Below, in pieces: positions 1 through 64,000 of a stretch of DNA of 64,000 bases. The notes below the pieces were generated by a model. That model saw nothing but the letters and a program-made list of their open reading frames with translations, searched no databases and was not told the DNA's origin. How positions within the stretch are numbered: the stretch's first letter is position 1; each line of letters starts with the position of its first letter. Both the position numbers and the translations under genes were made by a program. The stretch is taken from positions 558,001-622,000 of the forward strand of contig NZ_CAADFC020000028.1 of NCBI RefSeq assembly GCF_900696085.1. Direction: 5' to 3'. This DNA comes from Bradyrhizobium ivorense. GTDB lineage: Bacteria; Pseudomonadota; Alphaproteobacteria; Rhizobiales; Xanthobacteraceae.

Positions 1-288
1 CCGATCCTGATCGCGCAGGGCATGCGCGATGTGAGGGTGGTCGCCGCCGAGTCCGAGCAGATGGTCACCGCGCTCAAGCAGCGCGGTGTACCGGTGACCT
101 ACATCACATTCGCCGACGAGGGGCACGGATTTGTCCGCCCCGAGAACCGGCTCGCTTTCTACGGCGTGACCGAAGCGTTTCTCGCCAAACATCTCGCCGG
201 CCGCTGCCAGCCGATCGGGAATGATTTTGCCGGCTCGTCGCTGAAAGTCGAGACCGGAGGGGAGTTGATACCGGGCCTGCGCGGTTAG
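1..288 (+). CDS. S9 (prolyl oligopeptidase-type) peptidase, C-terminal fragment
   Basis: The frame is open from base 1 and stops with TAG at 286-288, so only the last 95 residues are in the window. The segment EGHGF followed by RPENRLAFYGVTEAFLAKHL is typical of the C-terminal end of prolyl-oligopeptidase-like serine peptidases, where the His of DEGHGF is the catalytic histidine; the Ser and Asp residues would lie upstream. The family cleaves peptides through an alpha/beta-hydrolase domain. The family call rests on this short motif region only. The 165 bases after it, up to the next gene, show nothing I can name. Confidence 0.75.
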   Translation, partial: PILIAQGMRDVRVVAAESEQMVTALKQRGVPVTYITFADEGHGFVRPENRLAFYGVTEAFLAKHLAGRCQPIGNDFAGSSLKVETGGELIPGLRG

Positions 289-453
289 CTTCTGTGATGT
301 CAGGTCATACGAAACTGCTGCTTTCCAAGGCAGCCGTCGGGCGGATTCGCGCGGCGTTGAAGGCTTCTTCACCATCCGTGGAACCAGGTTGGACGGCGGT
401 TACCGTTCGTACACGAATGCGGTCGTTTTTATGGGTCCATAAAGGGGGCCTAT

Positions 454-2856
454 ATGTATCGCGTTCTAACCTGTCTCACTTTGGAGCATGACTGGCGCCT
501 GGTCGTCCTTGGCGGCGTCATCTGCATGCTGGCCAGCGCCGTCGCGATCAGCCTGTTTCACCGCGCCCGCGCCGCGCAGGGCCGCTCCCGCGAGATCTGG
601 ATTGGTTTGGATGCGGCCGTCGGCGGCTGCGGCATCTGGGCCACGCATTTCGTCGCCATGCTGGCCTACGATCCCGGCATCGAGGCCGGCTATAGCATCC
701 CGATCACGCTGCTGTCGCTGGTGCTCGCGGTCGCGATCCTGGCCGTCGGACTTGCCGTCGCCTTGCTCGATGCGCGCTGGACCACCGTCGCAGCCGGTGG
801 CGCGATCGTCGGCTTCGGCGTCGCGGCGATGCATTACACCGGCATGCTGGGACTGGAACTGCCGGCACGTATCGTCTGGTCGCCCGGCATCGTGGCGGTC
901 TCGATCGCCTTCGGAAGCCTGTTCGGCGCGCTCGCGCTCGTCGTCGCCACGCGCAGCGAACGCTTTGGCTACACTGCGGCGGCGACCGGTCTGATGACCG
1001 TCGCGATCGTCTCGCATCATTTCACCGCGATGGGCGCGGTGACGCTGGTCCCCGATCCGACCATCGTTCCCGACGGGCTGTCGCTCTCGCCGCGCGTGCT
1101 CTCGTTCATGACCGCGGTTGCGGCGTTCGCCATCCTCGGCATCTCGCTGATCGCCTCTATCCTCGATCGTCGCGCCAAGACCGAGCTGCACAAGCAGAAG
1201 CTGGTGCTGGATACCGCGCTCGAGAACATGTCGCAGGGACTGTGCATGTTCGATGCCGACGGCCGCATCATGCTGTTCAACGAGCGCTACGGCGAGATGA
1301 TGGGCCGCGGCGCCGTGCCGCTGCAGGGACGCCTCTTGATCGACGTGTTGCAGGACCTCCGCTCGATCGGCGAGTGGGACGGCGACCCCGAGGAGTTGTG
1401 CGCCGGCCTGATCGCGGAGGCGAGGGCGGGCAACAACGCGACCCGGATCATCAGCCGCCAAGGCCGCGCGATCCGCGTCGTCGACCAGCCGATGAAGGGC
1501 GGCGGCTGGGTTGCCACCTTCGAGGACATTACCGAATGGCAGCAGGCCCAGGAGCAGATTTCGCACATGGCGCGGCATGACGCGCTGACCAATCTGCCGA
1601 ACCGCACCCTGTTCCGCGAGCAGCTCGAGAAGGCGCTCCGCCTCGCCAAGCGCAGCGACCAGCTGGCGGTGCTCTGCCTCGATCTCGACCATTTCAAGGA
1701 AATCAACGACACGCTCGGACATCCGATCGGCGATGCGCTGCTGCGCGAGGTCGCGCGCCGGCTCGGCGAATGCGTCACTGAGCACGACACCGTGGCGCGG
1801 CTCGGCGGCGACGAATTCGCCATCGTGCAGTTCTGCAGCAATTGCGAACCGACCGTGGTGCCGGCGCTGGCGAGCCAGGTCGTCGAGCGGCTGGCCGCGC
1901 CTTACGAGATCGGCGGCCATCAGCTCGTGATCGGCGTCAGCATCGGCATCTCGCTGGCGCCCGAGGACGGCCTCGATCCCGACGAATTGCTGCAAAAGGC
2001 CGATCTCGCGCTGTACCGCGCCAAGGCCGACGGCCGCGGCACCTACCGCTTCTTCGAGACCGGCATGGACGCCCGCGCGCAGGCCCGCCGCATGCTCGAG
2101 CGTGACCTGCGGCTGGCGCTGCAGCACGACGAGTTCGCCGTCTACTACCAGCCGATCCGCGACCTCGCCGGCGACCGCATCGTCGCCTTCGAGGCGCTGG
2201 CGCGCTGGAACCACTCGCTGCGCGGCCTGATCGCGCCGAACAATTTCATTCCGGTCGCCGAGGAAACCGGGCTGATCGTGCCGCTCGGCGAAATCGTGCT
2301 GCGCAAGGCCTGCATGGATGCCGCCGGTTGGCCCGAGGACATCGCGGTCGCCGTCAATTTGTCTCCGGTGCAGTTCAAGAATCCGAACCTGGTGGCGTCG
2401 GTGAAGGCGGCGCTCGAGGCTTCCGGCCTGGCGGCGGATCGCCTCGAGCTGGAGATCACCGAATCGGTGCTGCTGCAGAACAGCGAGGCGACGCTTGCGG
2501 TGCTGCACGAGCTGCGCGGCTTCGGCGTGCGGATCTCGCTCGACGATTTCGGCACCGGCTACTCGTCGCTGAGCTATCTGCGCAGCTTCCCGTTCGACAA
2601 GATCAAGATCGACCGCTCCTTCGTCACCGATCTTGCGACCCGCGAGGAGTCGATGGCGATCGTCCGCGCCGTCACCGGGCTCGGCAAGAGCCTGGGCATC
2701 GTGACCACGGCCGAGGGCGTCGAGACCGATACCCAGTTCGACCTGCTGCGTCAGGAAGGCTGCACCCAGGCGCAGGGCTATCTGTTCAGCCCGCCGCGGC
2801 CGGCCGCCGACGTCGCCAAGATGCTGTACAAGGCGCCGGAACGATCGGTGGCTTGA
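454..2856 (+). CDS. MHYT sensor / PAS / GGDEF / EAL cyclic-di-GMP protein
   Basis: This 800-residue protein starts with a seven-helix MHYT membrane sensor. Three metal-site-like motifs are visible: THFVAM near residue 65, MHYTGM near 127 and HHFTAMGA near 188. A PAS-like segment (about 245-365) follows, then a GGDEF domain with intact GGDEF (about 450) and an EAL domain with intact EAL (about 579), ITES and DDFGTGYSS motifs. Both cyclase and phosphodiesterase sites look complete. The usual RxxD inhibitory site before GGDEF reads TEHD, so product inhibition is probably absent. MHYT domains are proposed to sense diatomic gases. Cyclic-di-GMP turnover would fit control of the flagellar genes nearby, but that link is inference. 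Confidence 0.93.
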   Translation: MYRVLTCLTLEHDWRLVVLGGVICMLASAVAISLFHRARAAQGRSREIWIGLDAAVGGCGIWATHFVAMLAYDPGIEAGYSIPITLLSLVLAVAILAVGLAVALLDARWTTVAAGGAIVGFGVAAMHYTGMLGLELPARIVWSPGIVAVSIAFGSLFGALALVVATRSERFGYTAAATGLMTVAIVSHHFTAMGAVTLVPDPTIVPDGLSLSPRVLSFMTAVAAFAILGISLIASILDRRAKTELHKQKLVLDTALENMSQGLCMFDADGRIMLFNERYGEMMGRGAVPLQGRLLIDVLQDLRSIGEWDGDPEELCAGLIAEARAGNNATRIISRQGRAIRVVDQPMKGGGWVATFEDITEWQQAQEQISHMARHDALTNLPNRTLFREQLEKALRLAKRSDQLAVLCLDLDHFKEINDTLGHPIGDALLREVARRLGECVTEHDTVARLGGDEFAIVQFCSNCEPTVVPALASQVVERLAAPYEIGGHQLVIGVSIGISLAPEDGLDPDELLQKADLALYRAKADGRGTYRFFETGMDARAQARRMLERDLRLALQHDEFAVYYQPIRDLAGDRIVAFEALARWNHSLRGLIAPNNFIPVAEETGLIVPLGEIVLRKACMDAAGWPEDIAVAVNLSPVQFKNPNLVASVKAALEASGLAADRLELEITESVLLQNSEATLAVLHELRGFGVRISLDDFGTGYSSLSYLRSFPFDKIKIDRSFVTDLATREESMAIVRAVTGLGKSLGIVTTAEGVETDTQFDLLRQEGCTQAQGYLFSPPRPAADVAKMLYKAPERSVA

Positions 2857-2956
2857 GAGGATGTGAGGCTATGTCCTCATTCACCGCTGTCATCGCCCGG
2901 CCTGTGCGCAATTGCGCACATGAGACGGTGTGAAGCTTCGTTTTTCACTCACCGCT

Positions 2957-3058
2957 GTCATCGCCCGGCTTGACCGGGCGATCCAGTACGCCGCGGCCTC
3001 TCGGTTCTTTCACCACTGCCTCTGGAATACTGGATCACCCGCATGCGCGGGTGATGAC
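2957..3058. repeat. Intergenic palindromic repeat (REP-like)
   Basis: The two ends are inverted copies: GTCATCGCCCGG...GATCCAGTA on the left and TACTGGATCACC...GGGTGATGAC on the right, so the element can fold into one long hairpin. The left end is also present as a direct repeat just upstream (about 2880-2900), followed by the perfect palindrome TGTGCGCAATTGCGCACA. It fills the gap between two genes and codes for nothing apparent. Short palindromes of this kind are common between genes in Bradyrhizobium and Rhodopseudomonas. Confidence 0.75.
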
Positions 3059-3070
3059 ACCGACCGCCGC

Positions 3071-3505
3071 CTACGACTTGCTCAAGGCAAAATAGGCCCC
3101 GCAAAACGCCATCGATGCGCCGAGGCACAGCGCGGCGAGACCGGCGAGAACCGCCGAAATCGTCGAGACCGTGCTCGGCGCCGACGCGGTCTGGCCGGCA
3201 CCGGCCAGCATCAGGACGCCGATCACGATCAGGAAGTTCCGCATCCGCTGCGGGATCTGGCCGGCCACCGCGCGGTGCATCAGATTGGCGGTGAAGTAGC
3301 CGCCGGAAAATCCGACCGAGGCGATCAGCCACCAGGCAATCGCCGCTCCCGCGGGCATGAATTCGTGGGTGTCGGACCGCCACAGGCCGCCGAGATCGAG
3401 CCCGTAGCGCGCGCCGAGCATGTGCACGGCCAGCGCCAGCAGCACGCCTGCTATCATCGCGCCGCCGAGGATGAGGTAACGGGGAAAATAGGTCGTCTCG
3501 GGCAT
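3071..3505 (-). CDS. Conserved hypothetical four-helix membrane protein
   Basis: I do not recognise a named family. The 144-residue product starts at MPETTYFPRY; a further in-frame ATG lies 12 codons upstream but the chosen start gives a normal N-terminus. Four hydrophobic stretches (about residues 8-28, 48-70, 85-102 and 112-135) predict an integral inner-membrane protein with short loops and no cofactor motif. It is flanked by repeats on both sides and appears to be transcribed alone. Confidence 0.65.
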   Translation of the reverse strand: MPETTYFPRYLILGGAMIAGVLLALAVHMLGARYGLDLGGLWRSDTHEFMPAGAAIAWWLIASVGFSGGYFTANLMHRAVAGQIPQRMRNFLIVIGVLMLAGAGQTASAPSTVSTISAVLAGLAALCLGASMAFCGAYFALSKS

Positions 3506-3550
3506 GTCTCGCTTGTAGGATAGCCGCCATGTGCCGCGCAAGCATGCGGC

Positions 3551-3652
3551 AGAGCGTTTTCGAGCGAAGTGGATGCCGGTTCGCGTGAAGAAAACGCGTC
3601 AAGACCAGAATCTGGAGCCCCGTTCCGATCGATCGGAACGGGAGAGGCTCCA
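3551..3652. repeat. Interspersed repeat, copy 1 (AGAGCGTTTTCGAGCGAAGT family)
   Basis: This element begins AGAGCGTTTTCGAGCGAAGT and continues with GCCGGTTCGCGTGAAGAAA. Almost the same 42 bases recur at 60272-60313 directly behind fliR. The right half differs between the copies: here it is a hairpin built on CCGTTCCGATCGATCGGAACGG inside a larger CTGGAGCC/GGCTCCAG stem. The shared left half with a variable hairpin tail suggests a dispersed repeat family rather than chance. Confidence 0.75.
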
Positions 3653-3657
3653 GGCGT

Positions 3658-4305
3658 TTGAACAAGTGGAATGGGCGATTGCCGACAACGTTGCAGGATC
3701 GGCCGGAGGCAGGCGAGGGGACCGCGGTGCGCTATGCGTACAAGGCCTCCCTGATCGGTTCGGCGCATCAGTTCGAGCTGACCGATGCCGGCCTGTCGTG
3801 GCGGATCGCCGGCCGCTCGGGGGTGTGGGACTATCGGGACATCTCCACCATCAAGCTGTCGTATCGTCCGGTGTCGATGCAGCAGCAGCGGTTCCGGGCG
3901 GACATCGACAACGCCAAGGGCGGCCGGATCGCGATCCTTTCGACGACCTGGCAGACCGCGACGCTGGTGGCGCCGCAGGGCCAGCTTTATCGCGACTTCA
4001 TCGTCGAACTGCACCGCCGGATGCAGGCGGCGGGCAGCAGGGCCGCGCTGGTCGGCGGCCTCGGGCCCAAGACCTACACCGCCGCGCTGGCGCTGCTCGC
4101 GGTGCTCGCCGTTTCGATGGCGGGCTTGCTGCTGCGCGCGCTGCTCACCGCCGAATGGACCGGCGCGCTGTTTTTGGTCGGCTTTGCCGCGCTGTTCGCC
4201 TGGCAGATCGGCGGCTTCATCACGCGCAACCGGCCGCGCCGTTACAGCTTCGACGATTTGCCCGAGGCGCTGCTTCCCGCCGCAACCAAGCGCAATGAAA
4301 CGTGA
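3658..4305 (+). CDS. Hypothetical membrane protein with soluble N-terminal domain
   Basis: The N-terminal 125 residues are soluble and resemble a small PH-like or bPH fold (alternating beta strands such as GVWDYRDISTIKLSY), followed by two transmembrane helices (about 140-162 and 168-188) and a short cytoplasmic tail. This is a description, not a family match. The open frame starts at TTG 3658, which abuts repeat copy 1; GTG at 3727, preceded by GGCGAGGGG, is an equally good or better start and would remove 23 residues. The next gene follows after 62 bases on the same strand. Confidence 0.6.
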   Translation: MNKWNGRLPTTLQDRPEAGEGTAVRYAYKASLIGSAHQFELTDAGLSWRIAGRSGVWDYRDISTIKLSYRPVSMQQQRFRADIDNAKGGRIAILSTTWQTATLVAPQGQLYRDFIVELHRRMQAAGSRAALVGGLGPKTYTAALALLAVLAVSMAGLLLRALLTAEWTGALFLVGFAALFAWQIGGFITRNRPRRYSFDDLPEALLPAATKRNET

Positions 4306-4367
4306 CTTCGTGACCGTGGCTGCGCAGGGCATCGTCGGAATGCAATGTTGCGGCTGGGGAGCAGGGC

Positions 4368-4961
4368 GTGGAAGACCGAAGTCTGCGGATGCCGTCAGAG
4401 GCGGAGATCGCCGCGATCAACGCGCGGCACCTGATCGAGACGCCGCTCAAGCCCGCCGATCTGCTGTTCGTGTTCGGCACCCGCGCCGACGTCGCCGAGC
4501 GGGTCGATGCGGCCGTGCGGCTCTGGCGCGGCGGTTTTGCCCGCTGGGCGATCGTGAGCGGCGGCGTGACGCCGGGCGATGACCGCAGCGAATGCGCGAT
4601 CATCAAGGCGGCGATGGTCGCGCGCGGCGTGCCCGCGACCCGGATCCTCGAAGAGCACCGCGCGCAAAACACCGGCGAGAATGTGATCTTCTCGCTGCCG
4701 GTGCTCGACGCCGCGCTCGGCCTTGCCAACATCAAAAGCGTGATCTGCCTCGGCAACACCTGGACCGCGCGGCGCTACCCGATGACCTTGCAACGGCACT
4801 GGCCGGAGGTCGAGAAGATGCTGGTCACGGTCGACAGCTTTGCCACGCCCCGCGTGCGCTGGCATACCGACGCCGAATTCCGCCGCCGTGTGCTGCACGA
4901 ATGGGACAAGATCGAGCCGTACAAGGCAAGGGGCTTTATTGCGGAATGGCCGGTCGCCTAG
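4368..4961 (+). CDS. YdcF/DUF218 family protein
   Basis: The product shows the DUF218 pattern: ADLLFVFGTRA near the N-terminus, WAIVSGG at the second strand, then E-x-R-A-Q-N-TGEN (residues about 92-102) and the C-terminal basic LGNTWTARRYPMT segment. Family members, such as E. coli YdcF and ElyC/SanA, act at or near the envelope or bind S-adenosylmethionine; the substrate here is unknown. No membrane helix precedes the domain, so this is a soluble, YdcF-like form. The start is GTG 4368; ATG 4389 (MPSEAEI) is an alternative. Confidence 0.8.
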   Translation: MEDRSLRMPSEAEIAAINARHLIETPLKPADLLFVFGTRADVAERVDAAVRLWRGGFARWAIVSGGVTPGDDRSECAIIKAAMVARGVPATRILEEHRAQNTGENVIFSLPVLDAALGLANIKSVICLGNTWTARRYPMTLQRHWPEVEKMLVTVDSFATPRVRWHTDAEFRRRVLHEWDKIEPYKARGFIAEWPVA

Positions 4962-5089
4962 CGTGTGTACTCATAAGCTGTAGGCTCGCGAGCACGACTT
5001 CACCCATGTCCGCTATCAGGCGCTTTGCGGACTCAAACCGGACAACGTCCGAAAAGGGCCAAGGCCGGACTCCCCCGCTGACTGGCCGT

Positions 5090-6508
5090 TCAATGATTAC
5101 CCCCATCGATAACACGGAGCGCCGGTTGGCTAGCCGTGAGCGGCACGTTGTAGGTCACGATCGGCTGGGTGAGACCCTTCAACGAAAGTGCGCCAAGATG
5201 TTCAGTCGCTACGCTTCCTTTGAGAGCCACGTTGACGCGCTGGCTGAGCAGAATTTGGCCGTCCTTAGCCTCGGCGCACAGCCGTGCCGCCACATTGCAC
5301 ACGGTGCCAATCGCAGTATATCCGAAGCGCTCGGAAAATCCGATCTGGCCCAAGGTCGCGTAACCCTGGGCGATGCCGGCGCCAAATCCCAACTCACGGC
5401 CTCGCTCGCGCCAGGCTGCGGTCAGCGACGACGCAGCCTCGCGCATCGCGACGGCCATATCGACTGCGCGCTGAGCCGGGTCGGGGATCGGTACGGGGTC
5501 GTTGAAGAACACCATGATCCCGTCGCCTGAGAACTGGTCGAGCGTCCCCTCGAACTGGCTGACGAGCGGCCCGAGCGCGCCGTGATACTCGCGCAGGAAA
5601 TTCAACACCTCCTCTGGCTCGGCGGTCTCTGTGAAGGCGGTATAGCCGCGCAAATCGCAGAACACGACCACGATCTCGCGGCGGTGGCTTTCGAGGATCT
5701 TCTCGTTTCCCTGCGAGACGATCAGTTCGGCCAGTTGTGGAGCGAGGAAGCGCTTCAGACGTCCGATGCGGCCCAATTCCTCGACTTGCTCGGCGACCCG
5801 CGCTTCGAGGCCCCGATTAAGCTCGGCTACTTGATCTGTGCGCTCCCGCAGTTCCTTGAGCAGCCGCGTGTTCTCGATGGCGATCACGGCTTGTGCCGCA
5901 AAATTTTCCAGCAACTCGACCTGCTTGTCGCTGAATTCTTGCACCTCCTTGCGGTAGACGGCAAAGGCGCCGACAAGCTCGCTCTCTTTGAGCATCGGCA
6001 CAATCAGAACGGTGCGGGCTGCGGCGACCTTGTAGATGAGATCGTCGGGATGCTCGGTGGCAATATCGGCAATGTGAACCAGCGCCTTGGTCTCGACGAG
6101 GCGCCCCAGCGAAGGCACCCCATCAAACGGCGCGATGAAGTGTGGCGGCGTTTCCTGGTCGGGCGCATACGATTGCGGCACGTTTTGCGCGGCCATTCGC
6201 GCTACCCGCCGCAACCTGTCGCCTTCGTATAGGAGCAGCGTGCCAAAACTGGCGCTGCAGATGCGCACGGCATTTTTCAGCATGGCCTCGAACACCGGCC
6301 CAAGCTCGCCAGGCGAACTGGCGATGACCTTCAATATCTCGGCCGTAGCCGCTTGCTGCTCGCGGGCCTCCTGCAACTCTTTGGTCACATCGGAGATCGG
6401 AGAAATGCGGCGCTTATTTTTAATGGGCTTTTTGTGGTCGCCCATAGAGTTCGCCTTGCGGGTTTTCGCCGCGCTCCTCTTGCCTCTCGTTTTTGACGGC
6501 CGCGCCAT
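5090..6508 (-). CDS. GAF-domain class III adenylate/guanylate cyclase
   Basis: The product (472 residues) begins with a Lys/Arg-rich tail, then a short helix, a GAF domain (about residues 60-215), a coiled-coil linker and a class III nucleotidyl cyclase domain (about 275-455). Two metal-binding aspartates are present in FCDLRGYT (about 283) and [12 protein letters not shown] (about 328). The substrate-specifying region [18 protein letters not shown] is typical of bacterial adenylate cyclases. With no membrane segment it is probably a cytosolic sensor that makes cAMP in response to a GAF ligand. The 128 bases on its 3' side and 237 bases on its 5' side hold no gene that I can support. Confidence 0.9.
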
Positions 6509-6745
6509 ATCTTACCCTGGGGGTCAGGAGGCGCATCTTATAGGGTCAGGCCACAATTCTGGAAGGGCGGGTATAGCCAGAACTACCCCTTGCCAAATGG
6601 CCAGGCCGATGTCGGCTCCGGGTCATCTGCGCCCGATTTTGTCATACCGACGATATGTCCTCTATCCGGCGCATCTCGGACCTGAAGTCGACGTTGCGAG
6701 CACCGGCATCAGCGTGATTCAAGCTGCCGAACCGCAAACGCTACG

Positions 6746-8086
6746 TCACTCCGTCGAATCAAAATCCTCTTCGGTCGCGCTCAGCATGCCCGCGAGCGTG
6801 CGCAGGCCGATGTCGAGCTGCTCCAGCGGTGGCGCGGCGAGCGCGAGCCGCACCGCGTTGGGCGCGTGCCCCGGCGTGGCGGCAAACGTCGTCGACGGCG
6901 TCAGCGCGATGTCGCGGCGCGCCGCGGCTGCGACCAGGGTTTGCGAGCGCCAGTGCTGCGGCAGCGTCAGCCAGAGGTGATACGACTTCGGGTTGGTCTG
7001 CACCTCGAAGCCGGCGAGATGCTTCGCTGCGATCTGCTGGCGGCGGCCGGCATCGATCCGCTTCAGCCGCGACAATTCGGCGGCGGTGCCGTCGGCCATC
7101 AGCCGCTGCCCGGCGGCGAAGGCATAGCCCGACGCCGTCCAGCCGCCTGAGCGCACCGCGGCCATGATGCTCTCGCGCAGCCGCGGCGGCGCGACGAGGA
7201 AGCCGAGCGCGAGCCCCGGCGCCACCTTCTTCGACAGACTGTCGAGCACGATGCAGCGGTCGGGCGCCAGCGCCGCCAGCGGCATCTCGTCGTCGAGGAA
7301 GCCGTAGACGGCGTCCTCGATGATCGTCAGGTCGTGCTTGTCGGCGAGGCGCAGCAGCTCGGCGCGGCGCTCCGGCGGCATCGTGATGCTGAGCGGGTTC
7401 TGGATCGTCGGCTGGACATAGATTGCGGACAGATGCGCCTCGCGGTGCGCCTTCTGTATCGCGTCCGGCCGCACGCCGTGCTCGTCCATCGCGAGCGGCA
7501 CCAGCGTGACGCCGAGCCGCGCCGCGATGCCCTTGACGAAGGGATAGGTCAGCGCCTCGACGCCGCAGCGCCCGCCGGGCGGCACGACGGCGGCAAGTGC
7601 CGCGGCAATGCATTGCCTGCCATTGGCGGTGAACACGATCTGGTCGGGATTGGGCTGCCAGCTCTTGCGTGCGAGAAATTCGGCGGAAATGGTTCGCGCC
7701 GGGCGCGTGCCAAAGCTGGTCGCCGGCCGCAGCGCGCTTTCCAGCACCTCGGGCCGCTCCAGTCCCTCGAGGCTCTTGGCGATCATCGTCGCCTGGTGCG
7801 GCAGCAGCGGATAGTTGAATTCGAGGTCGATGCGGGCGCCGCGCGGCTCGTTCGGCGGCGTGGCGCGGCGAGCCTCGCCGGACACGAAGGTGCCGCGGCC
7901 GACCTCACCAACCACGAGGCCACGCCGCAACAGCTCGGTATAGACCCGGCTCGCGGTCGACACCGCGATCTTGCGCTCATAGGCGAAATGGCGCTGCGGC
8001 GGCAGCCGGTCGCCGGCCTTCAGCGCGCCGCTGGCAATCTCGGCGGCCACCGTGTCCGCCAGCTTCAGATACTCGAATCTCGACAT
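6746..8086 (-). CDS. MocR-type (GntR-HTH / aminotransferase-fold) transcription regulator
   Basis: A GntR-type winged helix (residues 1-70; AGDRLPPQR, ASRVYTELLRRGLV) is fused to a fold-type I aminotransferase domain (about 110-440). The PLP lysine lies in DSLSKKVAPG (about 285). MocR proteins use PLP as effector and control vitamin B6, GABA or amino-acid genes. I start it at MSRFEYLKL, because the 32 codons upstream contain the palindromic operator region. It is divergent from a DUF1127 gene and separated from it by about 180 bases that hold the candidate operator. Confidence 0.88.
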   Translation of the reverse strand: MSRFEYLKLADTVAAEIASGALKAGDRLPPQRHFAYERKIAVSTASRVYTELLRRGLVVGEVGRGTFVSGEARRATPPNEPRGARIDLEFNYPLLPHQATMIAKSLEGLERPEVLESALRPATSFGTRPARTISAEFLARKSWQPNPDQIVFTANGRQCIAAALAAVVPPGGRCGVEALTYPFVKGIAARLGVTLVPLAMDEHGVRPDAIQKAHREAHLSAIYVQPTIQNPLSITMPPERRAELLRLADKHDLTIIEDAVYGFLDDEMPLAALAPDRCIVLDSLSKKVAPGLALGFLVAPPRLRESIMAAVRSGGWTASGYAFAAGQRLMADGTAAELSRLKRIDAGRRQQIAAKHLAGFEVQTNPKSYHLWLTLPQHWRSQTLVAAAARRDIALTPSTTFAATPGHAPNAVRLALAAPPLEQLDIGLRTLAGMLSATEEDFDSTE

Positions 8087-8087
8087 T

Positions 8088-8127
8088 ATTGCACCGAGAG
8101 CAATGTTTTCCTTGCTCCGAGCAATGT
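8088..8127. promoter_or_regulatory. Tandem palindromic operator candidate for the MocR regulator
   Basis: Two related dyads lie directly upstream of the regulator: ATTGC-ACCGAGA-GCAAT (8088-8104) and TTGCTC-C-GAGCAA (8112-8124). Both contain CCGAG and end in GCAATGT, so they also form a direct repeat with a 21-base phase, about two helix turns. MocR proteins typically bind paired direct repeats next to their own gene. The assignment to this regulator is inference from position. Confidence 0.5.
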
Positions 8128-8268
8128 ATCGGATCATTTTTGCAGAAACAAGCCCGCGATTGTCCTGAGGGGGCGCAAGCAATCCTCAGCCATTGAAGGC
8201 GCAGATGCCAAAACGGCATTTGCGTCAACGGCATAGCCTTGCCGCACGGGCGTCCGAAGGAGATGACA

Positions 8269-8505
8269 ATGACCACGATGTCCTCAGCCGCGGTGCCACC
8301 CGCTCGGTCCAGTATCTCGGGTGGATTGCTCCGATTGATCCGAGTTGGGATCGATGCATTGGCCACCTATTGGGTGCGCCGCGAGGCGATCAAGACGCTG
8401 CGCGAGCTCGACGACCGTGCGCTGCGCGACATCGGCCTCTCGCGCTGCCATATCGAAGGCGCGGTCACCGGCGACCTCGACTTCGAGCTGGCGCGCATTC
8501 GCTGA
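8269..8505 (+). CDS. DUF1127 small protein
   Basis: The 78-residue product carries the C-terminal DUF1127 signature RREAIKTLRELDDRALRDIG followed by LSR and an acidic end. Such small Arg-rich proteins are abundant in rhizobia; some influence RNA turnover, phosphate or nitrogen responses, and the function here is unknown. The start is ATG 8269, placed 6 bases behind GAAGGAG; the ATG at 8263 is too close to that ribosome-binding site. It faces the MocR-type gene and probably shares its control region. Confidence 0.85.
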   Translation: MTTMSSAAVPPARSSISGGLLRLIRVGIDALATYWVRREAIKTLRELDDRALRDIGLSRCHIEGAVTGDLDFELARIR

Positions 8506-8577
8506 CAGGCGAGGGGTGCGGCGCTGACGCTTGGAGCCATGATGACGCCAGGTTGAATTGCACCCGCTAAGAACCTG

Positions 8578-8630
8578 CCCTCCCTCGCGCTTGCGGGGGA
8601 GGCGTACGCTACCTTCGGTAGCCGGGTACG
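8578..8630. repeat. GC-rich palindromic repeat fragment
   Basis: CCTCCCTCGCGCTTGCGGGGGAGG is followed by GGCTACCGAAGGTAGC-type dyad symmetry (CTACCTTCGGTAG). It matches the left end of the larger element at 26911-27087 (CTCTCCCGCTTGCGGGGGAGG and a following TTCGG hairpin), so it is probably a partial copy of the same repeat family. The rest of 8506-8792 shows no gene. Confidence 0.55.
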
Positions 8631-8792
8631 ATTTCGGAATATTGGAAGAGTATCGCTGAGTTGCCCGACGTGTCAAGTCTTGTCGCGCCCCGGCGGCCGC
8701 CGGCTACTTTGCATGGGGTTGTTTTTCGGCATTTTGCCAGCACGCACCCACGGCGGTGAGTTCCTCCTCCGTCACCCGCAGTTGATCCGACC

Positions 8793-9218
8793 TCAGTGCC
8801 GTACCACCAGCACCGAGCATTTGGCGTAGCGCACGACGTGGCCGGCATTGGAGCCGAGGAAATAGGTGCGCATCGCCGGCCGGTGCGAGGTCATCACGAT
8901 CAGGTCGGCCTTCATCGCGGCGGCCTCTTCGAGAATCTCGTGATAGATGCCGCCCTGGCGCACCACGGCCGAGATGCGTTCGGGCTCGATGCCGGATTCG
9001 CGCGCCACGATGGCCAGCGCCTCTTCCGACGTCTCGCGCTGCTGGCTGTCGAAATCCGCCGGCACATATTCGGCGAGCATCACCGGCGTCATCGGCAGCA
9101 CGTTGAGCAGGCGGACCGAGCCGCTCCAGGTGTGCGACAGCGTCGCGGCGGTTGCGATCGCCGGTTTCGCCAGATCGGTATCGGCGAGATCGATCGGCAC
9201 GAGAATGGATTTGTACAT
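8793..9218 (-). CDS. Universal stress protein (UspA family)
   Basis: A single Usp domain of 141 residues begins MYKSILVPIDLAD, the usual first strand with its Asp, and ends with the ATP-binding loop GSNAGHVVRYAKCSVLVVR (G-x2-G-x9-S form). It probably binds ATP in the cytosol and aids survival under stress. It stands alone: the upstream phosphatase gene is 146 bases away on the same strand, and the 3' side leads into a repeat region. Confidence 0.92.
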   Translation of the reverse strand: MYKSILVPIDLADTDLAKPAIATAATLSHTWSGSVRLLNVLPMTPVMLAEYVPADFDSQQRETSEEALAIVARESGIEPERISAVVRQGGIYHEILEEAAAMKADLIVMTSHRPAMRTYFLGSNAGHVVRYAKCSVLVVRH

Positions 9219-9364
9219 CGGCGCCTCCTGTCCGCGATTGGTCTGGAGCCGTCTTGTCCCCGTGGCGAGAACGCGCGCCCTCTTTTTCTTGGATCGTTGA
9301 CGCGAACCAGTCCCCTGTCGCGCGATGCGAATATAACATGACGGAACGGCGCTGTCCGCTCGCG

Positions 9365-9907
9365 TCAGTTGCGGGAGGCCTGCTTCAACAGTTTCGGACT
9401 GACGAACAGCACGAGCTTGCCGCGCCGGAACGACACCTCATTCCAGTCGTCGATCGCAAAGTCGAAGATGGCGAGCCCCGAGGTCGGCAGATTGTGGCTG
9501 AGCGCGCGCTTCGCCGCCTCGTCGCCGCTGCCGGTCAGGGTCAGCGCCAGCTCGTGCATGCCGGGATTATGCCCGATCAGCATCAGCCGCTTTGGATCGG
9601 TGACCGAGGCCATCCGGATCGTGGTCAGCAACAGCGTCGGATCGGCGCCATAGAGCTCCGGCACGAATTCGACCTTCGGCGCCGGTCCAGCCTCCTTGAT
9701 CGCGTCGCGCACGATGTCCCAGGTCTGGGTGGTGCGGACCGCCGGCGACACCAGCGCCCGGTTGGGAAACGGCGGATGGTCGGCGAGCCAGCCGCCGATT
9801 TCCGCGGCGTCGCGGTGGCCGCGCTCGTCGAGCCGACGGTCCTGGTCGTGCCCCGAAGGCGAATCGGTTTCGGTCTTGGCATGACGCAGCAGCAGCAAAC
9901 GGCGCAT
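9365..9907 (-). CDS. SixA-like histidine phosphatase
   Basis: The N-terminus MRRLLLLRHAKTE carries the RH(A/G) catalytic motif of the histidine-phosphatase superfamily. The second conserved histidine is in LIGHNPGMHEL (about residue 113), and the conserved arginine is in SPAVRTTQT. At 180 residues it has the compact size of SixA, which dephosphorylates phosphohistidine on phosphotransfer domains. The true target is unknown. It starts 95 bases from the divergent FAD oxidoreductase gene. Confidence 0.85.
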   Translation of the reverse strand: MRRLLLLRHAKTETDSPSGHDQDRRLDERGHRDAAEIGGWLADHPPFPNRALVSPAVRTTQTWDIVRDAIKEAGPAPKVEFVPELYGADPTLLLTTIRMASVTDPKRLMLIGHNPGMHELALTLTGSGDEAAKRALSHNLPTSGLAIFDFAIDDWNEVSFRRGKLVLFVSPKLLKQASRN

Positions 9908-10002
9908 GGATATCGGTCTCGATTCGGTCAGGTGGCATTAATTCTACAGGCTCATGCCCTGGACAAGGTGACAAGCGCCGCGGCGGTTCGTAAGAAAACG
10001 CC

Positions 10003-11493
10003 ATGAGCGAGACTTCCACAAGTGCGGCGGACGGCCTCGATGCGGCCACGCCGTTCCGCAACCGCCTGGCGTTCGACCTCGACGTCGACATCTGCGTGGT
10101 CGGGGCAGGGCTTGCCGGCCTGACGGTGGCGCGCGAGGCGGCGCGGCTCGGGGCGAGCGTTGCCGTGCTCGAGGGCCGCCAGGTCGGCTGGAACGCGTCC
10201 GGCCACCATCTCGGTACCGTGCTGCCGGGCTTCGGCCTGCCGATATCAGACGTGATCGAGCGCGTCGGCCTCGATGACGCCCGCGAGCTGTGGGCGCTGT
10301 CGAAGCTCGGCGCCGATTACGTCCGCGCCACGGCTACCGAGGAGTTGATCCCGGGCATCGCCATGAGCGAGGGCGCGCTGGAGGTTTCCAATGTCGATGC
10401 CGGCGAGAGCTTGGTCAGCCGCTTGCAGATATTGGCCGAGGATTTTGCCACCGAGGTCGAGGGCTGGCACGTCGACCATGTCCGCAGCGTGCTCCGGACC
10501 GGCCGCTATTTCCACGGCATCTACTTCCCGAAGGCGTTCCAGATCGACGGCCGCAAATATGTTCACGGCCTTGCGGCGCTCGCGACCCGGGCGGGCGCGC
10601 GGATCTTCGAGGAGACGCCGGTCGTCAGCATCGACTTCTCCGGCATCCGCAAGCGCATCGTGACGCCGTCGGCGCGGCTGCGCGCCACCCATATCGTGCT
10701 CGCCGGCAACATCCATCTCGGCGCGCCGCTGAAGCGATTGTCGGACACGCTGCTGCCGGTCTGGCGCTATGCGGCGCTGACCGAGCCGCTCGGCGCGGGC
10801 CTTGGCGAGGCGATCGCGTTTCCGGGGTCGGTGACCGACAGCGACGGCATCGACCACTTTCGCATCGTCGGCGGCGATCGCCTGCTCTGGGCCAGTCCGG
10901 AAACCACCTGGGGCGCGCGGCCGAAGCGTTTTGGCGCCGCGGTGCAGCGCCGGATCGCCACCGTGTTTCCGCAACTCGGCAAGGTGCCGATATCAGATGT
11001 GTTCGGCGGCGCGGTCGGCGTCACCGTCCACGGCATGCCGCAGATCGGCCAGCTGCGCAAAGGCCTCTGGGTGGCGAGCGGGTTTGGCCGGCAGGGGCTC
11101 AACACTTCGGCGCTGGCCGGCCAGCTGATCGCGCGCAGCATTCTCTGGGGCGACGACCGCTGGCGGCTGTTTTCGCCGTTCGAGCTGGTCTGGGCCGGCG
11201 GCACCACCGGCCGCGTCGCCGGCCATTTCATCAGCCTGTGGTCGAGGGGCGCCTCCTCCGCCGCCGGCGTCCTGGCGCGCTACCGCGAGGGTGCACGTGC
11301 GAAGGAGCGCCGCCGCGAGGCGCGGCTGGCCGAGGCCAATCTCAAGGCGGGAACCCGGGGGCCGCCGCCCCGCCGTCCGCCCGGCGCCGTGCGGCCGGTG
11401 CCGCCGCCCGCGCCCGCGGTGGCGGAGGAGGGCGGGGACCCCTATCGCGGGCCCTCGCAAGAAAGTGAGAGGATCCCTGGCGCTGGGATGTAA
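10003..11493 (+). CDS. FAD-dependent oxidoreductase (DAO/glycine-oxidase-like)
   Basis: The dinucleotide-binding loop VVGAGLAGLTVAREAARLG is at residues 32-50, followed by the acidic VLEG that binds FAD ribose, a substrate domain, and the C-terminal GFGRQGLNTSALAGQLIA segment that closes on FAD. This is the layout of D-amino-acid-oxidase-like enzymes, which oxidise amines. The last 75 residues form a proline- and arginine-rich tail (RRPPGAVRPVPPPAPA) not needed for catalysis and unusual for the family. The substrate cannot be inferred. It lies 86 bases before msrB on the same strand. Confidence 0.85.
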   Translation: MSETSTSAADGLDAATPFRNRLAFDLDVDICVVGAGLAGLTVAREAARLGASVAVLEGRQVGWNASGHHLGTVLPGFGLPISDVIERVGLDDARELWALSKLGADYVRATATEELIPGIAMSEGALEVSNVDAGESLVSRLQILAEDFATEVEGWHVDHVRSVLRTGRYFHGIYFPKAFQIDGRKYVHGLAALATRAGARIFEETPVVSIDFSGIRKRIVTPSARLRATHIVLAGNIHLGAPLKRLSDTLLPVWRYAALTEPLGAGLGEAIAFPGSVTDSDGIDHFRIVGGDRLLWASPETTWGARPKRFGAAVQRRIATVFPQLGKVPISDVFGGAVGVTVHGMPQIGQLRKGLWVASGFGRQGLNTSALAGQLIARSILWGDDRWRLFSPFELVWAGGTTGRVAGHFISLWSRGASSAAGVLARYREGARAKERRREARLAEANLKAGTRGPPPRRPPGAVRPVPPPAPAVAEEGGDPYRGPSQESERIPGAGM

Positions 11494-11579
11494 CGTCTTC
11501 CAGCGGTGTTCGTACTTGATCTCGAACCCATCTCGACCTCTTGCTCGACCTGTTGGGCCTTGTGCATCGGAGAAGATTG

Positions 11580-12080
<501 letters not shown>

Positions 12081-12119
12081 CGCTCCTTCCCGGCAATTGT
12101 TGCCTGCCCGGCAATTGTG

Positions 12120-12148
12120 CCCCGGTCCAACGACCGGGGCTTCTTTTT
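12120..12148 (+). terminator. Rho-independent terminator after msrB
   Basis: CCCCGGT-CCAACG-ACCGGGG forms a seven-pair GC stem followed by CTTCTTTTT. It ends the msrB transcript and insulates it from the flgE promoter 30 bases downstream. Confidence 0.85.
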
Positions 12149-12178
12149 CAAGCGCATGATTTTGTTGCATTTTGTTTC

Positions 12179-12195
12179 CTGGCACGAGCCTTGCG
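12179..12195 (+). promoter_or_regulatory. Sigma-54 promoter of flgE-flgK-flgL
   Basis: CTGGCACGAGCCTTGCG matches the sigma-54 consensus YTGGCACG-N4-TTGC, with GG at 12181-12182 and GC at 12193-12194 separated by exactly ten bases. It lies 68 bases before the flgE start and behind the msrB terminator. By analogy with Caulobacter, FlbD and sigma-54 would drive these late hook genes. Confidence 0.85.
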
Positions 12196-12262
12196 ACATG
12201 CTCCGCCGATGCGGCCATTGTTCTGATCGCCAGCCGCCGGAAATCGAATTGGAGAACATGTC

Positions 12263-14071
12263 ATGGGTATCTTCGGCGCTCTTACGACCGCGGTCGGCGG
12301 CCTGCGCGCAGGGTCGTATGCACTGGAAAACATCTCCGGCAACATCGCCAACTCGCAGACCACGGCGTTCAAGCGCATCGATACCTCGTTCCTCGACCTG
12401 GTGCCGCAGACGGCGCTGACCGCGCAGCTCGCCGGCGGCGTCACCGCGCAGTCCCGCTCCACCAACTCGGTGCAGGGCGACGTGCAAGCGGCGTCGGTGG
12501 CGACCTTCATGGCGATCAACGGCAACGGCTTCTTCGCGGTGCAGAAGCCCGGCGCCTTCACCGACGGCTCCCCGGTGTTCGACGGCGTCGACCGCTACAC
12601 CCGCCGCGGTGACTTCCAGCTCAACAAGGACGGCTATCTGGTCAACGGCGCCGGCTACTATCTCGAGGGCGTGCCGATCGACCCGACCACCGGCAACCCG
12701 GCCGGCTCTTCGCCCGAGGTGCTGCGCTTCAAGAACGACTTCCTGCCGGCGCAGCAGACCACCAAGATCGACTACCGCGCCAACCTCGCGGCCTATCCGC
12801 TGACCACGCAGCACGACACCTCGGTTCCGGGCTCCGAACTGCTGCGGCCCGGCTCGTTCAGCTCCGGACACAACCCGGTGGTGCTGGGCACGCCGGCCGC
12901 GCCCTATACCGATGCTGCGGTCACCGGCACCGCGCAGAGCAACAAGGCGACGCCATCGGTCGCCAACAGCGCCAGCACCGCGCTGAGCGGTGCCGCGGGC
13001 ACCAACTCGATTTCCTCCAATTTCGTCGCCGGCGACACCATCACGATCAACGGCACCGTCTACACTTTCGTGGCGTCCGGTGCGACCGGCAACCAGTTCA
13101 ACGTCACCGACACCATCGGCACGCTGCTCACCACCATCAACGGCATCACCAACTCCTCGCCCGCGTCCTCGATCGCCGCCAATGGCGCCATCACGCTGCA
13201 CTCCGGCACCAACGCCGACCTCCTGATCCAGAGCTCGAACACCACCGCGCTGCAGGCCCTCGGCTTCACCGGTTCGGCGGTTGCGAACCGCGGCGGCGGC
13301 GGCACCGTGGGCACGGGTCAGGTGATCGGCAACGACGCCACGACGTTCCGCGACGAATCGATCGCCGGCGGCTCGGTGACCGCCTATGACGTGTCGGGCG
13401 CGCCGGTGAACCTGCAATTCCGCTGGGCCAAGACCGACAGCGCCTCGCTCGGCGCCGGCCATACCGACAACTGGAACCTGTTCTACCAGGTCGATCCCAA
13501 TGCCACCGGCACCAACGTCGCTTGGCAGAACGTCAACATCAACTTCACCTTCGGTGCGAACGGACAGATGTCGCCGGCGATCGCCTCGGTGACGCTGAAC
13601 AATGCCGTCGTCAACGGCGTGTCGCTCGGCAATCCCGTGATCAATTTCGGCACCGGCGGCGTCACCCAGTTCGCGGACTCCAACGGCAACGTTCAGGTCA
13701 ACCAGATCCAGCAGGACGGCTTCCCCGCCGGCCAGCTGCAATCGGTCAGCGTCTCGACCAACGGCCGCATCGTCGGCAACTACACCAACGGCCGCAATAT
13801 CGACCTTGCCGAAATCTCGGTCGCGACCTTCAACGGCACCAATTTCCTCAAGCGCATCGACGGCGGCGCGTTCGAGGCGACCGACGAATCCGGCGCGGCG
13901 CTGTTCGGCAAGTCCGGCACCATCGTCGGCTCGTCGCTGGAAAGCTCGAACACCGACATCGCCGACGAGTTCACCAAGCTGATCGTGACCCAGCAGGCGT
14001 ATTCGGCCAACACCAAGGTGATCACCACCACCAACTCGATGGTGCAGGACCTGCTGAACGTGGTGCGGTGA
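12263..14071 (+). CDS. flgE: Flagellar hook protein FlgE
   Basis: FlgE polymerises into the hook, the universal joint outside the outer membrane. The N-terminal rod/hook helix (MGIFGALTTAVGGLRAGSYA, then ISGNIANSQTTAFKR) and the C-terminal helix ending QAYSANTKVITTTNSMVQDL are typical. At 602 residues it is about 200 longer than the enteric FlgE. Residues about 240-345 form an inserted Thr/Asn/Gly-rich domain (DUF1522-like) that is nearly repeated in FlgL. The start follows GGAG by 9 bases. The gene heads a flgE-flgK-flgL unit with gaps of 43 and 1 base. Confidence 0.95.
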   Translation: MGIFGALTTAVGGLRAGSYALENISGNIANSQTTAFKRIDTSFLDLVPQTALTAQLAGGVTAQSRSTNSVQGDVQAASVATFMAINGNGFFAVQKPGAFTDGSPVFDGVDRYTRRGDFQLNKDGYLVNGAGYYLEGVPIDPTTGNPAGSSPEVLRFKNDFLPAQQTTKIDYRANLAAYPLTTQHDTSVPGSELLRPGSFSSGHNPVVLGTPAAPYTDAAVTGTAQSNKATPSVANSASTALSGAAGTNSISSNFVAGDTITINGTVYTFVASGATGNQFNVTDTIGTLLTTINGITNSSPASSIAANGAITLHSGTNADLLIQSSNTTALQALGFTGSAVANRGGGGTVGTGQVIGNDATTFRDESIAGGSVTAYDVSGAPVNLQFRWAKTDSASLGAGHTDNWNLFYQVDPNATGTNVAWQNVNINFTFGANGQMSPAIASVTLNNAVVNGVSLGNPVINFGTGGVTQFADSNGNVQVNQIQQDGFPAGQLQSVSVSTNGRIVGNYTNGRNIDLAEISVATFNGTNFLKRIDGGAFEATDESGAALFGKSGTIVGSSLESSNTDIADEFTKLIVTQQAYSANTKVITTTNSMVQDLLNVVR

Positions 14072-14114
14072 TCGCATCGGTGATGCGGGCAAGAGTAAAG
14101 GCGAGTAACAGAAC

Positions 14115-16001
14115 ATGGGTTTGAGCCAAGCCCTTTCCACCGCGATGTCGGGCCTGCGCGCCACGCAGGCCTCGCTGTCGCTGGTGTCGTCGAACGTCGC
14201 CAATGCGGAGACGCCCGGCTACGTCAGGAAGACGTTGAACCAGGTCGCCGGCACCACCGGCGAATTCGGCTCGAGCGTCCTGATCGCCGGCGTCAATCGC
14301 CAGCTCGACGAGTTCCTGCAGGCCCAGCTGCGCACCGAGACCTCGGGCGCGGCCTATGCCGACGTCCGCTCGGACTTCCTGACCAACCTGCAAGGCGTCT
14401 ACGGCAATCCGGATTCCACCGGCACGATCGAGGACGCCTACAACAAGTTTCTCACCGCGCTGCAGGGCCTGTCGACCAGCCCGGAATCGCAGTCGGCGCG
14501 CATCAGCGCCGTCAACGCCGCGCAGTCGCTGGCGCAGCAGCTCAACGCGACCTCGCAGGGAATCCAGACCCTGCGCGCCAATGCCGAGGCCGGCATCAGC
14601 GATTCCGTCAGCACCGCCAACAATGCGATGCAGCAGATCGCGCGCATCAATGTCCAGCTGCAGGCCGCCACCGGCACCAGCGACGCCTCGACCGGGGCCT
14701 TGCTCGATGAGCGCGATCGCTACATCACCCAGCTGTCGCAGCTGATGGACATCCGCACCGTCACCAACAGCCAGAACCAGGTGACCGTGTTCACCAACTC
14801 CGGCGTGCAACTGGTCGGCTCCGAGGCGGCGACGCTCAGCTTCAACGCCCAGGGCACGATGACGCCCACCGCGTTGTCCAACCCAGACCCGACCAAGAGC
14901 ACCGTCGGCACCATCACCATCAATTTCCCGCATGGCGGCAGCTACGACCTGGTGTCGACCAACTCGATCCGCTCCGGCAAGATCGCGGCCTATCTCGAGC
15001 TGCGCGACAAGACGCTGGTGCAGGCGCAGACGCAGATCGACCAGTTGGCGGCCTCGATGTCGAGCGCGCTGTCGGACAAGACCACCGCCGGCACCGCAGC
15101 CACGGCGGGCGCGCAGACCGGCTTCGACATCGATCTGTCCGGGCTGCAGAGCGGCAACACCATCCATCTCACCTACAAGGACAACGCCACCGGCGTCACG
15201 CACAATCTGTCGATCATCCGGGTCGACGATCCAAGCGTGCTGCCGCTGAGCAATACCACGACCGTCGATCCGAACGACGAGGTGCTGGGGGTCGATTTCT
15301 CCGGCGGCATGAGCTCGGTGCTGGCGCAGCTCAACGGCGCGCTGGGCTCCACCGCGGGCCTGCAGTTCTCCAATCCCTCGGGTTCGACCTTGCGGGTGGT
15401 CGACGACGGCGCCACCAACCGTTCCGACATCACCGCGGCATCGGTCACCACGACGGTGTCGTCGCTGACATCGGGCGATCCGCATTTGCCGCTGTTCACC
15501 GACAATGGCGGCCTCTACACCGGCGCGATCAACGCGAGCGGCTCGCAGACCACCGGCCTTGCCGCACGGATCAGCGTCAACACCGCCCTGATCGGCGATC
15601 CCTCGCGGATGGTGATCTTCGCGACCAATCCGCAGACGCCCGCCGGCGACACCACGCGCGCCAACCTCATTCTGAACCAGCTGTCGACGGCTTCCTTCAG
15701 CTATTCGCCGCAGACCGGGCTCGGCACCACCGGCGCACCGTTCACCGGAACGCTGCTCAACTTCACGAAACAGTTCATCAGCCAGCAGGGCGAGGCGGCG
15801 ACCGCCGCCAAGCAGCTGGCCGATGGTCAGGACGTCGTGCTGAACACGCTGCAGAGCAAGATGGACTCGGTTTCGGGCGTCAACATGGATGAGGAGATGG
15901 CGCATCTCCTGGCGCTGCAGAATGCCTATTCTGCCAATGCGCGCGTGATGTCGTCGATCAAGCAGATGTACGACACGCTGCTGCAGATCGCGGGAGGATA
16001 A
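14115..16001 (+). CDS. flgK: Hook-filament junction protein FlgK (HAP1)
   Basis: FlgK is the first of two junction proteins between hook and filament. The N-terminal GLSQALSTAMSGLRATQASL and SSNVANAETPGYVRK segments and the C-terminal MDEEMAHLLALQNAYSANAR helix are diagnostic. It is 628 residues long, a little above the enteric protein (547), through a larger central domain. It lies 43 bases after flgE and one base before flgL, so it belongs to the same transcript. Confidence 0.95.
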   Translation: MGLSQALSTAMSGLRATQASLSLVSSNVANAETPGYVRKTLNQVAGTTGEFGSSVLIAGVNRQLDEFLQAQLRTETSGAAYADVRSDFLTNLQGVYGNPDSTGTIEDAYNKFLTALQGLSTSPESQSARISAVNAAQSLAQQLNATSQGIQTLRANAEAGISDSVSTANNAMQQIARINVQLQAATGTSDASTGALLDERDRYITQLSQLMDIRTVTNSQNQVTVFTNSGVQLVGSEAATLSFNAQGTMTPTALSNPDPTKSTVGTITINFPHGGSYDLVSTNSIRSGKIAAYLELRDKTLVQAQTQIDQLAASMSSALSDKTTAGTAATAGAQTGFDIDLSGLQSGNTIHLTYKDNATGVTHNLSIIRVDDPSVLPLSNTTTVDPNDEVLGVDFSGGMSSVLAQLNGALGSTAGLQFSNPSGSTLRVVDDGATNRSDITAASVTTTVSSLTSGDPHLPLFTDNGGLYTGAINASGSQTTGLAARISVNTALIGDPSRMVIFATNPQTPAGDTTRANLILNQLSTASFSYSPQTGLGTTGAPFTGTLLNFTKQFISQQGEAATAAKQLADGQDVVLNTLQSKMDSVSGVNMDEEMAHLLALQNAYSANARVMSSIKQMYDTLLQIAGG

Positions 16002-16002
16002 C

Positions 16003-17883
16003 ATGACGATCAGCGGCGTTAGCGGCAAGACTTCCTATATCGGCACGACGATCGTCAATCTGCGCAATCAGCTCAACGATCTGACGACCCAGCTTGCGAC
16101 CGGCAAGGTGTCGACGACCTATGCAGGGCAGGGGCTCGACCGCGGCTTCGCGCTCAGCCTGCGTGCGCAGATCAGCAGCATCAACGCGTTTTCCGACACC
16201 GCGACCAACCTCAACACCCGCCTGAGCGTCGCCAATCTCACCCTGCAGGGCTTGTCCGACATCAATGCCCAGGTCAAGAACGCGGCGACCACGGCGACGC
16301 TGACGCTCAACGACAGCGGTCAGACCTCGGGCCAGATCACCGCGCAGGCCGCGTTCGCCAACGCGGTGTCGATGCTGAACAGCCAGTCGGGCGACCGCTA
16401 TCTGTTCTCCGGCCGCGCCATGGACACGCCGGCCACCGTTTCCGCCGACACCATGCTCTACGGCACGGCGACCCAGGCCGGCCTCACCCAGCTCATCAAG
16501 GAGCGCAAGCAGGCCGATCAGGGCACTAACGGCATGGGCCGCCTGACCGTGTCGTCGCCGCCGGCGCCGACGACGGTGACCAGCGTCGCCGAGGACGGTT
16601 CGGCGTTCGGCCTCAAGCTGCTGTCGGTGCAGTCGTCGCTGACCGGCGCTACGGTGACGCAGCCGACCGGCACGCCGAAGTCGGCCTCGGTCGATCTCGG
16701 TCCGGTCAATCCGAACGACGGCGACAAGATCAAGTTCAACTTCACGCTGCCCGACGGCACGACGGAAGCGATCGAACTGACGGCGACCACCACGAACCCA
16801 CCGCCGGGGGGCTCGTTCCTGATCGGCGCCAACAGCGCGGCGACGTCGGCGAACCTGCAGACGACGCTGACCGCGTCGATCAAGACCTTGAGCGACACCT
16901 CGCTGGTCGCCGCCTCCGCGATCGCGGCATCGAACAATTTCTTCAATCCGGTGGCGACGATTTCGGGCGCCGCGGTCAACAACCGGAACACACCGCCGGC
17001 GCCGATCACCGGCGCCACGGCGCTGTCGGGCGCGCCCGGCACCGACTCGCTGTCGGCAAGCTTCGCGGCCGGCGACACCATTACGGTGAACGGCACCCAG
17101 ATCACTTTCGTGGCGTCTGGCGCGACCGGCAACCAGCTCAACATTACCGACAGCGTGCAGACGCTGATGGCGAAGATCGATCAGATCAGCGGCACCAAGA
17201 ACGCGTCGACCATCAGCAACGGCGCGATCACGCTGCACGGCGCCGACGGCGCGGACCTGTCGATCTCGAGCTCCAATGCGGCGGCGCTCGGCGCGCTCGG
17301 CATCGCCAACAACACCACCGCGAACCCGGCGCCGCTCAGGGTCGGCGGCCCGCCGTTCGACACCGCTTCCAATCTGGTCGCGGGCACGCCGGCCAACACG
17401 GTCTACTGGTACACCGGCGAGAACGGTCCGGGCTCGGCGCGCGGCACTGCGGTGGCGCAGGTCGACCAGTCGATCTCGGTGCAGTATGGCGCCCGCGCCA
17501 ACGAACAGTCGTTCCGCTATCTGCTGCAGAACGTTGCGGCCTATGCCGCGGTCACCGCCAATGCCAGCAATCCGAATGCGAGCCAGCAGGTCACCGCGCT
17601 GGCGCAGCGAATTTCGGCGAACCTCGCGCCGCAGAACGGCCAGCAGCAGATCCAGGACGTGCAGGCCGAGTTCGCCGGCGCGCAGACCGCGACCAAGGCG
17701 GCGACCGACCGCCAGACCCAGCTCAAGGGCATGGCGGAAACCATGCTCGACTCGGTCGAGGGCGTGAACCAGGACGAGGTCGCGACCAAGATCCTGGCGC
17801 TGCAGACCAGCCTGCAGGCGTCGTACCAGACCACGTCGATGCTGTATCAGACGACGCTGCTGAAATATCTGCCGATCGGCTGA
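16003..17883 (+). CDS. flgL: Hook-filament junction protein FlgL (HAP3), enlarged
   Basis: FlgL joins FlgK to flagellin. The N-terminal half has the flagellin-like coiled coil (LRNQLNDLTTQLATGKVSTT) and the end has the VNQDEVATKILALQTSLQAS helix. It is 626 residues, about twice the usual 300. The extra length lies in the middle; residues about 340-436 contain a GDTITVNGTQITFVASGATG segment almost identical, even in DNA, to one in FlgE. ATG follows the flgK stop by one base. A bidirectional terminator follows. Confidence 0.93.
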   Translation: MTISGVSGKTSYIGTTIVNLRNQLNDLTTQLATGKVSTTYAGQGLDRGFALSLRAQISSINAFSDTATNLNTRLSVANLTLQGLSDINAQVKNAATTATLTLNDSGQTSGQITAQAAFANAVSMLNSQSGDRYLFSGRAMDTPATVSADTMLYGTATQAGLTQLIKERKQADQGTNGMGRLTVSSPPAPTTVTSVAEDGSAFGLKLLSVQSSLTGATVTQPTGTPKSASVDLGPVNPNDGDKIKFNFTLPDGTTEAIELTATTTNPPPGGSFLIGANSAATSANLQTTLTASIKTLSDTSLVAASAIAASNNFFNPVATISGAAVNNRNTPPAPITGATALSGAPGTDSLSASFAAGDTITVNGTQITFVASGATGNQLNITDSVQTLMAKIDQISGTKNASTISNGAITLHGADGADLSISSSNAAALGALGIANNTTANPAPLRVGGPPFDTASNLVAGTPANTVYWYTGENGPGSARGTAVAQVDQSISVQYGARANEQSFRYLLQNVAAYAAVTANASNPNASQQVTALAQRISANLAPQNGQQQIQDVQAEFAGAQTATKAATDRQTQLKGMAETMLDSVEGVNQDEVATKILALQTSLQASYQTTSMLYQTTLLKYLPIG

Positions 17884-17900
17884 TCGAAGCCGCGGACAAG

Positions 17901-17928
17901 AAAAAGGCCTCCACGCGGAGGCCTTTTT
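17901..17928. terminator. Bidirectional terminator between flgL and flbT
   Basis: AAAAAGGCCTCC-ACGC-GGAGGCCTTTTT is a perfect 12-bp stem with A and T runs on the two sides, so it can stop transcripts from flgL (plus strand) and from flbT (minus strand). Confidence 0.9.
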
Positions 17929-17948
17929 GCCGTTGGGGCAGGGAACGC

Positions 17949-18380
17949 CTACGCGCTCTTGCGCGCGTCGTCCTGATCGGCCGCCTTCAGGCTTCGCGCG
18001 CTTTCCAGCAGCTTCTCCTCGTGGGCGATCAGCTTCTTGGATTCCTTCAGCGCATGATAGAGATCGCCGTTGAGGATGAAGTTGTTGATGCCCTCGATGA
18101 ACGGCCAGGCGCTCGGCATCGCCGTGATGATGTCGCGCACCAGGCTGAAATAGGTCGGGTGGTGCGCCATCGGATCCGGCGACAGATACATCAGCTGTAC
18201 GGCGAGATAGATCAGTTTCGCCGGCGTATCGGCGGTCTCCGGCGTCAGGATGTCCTTCTCGCGCAGGATCGGGATGCGGTCGCCGTCGATCAAGAGGCGG
18301 GCGCGCTGATCGGTGTTGGTGATCACGCAGCTGCCGACGATGATGCGCTCGTTCGGTTTGAGTTCGACCTTCAGGGCCAT
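17949..18380 (-). CDS. flbT: Flagellin regulator FlbT
   Basis: FlbT (143 residues) binds the 5' end of flagellin mRNA and limits its translation in Caulobacter; in some rhizobia it acts positively. The sequence MALKVELKPNERIIVGSCVI followed by NTDQRARLLIDGD and ILREKDIL is the family signature. The start at MALKVEL follows GGAG; 21 extra in-frame codons upstream are unlikely to be used. It is divergent from the flagellin gene, the arrangement expected for its target. Confidence 0.93.
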   Translation of the reverse strand: MALKVELKPNERIIVGSCVITNTDQRARLLIDGDRIPILREKDILTPETADTPAKLIYLAVQLMYLSPDPMAHHPTYFSLVRDIITAMPSAWPFIEGINNFILNGDLYHALKESKKLIAHEEKLLESARSLKAADQDDARKSA

Positions 18381-18503
18381 GCTCGTTCTCCTTTGCCGGC
18401 TCGCGCGGACGTCGTTGTCGCAGATCGAAGTTGAGTTCGGCACTGCTTAGCAGCCACTGACGCGGCGGAGGGCCGATGCGACAGCGATCCTTTCCCATGA
18501 TGG

Positions 18504-18519
18504 TTAACGCTTGGTGAAC
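18504..18519. promoter_or_regulatory. CtrA-box-like site between flbT and flagellin
   Basis: TTAA-CGCTTGG-TGAAC fits the CtrA consensus TTAA-N7-TTAAC except for one base. It lies in the 368-base divergent gap (18381-18748), in which I found no gene and no GG-N10-GC sigma-54 promoter. Its role is uncertain. Confidence 0.35.
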
Positions 18520-18748
18520 GAAGCGCACCCGCAGCCGGTGGCGCTGCGCGGAAAGTATCAGTCGCCTCAGTAGTTTTCGGGACGAAGCTCGTCCTGTCGC
18601 GGCAATTTTATTCTTCTGCATTTGTCTCAAATGCCGTTGCGGAGATTTTGTTTTCCTTCGCGGCTGCCCGCCACGATCGGAACACCCGCCCGATCAGAAA
18701 GGATTGGAGCGGCTTTTTCCCTCAGTTTCACACCAGAAAGGTATGAAA

Positions 18749-19918
18749 ATGTCCGATATCGTCCTCTCCGCCTCGGTTCGTCAGAACCTGCTCTCCCTCC
18801 AGTCCACCGCCGATCTGCTCTCCACCACGCAGAACCGCCTTGCCACCGGCAAGAAGGTCAACACGGCGCTCGACAACCCGACCAACTTCTTCACCGCGCA
18901 ATCGCTGGACAACCGCGCCAGCGACATCAACAACCTGCTCGACGGCATCGGCAACGGTGTGCAGGTGCTGCAGGCTGCCAACACCGGCATCACCTCGCTG
19001 CAGAAGCTGGTCGATACCGCGAAGTCGATCGCCAACCAGGTGCTGCAGAGCCCGACCGGCTACTCCGCCCGCTCGAGCGTCAGCTCGGTGGCGGCGCTTG
19101 GCGGAACGGCGACGAACCTGGTCGACGGCACCACCATCAAGAGCGGTGACGTGCTGGCGATCGCGGCCTCGGCCGGCCAGCCTGCCTTCAGCTTCACGTT
19201 CGGTGCCAGCACGTCGCTGGCGCAATTGAACACGGCGCTTTCGGCCAGCAACCTGTCGGCGACCCTCGACAGCTCGAACAAGCTCGTCATCACCACGACG
19301 AACGATGCGGCGTCCTCGACCATCGGAGCGGTGACCTTCACCAACACCGGCGGCGGCACCGCCACGTTTGGTGCGGCGGGCACGGCTCCGGTTGCTGATG
19401 CGGCCTCGCAGTCGGCCCGTGCCGCGCTGGTGGCGCAGTACAACAACACCATCGCGCAGATCACGACGACGGCGCAGGATGCATCGTTCAACGGCGTCAA
19501 CCTGTTGAGCGGCGACAGCTTGAAGCTGACCTTCAACGAGACCGGCAAGTCGACGCTCTCGATCACCGGCGTCAAGTTCGATGCCGCCGGCCTCGGCCTC
19601 AATGCGCTGACCGCGGGCACCGACTTCCTCGACAACAACTCGGCGAACAAGGTGATCTCGACGTTGAGTTCGGCGAGCTCTGCATTGCGCAGCCAGGCCT
19701 CGACGCTGGGCTCGAACCTGTCGATCGTGCAGATCCGTCAGGACTTCTCGAAGAACCTGATCAACGTGCTGCAGACCGGCTCGTCCAACCTGACGCTGGC
19801 CGACACCAACGAGGAAGCGGCCAACAGCCAGGCGCTGTCGACCCGCCAGTCGATCGCGGTGTCCGCGCTGGCGTTGGCCAACCAGAGCCAGCAGAGCGTG
19901 CTGCAGCTGCTCCGCTAA
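18749..19918 (+). CDS. fliC: Flagellin
   Basis: The 389-residue filament protein has conserved terminal D0/D1 helices (SVRQNLLSLQSTADLLSTT; RLATGKKVNTALDNP; C-terminal ANQSQQSVLQLLR). The middle (about residues 125-215) is a Ser/Thr/Ala-rich beta domain that begins GTTIKSGDVLAI and resembles the DUF1522-like insert of FlgE and FlgL only loosely. The start is ATG 18749, 8 bases behind AGAAAGG; the ATG at 18743 is too close. It is flanked by flbT and flaF, its usual post-transcriptional regulators, and ends with a terminator. Confidence 0.94.
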   Translation: MSDIVLSASVRQNLLSLQSTADLLSTTQNRLATGKKVNTALDNPTNFFTAQSLDNRASDINNLLDGIGNGVQVLQAANTGITSLQKLVDTAKSIANQVLQSPTGYSARSSVSSVAALGGTATNLVDGTTIKSGDVLAIAASAGQPAFSFTFGASTSLAQLNTALSASNLSATLDSSNKLVITTTNDAASSTIGAVTFTNTGGGTATFGAAGTAPVADAASQSARAALVAQYNNTIAQITTTAQDASFNGVNLLSGDSLKLTFNETGKSTLSITGVKFDAAGLGLNALTAGTDFLDNNSANKVISTLSSASSALRSQASTLGSNLSIVQIRQDFSKNLINVLQTGSSNLTLADTNEEAANSQALSTRQSIAVSALALANQSQQSVLQLLR

Positions 19919-19940
19919 GCGCGGTGCCGGATGGCTTCGA

Positions 19941-19967
19941 AACGGCGGGGGAAACCCCGCCGTTTTT
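19941..19967 (+). terminator. Rho-independent terminator after flagellin
   Basis: AACGGCGGGG-GAAA-CCCCGCCGTT is a ten-pair stem with a GAAA tetraloop followed by TTT, 22 bases after the flagellin stop. Confidence 0.9.
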
Positions 19968-20115
19968 GTTTGCTCCAGCTAAACTACGGTGCCGCGAGAA
20001 GGACGCATTTCGTAACGGCTGCTAACCATATTTAAAGGCGCCGGATGCATAAATATCGGGCGCTAGAATTGCGTCCCCGCGGCTCGAGAAATCCGCTTCC
20101 CATCGAGGTCATTGA

Positions 20116-20481
20116 ATGTCGAATGCAGCCCAGGCCTACGCACGCACGTCCACCGTGACGGCGTCGCCCCGTGAAATCGAAGCGCAGGCTCTGTTAAAGG
20201 CCGCCCGGCAGCTGCAGGAAGTCCAGACCAATTGGAACGGTGCCGACAAGGCACTGGATCAGGCACTGCTGTTCAACCGCCGCCTGTGGTCGATCTTCCT
20301 CAGCGCAGCGCAGGGCGACGACAATCCGCAGCCGCTCGAGGTCCGGCAGAACATCGCCAATATCGGCGTCTTCGTCATGAAGCAGACCGTCGACATCCAG
20401 ATGAATCCCGATCCAGCGAAGCTGAAGTCGCTGATCGACATCAACTGCAATCTCGCCGCCGGCCTGTCCGGCCGCGCCTGA
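20116..20481 (+). CDS. flaF: Flagellin regulator FlaF
   Basis: FlaF (121 residues) works with FlbT in flagellin production and is restricted to alphaproteobacteria. The pattern AYARTSTVTASPREIEAQAL followed by NRRLWSIF and NIGVFVMKQT is typical. The 5' region (about 20010-20035) holds GTAACGGCTGCTAACC, a poor CtrA-like match. A small unknown gene follows 28 bases later. Confidence 0.93.
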   Translation: MSNAAQAYARTSTVTASPREIEAQALLKAARQLQEVQTNWNGADKALDQALLFNRRLWSIFLSAAQGDDNPQPLEVRQNIANIGVFVMKQTVDIQMNPDPAKLKSLIDINCNLAAGLSGRA

Positions 20482-20509
20482 TCGATCGTTTTTCGGCGGA
20501 GCCTCCGGC

Positions 20510-20875
20510 ATGGCCGACCTGATGAGCATCCTGTCGGCCAACTACAAGGCGGTGGGGCTGTCGGTTCCGTCCAAGACGCCCTATGTTGCGGTCGATCCGA
20601 CGCTCTACGAGGGTAGCTGGAGCGGCAAGTACGCCAACAACAAGTCGTTCAATGTCACCGTGTCGAATGTCGACGGCTTCCGCGCCAAGGTGCACTACCA
20701 GAGCGACGGGACCAGCAAGTATCAGGACGTGCTGATCAAGGACAGCGCGTTCCGGATCGGCGATACCAAATTCTCGCTGGTGCAGAAGGGCACGGCGCTG
20801 ATCGCCAATGTCGTCACCGATCCCGCCACCGGATCGACCTACCTCGACAAGGCCTACGCCACGCAGAAGACCTGA
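20510..20875 (+). CDS. Unknown small protein of the flagellar cluster
   Basis: I do not recognise this family. The 121-residue product has no signal peptide or membrane helix. It reads as a short helical start (MADLMSILSANYKAVGL) followed by a beta-rich domain (YEGSWSGKYANNKSFNVTVS, RAKVHYQSD, DTKFSLVQKG). It follows flaF by 28 bases, so co-transcription with flaF is likely, and it may bind or stabilise flagellar export substrates; that role is a guess. It ends 11 bases from the convergent FlaG-like gene. Confidence 0.7.
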   Translation: MADLMSILSANYKAVGLSVPSKTPYVAVDPTLYEGSWSGKYANNKSFNVTVSNVDGFRAKVHYQSDGTSKYQDVLIKDSAFRIGDTKFSLVQKGTALIANVVTDPATGSTYLDKAYATQKT

Positions 20876-20885
20876 GAGCTTCCGC

Positions 20886-21278
20886 TCAGGCGCGGCGGTC
20901 AGTGGCACGCAGCCGCGTCGGCGCATCCTTGCTGAGGTCGAGGGCGTGGAAATAGGCGCGGCGGCGCAGCACCGCTTCTTCCGGATACTGCTTCACCACC
21001 AGATTGGTGCGATTGTCGACCACCTGGTAGACCACGGCGCGGGCATCGCGGTCGATGATGACCTGGTTGGTGACTGACGCGGATGCAGCCTGATTGGACA
21101 GCGACGCATTGACTGCGTTCGGATCGATGGTGACGCGCGTGACCGGCTCCGGAGCGGTGACGCTCTGGCTCGCCGGCAGCTCGGTCGGAACTGCCTTCTG
21201 CGCCGTCTCGCTCGCGGGCGGGAGTATCGGCGCCGCAACCGGTGCCCCCACCGGCTTGATGTTGAAATCCGTACTCAT
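20886..21278 (-). CDS. FlaG-like flagellar protein
   Basis: The C-terminal half (NQVIIDRDARAVVYQVVD, then TNLVVKQYPEEAVLRRRAYF) matches the FlaG pattern of a beta hairpin ending in Q-x-P-x-E. The N-terminal half is a low-complexity Pro/Ala/Thr segment. FlaG proteins affect filament length in other bacteria. The start at MSTDFNI is preferred over a start 16 codons upstream. A small hairpin (TAGTGC-GAAA-GCACTA, 21289-21304) lies just before the gene. Confidence 0.65.
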   Translation of the reverse strand: MSTDFNIKPVGAPVAAPILPPASETAQKAVPTELPASQSVTAPEPVTRVTIDPNAVNASLSNQAASASVTNQVIIDRDARAVVYQVVDNRTNLVVKQYPEEAVLRRRAYFHALDLSKDAPTRLRATDRRA

Positions 21279-21438
21279 GGCAGCCTCATAGTGCGAAAGC
21301 ACTAGTTTGCTTGAGTCAAATCCCAACCCCTCCTGTTCCGCAACTCTACGGGGAACCTCTCAACAGGCTGTTAGAGAACACGCTGAACGCCGCGCTGACC
21401 TGGGCGCGGCGAATTGATGAAAATTGTAGGCGATCGCC

Positions 21439-21936
21439 TCAGAGCGAGCGGCTGACGGCGATCGGCCGCATGTTGCGCGGACCGGGCGCGGCACGCTGGC
21501 CGTTCGCGGTGTAGGTGTTCGGGATGTTGCGGCGCTGCACCTCGGCGTTGACGCCGCGCACGATGCCTTCGGACACCGCATGCGCGGTCGCAAGCACCGT
21601 CAGATTGACCTGCAGCATGGCGCGGAAGGTGTCGTGATGGCGCCGCAGCGTCGCCAGCAATTCGGGATCGGTCTGCGTCAGCATCTTCTGCATCGATTTC
21701 AGATGCTCGACCGCGAGCATGTAGCGCCGCGACAGCTCCGACTTCTCGGTCTCGAGCCGGATCGCCTCGCGGATCTTGCCGGCGCGCACGAACTCGGTTT
21801 CCTGCTCGACCACGGCGAGCAGCGCGCTCATCACCTCCGTCAGCTCGTTGGCGAGCCGCGCGACGTCGGGCGGCGTCGGATGTGCCGGCCGCGCGGCGGG
21901 GGCGGAGGCGGACCGCTGCTGGGGACGCTGGTTCAT
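21439..21936 (-). CDS. FlgN-like export chaperone
   Basis: The 165-residue product is mostly alpha-helical with a central coiled coil (residues 25-120: LANELTEVMSALLAVVEQET, LETEKSELSRRYMLAVEHL). Its size, helical pattern and position behind flgJ fit the FlgN family, the chaperone for FlgK and FlgL, which are encoded about 6 kb upstream. Sequence similarity in this family is weak, so the call is tentative. It starts 22 bases after flgJ on the minus strand and is probably the last gene of the flgI-flgJ unit. Confidence 0.6.
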   Translation of the reverse strand: MNQRPQQRSASAPAARPAHPTPPDVARLANELTEVMSALLAVVEQETEFVRAGKIREAIRLETEKSELSRRYMLAVEHLKSMQKMLTQTDPELLATLRRHHDTFRAMLQVNLTVLATAHAVSEGIVRGVNAEVQRRNIPNTYTANGQRAAPGPRNMRPIAVSRSL

Positions 21937-21958
21937 CGCGCTGCTCCTCGAGACCGAA

Positions 21959-22315
21959 TTAGCTCTTGTTCGCTTGCTGCAGGATCAGCGAGCGGAACAC
22001 TTCATTGGAAATGCCGACGCCGCCGGACTTGGCAAAATTCTTCGCATACTGGTCGGTCAGCATCGATCGCCACGGGCCGGTGCCGACGGTGTCGCCGAAC
22101 GGGCCGTCGCCCTTCAGCCCGGTCGTCATCTGCGAGAACATCGTGTTCAGGAACATCGATTCGAAATCGGTCGCGGTCGCCTTGGCCTTGGCCTGCGCCT
22201 GCGGCGACACCTTCTGCAGCGCCTCCTGCAGCACCGGATCGGGGCGGCCGTTGAACATCGGCATCAAGGCCTTGTTCGGCATGCTGCCCGCGGTGGAGTT
22301 GATCAGGCTTGCCAT
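21959..22315 (-). CDS. flgJ: Rod-binding protein (FlgJ N-terminal domain type, CheL-like)
   Basis: This 118-residue protein has only the rod-cap domain of FlgJ (FESMFLNTMFSQMTTGLKGD, WRSMLTDQYAKNFAKSGGVG) and lacks the muramidase domain of the enteric protein, as is normal in alphaproteobacteria, where it is also called CheL. It assists rod assembly in the periplasm. ATG 22315 overlaps the flgI stop by one base (TGATG), so the two are translationally coupled. Confidence 0.85.
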   Translation of the reverse strand: MASLINSTAGSMPNKALMPMFNGRPDPVLQEALQKVSPQAQAKAKATATDFESMFLNTMFSQMTTGLKGDGPFGDTVGTGPWRSMLTDQYAKNFAKSGGVGISNEVFRSLILQQANKS

Positions 22316-23439
22316 CACATCACCTCGATGTCGGCTTCGATCGCGCCGGCAGCCTTGATCGCCTGCAGGATGCTGATCAGATCGCGCGGTCCGATGCCGA
22401 GGCCATTGAGGCCGTCGACCAGCTGCTGCAGCGACACGCCGTTGCGGACCACCGCGAATTTCTTGCCGTCCTCGGTGACCTGAACGCTGCTACGCGGCGT
22501 CACCACGGTGCGGCCGCGCGACAGCGGATTGGGCTGGCTGACCTGCGGGCTCTCCGAGATCGTGACGGTGAGGTTGCCCTGCGCCACCGCGACGGTGGCG
22601 ACGCGAACGTCGCGGCCCATCACGATGATGCCGGAACGCTCGTCGATCACGATCTTGGCCGCGAGATCAGGGTCGACCTGCAGCTGCTCGATCTCGGTCA
22701 GGAAGGCGACGACGTTGCCCTTGAACTCCGGTGGGATCGAAAGCTGCACGGTGGAGGGATCGAGCGGCTCGGCTGTCTTGACGCCGAGATAGTCGTTCAC
22801 TGCGGCGGCGATCCGCTTGGCCGTCGTGAAGTCGGCGTTGCGCAGCGCGAGGCGGACGTTGGGCAGGCGGTTGAGCGCGAACTCGATCTCGCGCTCGATG
22901 ATGGCGCCGTTGGCGATGCGGCCGACGGTCGGCACGCCGCGCACGATTTTTGCCGCTTCGCCCTCGGCATTGAAGCCCGAGATCGCCAGCGTGCCCTGCG
23001 CCACGGCGTAAACGTTGCCGTCGGCGCCGAGCAGGGGGGTGACGAGCAGGGTGCCGCCGCGCAGATCCTTGGCGTCGCCGAGCGCCGAGACGGTGACGTC
23101 CATCCGCGTGCCCTGGGTGCCGAAGGCCGGCAGATTGCCGGTCACCATCACCGCGGCGACGTTGCCGGTGCGGATGGTGGCGCCGCGGATGTTGACACCC
23201 ATGCGTTCAAGCATCGCCTGCAGCGACTGCTTGGTGAAGGGGATGTTGTTCAGGGTGTCGCCGGTGCCGTTGAGGCCGACCACGAGGCCGTAGCCGATCA
23301 GCTGGTTCTGGCGCACGCCCTCGATATTGGCGAGGTCCTTGATCCGCGACGTCGCCGCAGCGGGCATGACCGATGCCGCCAGCGCCAGCAGCGCGGCGCA
23401 GGTCATGACGAAGTGTCTTGCGGTGCGGATGCCGGGCAT
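22315..23439 (-). CDS. flgI: Flagellar P-ring protein FlgI
   Basis: FlgI forms the periplasmic P-ring around the rod. The signature RIKDLANIEGVRQNQLIGYG and GLVVGLNGTGD follow a Sec signal peptide (MPGIRTARHFVMTCAALLAL...MPAAA). The start is at 23439; in-frame ATGs up to 23502 would place the start before the transcription start predicted from the sigma-54 site at 23510-23526. It is divergent from fliX, as in Caulobacter. Confidence 0.95.
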   Translation of the reverse strand: MPGIRTARHFVMTCAALLALAASVMPAAATSRIKDLANIEGVRQNQLIGYGLVVGLNGTGDTLNNIPFTKQSLQAMLERMGVNIRGATIRTGNVAAVMVTGNLPAFGTQGTRMDVTVSALGDAKDLRGGTLLVTPLLGADGNVYAVAQGTLAISGFNAEGEAAKIVRGVPTVGRIANGAIIEREIEFALNRLPNVRLALRNADFTTAKRIAAAVNDYLGVKTAEPLDPSTVQLSIPPEFKGNVVAFLTEIEQLQVDPDLAAKIVIDERSGIIVMGRDVRVATVAVAQGNLTVTISESPQVSQPNPLSRGRTVVTPRSSVQVTEDGKKFAVVRNGVSLQQLVDGLNGLGIGPRDLISILQAIKAAGAIEADIEVM

Positions 23440-23509
23440 CCCGATGCTCCCCTCAAACTTAACTCGTGGATCGCGCGACGCTCCCATGACGGCGATCCGC
23501 AATTAACCA

Positions 23510-23526
23510 TGCGAGCCTCGTGCCAG
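23510..23526 (-). promoter_or_regulatory. Sigma-54 promoter of flgI-flgJ
   Basis: Read on the minus strand, CTGGCACGAGGCTCGCA has GG and GC separated by ten bases and differs from YTGGCACG-N4-TTGC at one position (TCGC for TTGC). Transcription would start near 23500, about 60 bases before the chosen flgI start codon. Confidence 0.7.
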
Positions 23527-23641
23527 CGGGTTTCTCCGGCGCAATGTGTTGATAGCTTTATCGAAATTGTCGGCGCGCCGTTTTGCTCCGGTTCGCCACC
23601 CCGCGCGAAACTGCCGCGCGGCGGCAGAAATTGCCGGGTCG

Positions 23642-23658
23642 TTTACGCGCCGTTAACC
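23642..23658 (+). promoter_or_regulatory. CtrA-type box upstream of fliX
   Basis: TTTA-CGCGCCG-TTAACC differs by one base from TTAA-N7-TTAACC and lies 41 bases before fliX. In Caulobacter the fliX gene is a direct CtrA target, so the position is meaningful. Confidence 0.65.
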
Positions 23659-23698
23659 ATAAGGCGGCGAAGCTTGCGGCACTCAGGCCCGCGGGATC

Positions 23699-24118
23699 AT
23701 GGCGATGCGCATTTACGGACCGAACGGCACCACACTTGGCGCGCCCACCAGCGCCACGCGCCGCACCTCGTCGGGCGGCTTCTCGCTGCCCGACACCACG
23801 TCGGCGCAGGAGGAGGTCCGTTCCACCGCCGCACCGAAGGCCGCGGCCGGCATTGACGGGCTGCTCGCGCTGCAGGGCGTCGAAGACCCGACCGAACGCC
23901 GCAAGCGCTCGGTGGCTCGCGGCCGGGGTGCGCTCGACGTGCTCGACGATCTCAAGCTCGGACTGCTCTCCGGCAATTTCGATGCCTCGACCGTGAACCG
24001 ACTGCGCAGCGCCGCGGCGAGCCTGAAGGAATCTTCCGGCGACCCCGGCCTCGATGCCGTGCTCGGCGAGATCGAGCTGCGCGTCGAGGTCGAGCTCGCC
24101 AAGGCCGGGCAATTCTGA
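23699..24118 (+). CDS. fliX: Flagellar assembly checkpoint protein FliX
   Basis: FliX (139 residues) couples completion of the early flagellar structure to activation of the sigma-54 activator FlbD. The sequence MAMRIYGPNG, ASGGF-like SSGGFSLPD, and IDGLLALQGVEDPTERRKRS are family hallmarks. It faces flgI, the arrangement known in Caulobacter, and is preceded by a CtrA-like box. The flbD gene is not in this window. Confidence 0.92.
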   Translation: MAMRIYGPNGTTLGAPTSATRRTSSGGFSLPDTTSAQEEVRSTAAPKAAAGIDGLLALQGVEDPTERRKRSVARGRGALDVLDDLKLGLLSGNFDASTVNRLRSAAASLKESSGDPGLDAVLGEIELRVEVELAKAGQF

Positions 24119-24160
24119 TCCCTCTGGCATTTCGCTAGCTCACCTCAGGCCGCAAGTAGC

Positions 24161-24547
24161 TCAGGCCGCCAGCGCCTTGCGCTGCGCGTCGTAGCGGCGC
24201 TGTGCCGCCAGCACCTCCTTCAAATTCTGTTCGGCCCAGTCGCGCAGCGGATCGACCGCCTCGGCGAGCGTCAGTCCCAGCGGCGTGATCGAATACTCCA
24301 CCGTCACCGGAACCGTCGCAATCGCACGGCGGCGGAGCAGCCCGTCGCGTTCAAGGCTTTTGAGAACTTGCGACAGCATCTTCTGCGAGATTCCTTCAAT
24401 TGCGCGCCGTAACTGATTGAAGCGCATGGGCTCGCCGCGCAGCAGCAACAGGATCAGCACGGCCCATTTGTCGCCGATCCGGTCGAGGATCTGGCGGGTC
24501 GGGCAGCCGGCGGCATAGGCGTCCGGTTTCAGGTGCGAGGCTTTCAT
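24161..24547 (-). CDS. HxlR-family transcription regulator
   Basis: The winged helix-turn-helix of HxlR/YtfH proteins is clear: CPTRQILDRIGDKWAVLILL, then LRRAIEGISQKMLSQVLKSL and a wing. The Cys near residue 16 is the redox-sensing position known from HypR and YtfH-type regulators. The start at MKASHL is placed 8 bases behind GGAGT. It is divergent from an NAD(P)-binding protein of the QorB/YtfG type, a pairing seen with YtfH, and probably responds to electrophiles or oxidants. Confidence 0.88.
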   Translation of the reverse strand: MKASHLKPDAYAAGCPTRQILDRIGDKWAVLILLLLRGEPMRFNQLRRAIEGISQKMLSQVLKSLERDGLLRRRAIATVPVTVEYSITPLGLTLAEAVDPLRDWAEQNLKEVLAAQRRYDAQRKALAA

Positions 24548-24651
24548 CGCGGTCACTCCGGCGTAATCAGGTGAGGCAAAAGTGCGTTCTTCACACCTAC
24601 ATCCGTTTCGCTATCTAGTCACCATTGGAAACCATCCATCGGAGACTTGAG

Positions 24652-25263
24652 ATGAAGATCGCCATCGCCGGCGCGTCCGGCCAGGCCGGCTCGCGCCTCA
24701 CCGCGGAACTGGCCCGCCGCGGCCATACCGTCACCGCCATCGCCCGCAACCCGGAGAAGATCGCTGCACTGCCCAACGTCACCGCCGTCAGGGGTGACGT
24801 GAACGACCAGGCTGGCCTCACTGCGCTGTGGGCCGGCCATGATGCTGCGATCAGCTCGATCCACTTCCTGGATAGCGACCCGGCCAAGCTGATCGGGGCG
24901 GCCAAACAGTCCAAGGTCGGCCGCTACCTCGTGGTCGGCGGGGCCGGCAGCCTCGAAGTGGCGCCCGGCGTCCGCCTGGTGACAACCCCAGGCTTTCCGC
25001 CCCAATACAAGGCCGAGGCCCAGAAAGGGGCCGACTTCCTCGACCTGCTGCGCCAGGAGAAGGAGCTGAACTGGACCTTCCTGTCGCCCTCGGCGCTGTT
25101 CGTGGCCGGGGAGCGGACCGGCAAGTTCCGCCTCGGGACCGACCAGCTGCTGACCGGGACGGACGGAAAAAGCTGGATCTCGTTCGAGGATTTCGCAGTT
25201 GCACTCGCCGACGAAATCGAGCGTCCGGCGCACCTGCGCCGGCGCTTTACGGTCGGTTATTGA
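24652..25263 (+). CDS. NAD(P)-binding oxidoreductase, atypical SDR
   Basis: The Rossmann loop GASGQAGSRL is at residues 7-16 (MKIAIAGASGQAGSR), followed by TAIARNP, the NADP-selecting position, and a central DVNDQAGL. The product of 203 residues belongs to the atypical short-chain dehydrogenases (NmrA/YwnB/QorB-like), in which the Tyr-Lys pair is often missing. The start at ATG 24652 is set by GGAG 8 bases upstream. It is probably controlled by the divergent HxlR regulator. Confidence 0.85.
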   Translation: MKIAIAGASGQAGSRLTAELARRGHTVTAIARNPEKIAALPNVTAVRGDVNDQAGLTALWAGHDAAISSIHFLDSDPAKLIGAAKQSKVGRYLVVGGAGSLEVAPGVRLVTTPGFPPQYKAEAQKGADFLDLLRQEKELNWTFLSPSALFVAGERTGKFRLGTDQLLTGTDGKSWISFEDFAVALADEIERPAHLRRRFTVGY

Positions 25264-25428
25264 GGCCGCCGGGCTGCCTCCGGCCGGGCCGGATAAGTTT
25301 GCCTGTGCAAGGCCTTGGGGGCAGCCCGCTATTGCTGGTGGCAGATATTGTCTGTCACATGTCGTGGCTATATAAGGCGCCGCGCGGAGGGGTCCTGTTC
25401 CCACCGCCAGACAGGGACATGGCTGCCT

Positions 25429-25839
25429 TTGGAAAAGCTGAAGAACTACCGGCCGACTGAAAAAGAGCCTTTCATGAATGAGCGGCAGCGCGAATATTTC
25501 CGCGCCAAGCTGCTGTCCTGGAAGGACGAGATCCTCCGCGAATCGAAAGTCACGCTGCAAACGCTGCAGGAAGAGAACGTCAATCATCCCGATCTCGCCG
25601 ACCGCGCCTCCTCGGAGACCGATCGCGCGATCGAGCTCCGTGCGAGGGATCGTCAGCGCAAGCTGATCTCCAAGATCGACGCGGCGCTGCAGCGCATCGA
25701 GGACAACACCTACGGCTATTGCGAAGAGACCGGGGAGCCGATCTCGTTGAAGCGGCTCGAAGCCCGCCCGATCGCGACGCTGTCGGTCGAGGCGCAGGAA
25801 CGCCACGAGAAGCGCGAGAAGGTCTATCGCGACGAATAG
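25429..25839 (+). CDS. dksA: RNA polymerase-binding transcription factor DksA, zinc-free type
   Basis: DksA binds the secondary channel of RNA polymerase and, with ppGpp, adjusts transcription. The coiled-coil region NERQREYFRAKLLSW and DLADRASSETDRAIELRARD carries the tip residues D-x-A. Of the four zinc cysteines only the first remains (YGYCEETGE); the others are Thr, Ser and Ala, as in other alphaproteobacterial copies. Homologous proteins begin before MNERQ, so I place the start at TTG 25429 (LEKLKNYRPTEKEPF); ATG 25474 is the fallback. DksA genes near fliX are known in this order of bacteria. Confidence 0.88.
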   Translation: MEKLKNYRPTEKEPFMNERQREYFRAKLLSWKDEILRESKVTLQTLQEENVNHPDLADRASSETDRAIELRARDRQRKLISKIDAALQRIEDNTYGYCEETGEPISLKRLEARPIATLSVEAQERHEKREKVYRDE

Positions 25840-26080
25840 TGGCGGCGGATCGCCACGCATTGCCTCCGGCGCGCACCGCCTGTAGGGTCGCGCCGCCATG
25901 ATGACACGTACTCTCAACATCGCCTCGGTCTTCTTCCTGGGCTGATTCCGCTTCCTTTGGGGAAGCGCTGATCCACTCCGCGGGGCATCGCGCTTCGCGG
26001 AACTCCAGTGAACCGAATGAGCCGGCCGGGTTCCGCGCAACGCGGACCACTGAAGGCTGGCGGCAGTTTGAGAGCCAATC

Positions 26081-26887
26081 ATGACCCATCGACACGACGC
26101 GCGTGCGCTTGACGACGCGCAAATCGAGCAATTCATCGCGCAGGGCTTTGTCAGGATCGACAACGCCTTTCCCCGCGAGCTTGCCGACCAGGGCCGCGCC
26201 ATCATGTGGCGCGATCTGCCGTGCAGCGAGCACGATCCGGCGACTTGGACGCGGCCGGTGATCCGGCTGCCGGGATATGGCGGGGAGCCGTTCCGGCAGG
26301 TGATCAACACGCCGCTGCTGCACCGGGCCTTCGACCAGATCGCAGGTCCGGGCCGCTGGCTTCCGCGGGACCACATCGGAACCTTTCCGGTGCGCTTTCC
26401 GCATCCGGGCGATCCCGGCGATGCCGGCTGGCATGTCGATGTCAGCTTTCCCGGCGACGATTGCGACCCGAATGAGCGGCTCGATTTTTCGGCCTGGCGG
26501 GTCAACATCGTCTCGCGCGGCCGGGCGCTGCTGATGCTGTTCCTGTTCTCCGACGTCGGCGTGGACGATGCGCCGACCCGGATCAGGATCGGCTCGCATG
26601 CTCCGATGGCCCGCTACCTCGCGCCGGCCGGCGAGGCCGGACGGGCCCGCATGGTGCTGGACGAGGTCGGCGCCGATTGCGAGGTCGCGCTGGCGACGGG
26701 GCAGGCGGGCACGGTGTATCTGTGTCATCCTTTCCTCATCCATGCGGCGCAGAAGCATCGGGGAAGCACGCCGCGCTTCATGGCCCAGCCGGCGCTCGGC
26801 GCCGGCGAGCCGTACCGGCTCGAGCGCGGCGACGGCGCGTACTCGCCGGTCGAGATCGCGATCCGGAATGCGCTTGGAATGAGGTGA
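26081..26887 (+). CDS. Phytanoyl-CoA dioxygenase (PhyH) family protein
   Basis: A 2-oxoglutarate/Fe(II) dioxygenase of 268 residues. The iron ligands H-x-D are in GWHVDVSFPG (about 117-119), and the distal His is in CHPFLIHAAQKHRG (about 225). The opening LDDAQIEQFIAQGFVRIDNAF is the family start. The substrate is unknown. The 241 bases upstream contain only a 15-codon open frame that ends early and no recognisable gene. A large palindromic repeat follows. Confidence 0.85.
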   Translation: MTHRHDARALDDAQIEQFIAQGFVRIDNAFPRELADQGRAIMWRDLPCSEHDPATWTRPVIRLPGYGGEPFRQVINTPLLHRAFDQIAGPGRWLPRDHIGTFPVRFPHPGDPGDAGWHVDVSFPGDDCDPNERLDFSAWRVNIVSRGRALLMLFLFSDVGVDDAPTRIRIGSHAPMARYLAPAGEAGRARMVLDEVGADCEVALATGQAGTVYLCHPFLIHAAQKHRGSTPRFMAQPALGAGEPYRLERGDGAYSPVEIAIRNALGMR

Positions 26888-26910
26888 GGCGGCACTTCCA
26901 CGAACTGGCT

Positions 26911-27087
26911 CCGCCTCTCCCGCTTGCGGGGGAGGCATAGGCCGCCTTCGGCGGCCGTCTCTAAGTGACGCCGAAGCAAAGCTTCGGCTATGTCGCATCG
27001 AAGATGCGATCCGGGTGGGGGCTCTTTCCACGACGTGACTCGTGGAGACACCCCCACCCCGACCTCCCCCGCAAGCGGGAGAGGGAG
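26911..27087. repeat. Long palindromic intergenic repeat
   Basis: The outer arms CCTCTCCCGCTTGCGGGGGAGG (26914-26935) and its exact inverse (27063-27084) enclose smaller hairpins (GCCGCCTTCGGCGGC; GAAGCAAAGCTTC; GTCTCCACGAGTCACGTCGTG-type). It fills the gap between two plus-strand genes. A shorter relative lies at 8578-8630. It could fold as a large branched RNA and may reduce read-through. Confidence 0.75.
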
Positions 27088-27136
27088 TGCAGTGCCGATG
27101 CCGCAACCATTCGCGACGATGGAGTGAGCTGACACC

Positions 27137-28165
27137 ATGAGCACGGTTCTGGTCACGGGCGGCTCCGGCTTCATCGGCGTGCACACCATTCTGCAGCTGC
27201 TTGCCTCCGGCCACGCGGTGCGGACTACGGTGCGCAACATCGATCGGGCTGCTGACGTCATCGCGATGCTGCGCGAGGGCGGCGCTGACGCGCCCGACAC
27301 AGTCGGCTTCGTCGCCGCCGATCTCTTGCGCGACGACGGCTGGCGCGAAGCGGCGGCCGGGTGCGATTACGTGCTGCATGTGGCCTCGCCACTGATTGAT
27401 CGCGTGCCCGACGATGAAAACGAGCTGATCATCCCGGCGCGTGAAGGAACCTTGCGGGTGCTGCGCGCGGCGCGCGACGCCGGCGTCAAGCGCGTCGTGC
27501 TGACGTCGTCGTTCGCGGCGATCGGTTATGGCCATCCGCCGCGCGCGACGCCGTTCGACGAGACGATCTGGTCCAACATCGATGACAGCGATGTCCAGGC
27601 CTACCCGAAATCCAAGACGCTGGCCGAACGCGCCGCCTGGGATTTTGTCGCGCGCGAGGGAGGTGGCCTCGAGCTTGCCGTGGTCAATCCGACCGCCGTG
27701 CTCGGCCCGGCGCTGGGTGCGGACTTCTCGCAGTCGATCGGCATCGTCAAGGCGCTGCTCGACGGCGCGGTGCCGGCGGTGCCGCGGATCCATTTCGGCC
27801 TGGTCGACGTGCGCGACGTCGCCGACCTGCATCTGCGCGCGATGACCTCGCCCAGGGCGAGCGGCGAGCGCTTCGTCGCGGTCGCCGGCGAGACCATGTC
27901 GATGCTCGAAATCGGCCGCGTGCTGCGCGCCAAGCTCGGCAGCAAAGCGCGGCGGGTGCCGCGGTTCCAGGCGCCGGACTGGCTGATCCGGATCGCCGCG
28001 CTGCGCAACCCGGTGGCGCGCGCGACCCTGCCGCTGCTCGGCAAGGTGCGCCGTTCCACCAGCGCCAAGGCGCAGAACCTGCTCGGCTGGCGTCCGCGCG
28101 GCAATGAGGAGATGATCGTCGCGACCGCCGAGAGCCTGATCAGGCTCAACTTGGTTAAGACTTGA
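27137..28165 (+). CDS. NAD(P)-dependent epimerase/aldehyde reductase (extended SDR)
   Basis: The 342-residue protein has GGSGFIG at 8-14, the catalytic Ser in LTSSFAAIGYG and the Tyr-x3-Lys pair in YPKSKTLAE (about 156-160). It is closest in pattern to dihydroflavonol-4-reductase-like aldehyde reductases, which reduce carbonyl compounds with NADPH. The start ATG 27137 follows a GGAGTGAGC site. The hydratase gene follows after 87 bases. Confidence 0.88.
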   Translation: MSTVLVTGGSGFIGVHTILQLLASGHAVRTTVRNIDRAADVIAMLREGGADAPDTVGFVAADLLRDDGWREAAAGCDYVLHVASPLIDRVPDDENELIIPAREGTLRVLRAARDAGVKRVVLTSSFAAIGYGHPPRATPFDETIWSNIDDSDVQAYPKSKTLAERAAWDFVAREGGGLELAVVNPTAVLGPALGADFSQSIGIVKALLDGAVPAVPRIHFGLVDVRDVADLHLRAMTSPRASGERFVAVAGETMSMLEIGRVLRAKLGSKARRVPRFQAPDWLIRIAALRNPVARATLPLLGKVRRSTSAKAQNLLGWRPRGNEEMIVATAESLIRLNLVKT

Positions 28166-28252
28166 CTTGCCGCGCCATCCGGCGCGCTTGCCAGCGGCGT
28201 TGGCGAGTGCTGAGGTGCCCCGGGCAAACGGAAGCACAAGGAGGCTGCGCCG

Positions 28253-29038
28253 ATGGAGAGGATCCTGGCCGCCGCAAAGGCGATCGCCAGCGCACGCCGT
28301 AGCCGAGCGCCGTTGAAGGCGCTCGCCAAAGACGCCGTGCCGCGCGACGAGGCCGAGGGCTATCAGGTGCAGCGCGCGCTGCACGATCTGCTGCAAGCCC
28401 AGGTCGGCAGCCTCGTCGGCTACAAGATCGGCTGCACCAGCGCGGTGATGCAGGAATATATCGGCATCGACCATCCCTGCGGCGGCGGCGTGTTCGAGAA
28501 GGTCGTGCATGACAGTGGCGTGCAACTCGCCGCGGCGGACTACGTCCATGTCGGCGTCGAGTGCGAGATCGCGGTGCGGCTGGCGCGCAATCTCGCCGCC
28601 AGCGAAGCGCCGTTCACCGCCGAATGGGTCGGCGAGGCGATCGAGGCCTACTATCCCGCGATCGAGATCGTCGACGACCGCTACGTCAAATGGGAGACGC
28701 TGGGCGCGCCGACGCTGATCGCCGACGACTTCTTCGCCGCCGGCTGCGTGCTCGGCGAGGCGGTGCCGCGCAACACCGCGCCCGACCTGCTGCGTGTCAC
28801 CGGCCGCGCGATCATCAACGGCAAGGAGGAGAGCCGCGGTACCGGCGCCGACGTGCTCGGCCATCCGCACAATGCGCTGGCCTGGCTCGCCAATCATCTC
28901 GCCGCCGAGGGCCGCGGCCTGCATGCCGGCCAGATCGTGCTGACCGGCAGCCTGATCAAGACGGTGTGGCTGAAGGCCGGCGACAGCGTCCTGATGGAGC
29001 TCGACGGGCTCGGCAAGGTCGAGGCGACGTTTACGTAG
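28253..29038 (+). CDS. 2-keto-4-pentenoate hydratase (MhpD-like, FAH superfamily)
   Basis: The pattern GYKIGCTSAVMQEYIGID, ECEIAVRLARNL and ANHLAAEGRGLHAGQIVLTG is typical of 2-oxopent-4-enoate hydratases and oxalocrotonate decarboxylases of meta-cleavage pathways; the metal-binding E-x-E motif is in VGVECEIAV. No other meta-cleavage genes are nearby, so the physiological substrate is unclear. It stands in the same direction as the preceding reductase and is followed by a repeat. Confidence 0.85.
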   Translation: MERILAAAKAIASARRSRAPLKALAKDAVPRDEAEGYQVQRALHDLLQAQVGSLVGYKIGCTSAVMQEYIGIDHPCGGGVFEKVVHDSGVQLAAADYVHVGVECEIAVRLARNLAASEAPFTAEWVGEAIEAYYPAIEIVDDRYVKWETLGAPTLIADDFFAAGCVLGEAVPRNTAPDLLRVTGRAIINGKEESRGTGADVLGHPHNALAWLANHLAAEGRGLHAGQIVLTGSLIKTVWLKAGDSVLMELDGLGKVEATFT

Positions 29039-29047
29039 CGTTGTCTC

Positions 29048-29135
29048 GCCGTCATTGCGACCGAAGCGAAGCAATCCACCTCTCCGCGTCGGTAAAGATG
29101 GATTGCTTCGTCGCGTCGCTCCTCGCAATGACGGC
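29048..29135. repeat. Palindromic repeat, GCCGTCATTGCGA family, copy 1
   Basis: The ends GCCGTCATTGCGA and TCGCAATGACGGC are exact inverses, as are the internal GAAGCAATCCA and TGGATTGCTTC. A related element is at 31404-31527. This is a common intergenic repeat of Bradyrhizobium and its relatives; here it sits between two convergent genes. Confidence 0.85.
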
Positions 29136-29149
29136 GGCTACCGAACGAT

Positions 29150-29881
29150 TCACACCACCATCTCGACCTTGCCGTCGCCGAGGCGGTAGATGCCGCCGAC
29201 GACCTTGAGCTTGCCCTGATCGACCGCGGCGCTCAGGATCGGCGTCGCCGATTTCAGCTTGCCGATGTTGTCGATGACGTTCTGCCGGGTCGCGTTGGCC
29301 AGGAGGTCGCCGGACTTGCCTTGGCTCGCCTTCACCGCCGGCGCGAGCGCGCTGACCAGCGAGGGCAGATGGCCGGGCAGGGTGGTGCCGTCCTTCAGCG
29401 ACTTGATGGTGGCGTCGACCGCGCCGCAGCTCTCATGGCCGAGCACCATGAACAGCGGCACGTTGAGCACGGCGACCGCGTATTCCAGGCTCGCAATGGT
29501 CTCGTCGCTGGCGAAATTGCCGGCGACGCGGCAGACGAACAGGTCGCCGCGGCCGCTGTCGAAGGCATATTCCGGCGCAATCCGCGAGTCCGCGCAGCTC
29601 AGGATGCCGGCGAACGGATTTTGCCCGCCGACCAGCGCCTCGCGCTCGTGCTTGAAGTCATGCCGGCGCGACACGCCGTCGACATAGCGGGCATTGCCCT
29701 TGATCAGCCGGTCCAGCGCCGCATCCGGCGACAGCACGTTCTGCGGCTTCGGCGGCGGTTTGGTTTCCTTGGCGAAGGCCTGTGCCCCGAGTGCGAGGCT
29801 GGCGGCAAGGCCGCCCGCGCCGATCATGAAGCGGCGCCGGGAGGAGCGGGCAAAATGGGCGACGTCGCAAAGCTGGCACAT
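29150..29881 (-). CDS. Beta-class carbonic anhydrase, Tat-exported
   Basis: The enzyme interconverts CO2 and bicarbonate. Zinc ligands are visible as C-x-D-x-R in SCADSRIAPE (about 94-98) and H-x2-C in GHESCGAV (about 149-152). The N-terminus has the Tat motif SRRRFMIGAGGLAASLALGA, ending in AFA, so the 243-residue protein is probably periplasmic. The start MCQLCDVAHF (29881) is chosen; the open frame continues upstream without a convincing start. The 743 bases before the next gene (29882-30624) hold a structured repeat and the arsR control region. Confidence 0.92.
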   Translation of the reverse strand: MCQLCDVAHFARSSRRRFMIGAGGLAASLALGAQAFAKETKPPPKPQNVLSPDAALDRLIKGNARYVDGVSRRHDFKHEREALVGGQNPFAGILSCADSRIAPEYAFDSGRGDLFVCRVAGNFASDETIASLEYAVAVLNVPLFMVLGHESCGAVDATIKSLKDGTTLPGHLPSLVSALAPAVKASQGKSGDLLANATRQNVIDNIGKLKSATPILSAAVDQGKLKVVGGIYRLGDGKVEMVV

Positions 29882-30021
29882 GAAACATTCTCCGTGAGCA
29901 AGAATCGGCGGGCACAATGGTGAGGACGCAATAGTAGTACGGAGGGAACAACGAGCAATGACAACACGACGTAAAATTGTATTCTCGCGGCGCAACGCGC
30001 CCGAGCTTTTGTGTCGATTGA

Positions 30022-30232
30022 CCCTCCGCTTTCGCAGAGGGCGCAGGGAAAGCCGGGTGCCGGTTCGCACCCATGGGCCCGGTGCAACAAAAAGCACCGG
30101 GGTAGGACCACAGGTGTAACCGGAAACAACCCGGCTTTCCCTGCGCGATGGGTTACGGCTTATACGTGCTCTCCCCGGCGAGACTGGGCTTTTTTGTCAC
30201 CGCTTTCGCAAAAACGCGTTCGCGTTTTGCGA
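30022..30232. repeat. Structured intergenic element with 18-bp perfect outer stem
   Basis: GCGCAGGGAAAGCCGGGT (30041-30058) and its exact inverse (30129-30146) bracket an inner CCGGTT/AACCGG pairing and a CCCGGTGC-AACAAAAA-GCACCGGG hairpin, giving a nested three-step fold of about 106 bases. A small CCCTC/GAGGG hairpin precedes it. A CCCGGCGAGACTGGG segment with TTTTTT follows (30175-30196), then a CGCAAAAACGCG/CGCGTTTTGCG hairpin. No open frame fits the structure. It may be a non-coding RNA or a mobile repeat; I remember similar sequences in other Bradyrhizobium genomes but cannot verify that here. Confidence 0.6.
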
Positions 30233-30561
30233 GAGGACACCTGCCACTAGGGCGTCAGGCCTGCACGACTTCACCGTCCGCCTTGCGTGCTCTCGTCAGT
30301 TACACGCCAGGCGTCCACCGCATCTCACCGCAACACTTGTGACGACTCGCGAAGCGCCCCTCGATCGGGTGAGACGGGCGGACCATACACCTGAGTTGCT
30401 CTTCGGATAAAGCGAAATATTTTTGCGCGCGGGGATTGACAGGTTTTTTGGCGTGAGTTGCCCGTCGGGTCAGTTTGTCGCAGCCGGCACCGCGCGCTCG
30501 GTAGGGACGACGCTGCAGGAACAGCAGCGATCGATCCGCCAAATAGTTTCAAGTTCGGAGC

Positions 30562-30591
30562 TTGACACACCCATAACTCTACGGTTATGAA
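30562..30591 (+). promoter_or_regulatory. arsR-type promoter with overlapping operator
   Basis: TTGACA (30562-30567) and TATGAA (30586-30591) are spaced by 18 bases. The dyad CATAAC-TCTACG-GTTATG (30572-30589) lies between and over them, as expected for an ArsR-family self-repressor. A related half (GGGTTATC) occurs again at about 30609-30616. Confidence 0.65.
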
Positions 30592-30624
30592 TTAAACCTA
30601 TAGCCAACGGGTTATCAATTCGAC

Positions 30625-30948
30625 ATGAACGCCGCCCACGACATGCTGTTTCGAACGCTCGCCGATCCGACCCGGCGCGCCATCTTCGAGCGTTTGTGCC
30701 GCGACGGCGAGCAGACCGTCGGGGCCCTGACGGCCCACGCCAAGATCTCGCAGCCGGCGGTGTCAAAACATCTTGGCGTGCTGAAGCAGGCCGGGCTGGT
30801 GCGCGACCGTCACCAGGGCCGCCAGACCCATTACAGCGCACAGCTCGGCGCGCTGGCGCCGCTGATCGACTGGACCAGCCGGATGGCCGGCTTCTGGCAG
30901 AACCGGTTCGACCACCTCGAAGATCTCCTCAAGCGAATGGACCAATGA
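30625..30948 (+). CDS. ArsR-family winged-helix regulator
   Basis: The 107-residue protein has the ArsR fold: FRTLADPTRRAIFERL at the start and the recognition helix SQPAVSKHLGVLKQAGLV, then a wing (RHQGRQTHYSA). No cysteine pair for metal binding is visible in the helix, so it belongs to the non-metal ArsR type that is usually paired with an SRPBCC gene. Its stop overlaps the start of that gene (ATGA), so the two are coupled and probably self-regulated through the upstream dyad. Confidence 0.9.
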   Translation: MNAAHDMLFRTLADPTRRAIFERLCRDGEQTVGALTAHAKISQPAVSKHLGVLKQAGLVRDRHQGRQTHYSAQLGALAPLIDWTSRMAGFWQNRFDHLEDLLKRMDQ

Positions 30949-31376
30949 TCATGCAAGCGACCGAAACACGTTCCGCGATTGTCGAGCGCGAATTTCCGCA
31001 TCCGCCGGAAAAGCTCTGGCGCGCGCTGACCCAACCGCATCTGATCGAGGAGTGGCTGATGAAGAACGACTTCAAGCCCGTGGTCGGGCACAGCTTCAAT
31101 CTGCGCGGCGAGTGGGGCGGCGTGCTGGACTGCAAGGTGCTGACCGTCGAGCCGAACCGGACGCTGTCCTACACCTGGAATTTCGCGCATGACGATGCCG
31201 CCTTCAACCTCGAGAGCGTCGTGACCTTCACGCTGACGCCGACCGCCACCGGCACGCATCTGCGCGTCGAGCAGGCCGGCTTCCAGCCGCACCAGAAGCA
31301 GGCCTATGGCGGCGCCCACGCCGGGTGGAAGCAGTTTTTCGACAAGCTCGATCAGCTGCTGGTGCGCGAGGGGTGA
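30945..31376 (+). CDS. SRPBCC (AHSA1-like) domain protein
   Basis: The 143-residue product shows the START-like AHSA1 pattern: REFPHPPEKLWRALTQPHLI, EEWLMKND, then PNRTLSYTWNF and the C-terminal GWKQFFDKLDQLL. Such proteins have a hydrophobic cavity for small ligands. ATG 30945 overlaps the arsR stop by four bases. ArsR-SRPBCC pairs are widespread, but their ligands are mostly unknown. Confidence 0.85.
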   Translation: MIMQATETRSAIVEREFPHPPEKLWRALTQPHLIEEWLMKNDFKPVVGHSFNLRGEWGGVLDCKVLTVEPNRTLSYTWNFAHDDAAFNLESVVTFTLTPTATGTHLRVEQAGFQPHQKQAYGGAHAGWKQFFDKLDQLLVREG

Positions 31377-31403
31377 GCCGCGCGGCGTAGCGCAGCACCA
31401 TCC

Positions 31404-31527
31404 CCGTCATTGCGAGCCAACGGGTCGGCGCGAAGCGCCGCCCGATGACAGACTCCGCGAAGCAATCCATCGTGCAGCATATGCGGAAGCATGGATTGCT
31501 TCGTCGCTACGCGCCTCGCAATGACGG
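31404..31527. repeat. Palindromic repeat, CCGTCATTGCGAG family, copy 2
   Basis: The ends CCGTCATTGCGAG and CTCGCAATGACGG are exact inverses, and the internal GAAGCAATCCAT and ATGGATTGCTTC also pair. It is the longer relative of the element at 29048-29135. The left part carries extra sequence (GGCGCGAAGCGCC) that forms its own hairpin. Confidence 0.85.
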
Positions 31528-31564
31528 CCTCGCATTTTTGATAGCGTCTCAACAGGAGATCTCA

Positions 31565-31798
31565 ATGAACTGGAATAGCTGGATCCGGCAGTTTCACCGC
31601 TGGACGTCGATCGCCTTCACGCTGGCCGTCATCGTCAACATGGTCGCGATGATGCAGCAGCAACAGGCGGTCTGGATCGGCCTGCTGGCGTTGTTCCCGC
31701 TGATCCTGCTGCTGCTCACCGGCCTCTATCTGTTCGCGTTGCCCTATCTGGCGCCGCGGCGGATGCGTCAGGGCTCGACCGCGGCATCCCGGATGTGA
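31565..31798 (+). CDS. Small two-helix membrane protein
   Basis: The 77-residue product starts MNWNSWIRQFHRWTSIAFT behind a good CAGGAGA ribosome-binding site. Two hydrophobic helices (about 14-30 and 36-58) and a basic end (APRRMRQGS) predict a small inner-membrane protein. The HRWTSIAFT segment resembles small proteins found after ArsR-SRPBCC pairs. The function is unknown. Confidence 0.7.
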   Translation: MNWNSWIRQFHRWTSIAFTLAVIVNMVAMMQQQQAVWIGLLALFPLILLLLTGLYLFALPYLAPRRMRQGSTAASRM

Positions 31799-31831
31799 TT
31801 GCATGCGGCCGAATGAGACCACGAGGCCGCC

Positions 31832-32263
31832 ATGACTCCATCGCAACGCATCGACCAAATGATCGCCGATATCGCCGACTGGCGCGGCCAGACGCTGGCC
31901 AGCCTGCGCAAGAGCATCCTTGCCGCCGATCCCGAGATAACAGAGGAATGGAAGTGGATGGGCAGCCCGGTGTGGGAGCGCGACGGCATCATCGCGGTCG
32001 GCAATGCCCACAAGGGCAAGGTCAAGCTGACCTTCATGTACGGCGCCAAGCTGCCGGACCCCGACAAACTGTTCAACACGGGGTTCGAAGGCAATGAGCG
32101 GCGCGCGATCGATCTGTTCGAGGGCGACAAGGTCAACGAGCGGGCGCTGAAGGCCATGATTCGCGCCGCGATCGCGTTCAACCAGGCGAAGAAGAAGCCG
32201 GCGAAGACGGCCAAGAAGACAGCCACGGCGCGCGCGCCGGCGAAGAAGAGCAAGAAGGCGTGA
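31832..32263 (+). CDS. DUF1801 (YdhG-like) protein
   Basis: The core VWERDGIIAVGNAHKGKVKL and MYGAKLPDP belongs to DUF1801, a small fold whose function is not known. The last 35 residues are a Lys/Ala-rich tail (KKKPAKTAKKTATARAPAKK) that looks like the nucleic-acid-binding tails of histone-like proteins. It follows the small membrane protein by 33 bases. Confidence 0.8.
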   Translation: MTPSQRIDQMIADIADWRGQTLASLRKSILAADPEITEEWKWMGSPVWERDGIIAVGNAHKGKVKLTFMYGAKLPDPDKLFNTGFEGNERRAIDLFEGDKVNERALKAMIRAAIAFNQAKKKPAKTAKKTATARAPAKKSKKA

Positions 32264-32293
32264 GATGCATGCGCGCGATGCTCGGCAATGATC

Positions 32294-32364
32294 GTAGCCC
32301 GGATGAGCGGAGCGATATCCTGACATGCGAAGGTCCCGCATATCGCTCCGCTCATGCGGGCTAC
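32294..32364. repeat. Inverted repeat (GTAGCCCGGATGAGCGGAGC family)
   Basis: The 25-base arms at 32294-32318 and 32340-32364 are inverted copies with one mismatch and a 21-base spacer. The element lies between convergent genes and could act as a bidirectional terminator. It is a third palindrome family in this window. Confidence 0.8.
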
Positions 32365-32368
32365 GGCT

Positions 32369-32818
32369 TCACTTCCGATAGCCGCGCTCCTGCAGCACAA
32401 AACTGTTGCCGTCCGGATCGGAGAACCCGGCGAAGCTGGCGTAGTCCTTGCGGGCTGGATCGAGGCCGGGCGCGAAGCTGCCGTCCCAGGCGTCGATCGG
32501 GGTCTTGTGCCTGATGTCGGCGACGGCGACGCCGCATTCGCGCAGCCGGTTGCACGCGGCCTCGAGGTCGGTCACGACGATATGGATGTTGCGCACCGAT
32601 CCGGCTGGCGCCGTGGTGATGCCTTTGCCGATCTGGATCGAGCAGCTCGAGCCCGGCGGCGTGAGCTGCACGACGCGGAAGGCGGCGTTCGGTGCGTAGT
32701 CGACGTCGAGGGCGAAGCCGACCTGATCGACATAGAAGCGCAGTGCGCGATCGACGTCGCTCACCGGGAGGATGACCACTTCGACCGCGAATTTCATCGC
32801 CGTGCTGGTTTCGGTCAT
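32369..32818 (-). CDS. Glyoxalase/VOC-family protein
   Basis: The 149-residue product has two beta-alpha-beta-beta-beta modules of the vicinal-oxygen-chelate fold: FAVEVVILPVSDVDRALRFY and RNIHIVVTDLEAACNRLRE, ending with FSDPDGNSFVLQERG, where the Glu is a typical metal ligand. The substrate is unknown. The start MTETSTAMKF (32818) gives a normal length; a longer open frame upstream overlaps the next gene. Confidence 0.85.
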   Translation of the reverse strand: MTETSTAMKFAVEVVILPVSDVDRALRFYVDQVGFALDVDYAPNAAFRVVQLTPPGSSCSIQIGKGITTAPAGSVRNIHIVVTDLEAACNRLRECGVAVADIRHKTPIDAWDGSFAPGLDPARKDYASFAGFSDPDGNSFVLQERGYRK

Positions 32819-32838
32819 GGCGCTTGCGTGCTCCGAAT

Positions 32839-34596
32839 TCAGAGATCGATGACGACGTCGCCCGTCGGCTGCGCGCAGCAGATCAGAAGGTTGCCGTCGG
32901 GCGGCATGTCGAGCGGCTGCGGGCCATAGGCGACCGCGCCTGAGATCAGGCCGCTTTCGCAGTTGTGGCAGACGCCGGTCCGGCACGACCAGCGCACCGG
33001 CACGTCGCAGGCTTCGGCGAGCTCCAGAATGCTTTGATAGGCCGACGCGTTCCAGTGCGCGGCGACGCCGCTGCGCGCGAACGAGACCATCGGGCCGGTG
33101 CCTGCATCCTCCGCGGGCGGATGCGGCGCGCGCGGTGCCGACCCGACGATGCCGGGATTGAGCGCCTCGCCGCCGTTGAAGATCTCGAGATGCTGCCGCT
33201 CCGGCGCCACGCCATAGGCGGCCAGCGCCGTTTTCATGTCGGCCATGAAGCGGTTGGGTCCGCAGATGTAGACGTCGGCGTCGCGCGGCAGGCCGATCGC
33301 ATCGAACACCGCACGCGACAGATGGCCGGCCGCATCAAAATCCTCGCCGAGCTTGTCTTGCGCGTCCGGCCGGCTGTAGCAGACGTAGCTGCGCGCTTGC
33401 GGCAGCGCGCCCATCAGGCGGCGGACCTCGGCGGCAAAGGGATGGTGCTGCCGGTCGCGCGCCGCATGCAGCCACAGGGTCTTTCGCGGCGCGCGCGCCG
33501 CTGCCAGCGCCGACAGCATCGCCAGCACCGGCGTCGCGCCGATCCCGGCACTGAGCAGCACCACCGGATGTTCGCCGGATTGCAGGATGAAGCTGCCGCG
33601 CGGCGCGCTGACGTCGATGAGATCGCCGACCCTGATGTGGTCGCGCAGATAGTTTCCGGCGGCGCCATCCGGCTCGATCTTGACGCTGATGCGGTGCTGC
33701 TCGGTCGACGGCGGACCGGACAGCGAGTAGCTGCGCAGCAGCGGCCGATCGCCGGCCGGCCGCAGCCGCAGCACGATGTACTGGCCGGGCAGCGCCGGCG
33801 GCAGCTTCCGGCCGTCCGGATCGCGCATCGTCAGCGAGAGCACGTCGGCGGATTCCTGTTCGATCGCGGCAATCGCAAGCGGGCGAAATCCCGGTGCAAC
33901 TGGATGCGCGGCCGAGGCCGGCGCGAGCCCGGCATTGCCGCCGGTGCCGGTTGCCTGTCCCTTCAGCAGGGCCTCGAACGACCAGCGCCATCCCGGCGAC
34001 AGCGCAGCGATGCGCAGCGCGCGCTCCAGGCGATCGCGCGGATGCTCCGACGAGTAGAGCAGGGCGTTGATCTCGGCGACGGTCATGCGCTTGTCCGCTT
34101 CGCCGACCTTGACGATCTCATCGCCGGCGCCGACCTCGCCCTCGGCGAGGACGCGGAAGTAGAAGCCGGGCCGTCCGCTCGCCGTCAGCAGGGCCGGCAT
34201 CCGCGGCTCGCCGACGCGAATGCCGACGCGATAACAGGTCACGCGCGGCTGCGTGACCTCGAACAGCGCGCTGCCGATCCGGTAGCGGTCGCCGATGCAC
34301 ACGGCATCGTCCGGCAAGCCTTCGATGGTGAAGTTTTCACCGAACTGGCCGTGGACGAAATCGGTCCGCTGCAACTGATCCTGCCAGTGGCGATAGGATT
34401 CGATCTGGTAGACGAACACGGCGCGCATCTCGCCGCCGTGACCGGCGAGGTCGCCCTGGCCGTCACCGGCGAGGTTGAGCCGGCCGACCTTGCAGCGGCC
34501 GGCCACCGGATCCTTCCAGATCCCGGTGTGCACCGTGCGGCCCTTCCACGCAATGTCGCGCGGCAGTCCGACATTCACCGACAGCAGGCGCGCCAT
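32839..34596 (-). CDS. MOSC domain fused to ferredoxin-type oxidoreductase
   Basis: Residues 1-165 are a MOSC domain (GGEMRAVFVYQ, GQFGENFTIEG, and the conserved Cys in RVTCYRVG), followed by a 3-alpha linker (MTVAEINALLYS). Then come an FAD-binding reductase domain (RSYSLSGPP), an NAD-binding domain (SAGIGATPVLAML) and a C-terminal 2Fe-2S plant-type ferredoxin (CRTGVCHNC and ICC near residues 541-576). Each domain looks intact. MOSC proteins carry sulfur or reduce N-hydroxylated compounds with molybdenum cofactor; the reductase part would supply electrons. It ends 20 bases before the VOC gene. Confidence 0.9.
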   Translation of the reverse strand: MARLLSVNVGLPRDIAWKGRTVHTGIWKDPVAGRCKVGRLNLAGDGQGDLAGHGGEMRAVFVYQIESYRHWQDQLQRTDFVHGQFGENFTIEGLPDDAVCIGDRYRIGSALFEVTQPRVTCYRVGIRVGEPRMPALLTASGRPGFYFRVLAEGEVGAGDEIVKVGEADKRMTVAEINALLYSSEHPRDRLERALRIAALSPGWRWSFEALLKGQATGTGGNAGLAPASAAHPVAPGFRPLAIAAIEQESADVLSLTMRDPDGRKLPPALPGQYIVLRLRPAGDRPLLRSYSLSGPPSTEQHRISVKIEPDGAAGNYLRDHIRVGDLIDVSAPRGSFILQSGEHPVVLLSAGIGATPVLAMLSALAAARAPRKTLWLHAARDRQHHPFAAEVRRLMGALPQARSYVCYSRPDAQDKLGEDFDAAGHLSRAVFDAIGLPRDADVYICGPNRFMADMKTALAAYGVAPERQHLEIFNGGEALNPGIVGSAPRAPHPPAEDAGTGPMVSFARSGVAAHWNASAYQSILELAEACDVPVRWSCRTGVCHNCESGLISGAVAYGPQPLDMPPDGNLLICCAQPTGDVVIDL

Positions 34597-34614
34597 GTCC
34601 GGCTCCGCTTTTCC

Positions 34615-35478
34615 TTACGCGCGGGCGAACTCTTCGACATCGAGGTTGCGGTCGGGACCGTGCGGCACCACCGACTGGCCCGGCTCGAGACGCAGCTGAA
34701 CGCCGTCGAGATGGACCGTGACGATGTCGGGCTCGAACGACACCAGGCCCGCGATGCGGTGCACCTCGGGATAGGGATCGGGATACGACCAGGCCGCCTG
34801 GCGCGCGTCGCCGATCGAGAAGTAGCTGCACAGCCCTTTGTACGGACAGAAGGTCTGCAGCTTGACCGGCGTGAGCGCGGCTTCGTCGATGTCGTCGCGC
34901 GGAACGTACCAGCGCGGCGCGAAGCCCGACTCGTAGAGCACCAGCGGCCGTTTGGTGTCGGCGACGACGCGGTCGCCGTGACGGACCACGAGATTGCGCG
35001 AAGCCTGGCGAATATCGATGCGGTGATAGGGATCGGCGGCGTGGCCGACGATCCGCTCGTCTTCCTCATAGAACGCATCCATCAGGCGCCAGGCAAAGGC
35101 GATGCGCCCCTGCAGATCGCTGGCGTGGGCCGGCAGGCCGGTGTGCTGCCAGGCGCCGCGCGCCGCGACGTGCTGCGCATCGGCGCGGACGCTGTACCAG
35201 GAGGTGGGACCGAGATCGGCGTGTTGCGTAATTTGCTCGGCGCGCTCCAGCACGCCCGGCGCAATGTCGGCCTCCGGGAAGTAGGCGACCGGGTAGCGGG
35301 CCGGCTCGAACAGCAGCAGCACGTTTTCGCTGTCGGCGATAAAGGCACCGCCGAAGCGCACCCGCATCCGCCGGCGCAGCCGCTCGACATAAAGCAATCG
35401 CTTGGGCAGTGGTTCGGGCACGAGGAACCGGCCGATAGCGCCGGTCGCGAGCGGACCTTGTTGCCAGGACAATCCCAT
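34615..35478 (-). CDS. DUF427 protein, two tandem domains
   Basis: The 287-residue product contains two DUF427 units: the first with RVRFGGAFIADSENVLLLFE and PVAYFPEADI, the second with VADTKRPLVLYESGFAPRWY, YVPRDDI and CPYKGLCSYFSIGD. DUF427 is a small beta fold of unknown role; the second copy holds the more conserved core. Start ATG 35478 lies behind GGGAGGAG. It precedes the MOSC fusion by 18 bases, so the two are probably one transcript. Confidence 0.88.
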   Translation of the reverse strand: MGLSWQQGPLATGAIGRFLVPEPLPKRLLYVERLRRRMRVRFGGAFIADSENVLLLFEPARYPVAYFPEADIAPGVLERAEQITQHADLGPTSWYSVRADAQHVAARGAWQHTGLPAHASDLQGRIAFAWRLMDAFYEEDERIVGHAADPYHRIDIRQASRNLVVRHGDRVVADTKRPLVLYESGFAPRWYVPRDDIDEAALTPVKLQTFCPYKGLCSYFSIGDARQAAWSYPDPYPEVHRIAGLVSFEPDIVTVHLDGVQLRLEPGQSVVPHGPDRNLDVEEFARA

Positions 35479-35776
35479 TGCTCTCCTCCCATTGCTCGGG
35501 TGATAGAGACCGGCCAATGCCGCAACGCGGATGCAGCCGTGAGCCTCCGCGACAAGGATGGCGACTTTCGGGCTGGCCGCGTGCGGCGGCACGCCTCGCC
35601 GCCGTGCATATGCGCGTCAGGATCAGCGTTCAATATCCGGGATTGCCGGCAAGTTCGCGCAGTTGATGAAATCGTCCACGGTGGCGATCCACAGAACGGC
35701 CGACAGACCCGGTTACAGCGGTGAGTATCCGGTTATGCGGAACAGTGGCTGGATCGCCGTCATGTGCGGCGATGGA

Positions 35777-36199
35777 CTACGCCGAGATGTCGACCGCCTG
35801 GCCGGTCTTGCCGGCGTTCTTCTGGAATTCCTGCTCGATCAGGTCCTTGATCTTCTGTTCGACCGCCTTCTGCTGTTCCGGCGTCATGTTCTTCAGGTCT
35901 TCCTCGGTCAGGCCCATGCTCTTGAGGATGTTGGCGCGCATGCGGTCCATCGGGCTCATCTGCGCGAATTTGAGAAACTGCTGCTCGACGCTGTCGCCGG
36001 CGAGACCGCCCGAGGCGGCCTGGCCCGACGCGCCGGCGTTGGCGTCCTGCGGTTTCTTCAACGATCCGCTCTTCATGCTGGCCACGAGCGAGCCGTAGGC
36101 CGAGATCGACGTCGTCTGCACGCGCTTCCCCCATTGCAAATGCTGCAATGGCGGGGCAAATCGCATGCCATCGGCTGGCTGCTGCAATTTCAAACACAT
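35777..36199 (-). CDS. Unknown protein with Met/Gln-rich helical C-terminus
   Basis: No named family is recognised. The C-terminal half (KFAQMSPMDRMRANILKSMG, LTEEDLKNMTPEQQKAVEQK) is strongly helical, with a spacing that suggests an EF-hand-free helical hairpin, and the N-terminal half is low-complexity. It starts at ATG 36199 behind GGAG; ATG 36166 is an alternative. No signal peptide is visible. The 298 bases between it and the DUF427 gene show nothing I can identify. Confidence 0.6.
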   Translation of the reverse strand: MCLKLQQPADGMRFAPPLQHLQWGKRVQTTSISAYGSLVASMKSGSLKKPQDANAGASGQAASGGLAGDSVEQQFLKFAQMSPMDRMRANILKSMGLTEEDLKNMTPEQQKAVEQKIKDLIEQEFQKNAGKTGQAVDISA

Positions 36200-36272
36200 C
36201 GCGACGCTCCGCGCGCGTGTTCAGCGCGCGGCAGGCAGCTTCTGCCGGGTGAAGTTTGCCGCGCGCGGGCGA

Positions 36273-36566
36273 CTACGCCTTGGTGTGCACGATCACAGGG
36301 CCCGCAACTGCGGTGGCCTGTCCGACCAGCAATGGACCGAGATTGTCGTCGATCCAGGCCAGCGCGCGGCGGTTGGCTTCCTCGGCGCCGGCGTAGTTGT
36401 TGAAGACGCTGATCGCGGTCACCGTGTCGTCGCCGGCATAGACCACGTAATAGGCCATAAAACCTTCGACGTCGCTGATGATCGGGATCGCGCCGTCCTT
36501 GATCCGGCGCGCGAGTTCTTCGGCGGTGCCAGTCTTCGCCTTGGCCTGACGGATGGCGGCATACAT
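36273..36566 (-). CDS. Small hypothetical protein (monooxygenase-like ferredoxin fold)
   Basis: The 97-residue product opens MYAAIRQAKAKTGTAEELAR and contains GFMAYYVVYAGDDTVTAISV, a pattern like that of dimeric alpha-beta barrel (ABM-like) proteins. Catalytic residues cannot be assigned. It lies alone, 96 bases from the next gene on the same strand. Confidence 0.6.
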   Translation of the reverse strand: MYAAIRQAKAKTGTAEELARRIKDGAIPIISDVEGFMAYYVVYAGDDTVTAISVFNNYAGAEEANRRALAWIDDNLGPLLVGQATAVAGPVIVHTKA

Positions 36567-36662
36567 TGGCTGCTCCTTCCGGCTGTATCGATCGGGCTGC
36601 GCTTCGCGCAGGCACAGATGCTACGCCGGTGCGGGCGGCGACGCCATCGGCATCGCGCCGGC

Positions 36663-37094
36663 TCAGCCGAAACGCTTGGCCACGAACGCCGGGCGGCGCT
36701 TGGGGAGTTTGGCCAGCCTCGCCGGATCGGCAGGCGCGGCCGTGGATTTGCGGCTGGGTGTGGGCTCCGCCTCCTGCTCCTGCAGGAACAGCGTCGCCTC
36801 GAACGGCACGCCCGGCGCCTGCCTGGCCGTCCCCGTGCACACCGCGCGCTTGCCGTTGAACGTGCCGGTGATCTGCGCCTCGATCTCGTCGCAGCCGAAC
36901 ACGGTGGTCGGGCCGTCGGCGTATCGGCGCGTCGTCAAGGTCGCCGTGAAGCGGTCCTGGTCGAGCTCGTAGCTGCCGCCATAGACGAACATGCAGTCGC
37001 CGCCGGAGATCCTGCCGTTTGCGAGATAGACTATTCCGGTGCCTTCGCCGCGCGGCGTCCGGAACCAGGCCGCATATTGACCGTCTCGTTGCAT
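36663..37094 (-). CDS. GrlR-family protein
   Basis: The 143-residue product has the GrlR pattern: DGQYAAWFRTPRGEGTGIVY, LANGRISGGDCMFVYGGSYE, and ARQAPGVPFEATLFLQ. GrlR was first described as a repressor of the enteropathogenic LEE island; its beta-barrel fold also occurs in environmental bacteria with unknown role. Residues after 115 form a Pro/Lys/Ala-rich tail that is not part of the fold. The start MQRDGQYAAW is used. There is no LEE-like partner here. Confidence 0.7.
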   Translation of the reverse strand: MQRDGQYAAWFRTPRGEGTGIVYLANGRISGGDCMFVYGGSYELDQDRFTATLTTRRYADGPTTVFGCDEIEAQITGTFNGKRAVCTGTARQAPGVPFEATLFLQEQEAEPTPSRKSTAAPADPARLAKLPKRRPAFVAKRFG

Positions 37095-37270
37095 GGAAGT
37101 CACGAACTGCAAACCCTGCGTTGTCCTCTCCCTACGTTGCAAGCGTGGCGGCTGCTACTATGCGTTGCTGCGACGGTTAACGAACCGGGAAGCCGATCGC
37201 ACAACTTGCGCGAGGCGGTAACGGGCTGGCGCCGGGCCGATCGCACGCGCACGCAACTGTCACAAAATGC

Positions 37271-37305
37271 CACGGCCTCCGTCAGGGGAGCTAACGGAGG
37301 CCGTG
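37271..37305 (-). terminator. Rho-independent terminator of flgF-flgG-flgA-flgH
   Basis: CACGGCCTCCGT and ACGGAGGCCGTG form a 12-pair stem with an 11-base loop. Read on the minus strand, the stem is followed by GGCATTTTG. It lies 60 bases after the flgH stop. Confidence 0.75.
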
Positions 37306-37364
37306 TTGGTACATCGCGCCGCGCCTAGGTTCGCGACGAGATGTGGGAGCTCTTGGACAGTTGA

Positions 37365-38117
37365 CTAGAACGGCAGCAGCACGTCCAGCACCTGCTGACC
37401 GTAGCGCGGCTGTTGCACGTCGGTGATCTGGCCGCGGCCGCCATAGGCGATGCGGGCCTGCGCGATCTTCGAGGAGTCGATGGTGTTGTCGCTCTGGATG
37501 TCCTCCGGGCGCACGATACCGGCCACCACCAGCTCGCGGATCTCGAAGTTGACGCGGATCTCCTGCTTGCCCTCGACCACGAGGTTGCCGTTCGGCAGCA
37601 CCTGGGTGACGACGGCGGCGACGTTGGTCTGCAGCGCTTCCTGGCGGTTCACCGAGCCCTTGCCGTCGCTGGACGCCGTGGAATCCGCGGTGAGGATACG
37701 GCCGGGCAGGATCTTGTTGGCCTGCGTGATGGTCTGCGAACCCAGGAAATTGGTGACGCCGGAATCTTCCGAATTGGTGCGGCTGCGCTGGGTCTCGTTG
37801 GCGATCGCCGCCTTGTCGGTGAAGTTCACCGAGATGGTGAGGATGTCGCCGACGCGGGCGGCGCGCTGGTCCTTGAAGAAGGCGCGGGAGCCGTTGCGCC
37901 ACAGCGAGTTCGGGCTGTAGGAGGCGACCTCGGGCTTCGGCATCGGCATCTGCACCGGCTTGTAGCCGGGCTGGGTGGTCGGATTGTCGATCGACGACAG
38001 CTTTGGCTGCTCGCCGATCTGCGACAGGCGGTCGATCGACGAACAGCCGCTGGCGACCGTCCCGAGTGCGAGCAGCGCACCGGCCAGGGTAAGGCGGTTG
38101 TTACGGTACTGGGACAT
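37365..38117 (-). CDS. flgH: Flagellar L-ring lipoprotein FlgH
   Basis: FlgH forms the outer-membrane L-ring. The signal peptide ends in a lipobox (VASGC, Cys25), so it is lipidated. Signatures are SLWRNGSRAFFKDQRAARVG, DILTISVNFTDKA, PNGNLVVEGKQEIRVN and the C-terminal SSKIAQARIAYGGRG. It starts 6 bases after flgA, as the last gene of the unit. Confidence 0.95.
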   Translation of the reverse strand: MSQYRNNRLTLAGALLALGTVASGCSSIDRLSQIGEQPKLSSIDNPTTQPGYKPVQMPMPKPEVASYSPNSLWRNGSRAFFKDQRAARVGDILTISVNFTDKAAIANETQRSRTNSEDSGVTNFLGSQTITQANKILPGRILTADSTASSDGKGSVNRQEALQTNVAAVVTQVLPNGNLVVEGKQEIRVNFEIRELVVAGIVRPEDIQSDNTIDSSKIAQARIAYGGRGQITDVQQPRYGQQVLDVLLPF

Positions 38118-38123
38118 GAACTT

Positions 38124-39170
38124 TTACTCGGCGTTTGGAGCGACTGAACTCAGCTTGACGGGGGCGGAATTGGGTTCGGTGGCATCGGAGGTCGGCGCGG
38201 GCCGCGGGTTCGCGACCGCGATCGAAACCTCGGCGCGTCCGGTGACGACGCCGGAGACGACGCGCTTGGACTGCAGATTCATCACGCTGACGACGTCGCC
38301 CTCGGCGCCGCCATCCATCGCCTTGCCGCGGATCGTGAGGTAGAGGCCGTCGGCGCGGTAGATCAGCGTCACGCTCTGGTCGCGGGTGACGAGATCGGGC
38401 TTCGCCAGATCGGCGACGCGCAGCGCCTGACCGGCGCGCAGCGCGCGGCGCACCTGCATGCCGACGGTGGCGTCGCGCACCGCCGCGTCGTTGCCGACAT
38501 CGGCTTTCGGACGGCGCTCGACCGACACGTCGGAGGCCTTCAGCACGTCGCCGCGCTCGACATTGCGCGTCAGCACGGCGGCCTCGATGGTCTCGATCGC
38601 TGTCCCGGTGAAGCGCAGCTTGGTCGGCGCGCTGCCGGCCTCATTGGTAATCTCGAAGGTGACGTCGAAGCGCGTGGAGCGCGGCTCGTAGCGCACCGCG
38701 ACCGGCTGCATCGCGCCGGAATTGGTGGCCTCGAGCCTGATGTCGCCGGGATCGCGGTCGAACGTCACCGCAATGTTGCCGGCCCGGCCGAGACCATGGC
38801 GGTTCTCCAGCGCCCGCGTCACCTGCTGCTCGATCTCTTTGGTATCGATGGTGCGCGCCAGCCGCGTCACCGTGATCTCCTTGAGATCGCGGGTGTCGAC
38901 GCCGATCACCTGGCGGGCGCGCAGCGTGCTCAGCACCTGCGCGACCGGCAGCGTGCCGGTGGTGCCGAGATCGGGGGCGCGGTAGATCGCGATGCTGCCG
39001 GCGGCACCGGCATTGTCGATGAGGTCGCCGACCCGCACGATGTCGTCCGCGACCGTGACGCTGGCGCGCAGCGTCGGCACCGCGATGGCCGCGCCGCCGC
39101 TTTGTGCGGCGGCCGGTGCGGCGGCGAGCGCGAGCAGGGCGGCGGCGATGCGGAGTGAGCGGGCGATCAT
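38124..39170 (-). CDS. flgA: P-ring assembly chaperone FlgA
   Basis: FlgA assists P-ring formation in the periplasm. The signal peptide MIARSLRIAAALLALAAAPA leads into a SAF-like C-terminal region (RNVERGDVLKASDVSVERR, GMQVRRALRAGQALRVADL), the family signature. At 348 residues it is longer than the enteric form (219), through an extra N-terminal segment. The start is ambiguous among three ATGs at 39179, 39176 and 39170; the last has the best distance from GAGG. Confidence 0.9.
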   Translation of the reverse strand: MIARSLRIAAALLALAAAPAAAQSGGAAIAVPTLRASVTVADDIVRVGDLIDNAGAAGSIAIYRAPDLGTTGTLPVAQVLSTLRARQVIGVDTRDLKEITVTRLARTIDTKEIEQQVTRALENRHGLGRAGNIAVTFDRDPGDIRLEATNSGAMQPVAVRYEPRSTRFDVTFEITNEAGSAPTKLRFTGTAIETIEAAVLTRNVERGDVLKASDVSVERRPKADVGNDAAVRDATVGMQVRRALRAGQALRVADLAKPDLVTRDQSVTLIYRADGLYLTIRGKAMDGGAEGDVVSVMNLQSKRVVSGVVTGRAEVSIAVANPRPAPTSDATEPNSAPVKLSSVAPNAE

Positions 39171-39181
39171 CGGCATCATCC

Positions 39182-39970
39182 TCAGCGGAACAGGTTGGCG
39201 GTGGACTGCATCATCTGGTCGGCCGCCGAGATCACCTTCGAGTTCATCTCGTAAGCGCGCTGCGCCGCGATCAGGTCGGAGATTTCCGAGACCACTTCGA
39301 CATTGGCCTGTTCGAGGTTGCTCTGCTGCATGTCGCCATAGCCGTCGGTGTTGGCGATGCCGTCCTGCGGCTGGCCCGAGGCCGGCGTCTCCTGGAACAG
39401 ATTGTCGCCGATCGGCATCAGGCCGGCCTTGTTGATGAAGCGGGTCAGGCCGATCTGGCCGATATTGGTCGATGCGGTCTGGCCCGGCAGCGTCACCGAG
39501 ACCTGGCCCTGCGCGTTGATGGTGAGGCCGGAGGCGTTCTGCGGGATCGTGATGGTCGGCTGCAGCAGATTGCCCTGCGCGTTGACGATGCGGCCCTGGT
39601 TGTCCATCTGGAACGAACCGTCGCGGGTGTAGGTGAAGGTGCCGTCCGGCATCAGGATCTTGAAGAAGCCTTCGCCGCGGATCGCGATGTCGAGATCGTT
39701 GCCGGTCGGCGACAGCGTGCCCTGGGTCATCATGCGCGGCGTGCCGACGGTCTTGACGCCGCCGCCGAGGTCGATGCCCATCGGCAGGATGGTGTTCTGG
39801 TCCGAGGCCTGGGCGCCGACCCGGCGCACATGGTCGTAGATCAGGTCCTGGAACGCGGCGCGCTGCTTCTTGTAGCCGGTGGTGCGCAGGTTCGCGATGT
39901 TGTTGGAGATCACCTGAACGCTGAGTTCCTGTGCCGCCATTCCGGTCGCAGCGGTGTAGAGTGCGCGCAT
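39182..39970 (-). CDS. flgG: Distal rod protein FlgG
   Basis: FlgG forms the distal rod between the P and L rings. It starts MRALYTAATGMAAQELSVQV and contains NNIANLRTTGYKKQRA and the ending SEISDLIAAQRAYEMNSKVI, the standard FlgG hallmarks, at the usual 262 residues. It follows flgF by 15 bases and is followed by flgA a few bases later, so it sits in the middle of the unit. Confidence 0.97.
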   Translation of the reverse strand: MRALYTAATGMAAQELSVQVISNNIANLRTTGYKKQRAAFQDLIYDHVRRVGAQASDQNTILPMGIDLGGGVKTVGTPRMMTQGTLSPTGNDLDIAIRGEGFFKILMPDGTFTYTRDGSFQMDNQGRIVNAQGNLLQPTITIPQNASGLTINAQGQVSVTLPGQTASTNIGQIGLTRFINKAGLMPIGDNLFQETPASGQPQDGIANTDGYGDMQQSNLEQANVEVVSEISDLIAAQRAYEMNSKVISAADQMMQSTANLFR

Positions 39971-39985
39971 CGGTCAGTCTCCCGA

Positions 39986-40750
39986 TCAGGCCGGCACGTC
40001 GGCGAGCTTCTCGATCGCCGATTTGTGCAGGTCGCTCTGCTGCTGCAGCAGCGAGGCAATTTGGGTGTAGGTCCGCGTGATCTCGATCATGCGGCTCATT
40101 TCGGTGACGGAATTGACGTTCGACTTCTCGATGAAGCCCTGGCGGATCACCGACTTGGTGTCGGCCAGCGGCGCCGCGCCTTCGCCCGCCGAGTAGAGGT
40201 TGGAGCCGTCCTTCAGCAGGCTCTGGGCCTGCGCGAACGAGACCAGGCGCAGCTTGCCGCGGATCGAGTCGAGCCGGGAGGTGCCCTCGAGCACGGTGAT
40301 GTTGCCGTCGGGGGCGATCGCGACGTCGTGGTCGGTCTGCTGGAAGGTGATCGGCCCGGCGGTGCCGAGCACCTGATAGCCCGCGGCGTTGACGAGTTGG
40401 CCGCGGTTGTTGATCTGCAGATTGCCGTCGCGCGTGTAGCGCTCGCCGGCCGGCGTCTGCACCACCAGGAAGGCCTTGCCGTCGATCGCGACGTCGAGCG
40501 GGTTCTTGGTTTCCTCGGTCGGGCCCTGCGCGAAGTCGTGGAAGGTGGCGCGGTCCTGCACGAAGGAGACGCGGCGGTCGGACGACGCGAAATTGTCCTC
40601 GTGCGCGTTCGAGCGCAGATATTCCTCGAACAGCGACCGGTCGGCCTTGTAGCCGTTGGTGTTCATGTTGGCGAGGTTGTTGGCAACGACATCCATCTGC
40701 CGTTCCAGCACCACCTGCTTCGATAGTCCGACCAGAAGCGTATTCTGCAT
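39986..40750 (-). CDS. flgF: Proximal rod protein FlgF
   Basis: FlgF is a proximal rod component. MQNTLLVGLSKQVVLERQMD, VVANNLANMNTNGYKADRSL and a C-terminal SVTEMSRMIEITRTYTQIAS match the family. At 254 residues it is of normal length. It is the first gene of flgF-flgG-flgA-flgH, with a sigma-54 site about 115 bases upstream. The gap to fliL (40751-41135) holds only regulatory sites. Confidence 0.95.
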   Translation of the reverse strand: MQNTLLVGLSKQVVLERQMDVVANNLANMNTNGYKADRSLFEEYLRSNAHEDNFASSDRRVSFVQDRATFHDFAQGPTEETKNPLDVAIDGKAFLVVQTPAGERYTRDGNLQINNRGQLVNAAGYQVLGTAGPITFQQTDHDVAIAPDGNITVLEGTSRLDSIRGKLRLVSFAQAQSLLKDGSNLYSAGEGAAPLADTKSVIRQGFIEKSNVNSVTEMSRMIEITRTYTQIASLLQQQSDLHKSAIEKLADVPA

Positions 40751-40865
40751 CGGCGGTTCTCCCCTGTGAGGCGATCCGATGCGTCAGGTTCTCCCAAACC
40801 TTAAACTTCGGACCTGTCGTCACCTCGCAGGCTCTCCCAAGCGCGCGAGGTCACGCCGTCCTCTC

Positions 40866-40882
40866 AGCGAAAGCCGTGCCAA
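40866..40882 (-). promoter_or_regulatory. Sigma-54 promoter of flgF-flgG-flgA-flgH
   Basis: On the minus strand, TTGGCACGGCTTTCGCT has GG and GC separated by ten bases and, like the flgI site, has TCGC in place of TTGC. It lies 116 bases before the flgF start in the divergent gap to fliL. Confidence 0.65.
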
Positions 40883-41010
40883 CTTGAAATATGGCTTTAC
40901 TTCAATGTGTTAGGTCTCCGTCCGGGCCCGGCGCGGGGCGGCAGAAAGGTCTTGTTGACCATGTTTGCCCGGCAGTTTTTTCCTAGTCGAAGCTAAATCC
41001 TAAGCTTCCG

Positions 41011-41024
41011 TTAACCATTGTTAC
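41011..41024 (+). promoter_or_regulatory. CtrA-like half-site upstream of fliL
   Basis: TTAACC-ATTG-TTAC has TTAA-N6-TTAC spacing, one base short of a full CtrA box. It lies 112 bases before fliL, whose Caulobacter counterpart fliLM is a CtrA target. The match is imperfect. Confidence 0.35.
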
Positions 41025-41135
41025 CCTAGCGTTGACGGCATTGGGGCGCGTGTGCGCCGGCGGCATTTGTATCGCGTCTTCCTGCCAAGGCTGGGGCAAA
41101 TCGCGTTCGCATCCTTCGGATGAAGCGAGCGGACG

Positions 41136-41624
41136 ATGGCGGACGAGGACAAGACGGAAGGCGGCGAGGGCGCGGCCGCTCCGAAGAAGGGCAAGCTCAA
41201 GCTGATCATTGCCGTCGTCGGCTTCCTCGTCGTGGTCGGCGGGGGCGCTGCGGGCTGGTTCTTCTTCATGCGCGGCCACGGCGAGGAGCAGCACGCCGAA
41301 GCGCCGCCGCCGAAGCCGCCGTCCTTCGTCGACGTGCCGGACATGCTGGTCAACCTGGTCGGCGCCCCCGGCGAGCGCGTGCAGTATCTGAAGCTGAAGC
41401 TGGTGCTCGAGGTCAAGGAGGAGAAGCAGGTCGAGGCGATCAAGCCGGCGCTGCCGCGCGTCACCGACCTGTTCCAGACCTATATGCGCGAGCTGCGCCC
41501 GAGCGACCTCAACGGCTCCGCCGGCCTGTTCCGTCTCAAGGAAGAGCTGACCAAGCGCGTCAATCTGGCGCTGGCGCCCAACCAGGTGAACGCGGTGCTG
41601 TTCAAGGAAGTCGTGATCCAGTGA
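41136..41624 (+). CDS. fliL: Flagellar basal body-associated protein FliL
   Basis: FliL (162 residues) surrounds the stator around the basal body. It has a basic cytoplasmic start (APKKGKLKL), one transmembrane helix (about 22-46) and a periplasmic SPFH-like domain (FVDVPDMLVNLVG, RVQYLKLKLVLEV, then DLFQTYMRELRPSDLNGSAG). It precedes fliM by 18 bases. Confidence 0.93.
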   Translation: MADEDKTEGGEGAAAPKKGKLKLIIAVVGFLVVVGGGAAGWFFFMRGHGEEQHAEAPPPKPPSFVDVPDMLVNLVGAPGERVQYLKLKLVLEVKEEKQVEAIKPALPRVTDLFQTYMRELRPSDLNGSAGLFRLKEELTKRVNLALAPNQVNAVLFKEVVIQ

Positions 41625-41642
41625 CGGGGTGGATGTAAAGCC

Positions 41643-42845
41643 ATGGCCGGCAACGACCAGATGGACCAGGACGCCATTGCCGCGCAGTGGGAGGCCTCGC
41701 TCGATTCCGAGGATCCGGCCGCCGCCGCCGCGGAGGCCGCCAAGAACGAACTCACCGAGAGCATGGCGCTGCAATGGGCCGCCATGGTCGAGGACGGCAG
41801 CCGCGACTTCGGCGGCAAGAACAACAATGGCGAGCGCGTGCTGTCGCAGGAGGAGATCGACAATCTCCTCGGCTTCACCGTCGGCGATGTCAGCCTCGAC
41901 GATCACTCCGGCATCCGCGCCATCATCGATTCCGCGATGGTGTCCTACGAGCGTCTGCCGATGCTCGAAATCGTGTTCGACCGCCTGGTGCGGTTGATGA
42001 CCACGAGCCTGCGCAACTTCACCTCCGACAACGTCGAAGTCTCGCTCGACCGCATCACCTCGGTGCGGTTCGGCGACTACATGAACTCGATCCCGCTGCC
42101 GGCGGTGCTGTCGGTGTTCAAGGCGGAGGAGTGGGAGAACTTTGGCCTCGCCACCGTCGACTCCAGCCTGATCTATTCGATGATCGACGTGCTGCTCGGC
42201 GGCCGCCGTGGCCAGACCCAGCTGCGGATCGAGGGCCGGCCCTACACCACGATCGAGACCAATCTCGTCAAGCGGCTAGTCGAGGTGGTGCTGGCCGACG
42301 CCGAGCAGGCGTTTCGCCCGCTGTCGCAGGTGACGTTCTCGATCGACCGGCTGGAGACCAACCCGCGCTTCGCCGCGATCAGCCGCCCCGCCAATGCCGC
42401 GATCCTGGTGCGGCTGCGTATCGACATGGAAGACCGCGGCGGCAATGTCGAATTGCTGCTGCCTTATGCGACCATCGAACCGATCCGCAACGTGCTGTTG
42501 CAGATGTTCATGGGCGAAAAATTCGGCCGCGACCCGATCTGGGAAGGCCATTTCGCCACCGAGGTGGCGCAGGCCGAAATCGCGGTCGACGCCGTGCTCT
42601 ACGAGGCCGACATTCCGCTCAAGGAACTGATGAAGCTGAAGGTCGGCGACACCCTGCCGCTCGACATCCGTTCCGACGCGCTGGTCTCGGTGCGCTGCGG
42701 CAACGTCACCCTGACCGAGGGGCGGATGGGCCGCGTCGGCGACCGCGTCGCGATCCGCGTCACCAAGAATTTGCGTAAACCCCAAACCACCTTCGCAATG
42801 TTCGAGCAGGCGGACGAGCGGACCAAAATGATGGAGGCACCATGA
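41643..42845 (+). CDS. fliM: Flagellar motor switch protein FliM
   Basis: FliM is the C-ring switch protein. The CheY-P-binding motif LSQEEIDNLLGF starts near residue 68 rather than at the extreme N-terminus. Before it lies a 67-residue extension with two related pieces, AAQWEASLDSED and ALQWAAMVEDG, which looks like an internal duplication. The core (SYERLPMLEIVFDRL, YTTIETNLVKRLVEVVLADAE) and the C-terminal SpoA part (DTLPLDIRSDALVSVRCGNV) are complete. The next gene overlaps it by four bases. Confidence 0.94.
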   Translation: MAGNDQMDQDAIAAQWEASLDSEDPAAAAAEAAKNELTESMALQWAAMVEDGSRDFGGKNNNGERVLSQEEIDNLLGFTVGDVSLDDHSGIRAIIDSAMVSYERLPMLEIVFDRLVRLMTTSLRNFTSDNVEVSLDRITSVRFGDYMNSIPLPAVLSVFKAEEWENFGLATVDSSLIYSMIDVLLGGRRGQTQLRIEGRPYTTIETNLVKRLVEVVLADAEQAFRPLSQVTFSIDRLETNPRFAAISRPANAAILVRLRIDMEDRGGNVELLLPYATIEPIRNVLLQMFMGEKFGRDPIWEGHFATEVAQAEIAVDAVLYEADIPLKELMKLKVGDTLPLDIRSDALVSVRCGNVTLTEGRMGRVGDRVAIRVTKNLRKPQTTFAMFEQADERTKMMEAP

Positions 42846-43312
42846 GTCATGTGCTTGGATTAGCAATCGAGAGTCTGGTGGCCGTGTTGCTGATGCTGAC
42901 GATCGGCTATTGCTGGCTGCTCAACAAGCGCCTGCAGCGGCTGAAGGCGGACGAGCATTCGCTGAAGGCGACGATCGCGGAGCTGATCACCGCAACCGAG
43001 ATCGCCGAGCGCGCGATCGGCGGGCTGAAGCACGCCGTGCGCGACGTCAACGAGAACCTCGGCAACCAGCTCGACGCGGCGACGCAAATGTCGGCGCTGC
43101 TGCGCAACCAGCTCGCCGAGGGCGACAATGTGGTGCGCCGCCTGTCCAAGATCGCGCAAGCGGCACGGCCCGCGGACCCCGCGCCGGCATCAGCGCCTGC
43201 GCCGGTCGCCGCACCGGCGGTCGCGGCGCCCAGGCTCTCGGCGGCGCGCGCGGTTGCTGCCGCGGCTGAAGCCTTCACCGAGCGCAGGAGGGCCGGCGGC
43301 CTCGCTGCATGA
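42842..43312 (+). CDS. DUF6468 protein of the fliM-motE unit
   Basis: The 156-residue product has an N-terminal transmembrane helix (VLGLAIESLVAVLLMLTIGY) and a coiled coil (about 30-110), then an Ala/Pro-rich tail. This matches DUF6468, which follows fliM in rhizobial flagellar clusters. It overlaps fliM and motE by four bases each (ATGA), so all three are coupled. A membrane-bound helper of motor or stator assembly is likely; the exact role is unknown. Confidence 0.8.
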   Translation: MSHVLGLAIESLVAVLLMLTIGYCWLLNKRLQRLKADEHSLKATIAELITATEIAERAIGGLKHAVRDVNENLGNQLDAATQMSALLRNQLAEGDNVVRRLSKIAQAARPADPAPASAPAPVAAPAVAAPRLSAARAVAAAAEAFTERRRAGGLAA

Positions 43313-44121
43313 AGTCGTTTCGTGACATCAGAGTGATGCCTGTGGTGCTGGTCGCTGTCTTCGGCCTGATGGTGCTGAAGATCGCCGGCCTCGTGCTCGA
43401 TGGCGGCTACGTGTTTGCCGACGATGCCCGGCCGGCCGGGCCCGCCCAGCCATCCTGGGCGCAGCAGAACTTCAACTTCCCTGGCGCCGGCAGGGTCGCT
43501 GCCGATAGCAAGTTCAAGGGCGATCCCGCCGACATCACCGGGTCGGTCGAGAAAAAGGAAGCGAAGAAGGAGGAGGCGCCGCAGCCGGCTGCGCCGGCCG
43601 CCGAGCCGCCCAAGCCCGACGGTGTCGTGGTCAACCTGAACCAGCCGCCGCCGGTGTCGGCATCCGAACGCGCGATCCTGGAACGGCTGCAGGCGCGCCG
43701 CCAGGAGCTCGAGCAGCGTGCCCGCGAAGTCGATATCCGCGAGGGCCTGCTGAAGGCCGCCGAGAAGCGCATCGAGGCCAAGGTCGAGGAGGCCAAGGCC
43801 AACGACGCCAAGGCGAGTGCCGAGGCGGCGGAAAAGGCCGCGGCCGAGGCCGCGCGCTTCAAGGGCATCGTCACCATGTACGAGAACATGAAGCCGAAGG
43901 ACGCCGCAAAGGTGTTCGACCGGCTGGAAATGAACGTGCTCTACCAGATCGCCTCGCAGATCCAGCCGCGCAAGATGTCCGACATCCTCGGCCTGATGCA
44001 GCCCGAGGCCGCCGAACGCCTCACCGTCGAACTCGCCCGCAGAGCCAGCGGCGACAAGTCGGCCTCGACGGAAGAACTCCCGAAGATCGAAGGCAAGATG
44101 CTGGCGCCGAAGACCAATTGA
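43309..44121 (+). CDS. motE: MotE-family stator chaperone
   Basis: In Sinorhizobium, MotE is the periplasmic chaperone of MotC. This 270-residue protein has a signal anchor (VVLVAVFGLMVLKIAGLVL), a Pro/Lys-rich segment, a coiled coil (about 120-185) and a C-terminal MgtE-N-like helical domain (KGIVTMYENMKPKDAAKVF, RKMSDILGLMQPEAAERL). It ends the fliL-fliM unit; its stop is 10 bases from the truncated antitoxin gene on the other strand. Confidence 0.88.
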   Translation: MKSFRDIRVMPVVLVAVFGLMVLKIAGLVLDGGYVFADDARPAGPAQPSWAQQNFNFPGAGRVAADSKFKGDPADITGSVEKKEAKKEEAPQPAAPAAEPPKPDGVVVNLNQPPPVSASERAILERLQARRQELEQRAREVDIREGLLKAAEKRIEAKVEEAKANDAKASAEAAEKAAAEAARFKGIVTMYENMKPKDAAKVFDRLEMNVLYQIASQIQPRKMSDILGLMQPEAAERLTVELARRASGDKSASTEELPKIEGKMLAPKTN

Positions 44122-44131
44122 GGGGGCGGCG

Positions 44132-44341
44132 TCAGCAGCGATCCTTGCTGCTGCCACGTCCACGTCCGGAGGCTATGCCTCGGGCTCGGATTACATCACT
44201 GATCGCTGTTGCAATGAAAGATGGATCGTTCTCGGTCAGCGCCGCTTCGAGGTAAGCGGCCTGCTGTTCAAGCGTGTTGAGATGATCCTGAATGTCGAAT
44301 TTGGTCGTCTTGAGTGCCATGGGTCGCTCGCTGGACGTCAT
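44132..44341 (-). pseudogene. Truncated addiction-module antidote gene
   Basis: MALKTTKFDIQDHL, then EQQAAYLEAALTENDPSFI and ATAISDVIRARGI match the N-terminal part of HigA2-like antidote proteins, which should continue for another 40-50 residues with a DNA-binding helix-turn-helix. Instead the frame ends with unrelated residues (ASGRGRGSSKDRC) at a stop 10 bases from motE. No toxin gene is near. The ATG at 44341 overlaps the stop of the preceding HicB-like gene (ATGA); MALKTTKF begins at 44320. Confidence 0.7.
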
Positions 44342-44607
44342 TCGCCGAGCGCTTGCATCGGTATGTCTACGCTACAGACGCTGTCCCGGTTCTCGATACA
44401 GGCCATGATTGCGTCGAGAGAAGAGGGCTCAGGTATCGCTTCACCGTCTTCGGCCAATCCTTTGAGATGAAGAGCCACAGCTTCAGCCGCCATCGCACGG
44501 GCGTCGTCCATGTCGGTCCCCGCGGTGATTACGCCGGGTAGGTCGGGAAATGAGACCCCGAAGTCGCTGTCGGGATCCTTATGGATCAGCGCGATGTAAT
44601 GCCGCAT
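44338..44607 (-). pseudogene. HicB-like antitoxin, C-terminally truncated
   Basis: MRHYIALIHKDPDSDFGVSF, PDLPGVITAGTDMDDARAMA and EPSSLDAIMA are the RNase-H-like HicB antitoxin domain. A complete HicB has 130 or more residues with a C-terminal ribbon-helix-helix or HTH; this one stops at 89. The hicA toxin gene, normally next to it, is absent. It may still be expressed as an orphan, or be decaying together with the following antidote fragment. Confidence 0.7.
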
Positions 44608-44709
44608 TGGAAATTCCCGTCAGTGGCCGCCGTTTCGGCTGGCCTGGCTCGCCCATCGGCCTCAAGCGCCTTGATAATGCTTGCCTGCGGCGTTCGCAAT
44701 CCGTTGACG

Positions 44710-44725
44710 TTAACAGCTCCTTAAC
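44710..44725 (+). promoter_or_regulatory. Perfect CtrA box upstream of the TPR protein gene
   Basis: TTAA-CAGCTCC-TTAAC matches the full CtrA consensus TTAA-N7-TTAAC. It lies 52 bases before the ATG at 44777 and about 100 bases from the divergent HicB-like gene. A further TTAA occurs at about 44751. Confidence 0.7.
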
Positions 44726-44776
44726 GCCGCCAATCCAAGATCGGGACGCGTTAAGCGAGGGCGCTGCGCGTTTGGT

Positions 44777-47700
44777 ATGGCTGAGGTCCCGAGAAGACGT
44801 TTCGAGATGGCGCGAACGGCTGCCGCTGGAACATGGTCGCTAGGCCGCGCCTTTACGCGGGCTGCGCGTCTGTGCCTGCTTGTCAGCGGCCTTGCGCTCA
44901 CAGCCGGCACATACCCGACTGACATACGCGCCCAGGACACCCTTTCGCCGGTGCCGGGTGAGGCCACATTCTCCGCGGCGAATGGCTATGCCCGGCTGGT
45001 GCTGAAACTGAAGGAGGACGTCGAGTCGGAGGTGATGACCGCCGGCTCGATCATCCTGATCCGCTTCAAGCGCCCGGTCGATATCCAGGTCGAGAAACTG
45101 GGCGATGCGGTGCCCGACTATGTCGGCGCGGCGCGGCGCGATCCCGATGGTACGGCGATCCGCCTGTCACTGGCGCGCCGCGTCACCGTCAACACCATGA
45201 CCGCGGCCGAGCGCATTTTCGTCGACTTCCTGCCCGACGGCTGGACCGGCCCGCCGCCGCCGCTGCCGCAGGAGGTGGTGCGCGAGCTGGCCGAGCGCGC
45301 CCGCGCCGCCGAGCGGTTGCTGCGCGCGCAGCGCGCCGCCGATGCCGCGAAGAAGAAGCCGCCGATGCGGGTCCGCGCGCTGGTGCAGCCGACTTTCGTA
45401 CGCTTCGTGTTCGAGGTGCCCGACGGCGTCGGCGTCTCCTCGGTGCTGAACGAGCAGAAGCTGACGCTGTCCTTCAACACGGTGCTGAGCTTCGACCTTG
45501 CGGATGCCAAGGTCGCGGCGCCGCCGAACGTCGCATCGATCAGCGCGCGCGCCGATGCCGATACGTCGGCGGTCGACATGACGCTGATCGGCGATGCCGA
45601 CGTGCATTCGTTCCGCGATGAGAAGAACTACATCGTCGACGTCGCGATCCAGCAGAACGAGCAGCAGTCGACGACGAAGGGCGCAATCAGTTCGCTGATG
45701 CCGATGCCGCGCGGCAAGCAAAAGGGCATGCCGGCCGCGGCCGTGCCCGTCACATCGGAGAATATTGCGCGCGAGGCCAAGATCGAGATCAAGCCCGAGC
45801 CGGCGAAAGCGGAGCCGCAATCCGAGGCCGCCAAGCCTGAACTCGCAAAGCCTGAACCCGCAAAGCCCGAGCAGGGCAGCGCTGAGCCGCCGACAGCCGC
45901 GCCGTCTAAATCGGAGCAACCCAAATCGGAGCAACCAAGGTCGGAGCTGCCGAAGATGGCAGCCGCACCTGCAGAAAAGGCGCCGGCCGCCGAAAGCGTC
46001 CCGATGCCGGCGGCGCCGCGCGAAGGCAGCGCTGGGACAGCGGTGGAGGAGACCAAGGCGGCTGTCAGCGAGACGATGAAGCCTCCGTCGCCTGTCGCGG
46101 AGGCGCCGGCGATGGCGCAGCCGAAGCCTGCCGCGGCGCCATCGCCGCCGGCCGAGGTTCGCGCCGCCGCCAAGTCCGCGGTCGAAGCCCAGCGCGACAG
46201 CGACGGGTTGCGCGTGACCTTCGCATTTCCAGCGGCGACGCCGTCCGCATTGTTCCGCCGCGCCGACACGGTGTGGATGGTGTTCGACACGCCTGATGCG
46301 ATCGACATCGAACCGATCCGCGCCAAGGCCGGCTCGCTGATCTCCGATGTCACCCGGATGGCGCTGGAGAAGGGCCAGGCGGTCCGCTTCCGCCTCAACC
46401 GGCCGCAGATGCCTGCGCTCGAGAGCGACGACCGCTCGCGCGGCATCAGCTGGACGCTGACCTTCGCCGACCGGGTGCAGAAGCCGCCGCTGCCGCTGAC
46501 CGTGGTCCGCAACATCAGCGAGCCGGCGCTCGCCAATGTCAGCGTGCCCTTGGCCAATCCCGGCGAACTGCACAAACTGGTCGATCCCGATGCCGGCGAC
46601 ACACTCTGGGTCGTCACCGCGCCGCCGCCGACCCGCGGCGTCATCAAGCGGCAGGATTTCGTCGAGCTGTCGCTCCTGGAATCGATCCACGGCGTCGTGG
46701 TCCATCCGAACGCCGACGACGTCAAGGCGGAGGTCGGCGCCGACAAGGTGATGCTGGGGCGGCCCGGCGGGCTGACGCTGTCATCGGCCGACGTCGCCGC
46801 CGAACGCGCCACCGCCGCGGTGAAGCCGCTGTTCGATACCGATGAGTGGCGCAAGAACCAATCGGAGAATTTCGTCAAGCGGCTCGACAGCCTGATTGCG
46901 GCTGCCGCGGCGGCCAATGCCGAGCAGCTCCCCGAGGCGCGGCGCGATCTCGCCGATTTCTACATGGCGCACGGCCTGTATGACGAAGCTCACGGCGTCA
47001 CCAATCTGATCCTGTCCGAAAGCAAGCGCGGCAGCGAGCTTGCCTCGGTCGTGATGATCCACGCGGTCGCCAGCATCCTGATCGGGCGCCCGGCGCAGGG
47101 CGTCAAGGATCTCGCCAATCCCGTGATCGGCAACGGCTATGATTCCCAATTGTGGAAGGGGCTCGCCTTCGCGCGCGAAGGCAGATGGGCGGAGGCGCGG
47201 GAGAAGTTCAAGAATTCCGAGTTCGCGGTGGCGACGCTGCCGCCCGACCTGCAGCGCATCATCACGATGGATTCGATGAAGGCCGCGCTCGAGGTCAAGG
47301 ACTATGCCGGCGCGGCGCGGCGCAAGAGCGACCTCGACGTGGTCGGCGTCCCCGCCGAGCTGAAGCCGGCGGTTGCCGTGTTGCGGGGACGGCTCGCCGA
47401 AGCGCTCGGCCAGGAGAAGGATGCGCTCGACGCCTACAAGTTCGCCGCGAATTCGGCCGATCGCCAGGCCGCGGCCGAAGGCAAGCTGCTCGAAACCCTG
47501 CTGCGGCAGAAGCGCGGCGAGATCGGCCGCGACGACGTGCTGAAGGAGCTCGAGCTGCTGTCGATGATGTGGCGTGGCGACTCCATCGAATTGAAGACGC
47601 TGTACGTGCTGTCGAAGATCTATGCCGAGACCGGCCGTTACGCCGACGCCTTCGCGGTGACCCGCGCGGCGACCCGCCTGCAGCCGAACGCGCCGGAATC

Positions 47701-48637
47701 GCGCCAGGCGCAGGATGCCGCCTCGGCGCTGTTCGTGCAGCTGTTCCTCGGCCCCAAGGGCGACGAGATGTCGCCGATCGATGCGCTCGGCACCTTCTAT
47801 GAATATCGCGAGCTGACCCCGATCGGCCGCCGCGGCGACGAGATGATCCGCCGGCTCTCCGACCGCCTGGTCGGCGTCGACCTGCTCGACCAGGCCGCCG
47901 ATCTCCTGCAGTACCAGGTCGACAAGCGGCTCGAGGGCGCGGCGCGCGCCCAGGTCGCGGCGCGGCTGGCGATGGTCTATCTGATGAACCGCAAGCCGGA
48001 CCGCGCCATCGCCGCGCTGCGCTCGACCCGGATCGCCGACCTCTCCGGCGAACTGCGACAGCAGCGGCTGCTGCTGGAAGCGCGGGCGCAGAGCGATGTC
48101 GGCCGGCACGACCTTGCGCTCGACATCATCTCCAACATCACCGGGCGCGAGGCGGTCCGCCTGCGCTCGGATATCTACTGGGCATCGCGACACTGGCGCG
48201 AGGCCTCCGAGCAGATCGAACTCTATTACGCCGACCGCTGGCGCGACTTCACTCCGCTCAATGCCGGCGAGAAGGCCGACGTCATCCGCGCCGTGGTCGG
48301 CTACGCGCTGGCCGAAGACACCATCGGACTGTCGCGGTTCCGCGAGAAATACGCGCCGCTGATGTCCGGCGATGCCGACAAGCTGGCATTCGACGCCGCC
48401 AGCAAGCCGGTGGCGACCTCAAGCGCCGAGTTCGCCCAGATCGCGCGGATGGCCGCCAGCGTCGATACGCTGGACGGCTTCATCCGCGAGATGAAGTCCC
48501 GCTTCGGCGACACCACCGCCCGCGCGCCGCTGGCCGATCCGGTCACGACCGGATCGCTGCCGGACCAGCCGAAGGTCGAGCCGGTGAGCGCGCTGCCCAC
48601 GATCAAGGGCGAGCGGCGCGCCAGCGCGTCACAGTAA
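44777..48637 (+). CDS. Very large periplasmic TPR-like protein of the flagellar cluster
   Basis: This 1286-residue protein has an N-terminal signal-like segment (RLCLLVSGLALTAGTYPTDI), two AMIN-like beta regions (about 55-110 and 475-560), a Pro/Glu/Ala/Lys-rich linker with KPEPAKPE and SEQPKSEQP repeats (about 345-470), and a long helical C-terminal half with TPR-like pairs (ARRDLADFYMAHGLYDEAHG, YVLSKIYAETGRYADAFAV). It matches no enzyme. The upstream CtrA box and position behind fliL-motE suggest a role in flagellar or polar assembly. The start ATG 44777 is used; ATG 44807 is possible. Confidence 0.8.
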   Translation: MAEVPRRRFEMARTAAAGTWSLGRAFTRAARLCLLVSGLALTAGTYPTDIRAQDTLSPVPGEATFSAANGYARLVLKLKEDVESEVMTAGSIILIRFKRPVDIQVEKLGDAVPDYVGAARRDPDGTAIRLSLARRVTVNTMTAAERIFVDFLPDGWTGPPPPLPQEVVRELAERARAAERLLRAQRAADAAKKKPPMRVRALVQPTFVRFVFEVPDGVGVSSVLNEQKLTLSFNTVLSFDLADAKVAAPPNVASISARADADTSAVDMTLIGDADVHSFRDEKNYIVDVAIQQNEQQSTTKGAISSLMPMPRGKQKGMPAAAVPVTSENIAREAKIEIKPEPAKAEPQSEAAKPELAKPEPAKPEQGSAEPPTAAPSKSEQPKSEQPRSELPKMAAAPAEKAPAAESVPMPAAPREGSAGTAVEETKAAVSETMKPPSPVAEAPAMAQPKPAAAPSPPAEVRAAAKSAVEAQRDSDGLRVTFAFPAATPSALFRRADTVWMVFDTPDAIDIEPIRAKAGSLISDVTRMALEKGQAVRFRLNRPQMPALESDDRSRGISWTLTFADRVQKPPLPLTVVRNISEPALANVSVPLANPGELHKLVDPDAGDTLWVVTAPPPTRGVIKRQDFVELSLLESIHGVVVHPNADDVKAEVGADKVMLGRPGGLTLSSADVAAERATAAVKPLFDTDEWRKNQSENFVKRLDSLIAAAAAANAEQLPEARRDLADFYMAHGLYDEAHGVTNLILSESKRGSELASVVMIHAVASILIGRPAQGVKDLANPVIGNGYDSQLWKGLAFAREGRWAEAREKFKNSEFAVATLPPDLQRIITMDSMKAALEVKDYAGAARRKSDLDVVGVPAELKPAVAVLRGRLAEALGQEKDALDAYKFAANSADRQAAAEGKLLETLLRQKRGEIGRDDVLKELELLSMMWRGDSIELKTLYVLSKIYAETGRYADAFAVTRAATRLQPNAPESRQAQDAASALFVQLFLGPKGDEMSPIDALGTFYEYRELTPIGRRGDEMIRRLSDRLVGVDLLDQAADLLQYQVDKRLEGAARAQVAARLAMVYLMNRKPDRAIAALRSTRIADLSGELRQQRLLLEARAQSDVGRHDLALDIISNITGREAVRLRSDIYWASRHWREASEQIELYYADRWRDFTPLNAGEKADVIRAVVGYALAEDTIGLSRFREKYAPLMSGDADKLAFDAASKPVATSSAEFAQIARMAASVDTLDGFIREMKSRFGDTTARAPLADPVTTGSLPDQPKVEPVSALPTIKGERRASASQ

Positions 48638-48706
48638 CACCCCTCGACAGACGGCTGCCGAACCGGCAACCTTGCGGCGATTGCCAGCCGGGAGGACGCC
48701 GTCACC

Positions 48707-48943
48707 ATGTCGAAATCGATCAAGACCGAAGCCGAACTCATCGCGATGGCGCGGGCCGAGCTGAAGGTGCATTCCGATTGCCCGGACGGCATCAACATCT
48801 CGGTGCTGCGCGACGGCGACAGCTGGGAATTCCGCGCCAGCGCCGACGAGGCCACGATCGCAAAGCCCGGCTATCCCGAATGCGTCGCCATGCTGGTGCA
48901 GATCGGCGACCATCTCAGCAAGCAGTTTGACGTGAAGGGCTAG
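48707..48943 (+). CDS. Small conserved hypothetical protein
   Basis: The 78-residue product (MSKSIKTEAELIAMARAELK, then CPDGINISVLRDGDSWEFRA) is a mixed alpha/beta protein without a signal peptide. It appears to be a known rhizobial small-protein type with no assigned function. It starts 69 bases after the TPR gene and may be transcribed with it. Confidence 0.6.
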   Translation: MSKSIKTEAELIAMARAELKVHSDCPDGINISVLRDGDSWEFRASADEATIAKPGYPECVAMLVQIGDHLSKQFDVKG

Positions 48944-48968
48944 CGGGCGGCGGCGCAGCGGGGGAGCG

Positions 48969-49910
48969 ATGGACCGCATCGACGCCATGAAGGTCTTCGT
49001 CGCGGCGGTCGACGAGGGCAGCCTTGCCGGGGCGGGCAGGCGTTTGCGGCGCTCGCCGGCGGCGGTCAGCCGCGCGATCGCGTTCCTCGAACATCACGTC
49101 GGCGCCGAGCTGCTGCACCGGACCACACGGTCGCTGAAGCTGAGCGAGACCGGCCTGCGTTATGCGACGGCGTGCCGGCGCATCCTCACCGAGCTCGAGG
49201 AAGCCGACATCGCAGCCGGCGGCGAGCGCACCGCGCCACGCGGCACGCTGACCATCACTGCGCCGGTGGTGGTGGGCGAAGACGTGCTGCGGACGGTGCT
49301 CGACGCCTTCATGAGCGAATATCCGGCGGTGACGGTGCGGCTGGTGATGCTCGACCGCACCGTCAATTTGATCGACGAGGGCATCGACGTCGCGTTGCGC
49401 ATCGCCCATCTCGCCGATTCCAACTTCGTGGCGATCAAGCTCGGCGAGGTGCGCCGCGTCGTCGCGGCATCACCCGGCTATCTCGCGAAACACCCCGCCA
49501 TCAACGAGCCGGCCGATCTCGTCAAACACCAGATCATCGCGATGACGCATTTCGGGATCGACTCCTGGAGCTTTCCGCCGGCGGCGAAGTCGAAGGTTGC
49601 GCGCGCCATCCAGTTCGCGCCGCGGCTCGTGGTCAACACGGTGCGCGCGGCGGTCGCCTCGGCCGCGGAAGGGCACGGCGTCACGCGGCTGTTCTCGTAT
49701 CACATCGCCGAGGAGATCCGCGACGGGCGGCTGCGGATCCTGCTCGGCAAGGACGAGCATCCGCCGCTGCCGGTGCATCTCTTGGCGCCGCAGGGGCGCT
49801 TCGACGTGCCGAAGGTGCGCGCCTTCGTCGATTTCGCGACGCCGCGGCTGAAGCGCTATTTCGAGCAGCTGTCGCGCGAGGCCAATCGCGCGGCTGCCAA
49901 GGCGCGATAA
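48969..49910 (+). CDS. LysR-family transcription regulator
   Basis: The N-terminal helix-turn-helix (residues 1-60: MDRIDAMKVFVAAVDEGSLA, RRLRRSPAAVSRAIAFLE) and the C-terminal effector domain (TITAPVVVGEDVLRTVLDAF, LNIDEGIDVAL-like NLIDEGIDVALRI) are complete at 313 residues. It lies 171 bases before an SDR gene on the same strand; regulation of that gene is possible but not shown. Confidence 0.92.
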   Translation: MDRIDAMKVFVAAVDEGSLAGAGRRLRRSPAAVSRAIAFLEHHVGAELLHRTTRSLKLSETGLRYATACRRILTELEEADIAAGGERTAPRGTLTITAPVVVGEDVLRTVLDAFMSEYPAVTVRLVMLDRTVNLIDEGIDVALRIAHLADSNFVAIKLGEVRRVVAASPGYLAKHPAINEPADLVKHQIIAMTHFGIDSWSFPPAAKSKVARAIQFAPRLVVNTVRAAVASAAEGHGVTRLFSYHIAEEIRDGRLRILLGKDEHPPLPVHLLAPQGRFDVPKVRAFVDFATPRLKRYFEQLSREANRAAAKAR

Positions 49911-50081
49911 GCATCGTCGCGCTTTGGCACCATTCGAGCCGTTTCCGGATCAATTTCATTCGTTCGCCGCGCGGAAGAGTGTCTGCCGAATAGCGGGCAT
50001 TCGCACGAAACGCGGATGTATCTAGCTTCCTCTCCATCGAGGCGGTGCTGATGCCGCTTCAGCAACAGATGGAGAGAAATC

Positions 50082-50792
50082 ATGGGTGCAGAGCAGAAAG
50101 TTGTCATCGTCACCGGCGCGTCGCAGGGGCTCGGCGAGGCCATCGTCAGGGGTTATCGCGACCGCAACTACCGCGTCGTGGCCAATTCTCGCAGCATCAA
50201 GCCGTCGACCGACAGCGATGTGTTCGCCATTGCCGGCGACATATCCGATCCGGCGACTGCCGAGCGGATCGTGGCGCAGACGCTGGACCGCTTCGGCCGC
50301 ATCGATACGCTGGTCAACAATGCCGGCATCTTCGTCGCCAAGCCGTTCACGGACTACACCGACGAGGACTATGCGAAGGTGTTGGCGACCAACCTCAACG
50401 GCTTCTTCTACATCACCCGCCGCGTGGCGAAGGAGATGGTGAAGCAGGGCTCCGGGCATATCGTGCAGATCACGACCAGCCTCGTGGACCACGCCAACAG
50501 CAACGTGCCCTCGGTGTTGGCGTCGCTGACCAAAGGCGGGCTGAACGCGGCGACCAAGTCGCTGGCGATCGAATATGCCGCCAAGGGCATCCGCGTGAAT
50601 GCGGTATCGCCCGGCGTGATCAAGACGCCGATGCACGCGCCGGCGACGCATGACTTCCTCGCCAAGCTGCATCCGGTCGGGCGGATGGGCGAAGCCAAGG
50701 ACATCGTCGATGCCGTGCTGTTCCTGGAGAACGCAGGCTTCGTCACCGGCGAGATCCTGCATGTCGACGGCGGCCAGAGCGCCGGTCACTAG
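50082..50792 (+). CDS. SDR-family oxidoreductase lacking the catalytic tyrosine
   Basis: The Rossmann motifs TGASQGLGEAI (11-21) and NNAGIFVAKP are intact, as are the catalytic Ser (ITTSLVDHA) and the Lys (ASLTKGGLN). The Tyr four residues before the Lys, which should give Y-x3-K, is Ala (LASLTK). The substitution is unusual for an active short-chain dehydrogenase, so the protein may bind NAD(P) without normal catalysis or use another residue. The C-terminal DGGQSAGH is typical. The tautomerase pseudogene follows 20 bases later. Confidence 0.85.
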   Translation: MGAEQKVVIVTGASQGLGEAIVRGYRDRNYRVVANSRSIKPSTDSDVFAIAGDISDPATAERIVAQTLDRFGRIDTLVNNAGIFVAKPFTDYTDEDYAKVLATNLNGFFYITRRVAKEMVKQGSGHIVQITTSLVDHANSNVPSVLASLTKGGLNAATKSLAIEYAAKGIRVNAVSPGVIKTPMHAPATHDFLAKLHPVGRMGEAKDIVDAVLFLENAGFVTGEILHVDGGQSAGH

Positions 50793-50812
50793 AGCGCGAT
50801 CAGGAGCGTGTC

Positions 50813-51066
50813 ATGCCAATCGTCACCAGGTCACGCGTGAGGGGACGGCGCCGGGGGCGTCGTCCACCACGCGGGAGCAGAAGGCCGCGCTGATCAAGGG
50901 CGCCAGCGAGTTGCTGCGCGACGTGCTCGGCAAGCCGATGGAATCGACCTTCGTCGTCATCGAGGAAGTCGACACCCACAATTGGGGCTGGGGCGGAGTG
51001 CCCGCGCTCGAGTATCGCAAGAAGCTCGCCGCATCGCGTGCAGCGCCGCCGACCTCCGCCACCTGA
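50813..51066 (+). pseudogene. Frameshifted tautomerase (4-oxalocrotonate tautomerase family)
   Basis: ATG 50813 behind AGGAG encodes MPIVT, the expected start with the catalytic Pro. The rest of the protein, VTREGTAPGASSTTREQKAA and ending HNWGWGGVPALEYRKKL, is in another frame beginning at 50830. Compared with normal members, about four bases are missing at 50827-50830. The gene is therefore broken or a sequencing error is present. Without the shift, the product would be a small tautomerase that could work with the SDR. Confidence 0.75.
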
Positions 51067-51073
51067 CGTCCTG

Positions 51074-51097
51074 CACCTCTCCCGATCGGGAGAGGTG
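51074..51097. terminator. Perfect 24-bp palindrome, possible terminator
   Basis: CACCTCTCCCGATCGGGAGAGGTG is a perfect palindrome just behind the tautomerase pseudogene. It lacks a T run, so termination is not certain. Confidence 0.45.
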
Positions 51098-51175
51098 CTC
51101 CACGGCCGTCGCTGCCAACGATCGCTGCGATCGCAACAAATCATTTTTCGCGAACTGCCCAAGAGCCTAACTGCC

Positions 51176-52408
51176 ATGTCAATGTCCGCCAATGTCGATC
51201 ATCACCACTCCGCGCGGCATCGCGAAGCGGGCCAGCCGCTGTGGCTCCTGGCGGCCGCCGGACTGTGCGCCTCGCTGGTCGGGCTCGGGCTGGCGCGCTT
51301 CGCCTACACGCCGCTGATCCCGGCGCTGATTGCCGCAAAATGGTTCACGCCGGCGGAGGCGGTCTATCTCGGCGCCGCCAATCTGGCCGGCTATCTCGCC
51401 GGTGCGCTGATCGCCCGCGATCTCGGCGCGCGCATCGGCCAGGTCTGGGCACTGCGCAGCATGATGGCGCTCGCCGCCATCACTTGCTTCGCCTGTGCGG
51501 TGCCGATCTCGTTCATCTGGTTCTTCGGCTTCCGCGTCCTCGCCGGCGTCAGCGGCGGCGTGATCATGGTGCTGGCGGCAACCGCGATCCTGCCGCACAC
51601 CGCACCACACAAGCGTGGCCTGGTCGGCGGCGTGATCTTCGCCGGCGTCGGGCTCGGCGTCGCGTCGTCAGGCACGCTGGTCCCGCTGTTGCTGCAGCAG
51701 GGCGTCAAGCAGGCCTGGTACGGCCTCGGCGTGCTGTCGGCGGTGCTGACCGTGATCAGCTGGAAGGCGTGGCCGGCCGACGCATCCGCAGTGCATGGCG
51801 GCGAGCAGCATCACGCCGCGGCGCATGGCGTGCGCGCGCCGCTGGTGATTGCGCTGTGCCTGGAATACGGCCTCAACGCGCTGGCGCTGGTGCCGCACAT
51901 GGTGTTTCTGGTTGATTTCGTCGCGCGCGGGCTTGGGCAGGGGATCGCTGCCGGGTCGCACTATTGGGTGCTCTATGGCCTCGGCGCCGTGGTCGGCCCG
52001 CTGTTGACCGGCCATCTCGCCGATCGCGCAGGGTTTGCCGCGGCGCTCCGCGTCGCCTTCCTGATCGAAGCCGTCGCGGTTGCAATCCCCGCCGTGACGA
52101 CGTCGCCCGCCGCGCTGATTGTCTCGAGCCTCATCGTCGGCGGCTTTACGCCCGGTATCGTGCCGCTGGTGATCGGCCGCATTCACGAGTTGATCCCGCA
52201 TTCCGCGGCGAGCCAGCGGGCGGCGTGGGCGCAGGCCACCACGGCCTTCGCGTTGTTCCAGGCCGCGGGCGCCTACGGGCTGTCCTATCTGTACGCGCAT
52301 AACGGCGGCGACTACGCGCTGCTGTTCGTGATCGGCGCCGCCGCGGTGGTCGTCGCGCTGGCGATCGAGCTCGTCGGCGTCGTCACGCTGGGGCGCGGGC
52401 GCGGCTAG
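51176..52408 (+). CDS. MFS transporter, YbfB/YjiJ type
   Basis: The 410-residue protein has 12 predicted transmembrane helices and the YbfB family pattern: GLGLARFAYTPLIPALIAA near the start, YLGAANLAGYLAGALIA, and GVSGGVIMVLA. The region between helices 6 and 7 is His-rich (HGGEQHHAAAHG). The transported substance is unknown. The start MSMSANVDHH (51176) is used; the second ATG at 51182 is possible. Its stop overlaps the next gene, which is on the opposite strand. Confidence 0.88.
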   Translation: MSMSANVDHHHSARHREAGQPLWLLAAAGLCASLVGLGLARFAYTPLIPALIAAKWFTPAEAVYLGAANLAGYLAGALIARDLGARIGQVWALRSMMALAAITCFACAVPISFIWFFGFRVLAGVSGGVIMVLAATAILPHTAPHKRGLVGGVIFAGVGLGVASSGTLVPLLLQQGVKQAWYGLGVLSAVLTVISWKAWPADASAVHGGEQHHAAAHGVRAPLVIALCLEYGLNALALVPHMVFLVDFVARGLGQGIAAGSHYWVLYGLGAVVGPLLTGHLADRAGFAAALRVAFLIEAVAVAIPAVTTSPAALIVSSLIVGGFTPGIVPLVIGRIHELIPHSAASQRAAWAQATTAFALFQAAGAYGLSYLYAHNGGDYALLFVIGAAAVVVALAIELVGVVTLGRGRG

Positions 52409-53556
52409 CCGCGCAACGCCTTCGCCAGCACCGCGACAAAGCGATCGGTGTCGGCCTCGTCGTTGAAGACGTGCGGCGAGATCCGCATCCGGCCGAGCCG
52501 CAGCGCGACGTGGATGTTCTCGGCGGCGAGGTGCGCGATCAAATCCTTCATGATGCCGCCCGCCATGCCGAGGCTGAGGATGTGCGGCGCGCGCAAATGG
52601 CGCGCCAGCACGTTGAGGCCGAGATCGCTGACGCCGTCGGCGATCCGCTGCGTCAGCATCGCAAGCCGCGCGCTGACCGCGGCGGTGCCCCATTCCGCCA
52701 TCATCTCCATGCCTATGGAAGCCATCTCCAGCGAGATGAAGTGATCGCGCTCGCCCATGTCGTAGCGCCTGGCGTTGTCGACATAGCCGAGATCGCCGAA
52801 ATAGACCGGGTTCTCGGAGTTGACGTTGCGGCGGCCGGCGGAGGTCTGCTCCAGCGGCACGCCGGTGTGATGACGTTTTGCCACATAGAGGAAGGCCCGG
52901 CCGTAAGGGCCGATCAGCCATTTGTAGGTTGGGAACAGCACGGCGTCGGGATCGAGCTTGGTGACGTCCATGGCCAGCACGCCCGCGCCTTGCGTCGCGT
53001 CGATCACGAACATCGCACCGTGCCGCCGCAGCGCCGCTTGCACCTTGTCGACGTCGATCATGCCGCCATCCGACCAGTGCACCGACGAGATCGAGGCGAG
53101 GCCGACCGGCGGCGCGCCCGGCCGCTCGATCGCCGCCAGCACCGCCGAGGTCCAGTCGCCATCCGCAGGCTGGCGCACGGTCTCGACGACAAAGCCCTGC
53201 GCCTCGGCGCGGCCGTGCCATTCCAGCACCGGCGAGGAGTGATCGTTCTCCAGCACGATCACGCGAGTGCCGCGGGGAATCGTTAGCACTTTCGCCATCG
53301 TCGCGACGCCGTAGCTGATCGCCGGGATCAGCGCGACATCGTTGGCGTCGGCATTGATCAGGCGCGCCGCCGCGGTGCGGGCGCGCTCATGCTGGCGGCC
53401 GGCAAAGCCTGCATCCAGCGTCCAGGGCTGTCCCTTGCGCCCGACCGCTGCGCGGCCGGCTTCGAGCGTCCGCCGGGGCAAGGGGCTGTAGGACGCCGAG
53501 TTCAGGTAGCAGACCTCGCGTGGGATCTCGAACAGGTCGCGCTGGGATGGAAGCAT
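52405..53556 (-). CDS. Class V aminotransferase
   Basis: The 383-residue enzyme has the fold-type I class V pattern: YLNSASYSPLPRRTLEAG at the start, DATQGAGV before the cofactor, and the PLP lysine in FPTYKWLIGPYG (about 210). Family members include isopenicillin N epimerase-like and cysteine desulfurase-like enzymes; the exact reaction cannot be told. Its 3' end overlaps the convergent transporter gene by four bases. Confidence 0.88.
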   Translation of the reverse strand: MLPSQRDLFEIPREVCYLNSASYSPLPRRTLEAGRAAVGRKGQPWTLDAGFAGRQHERARTAAARLINADANDVALIPAISYGVATMAKVLTIPRGTRVIVLENDHSSPVLEWHGRAEAQGFVVETVRQPADGDWTSAVLAAIERPGAPPVGLASISSVHWSDGGMIDVDKVQAALRRHGAMFVIDATQGAGVLAMDVTKLDPDAVLFPTYKWLIGPYGRAFLYVAKRHHTGVPLEQTSAGRRNVNSENPVYFGDLGYVDNARRYDMGERDHFISLEMASIGMEMMAEWGTAAVSARLAMLTQRIADGVSDLGLNVLARHLRAPHILSLGMAGGIMKDLIAHLAAENIHVALRLGRMRISPHVFNDEADTDRFVAVLAKALRG

Positions 53557-53607
53557 GTCGGCTCGTTGCTGGACGTTGCAGATGGTGGAGCAGGGATCGA
53601 CCGACCG

Positions 53608-54495
53608 TCATCCGTCGTACTGATCCGGCCCCATCGCCCACTGCGCCTGGTCATAGCCATGGGCAAAGGTGCGATTGGTCTGCGCCGGATTGCGGTTGAT
53701 CAGCGGCCGCAGATACATCGGATGCGTGGCGCTGCGCACCTCGTGCTCGACGGTGAACAGGTGCCTGCCATCGGCGGGATCGACGATGTCGCAGAAGCGG
53801 TACTGGTATTGATTGTCCTCGCGCGAGACCAGGTTGCGTTCGCGCAGCCGGCGGTAGGGGCCCGAGAAATCCGTGATGTAGATCTGGACGTGATGGCCGT
53901 CGAACTCGCCCTGCACGTGGTCGCTCTCGCGGAATTGCAGATATTGATCCTTGCCGACCTTGGCGCGCGCCACGACGCCGTCGCCATCGGCAAGGCTCGC
54001 CGGAATGCCCATGATCTGCGGATAGAACCGGCTGATCCCCTCCGCGGTGCCGCGCGGCACCTCGAACTCGACATAGGGCATGCCGAGCGCGATGCGGCCG
54101 AACCGACCGGCGTCGGGTTCATAGCAGCGCAGCCGGTTGCCCCAGGGGCAGGTGGCCTCGATGTGGTTATTGTGCGCGCGATAGGCGAAGGCGGTGCCTT
54201 CGAGCCTGGGTGCGACCGCGGCGAGGCGCGCCAGCAGCGCTTCGCGCCCGGCAATCACGATGCCGGTGTGCCCGCGCAAGACCTGCGGCCGGCCGGTCGG
54301 CAGATGAAACTGGCTGCGCCCGGCATTCACCCACATGTTGCTGTCCGAGACCATCAGATAGGGATCGCGCGTCAGCCCGATGCCGGCAACGTAGAACAGC
54401 GTGGCGAGGCGCTGGTCCGGCACCTGCACATTGACATGCTCGAGATGGATGGCGTTGCCGAGATCTTCTGCGGCACGGTCGAATGGCTGCTGCAT
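53608..54495 (-). CDS. VOC-superfamily protein, two-domain
   Basis: The 295-residue protein begins with AIHLEHVNVQVPDQRLATLF, a VOC strand-helix module, and has a second module near GHHVQIYITDFSGPYRRLRE. It is related to glyoxalase/ring-cleavage dioxygenase folds but the metal ligands (His, Glu) cannot be fixed. Start MQQPFDRAAED (54495) is used in place of an ATG 14 codons upstream. It precedes the aminotransferase gene by about 50 bases on the same strand. The cassette's left repeat lies 81 bases upstream. Confidence 0.75.
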   Translation of the reverse strand: MQQPFDRAAEDLGNAIHLEHVNVQVPDQRLATLFYVAGIGLTRDPYLMVSDSNMWVNAGRSQFHLPTGRPQVLRGHTGIVIAGREALLARLAAVAPRLEGTAFAYRAHNNHIEATCPWGNRLRCYEPDAGRFGRIALGMPYVEFEVPRGTAEGISRFYPQIMGIPASLADGDGVVARAKVGKDQYLQFRESDHVQGEFDGHHVQIYITDFSGPYRRLRERNLVSREDNQYQYRFCDIVDPADGRHLFTVEHEVRSATHPMYLRPLINRNPAQTNRTFAHGYDQAQWAMGPDQYDG

Positions 54496-54575
54496 GGACG
54501 CGGATCCTCGGATGCGATGCCGCGCATGATAGTGCAACGCCGTGGCCGATCCAGCGGAGAGGCCATGAGCGTTGC

Positions 54576-54607
54576 GCGGGGCTACCCCCCGTAGCTCTGC
54601 ACCAGGC
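54576..54607. repeat. Left 32-bp direct repeat (copy of the fliP 3' end)
   Basis: GCGGGGCTACCC through GCACCAGGC is identical over 32 bases to 55804-55835. In the right copy these bases encode the last eight residues of FliP (SLVQSYGG), the stop codon and six flanking bases. The left copy has no coding role. The pair marks the ends of a 1,228-bp insertion. Confidence 0.9.
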
Positions 54608-54630
54608 CGTGGATCTCTATCTAACGGCGG

Positions 54631-55284
54631 TCATTGGACGGGAGGATTGGCAGGCATTTGGTCCATGGCCGCCATCTTTCGAAGGATGCCTACCAGCCAA
54701 AGCAAGTCTTCGCTCTTGATCTCCGTACCAAGATCGCCATGGACGAGCTGATTGCGCTGGTCCGACAAAACCCTCATCCGATCGGCCTCAGCGGGGGTCA
54801 GCACGCCTTCTTGACCCAATACCTGCACCAAACGTGCTGGCGCTTGCGGCCGATCGAGTGTTTCCGCAAACGAAGCTCTTCCTTCTGCTTCGAACGTTGC
54901 CCACGCAAGCAGAAACGCCGCGCGCAAAGCGTTCAATTGCCCGAGTTGTTCGATCTCCTCAATCGCGCCGTCGATCGCCTGACGGGATTGCACGGGGACG
55001 GTCTTGCCTGACGATGTAGGTGCTACGAGTAGAACCTTGAGTTCCCACTCGCGTTGCTTGGCGAATCGCGCTGCGACCTCTTTCAGCTTCTCGCTTCCGG
55101 ATGACCTCGCTACCTCCAGGACGATCTTCTTGCCGTTGCCCGTTGCAACGGCATCCGGAACGTAGTCGCCGAGAAATTCAGGAACGAGGGGCGCGCGAGG
55201 CTGCACGAATACGTCATACCCTTCCGACTCAAGCCGCGTGATCTCGCGTTGTAGCACCTGGTCTTCAATCGCGGTGTTGCTCAT
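54631..55284 (-). CDS. Restriction-endonuclease-like / HEPN-like fusion protein
   Basis: The 217-residue product has a PD-(D/E)xK-like N-terminal domain (GDYVPDAVATGNGKKIVLEV, with Asp44 and Glu57; the lysine of E-x-K is Ala59). This resembles AHJR-type REase-like domains. The C-terminal half is all-helical (residues about 118-205: ALRAAFLLAWATFEAEGRA) and contains R177-NQLV-H182, the R-x4-H motif of HEPN ribonucleases. The ATG overlaps the stop of the RusA-like gene (ATGA), so both are translationally coupled. Such pairings suggest a toxin or defence function, which is not proven. Family assignment is from motif reading only. Confidence 0.6.
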   Translation of the reverse strand: MSNTAIEDQVLQREITRLESEGYDVFVQPRAPLVPEFLGDYVPDAVATGNGKKIVLEVARSSGSEKLKEVAARFAKQREWELKVLLVAPTSSGKTVPVQSRQAIDGAIEEIEQLGQLNALRAAFLLAWATFEAEGRASFAETLDRPQAPARLVQVLGQEGVLTPAEADRMRVLSDQRNQLVHGDLGTEIKSEDLLWLVGILRKMAAMDQMPANPPVQ

Positions 55285-55709
55285 CGCAAATCCTCGAAGG
55301 GGTCGTTGGACACCCGCACATACAGCACTGGTTTCGTCCCAGTGATCGCGTCGACGACCGCTGTCGACGGGTTTGAAAAGCTGAAAACGTTGCCGGGCTC
55401 GAACTTTTGGACCACGACACGTTCAACCTGCCCGTCATCCAGGTAAATATGGGCGGTAAGGGCGTCCAAGACAAGCTTGACGATATTGTCAACGTCTCCC
55501 GCCATGGGCTCGTCCGGGAGGTAGTAGAGAGTAACGGCCATGCGTTGATCAGAGGCAAAATGCGGTTGAGGAATGACACTTCGGCTGGCGACCTTCACGC
55601 GGTCTTTCCAGGCGTCTCGCGCATCGGAGTTCTTGGCTTGAAACGAAACGGGCGTACCGTACACGAGAAACTCTATTGGAAACGAGATTTCCATCGGCTG
55701 GGCCCGCAC
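55281..55709 (-). CDS. RusA-like Holliday-junction resolvase
   Basis: The 142-residue product has FPIEFLVYGTPVSFQAKNSD at the start and GDVDNIVKLVLDALTAHIYL then DDGQVE. Asp72, Asp74 and Asp91 match the three catalytic acids of E. coli RusA (70, 72, 91), and Lys78 matches its lysine. RusA cuts four-way DNA junctions and is usually carried by phages and mobile elements. The start is GTG 55709 or ATG 55694. It is the first gene of the cassette, and no other recombination gene is next to it. Confidence 0.8.
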   Translation of the reverse strand: MRAQPMEISFPIEFLVYGTPVSFQAKNSDARDAWKDRVKVASRSVIPQPHFASDQRMAVTLYYLPDEPMAGDVDNIVKLVLDALTAHIYLDDGQVERVVVQKFEPGNVFSFSNPSTAVVDAITGTKPVLYVRVSNDPFEDLR

Positions 55710-55803
55710 CTCACGCCATGCATGCTAATGAGACGCGCCTAGTTGTCAATTCGGGCGATGGTCTCTGGTGGTTGCATTTGCCCGTATGAGGGCAAGCTCC
55801 GCT

Positions 55804-55835
55804 GCGGGGCTACCCCCCGTAGCTCTGCACCAGGC
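55804..55835. repeat. Right 32-bp direct repeat (fliP 3' end, in use)
   Basis: This copy contains the functional fliP stop codon (55810-55812 on the plus strand) and the last FliP codons. It is identical to 54576-54607. Confidence 0.9.
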
Positions 55836-56562
55836 TGCCGGCGACCAAGGACCAGCCGTCGACCAGCACGAAGAAGATCAGCTTGAACGGCAGCGAGACC
55901 ACGACCGGCGGCAGCATCATCATGCCCATCGACATCAAGACCGACGCCACCACGAGGTCGATGATCAGGAACGGCAGGAACAGCAGGAAGCCGATCTCGA
56001 AGGCGCGCTTCAGTTCGGAGATCATGAAGGCCGGCACAAGGATACGCAGCGACATCTCCTCCGGCGTCGCCGGCGGCGGCTCGCCGGATAGGTCCATGAA
56101 CAATTTTAGGTCCTTCTCGCGCACGTTCTTCTGCATGAAGCCGCGCAGCGGCACCGAGGCGCGCTGCAGCGCCTCCTCGACGCCGATCTGGTTGGCGACC
56201 AGCGGCTTGATGCCGTCGTCATAGGATTTTTGCAGCACCGGCCCCATCACGAAGGCGGTGAGGAACATCGCGAGCGCAATCATCACCGAGTTCGGCGGCG
56301 CCGTGGCGGTGCCGAGCGCGGTGCGGAGCAGCGACAGCACGACCACGATGCGCGTGAACGACGTCATCATGATCAGGATCGACGGCGCGAGCGACAGCAC
56401 CGTGAGCAGCGCGATCAGCTGGATCGCGCGTTCGGTGACGCCGCCATTGCCGCCGCCGAGATTGATGGAGATGTCCTGCGCCATCGCCGGGTCGGCGAGG
56501 GACCCGGCGGCAATCAGGACAGCGATGAAACAAACTCTACGCGGGACCGACCCGAACCTCAC
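55810..56562 (-). CDS. fliP: Flagellar export gate protein FliP
   Basis: FliP is a core subunit of the type III export gate. A Sec signal peptide (CFIAVLIAAGSLADPAMAQD) precedes the conserved TVLSLAPSILIMMTSFTRIV, RIVVVLSLLRTALGT and the C-terminal RILVPAFMISELKRAFEIGF. It is complete at 250 residues; its last codons and stop lie in the repeat at the cassette boundary. The GTG start overlaps the fliO stop (GTGA). Confidence 0.96.
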   Translation of the reverse strand: MRFGSVPRRVCFIAVLIAAGSLADPAMAQDISINLGGGNGGVTERAIQLIALLTVLSLAPSILIMMTSFTRIVVVLSLLRTALGTATAPPNSVMIALAMFLTAFVMGPVLQKSYDDGIKPLVANQIGVEEALQRASVPLRGFMQKNVREKDLKLFMDLSGEPPPATPEEMSLRILVPAFMISELKRAFEIGFLLFLPFLIIDLVVASVLMSMGMMMLPPVVVSLPFKLIFFVLVDGWSLVAGSLVQSYGG

Positions 56563-57548
56563 GTAGGGGTCTTCGGCCGGCCGAGCAGCGAGGCCATCTC
56601 GTCCTCGAGATTCTCGAACCCGCTCTTCGGTGCGGCGGGGCCGGCGGGCGGCGGCTCGCTGCGCGGCGGACGCACCGGCGGTGCATCGGGCGCAACCGGC
56701 GGCGCGACGGTCTCGCCACCCCCGGACGGGCGGCGCAGCGCCGCCTCAAGCCGCTGCGCCATCTCAGCGAGATTGGCGTCGGCGCTCGATTGCGGCGGCG
56801 GCGCGGGTGGCGCCGGTGGTGTCGGGGCCGGCGTTGCGGCCTGCGGCGGCGGAGGAGGGGGCGGCGGCGGTGCAACGGCACGCTCGGTCGGGCGCAGCGG
56901 CGGCGGCATTTTGGGCGGCTCGGCGGCGCGCGGCGCACGCGGGATCGGCGGTTCGGCGCGCGGCAGCCGCGGCGGCATCGGATCGGGCCGCGGCTCGGCA
57001 CGTTCGGGCCGCCCGGTCACCGGCTCGGGCGAGAAGCCGGCGAGCGGGTCGCCGCGGCGCTCGGCGGCGGGCGCCGGCCGGCGCATCTCCTCGAAGGCGG
57101 GCCGCGACGGCCGCGGGGGCGGCGGCGGCAGCTCAGGCTCCGAAGGCTCGAACATGTCGGGGCGGGCGGCTTCGCTGTCGCTCCAGGCCGCGTCCGGAAG
57201 CGGCGCGACGCGCGGCGGCGCCGCGTCGGGAGCGACCGCCGGGCGGCTCGACATCTGGTCGCGTCCGGGAATGGCGCGGACGATATTGGGCTCGACGACG
57301 ATGTCGGTCGGGCCGCCGATCATCAGCAGGTGCTCGATGTTGTCGCGGCGGACCAGCACCAGGCGGCGGCGGCCGTCGACGGCGGCGGCGTCGATCACCG
57401 CCAGCCGCGGCATTCGTCCGCGGTTGGTGCTGGCACCGAGCCGGCTGCTGCCGAAGCGGCGCACGAGCCATGCGGCAAGGATGATCAGCGCCAGCACGGC
57501 GACGAACGCCAAGACGAATGTTAGTCCCATATTGGAGTCCCCGGCCAT
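56559..57548 (-). CDS. fliO: FliO-like export gate assembly protein, long Pro-rich tail
   Basis: The N-terminal 105 residues match FliO: one helix (GLTFVLAFVAVLALIILAAW) and LAVIDAAAVDGRRRLVLVRR, then HLLMIGGPTDIVVEPNI. FliO helps FliP assemble. The remaining 225 residues are low-complexity, rich in Pro, Arg, Ala and Glu (PPPPPPPPPQAATPAPTPPA), making the protein about three times the usual length. The start follows a 360-base divergent gap that holds a CtrA box. Confidence 0.85.
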   Translation of the reverse strand: MAGDSNMGLTFVLAFVAVLALIILAAWLVRRFGSSRLGASTNRGRMPRLAVIDAAAVDGRRRLVLVRRDNIEHLLMIGGPTDIVVEPNIVRAIPGRDQMSSRPAVAPDAAPPRVAPLPDAAWSDSEAARPDMFEPSEPELPPPPPRPSRPAFEEMRRPAPAAERRGDPLAGFSPEPVTGRPERAEPRPDPMPPRLPRAEPPIPRAPRAAEPPKMPPPLRPTERAVAPPPPPPPPPQAATPAPTPPAPPAPPPQSSADANLAEMAQRLEAALRRPSGGGETVAPPVAPDAPPVRPPRSEPPPAGPAAPKSGFENLEDEMASLLGRPKTPT

Positions 57549-57817
57549 GTGGCCTTCCTCAGCTTCCGCCTTCAGCGAGCGCGGACTGACAGTGCGGGTT
57601 TGCGCAAAGCGAATCGCGCCCGAGATTCGCCTTATTTCTTAATTCGCAGGCGGCTCTGTCGCCGACCGTCCTATTTGTAAACCAAGAATCGCTTGTCCCA
57701 AAACGACTTCTCAGCGCCCCACGCTGTTCTTGGTCGGGCCTGGTTAACGCAGCTTTCGTGGCGAAAATGCGCTCACAAGCCGCAATGCAGAGGTTCTCCA
57801 CGGATCAGTCCGGCATT

Positions 57818-57833
57818 TTAACCAGCCGTTAAC
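57818..57833 (+). promoter_or_regulatory. Perfect CtrA box upstream of flgB
   Basis: TTAA-CCAGCCG-TTAAC matches the full CtrA consensus. It lies 76 bases before flgB in the divergent fliO-flgB gap (57549-57908), which contains no gene. GGTTAACG at about 57732-57739 could be a further half-site for fliO. Confidence 0.75.
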
Positions 57834-57908
57834 CATACACCGGGCAAATTCTGCCTACCTCCGGGCGTCCCACGGGTCGTCCGAGAGGTTAACGGAGTCG
57901 CGGCCACC

Positions 57909-58319
57909 ATGTCCATGAACGATCTCCCGATCCTGTCGGCGCTGCGCACCAAGATGCAGTGGCACCAGGAGCGCCAGCGCGTGCTCGCCGAGAACATCTC
58001 CAATTCCGACACGCCGAACTTCCGGCCCCACGACCTGGTGGAGCCCAAGTTCGACAAGGCCGGCGCTACGGTCGGCGGCGGTTTCGGGACGCTGCCGATG
58101 ATGCAGACCAGCGCCACCCACATGGCGGCGGCGGGCGCGCCGGACACCTTCGATAATGACCGCGGCAGGGGCGCGTTCCAGACCCGGCCGGCCGGCAACG
58201 CGGTCAATCTCGAAGAGCAGATGATGAAGGTCTCCGCCAATCAGATGGACTACGCGGCGGTGACGTCGCTCTACACCCGCAGCCTCGGGATGCTCAAGAC
58301 CGCGATCGGCAAGCGCTGA
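57909..58319 (+). CDS. flgB: Proximal rod protein FlgB
   Basis: FlgB starts the rod. LPILSALRTKMQWHQERQRV, LAENISNSDTPNFRPHDLVE and the ending MDYAAVTSLYTRSLGMLKTA are typical at 136 residues. It is the first gene of flgB-flgC-fliE-fliQ-fliR-flhB, with gaps of 20, 30, 113, 18 and 104 bases. Confidence 0.95.
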   Translation: MSMNDLPILSALRTKMQWHQERQRVLAENISNSDTPNFRPHDLVEPKFDKAGATVGGGFGTLPMMQTSATHMAAAGAPDTFDNDRGRGAFQTRPAGNAVNLEEQMMKVSANQMDYAAVTSLYTRSLGMLKTAIGKR

Positions 58320-58339
58320 GGCGCCGGAAGGACCAGACC

Positions 58340-58765
58340 ATGGCAGACGGACCAGGTGATTTCGCCCGCTCGATGATGATCGCGACGTCAGGCCTGCGCG
58401 CGCAGGCCGGGCGGATGCGGGTGATCTCGGAAAATATCGCCAACGCCGATTCGACCGCGCAGAGCGCCGGCGGTGATCCCTACCGCCGCAAGGTGCCGAC
58501 CTTCTCCTCGACGCTCGACCGCACGCTCGACGCGCAGGTGGTGGCGCTCGGCAAGGTGCGGCCCGACCAGTCCGCCTTCCGCGTCAAATACGAGCCGGGC
58601 AACCCGGCGGCCGACGCCGCGGGCAACGTCAAATATCCCAACGTCAATTCGCTGGTCGAAATGACCGACATGCGCGACGCCCAGCGCTCCTATGAGGCCA
58701 ACCTCAACATCATCAGCGCGACGCGGCGGATGATCCAGCGCACGCTCGACATCCTCAAATCCTGA
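58340..58765 (+). CDS. flgC: Proximal rod protein FlgC
   Basis: FlgC (141 residues) is a proximal rod subunit. SMMIATSGLRAQAGRMRVIS, ENIANADSTAQSAGGDPYRR and the C-terminal EMTDMRDAQRSYEANLNIIS match the family. It follows flgB by 20 bases. Confidence 0.95.
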   Translation: MADGPGDFARSMMIATSGLRAQAGRMRVISENIANADSTAQSAGGDPYRRKVPTFSSTLDRTLDAQVVALGKVRPDQSAFRVKYEPGNPAADAAGNVKYPNVNSLVEMTDMRDAQRSYEANLNIISATRRMIQRTLDILKS

Positions 58766-58795
58766 CGCGGCACAGAAAAACAGGGACCGTAAATC

Positions 58796-59107
58796 ATGGC
58801 TTCACCGACAGTCGCCGCCAACGCCTATGCCAGCCTCCAGAAGATGATGGAGCGCGGCGGCGCCGAGAAGGCGGGCCAGGCCACGGCCGGCCCCTCATTC
58901 AGCGCGCTGCTGAAGGATTCGGTTGGCAGCGTGCTGGAGGCGGGCAAAAAGTCCGACGCGCAGACCGTCGCGATGGCCTCCGGCAAGGCGAATGTGATGG
59001 ACGTGGTGACGGCGGTCGCGGAGACCGACGTTGCCGTGTCGACGCTGGTCTCGGTGCGCGACCGCGTGATCCAGGCCTACGAAGACATCATGAAGATGCC
59101 GATCTGA
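58796..59107 (+). CDS. fliE: Hook-basal body complex protein FliE
   Basis: FliE (103 residues) links the MS-ring to the rod. SFSALLKDSVGSVLEAGKKS, and AVSTLVSVRDRVIQAYEDIM near the C-terminus, are the family pattern. It follows flgC by 30 bases. A palindromic repeat separates it from fliQ. Confidence 0.93.
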   Translation: MASPTVAANAYASLQKMMERGGAEKAGQATAGPSFSALLKDSVGSVLEAGKKSDAQTVAMASGKANVMDVVTAVAETDVAVSTLVSVRDRVIQAYEDIMKMPI

Positions 59108-59126
59108 CGTCGCTTGCGACGTCATT

Positions 59127-59188
59127 CCGGGGCGCGCATCGAACCCGGAATCTCGAGGTTCCGGGTTCGATGCTTCGGATCGCCCCGG
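59127..59188. repeat. Palindromic repeat between fliE and fliQ
   Basis: GCATCGAACCCGGAA (59136-59150) and TTCCGGGTTCGATGC (59159-59173) form a perfect 15-bp stem with loop TCTCGAGG, extended by the outer CCGGGGCG/CGCCCCGG pair. It lies inside a flagellar operon, where a strong hairpin could reduce or stabilise read-through. Confidence 0.8.
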
Positions 59189-59220
59189 ACCGACAGTGCA
59201 AGACAACAGCGAGAACAACA

Positions 59221-59484
59221 ATGACCGGCCCTGAAACCCTCGACGTGGCGCGTGATGCGATCTGGACCATCGTGGTGGTGTCGTCGCCGCTGATGGTGGT
59301 CGGGCTCGTGGTCGGCGTCGTGGTGTCGCTGTTCCAGGCGCTGACCCAGATCCAGGAGCAGACCCTGATCTTCGTGCCGAAGATTCTGGCGATCTTCGTC
59401 ACATTATTGCTGGCGCTGCCGTTCATGGCGGACTCGCTGCACAGCCACATGATGCGGATTTCGTCGCGAATCATCGGCGGTTGA
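59221..59484 (+). CDS. fliQ: Flagellar export gate protein FliQ
   Basis: FliQ (87 residues) is a two-helix gate subunit. TLDVARDAIWTIVVVSSPLM, GLVVGVVVSLFQALTQIQEQ and TLIFVPKILAIFVTLLLALP are typical. The start ATG 59221 is chosen over an upstream in-frame ATG that lies in the repeat. Confidence 0.93.
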   Translation: MTGPETLDVARDAIWTIVVVSSPLMVVGLVVGVVVSLFQALTQIQEQTLIFVPKILAIFVTLLLALPFMADSLHSHMMRISSRIIGG

Positions 59485-59502
59485 GGCAGTAATGCTCCGG
59501 TC

Positions 59503-60273
59503 ATGCGCATCGACGTCTCCGTGCTGCCGGCGCTGGCCGCCATCTTCGTGCTGGTCTTCGCGCGCGTGGGCGCGATGGTGATGCTGCTGCCCGGCTTCGG
59601 CGAGACCAACATCCCGGCGCGGGTGAAACTGTCGATCGCGCTGCTGCTGACGCTGATCATCCTGCCGCTGCATCGCAACGCCTATCATGTCGACGTCACC
59701 TCGATCTCCTCGCTCGGGGTGCTGATGGTGCATGAGCTGATCATCGGCGTCGTGCTCGGCGCCACCGCGCGGGTGACGCTTTCTGCGCTCAACGTCGCAG
59801 GCTCGGTGATCGCCCAGCAACTCGGCCTCGGCTTCGTCACCGCGGTCGATCCGACCCAGGGCCAGCAAGGCCAGATCATCGGCAACTTCCTCACCATCCT
59901 CGGCCTGACGCTGCTGTTTGCCACCGACAGCCATCATCTGGTGATCGCGGCGCTGAGCGAGAGCTACCGGATCTTCTCGCCGGGCGAGGTGATGCCGACC
60001 GGCGACGTCGCCAAGCTTGCGACCACGGCGTTCGCGGCGGCGTTCAAAATCGGCCTGCAACTCTCGGCGCCGTTCCTGGTGTTCGGCCTTGTCTTCAACA
60101 TCGGGCTCGGCGTGCTGGCGCGGCTGATGCCGCAGATGCAGGTCTATTTCGTCGGCGTGCCGCTCTCGATCATGATCGGCTTTGTGATCTTCGGCGTCGT
60201 GCTCGCGGCGATGATGGGCACCTATCTCGACTACTTCCTCGGCGTCATGCGCCAGCTTGCTCCGATGAACTAG
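59503..60273 (+). CDS. fliR: Flagellar export gate protein FliR
   Basis: FliR (256 residues) completes the gate with FliP and FliQ. Six hydrophobic helices are predicted; GFGETNIPARVKLSIALLLT and LGATARVTLSALNVAGSVIA, and QLGLGFVTAVDPTQGQQGQI, are family hallmarks. Its stop codon TAG (60271-60273) overlaps the first bases of the repeat at 60272. Confidence 0.94.
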   Translation: MRIDVSVLPALAAIFVLVFARVGAMVMLLPGFGETNIPARVKLSIALLLTLIILPLHRNAYHVDVTSISSLGVLMVHELIIGVVLGATARVTLSALNVAGSVIAQQLGLGFVTAVDPTQGQQGQIIGNFLTILGLTLLFATDSHHLVIAALSESYRIFSPGEVMPTGDVAKLATTAFAAAFKIGLQLSAPFLVFGLVFNIGLGVLARLMPQMQVYFVGVPLSIMIGFVIFGVVLAAMMGTYLDYFLGVMRQLAPMN

Positions 60274-60366
60274 AGCGTTTTCGAGCGAAGTGGAGACCGG
60301 TTCGCGTGAAGAAACGCATCAAAACAAGGACCAAAAGCATGATGCGATTTGCTCGCATCATGCTTT
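60272..60366. repeat. Interspersed repeat, copy 2, abutting fliR stop
   Basis: The first 42 bases (AGAGCGTTTTCGAGCGAAGT...TTCGCGTGAAGAAA) nearly match 3551-3592. The right part is a different hairpin, AAAGCATGATGCGA-TTTGC-TCGCATCATGCTTT (14-bp stem). The element starts at the second base of the fliR stop codon and ends 11 bases before flhB. Confidence 0.85.
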
Positions 60367-60377
60367 AGGGAGCAGAG

Positions 60378-61451
60378 ATGGCCGACGATAGCGAAGACAA
60401 AACAGAAGACCCCACGCAAAAACGTCTCGACGACGCGCTCGAGAAAGGCGACGTCGTCAAGAGCCAGGAGGTCAACACCTGGTTCATCATCGCCGGCGCC
60501 ACCTTGGTGCTGTCGACGTTTTCCGGCTCGGTCGGCGGCGGCATCATGATGCCCTTGCGCAATCTGATCGCCAATTCCTGGATGCTCCGCACCGACGGCG
60601 CCGGGCTCATGCATCTGACTCAGTCGCTCGGCTATGTCGTGATCGCTGCGGTCGGCGTGCCGTTCCTGATGCTGGCGCTGTCCGCGATCGCGGGCAACAT
60701 GGTGCAGCACCGCCTGGTGTGGTCGGGCGAGCAGCTCAAGCCGAAACTCTCCAAGATCTCGCCGGGCGCCGGCTTCAAGCGGCTGTTCGGCAAGCAGGCG
60801 CTGGCGAACTTCCTCAAGGGCCTGTTCAAGCTGATCGGGCTCGGGGCCGTGATGGTCATGGTGCTGTGGCCGGACCGGATGCGCATGGAATCCTTCATGC
60901 GCGTCGATCCGGCCGAGCTGCTGCCGGCGATCACCGGCATGACGGTGCATCTTTTGGCCGCGGTTGTCGCGATCCTCGCGGCGGTGGCGATCGGCGATTA
61001 CTTCTTCCAGTACCGGACCTGGTTCGAGCGGCAGAAGATGTCGCTGCAGGAGATGAAGGAGGAGTTCAAGCAGTCGGAAGGCGACCCGCACGTCAAGGGC
61101 AGGATCAAGCAGTTGCGGGTGCAGCGCGCCAAGAAGCGCATGATGGCCCAGGTTCCCAAGGCCTCGGTCATCATCACCAACCCGACCCATTTCTCGGTGG
61201 CGCTGGCCTACGACCGCACCATGACGGCGCCGGTCTGCGTCGCCAAGGGCGCCGACGTCCTCGCCTTCAAGATCAGGGAGATCGCCAAGGCGCACGACAT
61301 CCCGATCGTGGAAAACGTGCCGCTGGCCCGGGCGCTCTATGCCACCGTCGAGGTCGACCAGGAGATCCCGGTCGAGCACTATCACGCGGTTGCCGAAATC
61401 ATCGGCTACGTGATGCGGCTGAAACGCGGCCTGTCCGGGCTGCGCGGGTGA
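60378..61451 (+). CDS. flhB: Flagellar export switch protein FlhB
   Basis: FlhB (357 residues) switches export from rod/hook to filament substrates. Four transmembrane helices lie in the first 215 residues, and the cytoplasmic domain has the autocleavage motif NPTH in VIITNPTHFSVALAYD. The opening DSEDKTEDPTQKRLDDALEK is typical. It follows repeat copy 2 and precedes cckA by 122 bases. Confidence 0.96.
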   Translation: MADDSEDKTEDPTQKRLDDALEKGDVVKSQEVNTWFIIAGATLVLSTFSGSVGGGIMMPLRNLIANSWMLRTDGAGLMHLTQSLGYVVIAAVGVPFLMLALSAIAGNMVQHRLVWSGEQLKPKLSKISPGAGFKRLFGKQALANFLKGLFKLIGLGAVMVMVLWPDRMRMESFMRVDPAELLPAITGMTVHLLAAVVAILAAVAIGDYFFQYRTWFERQKMSLQEMKEEFKQSEGDPHVKGRIKQLRVQRAKKRMMAQVPKASVIITNPTHFSVALAYDRTMTAPVCVAKGADVLAFKIREIAKAHDIPIVENVPLARALYATVEVDQEIPVEHYHAVAEIIGYVMRLKRGLSGLRG

Positions 61452-61573
61452 GGGATATCCGCTTGAAATACGCGTTACTTGCGAAATAGCCGCCTGATGG
61501 ACTTGCGTTTTCGGGTCCGATTCAGGCACTCAGGAGTGGGCGGCCGGACGGTTCGCCCAAACGATGCCGAGCC

Positions 61574-64000
61574 ATGTCCCTCCAGATGACCGCCGATAGC
61601 AACGATCAATCCGCGACTGAGCCGTTCGTGGCTCACGGACCGGCGCGGCGCGGCGGCAGCATCCTCCTGGTGCTCCTGATCGCGGCCGGCATCGTCGCGG
61701 TGGCGGTCTGGCTGATGACCATCGGCCGCACCCAGGCGCAGCCTTATATCCTCGGCGTGCTGGCGCTGCTCGCCACCGTCGGGCTGTTCAACCTGTTCGC
61801 CTTCGCCGCCGGCATCATCCGCTTCTCCGACCGCGCCACCGACGACCCCGTGATGGGGCGGATCGCCGACCACGCCCAGGAGGGGCTGGTCGTCACCGAC
61901 GCCCGCGGCCACGTGGTCTACTCCAACGCCGCCTATCTGGCGCTGACCGGTGCGGCCTCGGCCCAGGAGGTCCGCCCGGTCGAGCGGGTCTTCATCGGCA
62001 ACCCCGACGTCTCCGAGGCCGTGTTCCGCCTGCTCAAGGCGGCGCGCGAGGGCAAGCGGCAGCTCGAGGAGGTCCGCGTCGCCGGCCATGACGGCAGCCA
62101 GGGCGGCCAAGGGGGACAAGCCCGCTGGCTGCGGCTGCGGGTGCGCCCGCTCGGCCAGGGTAAGCGCGACTCCAAATATGCGGTGTGGTCGATCGCCGAC
62201 ATCACCCGCGACCGCGAGCGCCAGGAGGACGTGTTCCAGGAGCTGCGGCACGCGATCGAATATCTCGACCATGCGCCGTGCGGCTTCTTCTCGGTCAATC
62301 CGGCCGGCGAGATCGCCTATGTCAACGCGACGCTGGCCAACTGGCTCGACTACGACCTAGCCGAGATCGGCTCGGGCGGGCTGAAGCTGTCCGACATCGT
62401 CTCGGGCGACGGCGCGGCGCTGCTCGCCGCGATCCAGCCGGTGCCGGGCGAGGTCAAGACCGAGGTCTTCGACATCGACCTGCGGATGCGCGGCGGCAAG
62501 ACCGTGCCGGTGCGGCTCTATCACAAGCTCGCCTTCGGCGCCGACGGCGCGGCGGGCGCCTCGCGCACCCTGGTGATCAGCCGCGCCCGCGACGAGCATT
62601 CCGATCCGGAGCGCGCCGCCGAGGTGCGCTTCATGCGCTTCTTCGACCATACGCCGATGGCGATCGCCACCGTCGACCGCGGCGGCAACGTGGTCGGCGC
62701 CAATGCGCGCTACGCCAAGCTGGCGCAGAGCCTGAACGGCGAGGGCGGCGCTGCCAAGTCGATCTTCCGCGCCGTCAATCCGCGCGACCGCGGCCTCCTG
62801 ATCGCGGCGATCAACCACGCCGCCGAGGGGCAGGGCGACATCCCGCCGGTCGAGGTGATGCTCGACGGGCCGAAGGAGCGCTTCGCCCAGTTCTTCGTCA
62901 CGACGGTGGAGAAGGACGAGCGCGACGCCGAGACCGCGATCGTCTACATGCTCGAGACCACCGAGCGGCGCGCGCTGGAGAACCAGATCAACCAGTCGCA
63001 GAAGATGGAGATGGTCGGCCAGCTCGCCGGCGGCATCGCGCACGACTTCAACAACGTGCTGTCCGCCATCATGATGGCGAACGACTTCCTGCTGAACGCG
63101 CACAAGCCGACCGACCCGTCGTTCCAGGACATCATGCAGATCAAGCAGAACGCCACCCGCGCCGCGACGCTGGTGCGGCAGCTGCTGGCGTTCTCGCGCC
63201 GCCAGACGCTGCGGCCGCAGGTGCTCGATCTCGGCGATGCGCTGTCGGACCTCACCATGCTGCTGCGCCGGCTGATCGGCGAGAAGGTCAAGCTCGACCT
63301 CGTGCACGGCCGCGACCTCTGGCCGGTGAAGGTCGACGTCTCGCAGTTCGAGCAGGTGGTGGTCAACCTCGCAGTCAACGCGCGCGACGCGATGGCTGAC
63401 GGCGGCAAGCTGATCATCCGCACCGGCAACGTCTCGACCGAGGAGGCCGCGCAGCTCGCCAACAAGGGCATGCCGGCGGCGGACTATGTCAAGATCGAGA
63501 TTTCCGACACCGGCACCGGCATTCCCGCCGAGATCATCGACAAGATCTTCGAGCCGTTCTTCTCCACCAAGGAAGTCGGCAAGGGCACCGGCCTCGGCCT
63601 CTCCACGGTGTACGGCATCGTCAAGCAGACCGGCGGTTTCGTCTACGTCGATTCCGTGCCCGGCGAAGGCACCACGTTCCGCATCTATTTGCCGCGGTAC
63701 CGGCCCGAGCAGGAGGATGCGCCGGAGGCCCATGCCGGCAACGGCGCGGCGAAGGAGGCCGGTGCTGGCGCCGAAGCGGCCAAGCCGAAGCCCGATCTGA
63801 CCGGGCAGGGCACCATCCTCTTGGTCGAGGACGAGGACGGCCTGCGCGCGCTGAATGCACGCGGCCTGCGCTCGCGCGGCTACAGCGTGATCGAGGCCGC
63901 CAACGGCGTCGAGGCGCTGGAGGCTTTTGCCGAGAAGGACGGCGCCGTCGATCTGGTCGTGTCCGACGTCGTGATGCCGGAGATGGACGGGCCGACGCTG
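61574..64000 (+). CDS. cckA: Hybrid histidine kinase CckA (3' end outside window)
   Basis: CckA phosphorylates CtrA through ChpT and is bifunctional. The 809 visible residues show two N-terminal transmembrane helices (about 22-80), PAS-like sensor domains (about 95-215, 225-330 and 350-460), a HisKA helix with His in [12 protein letters not shown] (about 489), an ATPase domain ([37 protein letters not shown]) and the start of a receiver domain ([12 protein letters not shown]; phosphoacceptor Asp in VSDVVMP, about 797). The frame is open to base 64000. It lies behind flhB, in the same cluster as genes with CtrA boxes. Confidence 0.94.

Follow-up and report, generated by a model that had tools for sequence, protein, structure and literature searches.

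A large tandem-AMIN, TPR-type protein encoded beside motE in Bradyrhizobium ivorense, most likely a stator scaffold of the polar flagellar motor

Introduction

MotK of the Cereibacter sphaeroides Fla2 system binds MotE and MotB2 and is required for rotation (PMC10954123). It is located at the flagellated pole in dependence on MotA2 and MotB2, MotE is unstable in its absence, and the neighbouring pflI has been linked to flagellum placement (PMC10954123). MotK is a periplasmic protein of 652 amino acids composed of one N-terminal AMIN domain, a linker and a TPR-like half. Its gene closes the run fliL-pflI-motE-motA-motK, and the fla2 genes are under CtrA, with a CtrA site upstream of fliL2.

Deletion of fssB (CC_2058) in Caulobacter crescentus leaves the filaments in place and abolishes rotation (PMC7885107); the N terminus of FssB has an AMIN-like fold (PMC10954123). 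FssB is a secreted TPR protein with its AMIN region at residues 36-132, encoded by a gene of 2-3 kb downstream of CC_2059, a MotE/FlgY homologue, and a DUF6468 match is found in Caulobacter too. PflA of Campylobacter jejuni, with a single AMIN-like sandwich, a linker and a TPR superhelix, is a spoke that joins the stator ring to the centre of the motor; it has PflB as its working partner and is needed for stator anchoring. Loss of MotK or FssB gives flagellated, non-rotating cells and loss of PflA gives poorly anchored stators. MotC (Sinorhizobium meliloti type) is also a periplasmic MotE partner, which belongs to a different, lateral-type motor.

The window, i.e. the whole 64 kb stretch of Bradyrhizobium ivorense DNA analysed here, carries a large gene which a first-pass annotation had proposed to encode an undescribed polar or flagellar assembly factor of Rhizobiales. 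In our reading its product is most likely a periplasmic component of the polar motor that is anchored to the cell wall and would hold or activate stators, not build the flagellum.

Results

Gene order and start codon

The following features, all of the window, surround the gene.

41000..41014, plus strand: CtrA-like box with one mismatch, preceding the fliL operon
41136..41624, plus strand: fliL
41643..42845, plus strand: fliM
42842..43312, plus strand: DUF6468 protein gene (PF20072, 79.5 bits), putatively PflI by its position
43309..44121, plus strand: motE, so named for its position and for weak, sub-threshold matches to both FlbB collar protein and MgtE_N
44122..44709, no strand: insert separating motE from the box and carrying HicB-like and addiction-antidote-like ORFs
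44132-44341, minus strand: addiction-antidote-like ORF, inside the insert
44338-44607, minus strand: HicB-like antitoxin ORF, inside the insert
44710..44725, plus strand: CtrA-type box TTAA-N7-TTAAC, TTAACAGCTCCTTAAC, 82 nt before the conserved ATG
44807..48637, plus strand: AMIN-TPR periplasmic protein gene, from its conserved start (the ORF has its first ATG at 44777)

The gene thus listed stands beside motE in a flagellar operon, motE being named from weak matches and position. The order fliL, fliM, DUF6468, motE, AMIN-TPR gene recurs at 53 of 70 loci, one of them the window, and is never broken, some of the genes being beyond the available sequence or not found at the other 17, so that the synteny by which the first-pass annotation would have its proposal judged is present. 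Its placing of the gene next to fliL-fliM-motE was right, with two amendments: DUF6468 lies between fliM and motE, and motE ends 655 bp ahead of the first ATG. This gap is 45-107 bp in 17 of the 59 loci where it was measured. Class-wide, the AMIN-TPR gene is downstream of motE in 43/60 loci. In 26/43 class loci, a count that includes 7 loci which seeded the profiles, it is preceded by a MotB-like ORF at a distance of up to 0.7 kb; no such ORF was found upstream in the remaining 17/43. In Azospirillum lipoferum the gene immediately precedes motA-motB. The window locus differs from that of MotK in having fliM within the run, motA-motB elsewhere in the genome and a box of the gene's own.

The ORF (44777-48637) has 1286 codons, the length first reported. 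The column of window position 44807 (Met11) holds ATG in 25 of the 27 upstream regions compared, so the true start is probably this second ATG, which would give a protein of 1276 amino acids with the box 82 nt upstream. The perfect box, described as 52 nt before the start, does lie at that distance from the first ATG.

The CtrA-type box

A second perfect box is found in the same window.

57818..57833, plus strand: CtrA-type box, 76 nt before flgB (57909)

The motif TTAA-N7-TTAAC occurs at these two distinct places only in the 64 kb, 44710 (also in the minus-strand reading) and 57818, against a mean of 0.01 boxes in the shuffled window. The gene flgB is the first of a flgB-flgC-fliE-fliQ-fliR run, in which FliQ (59170-59484) was recognised by eye.

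Among relatives the exact box is present at the gene start in 54 of 55 Bradyrhizobium-side loci with upstream sequence, which bears out a conserved element; as these loci are mutually related they do not amount to 55 independent trials. Six loci with contigs starting within the gene (L026, L033, L035, L048, L054, L065) are outside this count; among the loci counted, two have a broken ORF, of which L047 was scored positive and L067 negative. The same 55 loci contain 76 exact boxes in total over 1.0 Mb, and an in-frame ATG follows a box by 65-82 nt in 51 of them. The box is kept nonetheless where the distance from motE to the gene varies, from 45 bp to 7.2 kb. The alignment of 27 upstream regions shows variable flanks and variation at most of the N7 positions; the box itself is invariant there because the regions were chosen for having it. 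The gene therefore has what marks a putative CtrA-regulon member, namely a TTAA-N7-TTAA box at promoter distance that is conserved.

Such conservation belongs to the Bradyrhizobium side and does not extend to the whole protein family. The box is present in 0/9 Devosia-type loci, and in the 43 class loci its frequency near the start is that of chance, both exactly (1 observed, 1.1 expected) and within one mismatch (5 observed, 4.9 expected), for which reason class-wide CtrA control was rejected.

Layout of the protein

The N terminus is signal-like as judged by eye from the translation. The parts that follow, all on the plus strand, are:

44951..45235: AMIN-like sandwich 1 (residues 59-153; structure model)
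45365..45646: AMIN-like sandwich 2 (residues 197-290; structure model)
45659..46171: Pro/Glu/Ala-rich linker, poorly conserved, pLDDT mostly below 50
46178..46468: third beta sandwich (residues 468-564; models), AMIN-like by pattern only
46838..48505: TPR-type superhelix (residues 688-1243; TPR_2 over cut-off; model)
47732..48088: stretch with the highest conservation in the family, at residues about 986-1104 (class-wide alignment of 62 sequences)

In the structure models the protein has an N-terminal AMIN-like sandwich and a C-terminal TPR superhelix. Sandwich 1 matches AmiC (Z 12.1, rmsd 3.5, 105 aligned, model residues 2-115) and the PilQ domain (Z 9.7, rmsd 2.6, 97 aligned), and sandwich 2 matches PilQ (Z 10.4, rmsd 2.3, 92 aligned, model residues 145-238); the first unrelated entry of the comparison has Z 7.8. 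The third sandwich is reached only by a loose match to 3jc8 (rmsd 22).

For the TPR half, the best Foldseek match is a chain of 9HMF, a Campylobacter periplasmic scaffold, with E 3.1e-11 against 1.0e-7 for the runner-up and a low TM-score of 0.24; the chain is probably PflA. By VIA-align 9HMF is absent among the best 50 matches listed for this half, the top ones being generic TPRs. Searching the PDB by sequence gave 16 matches to the TPR half, namely designed TPRs, fusion proteins that contain them and a kinesin light chain, and none to the N-terminal half. The only NCBIfam match of the protein, to a SctY chaperone (0.0023, 18.5 bits), is far under the cut-off of 70 and was read as TPR noise.

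The AMIN-like, Pro/Glu linker and TPR-like parts recognised at first pass are thus all present, and the models support the envelope-scaffold layout. MotK and FssB are likened to this protein by description only, and with PflA they make up the kind, a MotE-partner stator scaffold, into which it fits; the window protein is longer than MotK and has two AMIN-like sandwiches instead of one. As the kind is already described, the claim of an undescribed factor is unsupported.

Distribution and tie to one flagellar type

Within the order, 36 genomes combine polar-type FliM with DUF6468, and 35 of them encode the AMIN-TPR protein; none of the other 25 does (Fisher 3e-16 for its co-occurrence with polar-type FliM, kinship ignored). 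The FliM score split was chosen post hoc and is identical to the set of genomes above the DUF6468 cut-off. Class-wide, 73/80 DUF6468 genomes have the protein; among the 142 class genomes 7 carry it with no DUF6468 match and 7 show the reverse. Of the non-window genomes with a DUF6468 match 60/79 were taken in, 19 low-scoring or short ones being left out.

The family is found throughout Alphaproteobacteria, so that its assignment to Rhizobiales holds for occurrence there and not as a restriction. It includes long forms (open frames of 850-1433 codons) and short forms (548-831 amino acids), joined across the class by a sequence profile; for such proteins of the class, little or no mutual similarity has been reported in the literature. 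The profile finding the short relatives contains class hits from an earlier profile. The relatives of Erythrobacter (548 amino acids) and of Salipiger (601 amino acids; Roseobacteraceae), the latter a match to the family profile, align with the TPR half only, and peptidoglycan binding would accordingly not be general in the family. The ORFs of four loci (L013, L038, L047, L067) are interrupted or truncated, perhaps through assembly errors; these loci were left unmended and excluded from the protein alignments.

Discussion

Proposed role

From the computed family, its tie to polar-type flagella, the modelled domains and the conserved box, and by extension from what its relatives do, we propose that the protein is exported into the periplasm, where its N-terminal AMIN-type sandwiches would grip peptidoglycan and its TPR superhelix would connect the stator units (MotA-MotB) with the ring that MotE forms around the motor. 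Through these contacts with MotE and MotB, stators would be recruited, held in place or opened, giving the protein its part in rotation. It would serve the polar (subpolar) flagellum only, and the gene would be transcribed from its own CtrA-type promoter, as the flgB operon. Loss of the protein should then leave flagella built yet turning weakly or not at all. We give this joint reading a probability of about 0.8. It would assign a likely function to a large protein that, in its named relatives on plasmids, is annotated as hypothetical.

An assembly or polar-placement factor, helping to build or position the subpolar flagellum, was the original proposal. The flagellar neighbourhood, a CtrA-type box as at flgB, the envelope-scaffold layout and the placement role linked to pflI in Cereibacter (PMC10954123) would all agree with it. 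The built, non-rotating flagella left by loss of MotK or FssB, which have the same layout and place, the poor stator anchoring left by loss of PflA, and the MotB-like or motAB genes adjoining the gene in many relatives speak against it, and we consider it unlikely. The instability of Cereibacter MotE without MotK (PMC10954123) would suit a periplasmic protein that chaperones or stabilises MotE or stator proteins and is no structural part of the motor; given that MotK sits at the flagellated pole in dependence on MotA2 and MotB2, and that PflA is a structural spoke, such a function is more doubtful still. Least credible is a general envelope protein, pilus- or wall-related for example, with incidental flagellar neighbours: AMIN and TPR parts are common and the best N-terminal fold match is the pilus secretin PilQ, but the protein co-occurs with one flagellar type and the operon order is kept across the class.

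Two probable MotE partners in one genome

The genome of the window also has a MotC-type gene. The AMIN-TPR protein has no match to the MotC family model (PRK12798), and a relationship was rejected on a profile-profile probability of 1.8, obtained with 8 MotC rows; of the 9 MotC loci, L175 (internal stop) was kept out of the MotC alignment. With the stator scaffold as the preferred reading, a speculative extension, which we hold only tentatively, is that one bacterium drives two motors, each with a MotE partner unrelated to that of the other: a large tandem-AMIN, CtrA-controlled, PflA-like spoke in the subpolar motor and, in the lateral motor, MotC together with a separate MotE. The additional AMINs might clamp the subpolar stators firmly onto the wall for high load, and this motor could then be the surface or load sensor, as with FssB. 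A genome with both kinds of partner would allow each to be removed singly in one cell.

The window MotE compared with its own genome at E 1 finds the window copy only. At locus L166 the ORF at 3851-4387 was rejected as a lateral MotE, being FlgA; a better, still weak candidate at this locus is the ORF at 1904-2683, between flgI and flgH (BLASTP E 0.006; MgtE_N 24.7 bits, under the cut-off of 25.9).

The CtrA-type box upstream of the AMIN-TPR gene

The features of the window that concern the predicted CtrA sites and the gene for the large, putatively periplasmic AMIN-TPR protein are:

44710-44725, perfect CtrA-type box, TTAA-N7-TTAAC (TTAACAGCTCCTTAAC)
44777-48637, forward strand, open reading frame of the AMIN-TPR gene, 1286 codons
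57818, second perfect CtrA-type box, 76 nt before flgB
41000, one-mismatch CtrA-like box, before fliL
18504 and 23642, one-mismatch CtrA-like sites from the window scan

The 64 kb contain TTAA-N7-TTAAC at two distinct sites, against a mean of 0.01 in shuffled sequence, and both perfect boxes are followed by flagellar genes, the AMIN-TPR gene and flgB, respectively. Counted from the second ATG (44807), should that be the start codon, the AMIN-TPR gene is about as far from its box as flgB is from its own.

Comparison was extended to 70 loci, 69 from a scan of named genomes and the locus of the window's own genome, with an exact TTAA-N7-TTAA near the gene start in 53. Among the named genomes the closest relatives belong to Bradyrhizobium. 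The other seventeen are six loci beginning inside the gene, L047, where the box is present and the open reading frame broken, the Afipia locus L064, and nine loci of Devosia, Maritalea and the like. The CtrA-type element reported by the first-pass annotation is present and kept at 54 of the 55 loci on the Bradyrhizobium/Xanthobacteraceae side, against 0/9 in the Devosia, Maritalea and like loci. Over the 1.0 Mb of these 55 loci there are 76 exact boxes in total, and an in-frame ATG follows a box by 65-82 nt in 51 of the loci. In an alignment of 27 upstream regions, chosen for having the box, so that invariance of the half-sites is by construction, few columns outside the half-sites are common to at least 26 regions, and an ATG stands at the column of 44807 in 25. 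In the 43 class-wide alphaproteobacterial loci carrying the gene the frequency of the box near it is not above chance; conservation of the box is local, on the Bradyrhizobium/Xanthobacteraceae side.

As a raw count, 17 of these 43 loci carry a CtrA-like box, exact or with a single mismatch, within a 340-nt region around the start of fliL. The AMIN-TPR gene is interrupted or shortened in four assemblies (L013, L038, L047 and L067), by decay or sequencing error.

Gene order and co-occurrence

The order fliL, fliM, DUF6468, motE, AMIN-TPR gene is found in 53/70 loci and is broken in none; in the remaining loci some genes lie past the end of the stretch or were not found, motE being not found within 8 kb in L013 and L015. 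A divergent flgF precedes fliL in all 49 loci where flgF was found. Among 61 genomes of the order 35 have the AMIN-TPR protein. It is carried by 35 of the 36 genomes with DUF6468 over the cut-off and a polar-type FliM, a class split post hoc by score, versus 0 of the 25 others, and the sole miss is a genome 83% complete. Gene and DUF6468 are at most 5.5 kb apart in 29 of the 35 and on different contigs in the other six. The flagellar link suggested in the first-pass annotation is borne out by this gene order and distribution.

At class level DUF6468 (PF20072) is present in 80/142 genomes and the AMIN-TPR protein likewise in 80, 73 of them shared. Sixty of the 79 DUF6468 genomes other than the window's were examined at locus level, and profile search detected the gene in 43. 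Eight of the other 17 loci are cut short; in the nine with sufficient sequence the gene was not found downstream, and eight of these nine genomes have a match elsewhere (one of them, in G131, weak, 5e-9).

The gap between motE and the box

The distance from motE to the AMIN-TPR gene ranges from 45 bp to 7.2 kb (59 loci), while the box remains close to the gene; the gap between motE and the box is an insertion hot spot in Bradyrhizobium. In the window it (44122-44709) holds HicB-like and addiction-antidote-like open reading frames. Ten open reading frames from five large gaps were scanned for matches, which included GT87 glycosyltransferases, an RTX/cadherin protein, a TPR protein, a phage-sheath-like protein, a beta-lactamase-family protein, a G8/CEMIP-type protein and an SGNH acyltransferase; one of the ten had no match. 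The box presumably serves to keep the AMIN-TPR gene expressed where the gene run is split. A REase_AHJR-like open reading frame (54631-55284, reverse strand) lies between the flagellar blocks of the window.

Structure models and functional assignment

Residues 53-690 give a model in which two confidently predicted sandwiches are connected by a helix and followed by a disordered linker and a further sandwich; pLDDT is about 90 within the sandwiches and pTM is 0.40. The first two sandwiches are clearly matched in structure by the AMIN domains found in AmiC and PilQ. Residues 462-1264 were modelled as a sandwich followed by a superhelix (mean pLDDT 83.8, pTM 0.54); the highest family conservation is at about residues 986-1104. 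The first Foldseek match of this second model is a 773-residue chain of 9HMF (E 3.1e-11; the next 1.0e-7), probably PflA judging by its length. A second aligner returned generic TPRs and not this chain; given this and the low Foldseek TM-scores, the match counts as support and not as proof. According to PMC12222027, 9HMF is an alpha-carbon model of the periplasmic scaffold in Campylobacter, obtained by fitting AlphaFold models.

Stator-like genes are found beside the gene in many class loci. In L116 the gap after motE contains CheY, CheZ and two MotB_plug proteins, and MotB-like proteins, single or paired, several below the Pfam cut-off, occur also in L136, L145, L142 and L113; that of L137 had no Pfam match. 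Using profiles built from those loci, a MotB-like open reading frame was found within 0.7 kb upstream of the AMIN-TPR gene in 26/43 class loci, seven of the 26 being seeds. Two different ones precede it in 11/43 (e.g. L135, L136 and L116 5984-7395, the first of the L116 pair having no OmpA match in Pfam). Three named plasmid relatives (profile E-values set for 1000 sequences) are placed as follows: in Azospirillum lipoferum (831 aa, 1e-69) immediately ahead of motA-motB, in Erythrobacter aureus (548 aa, 1.5e-83) after fliL-fliM-DUF6468 and a motE-like gene, and in Salipiger (601 aa, 6e-40) between flgF and flgE. The controls MotC, MotB, FlgE, FliK and motE-like did not match the family profile.

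Taken together, the AMIN-TPR protein is most likely a MotE-partner stator scaffold of the subpolar flagellum, similar to PflA, MotK and FssB. The earlier proposal of an assembly or polarity factor is likely wrong, the stator scaffold being favoured, and so probably is its description as an undescribed factor, since proteins of the PflA/MotK/FssB kind are already known; tandem AMIN domains and an own conserved CtrA-type box are local features of the Bradyrhizobium member. A literature search, mostly at the level of listings and otherwise of main texts, found no paper naming this Bradyrhizobium gene, and the word Bradyrhizobium does not occur in the main texts of PMC10954123, PMC13023049 and PMC11870540. 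As the last searched Alphaproteobacteria with CC_2058, the gene may be listed there. PMC7885107 and PMC6406911 were also consulted.

The second flagellar system

FliM and MotB_plug each match twice in the window's genome. In the second system a MotC-type gene (483 bits versus a cut-off of 487) comes after MotB, and a protein with weak MotE similarity lies between flgI and flgH; searching the genome with the MotE of the window did not recover this protein. MotC is present in 9/61 genomes of the order and coincides with the AMIN-TPR protein in just two of them, the window's genome and a congener. The stretch with the second cluster (L165) has two one-mismatch CtrA-like sites, at 18722 and 18853 (0.12 expected). 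The other MotA-MotB pair is located elsewhere in the genome (L167). There a one-mismatch CtrA-like box at 9487-9501 precedes the presumed start of motA by about 80 nt; the chance expectation for such boxes is 0.24 over 17 kb.
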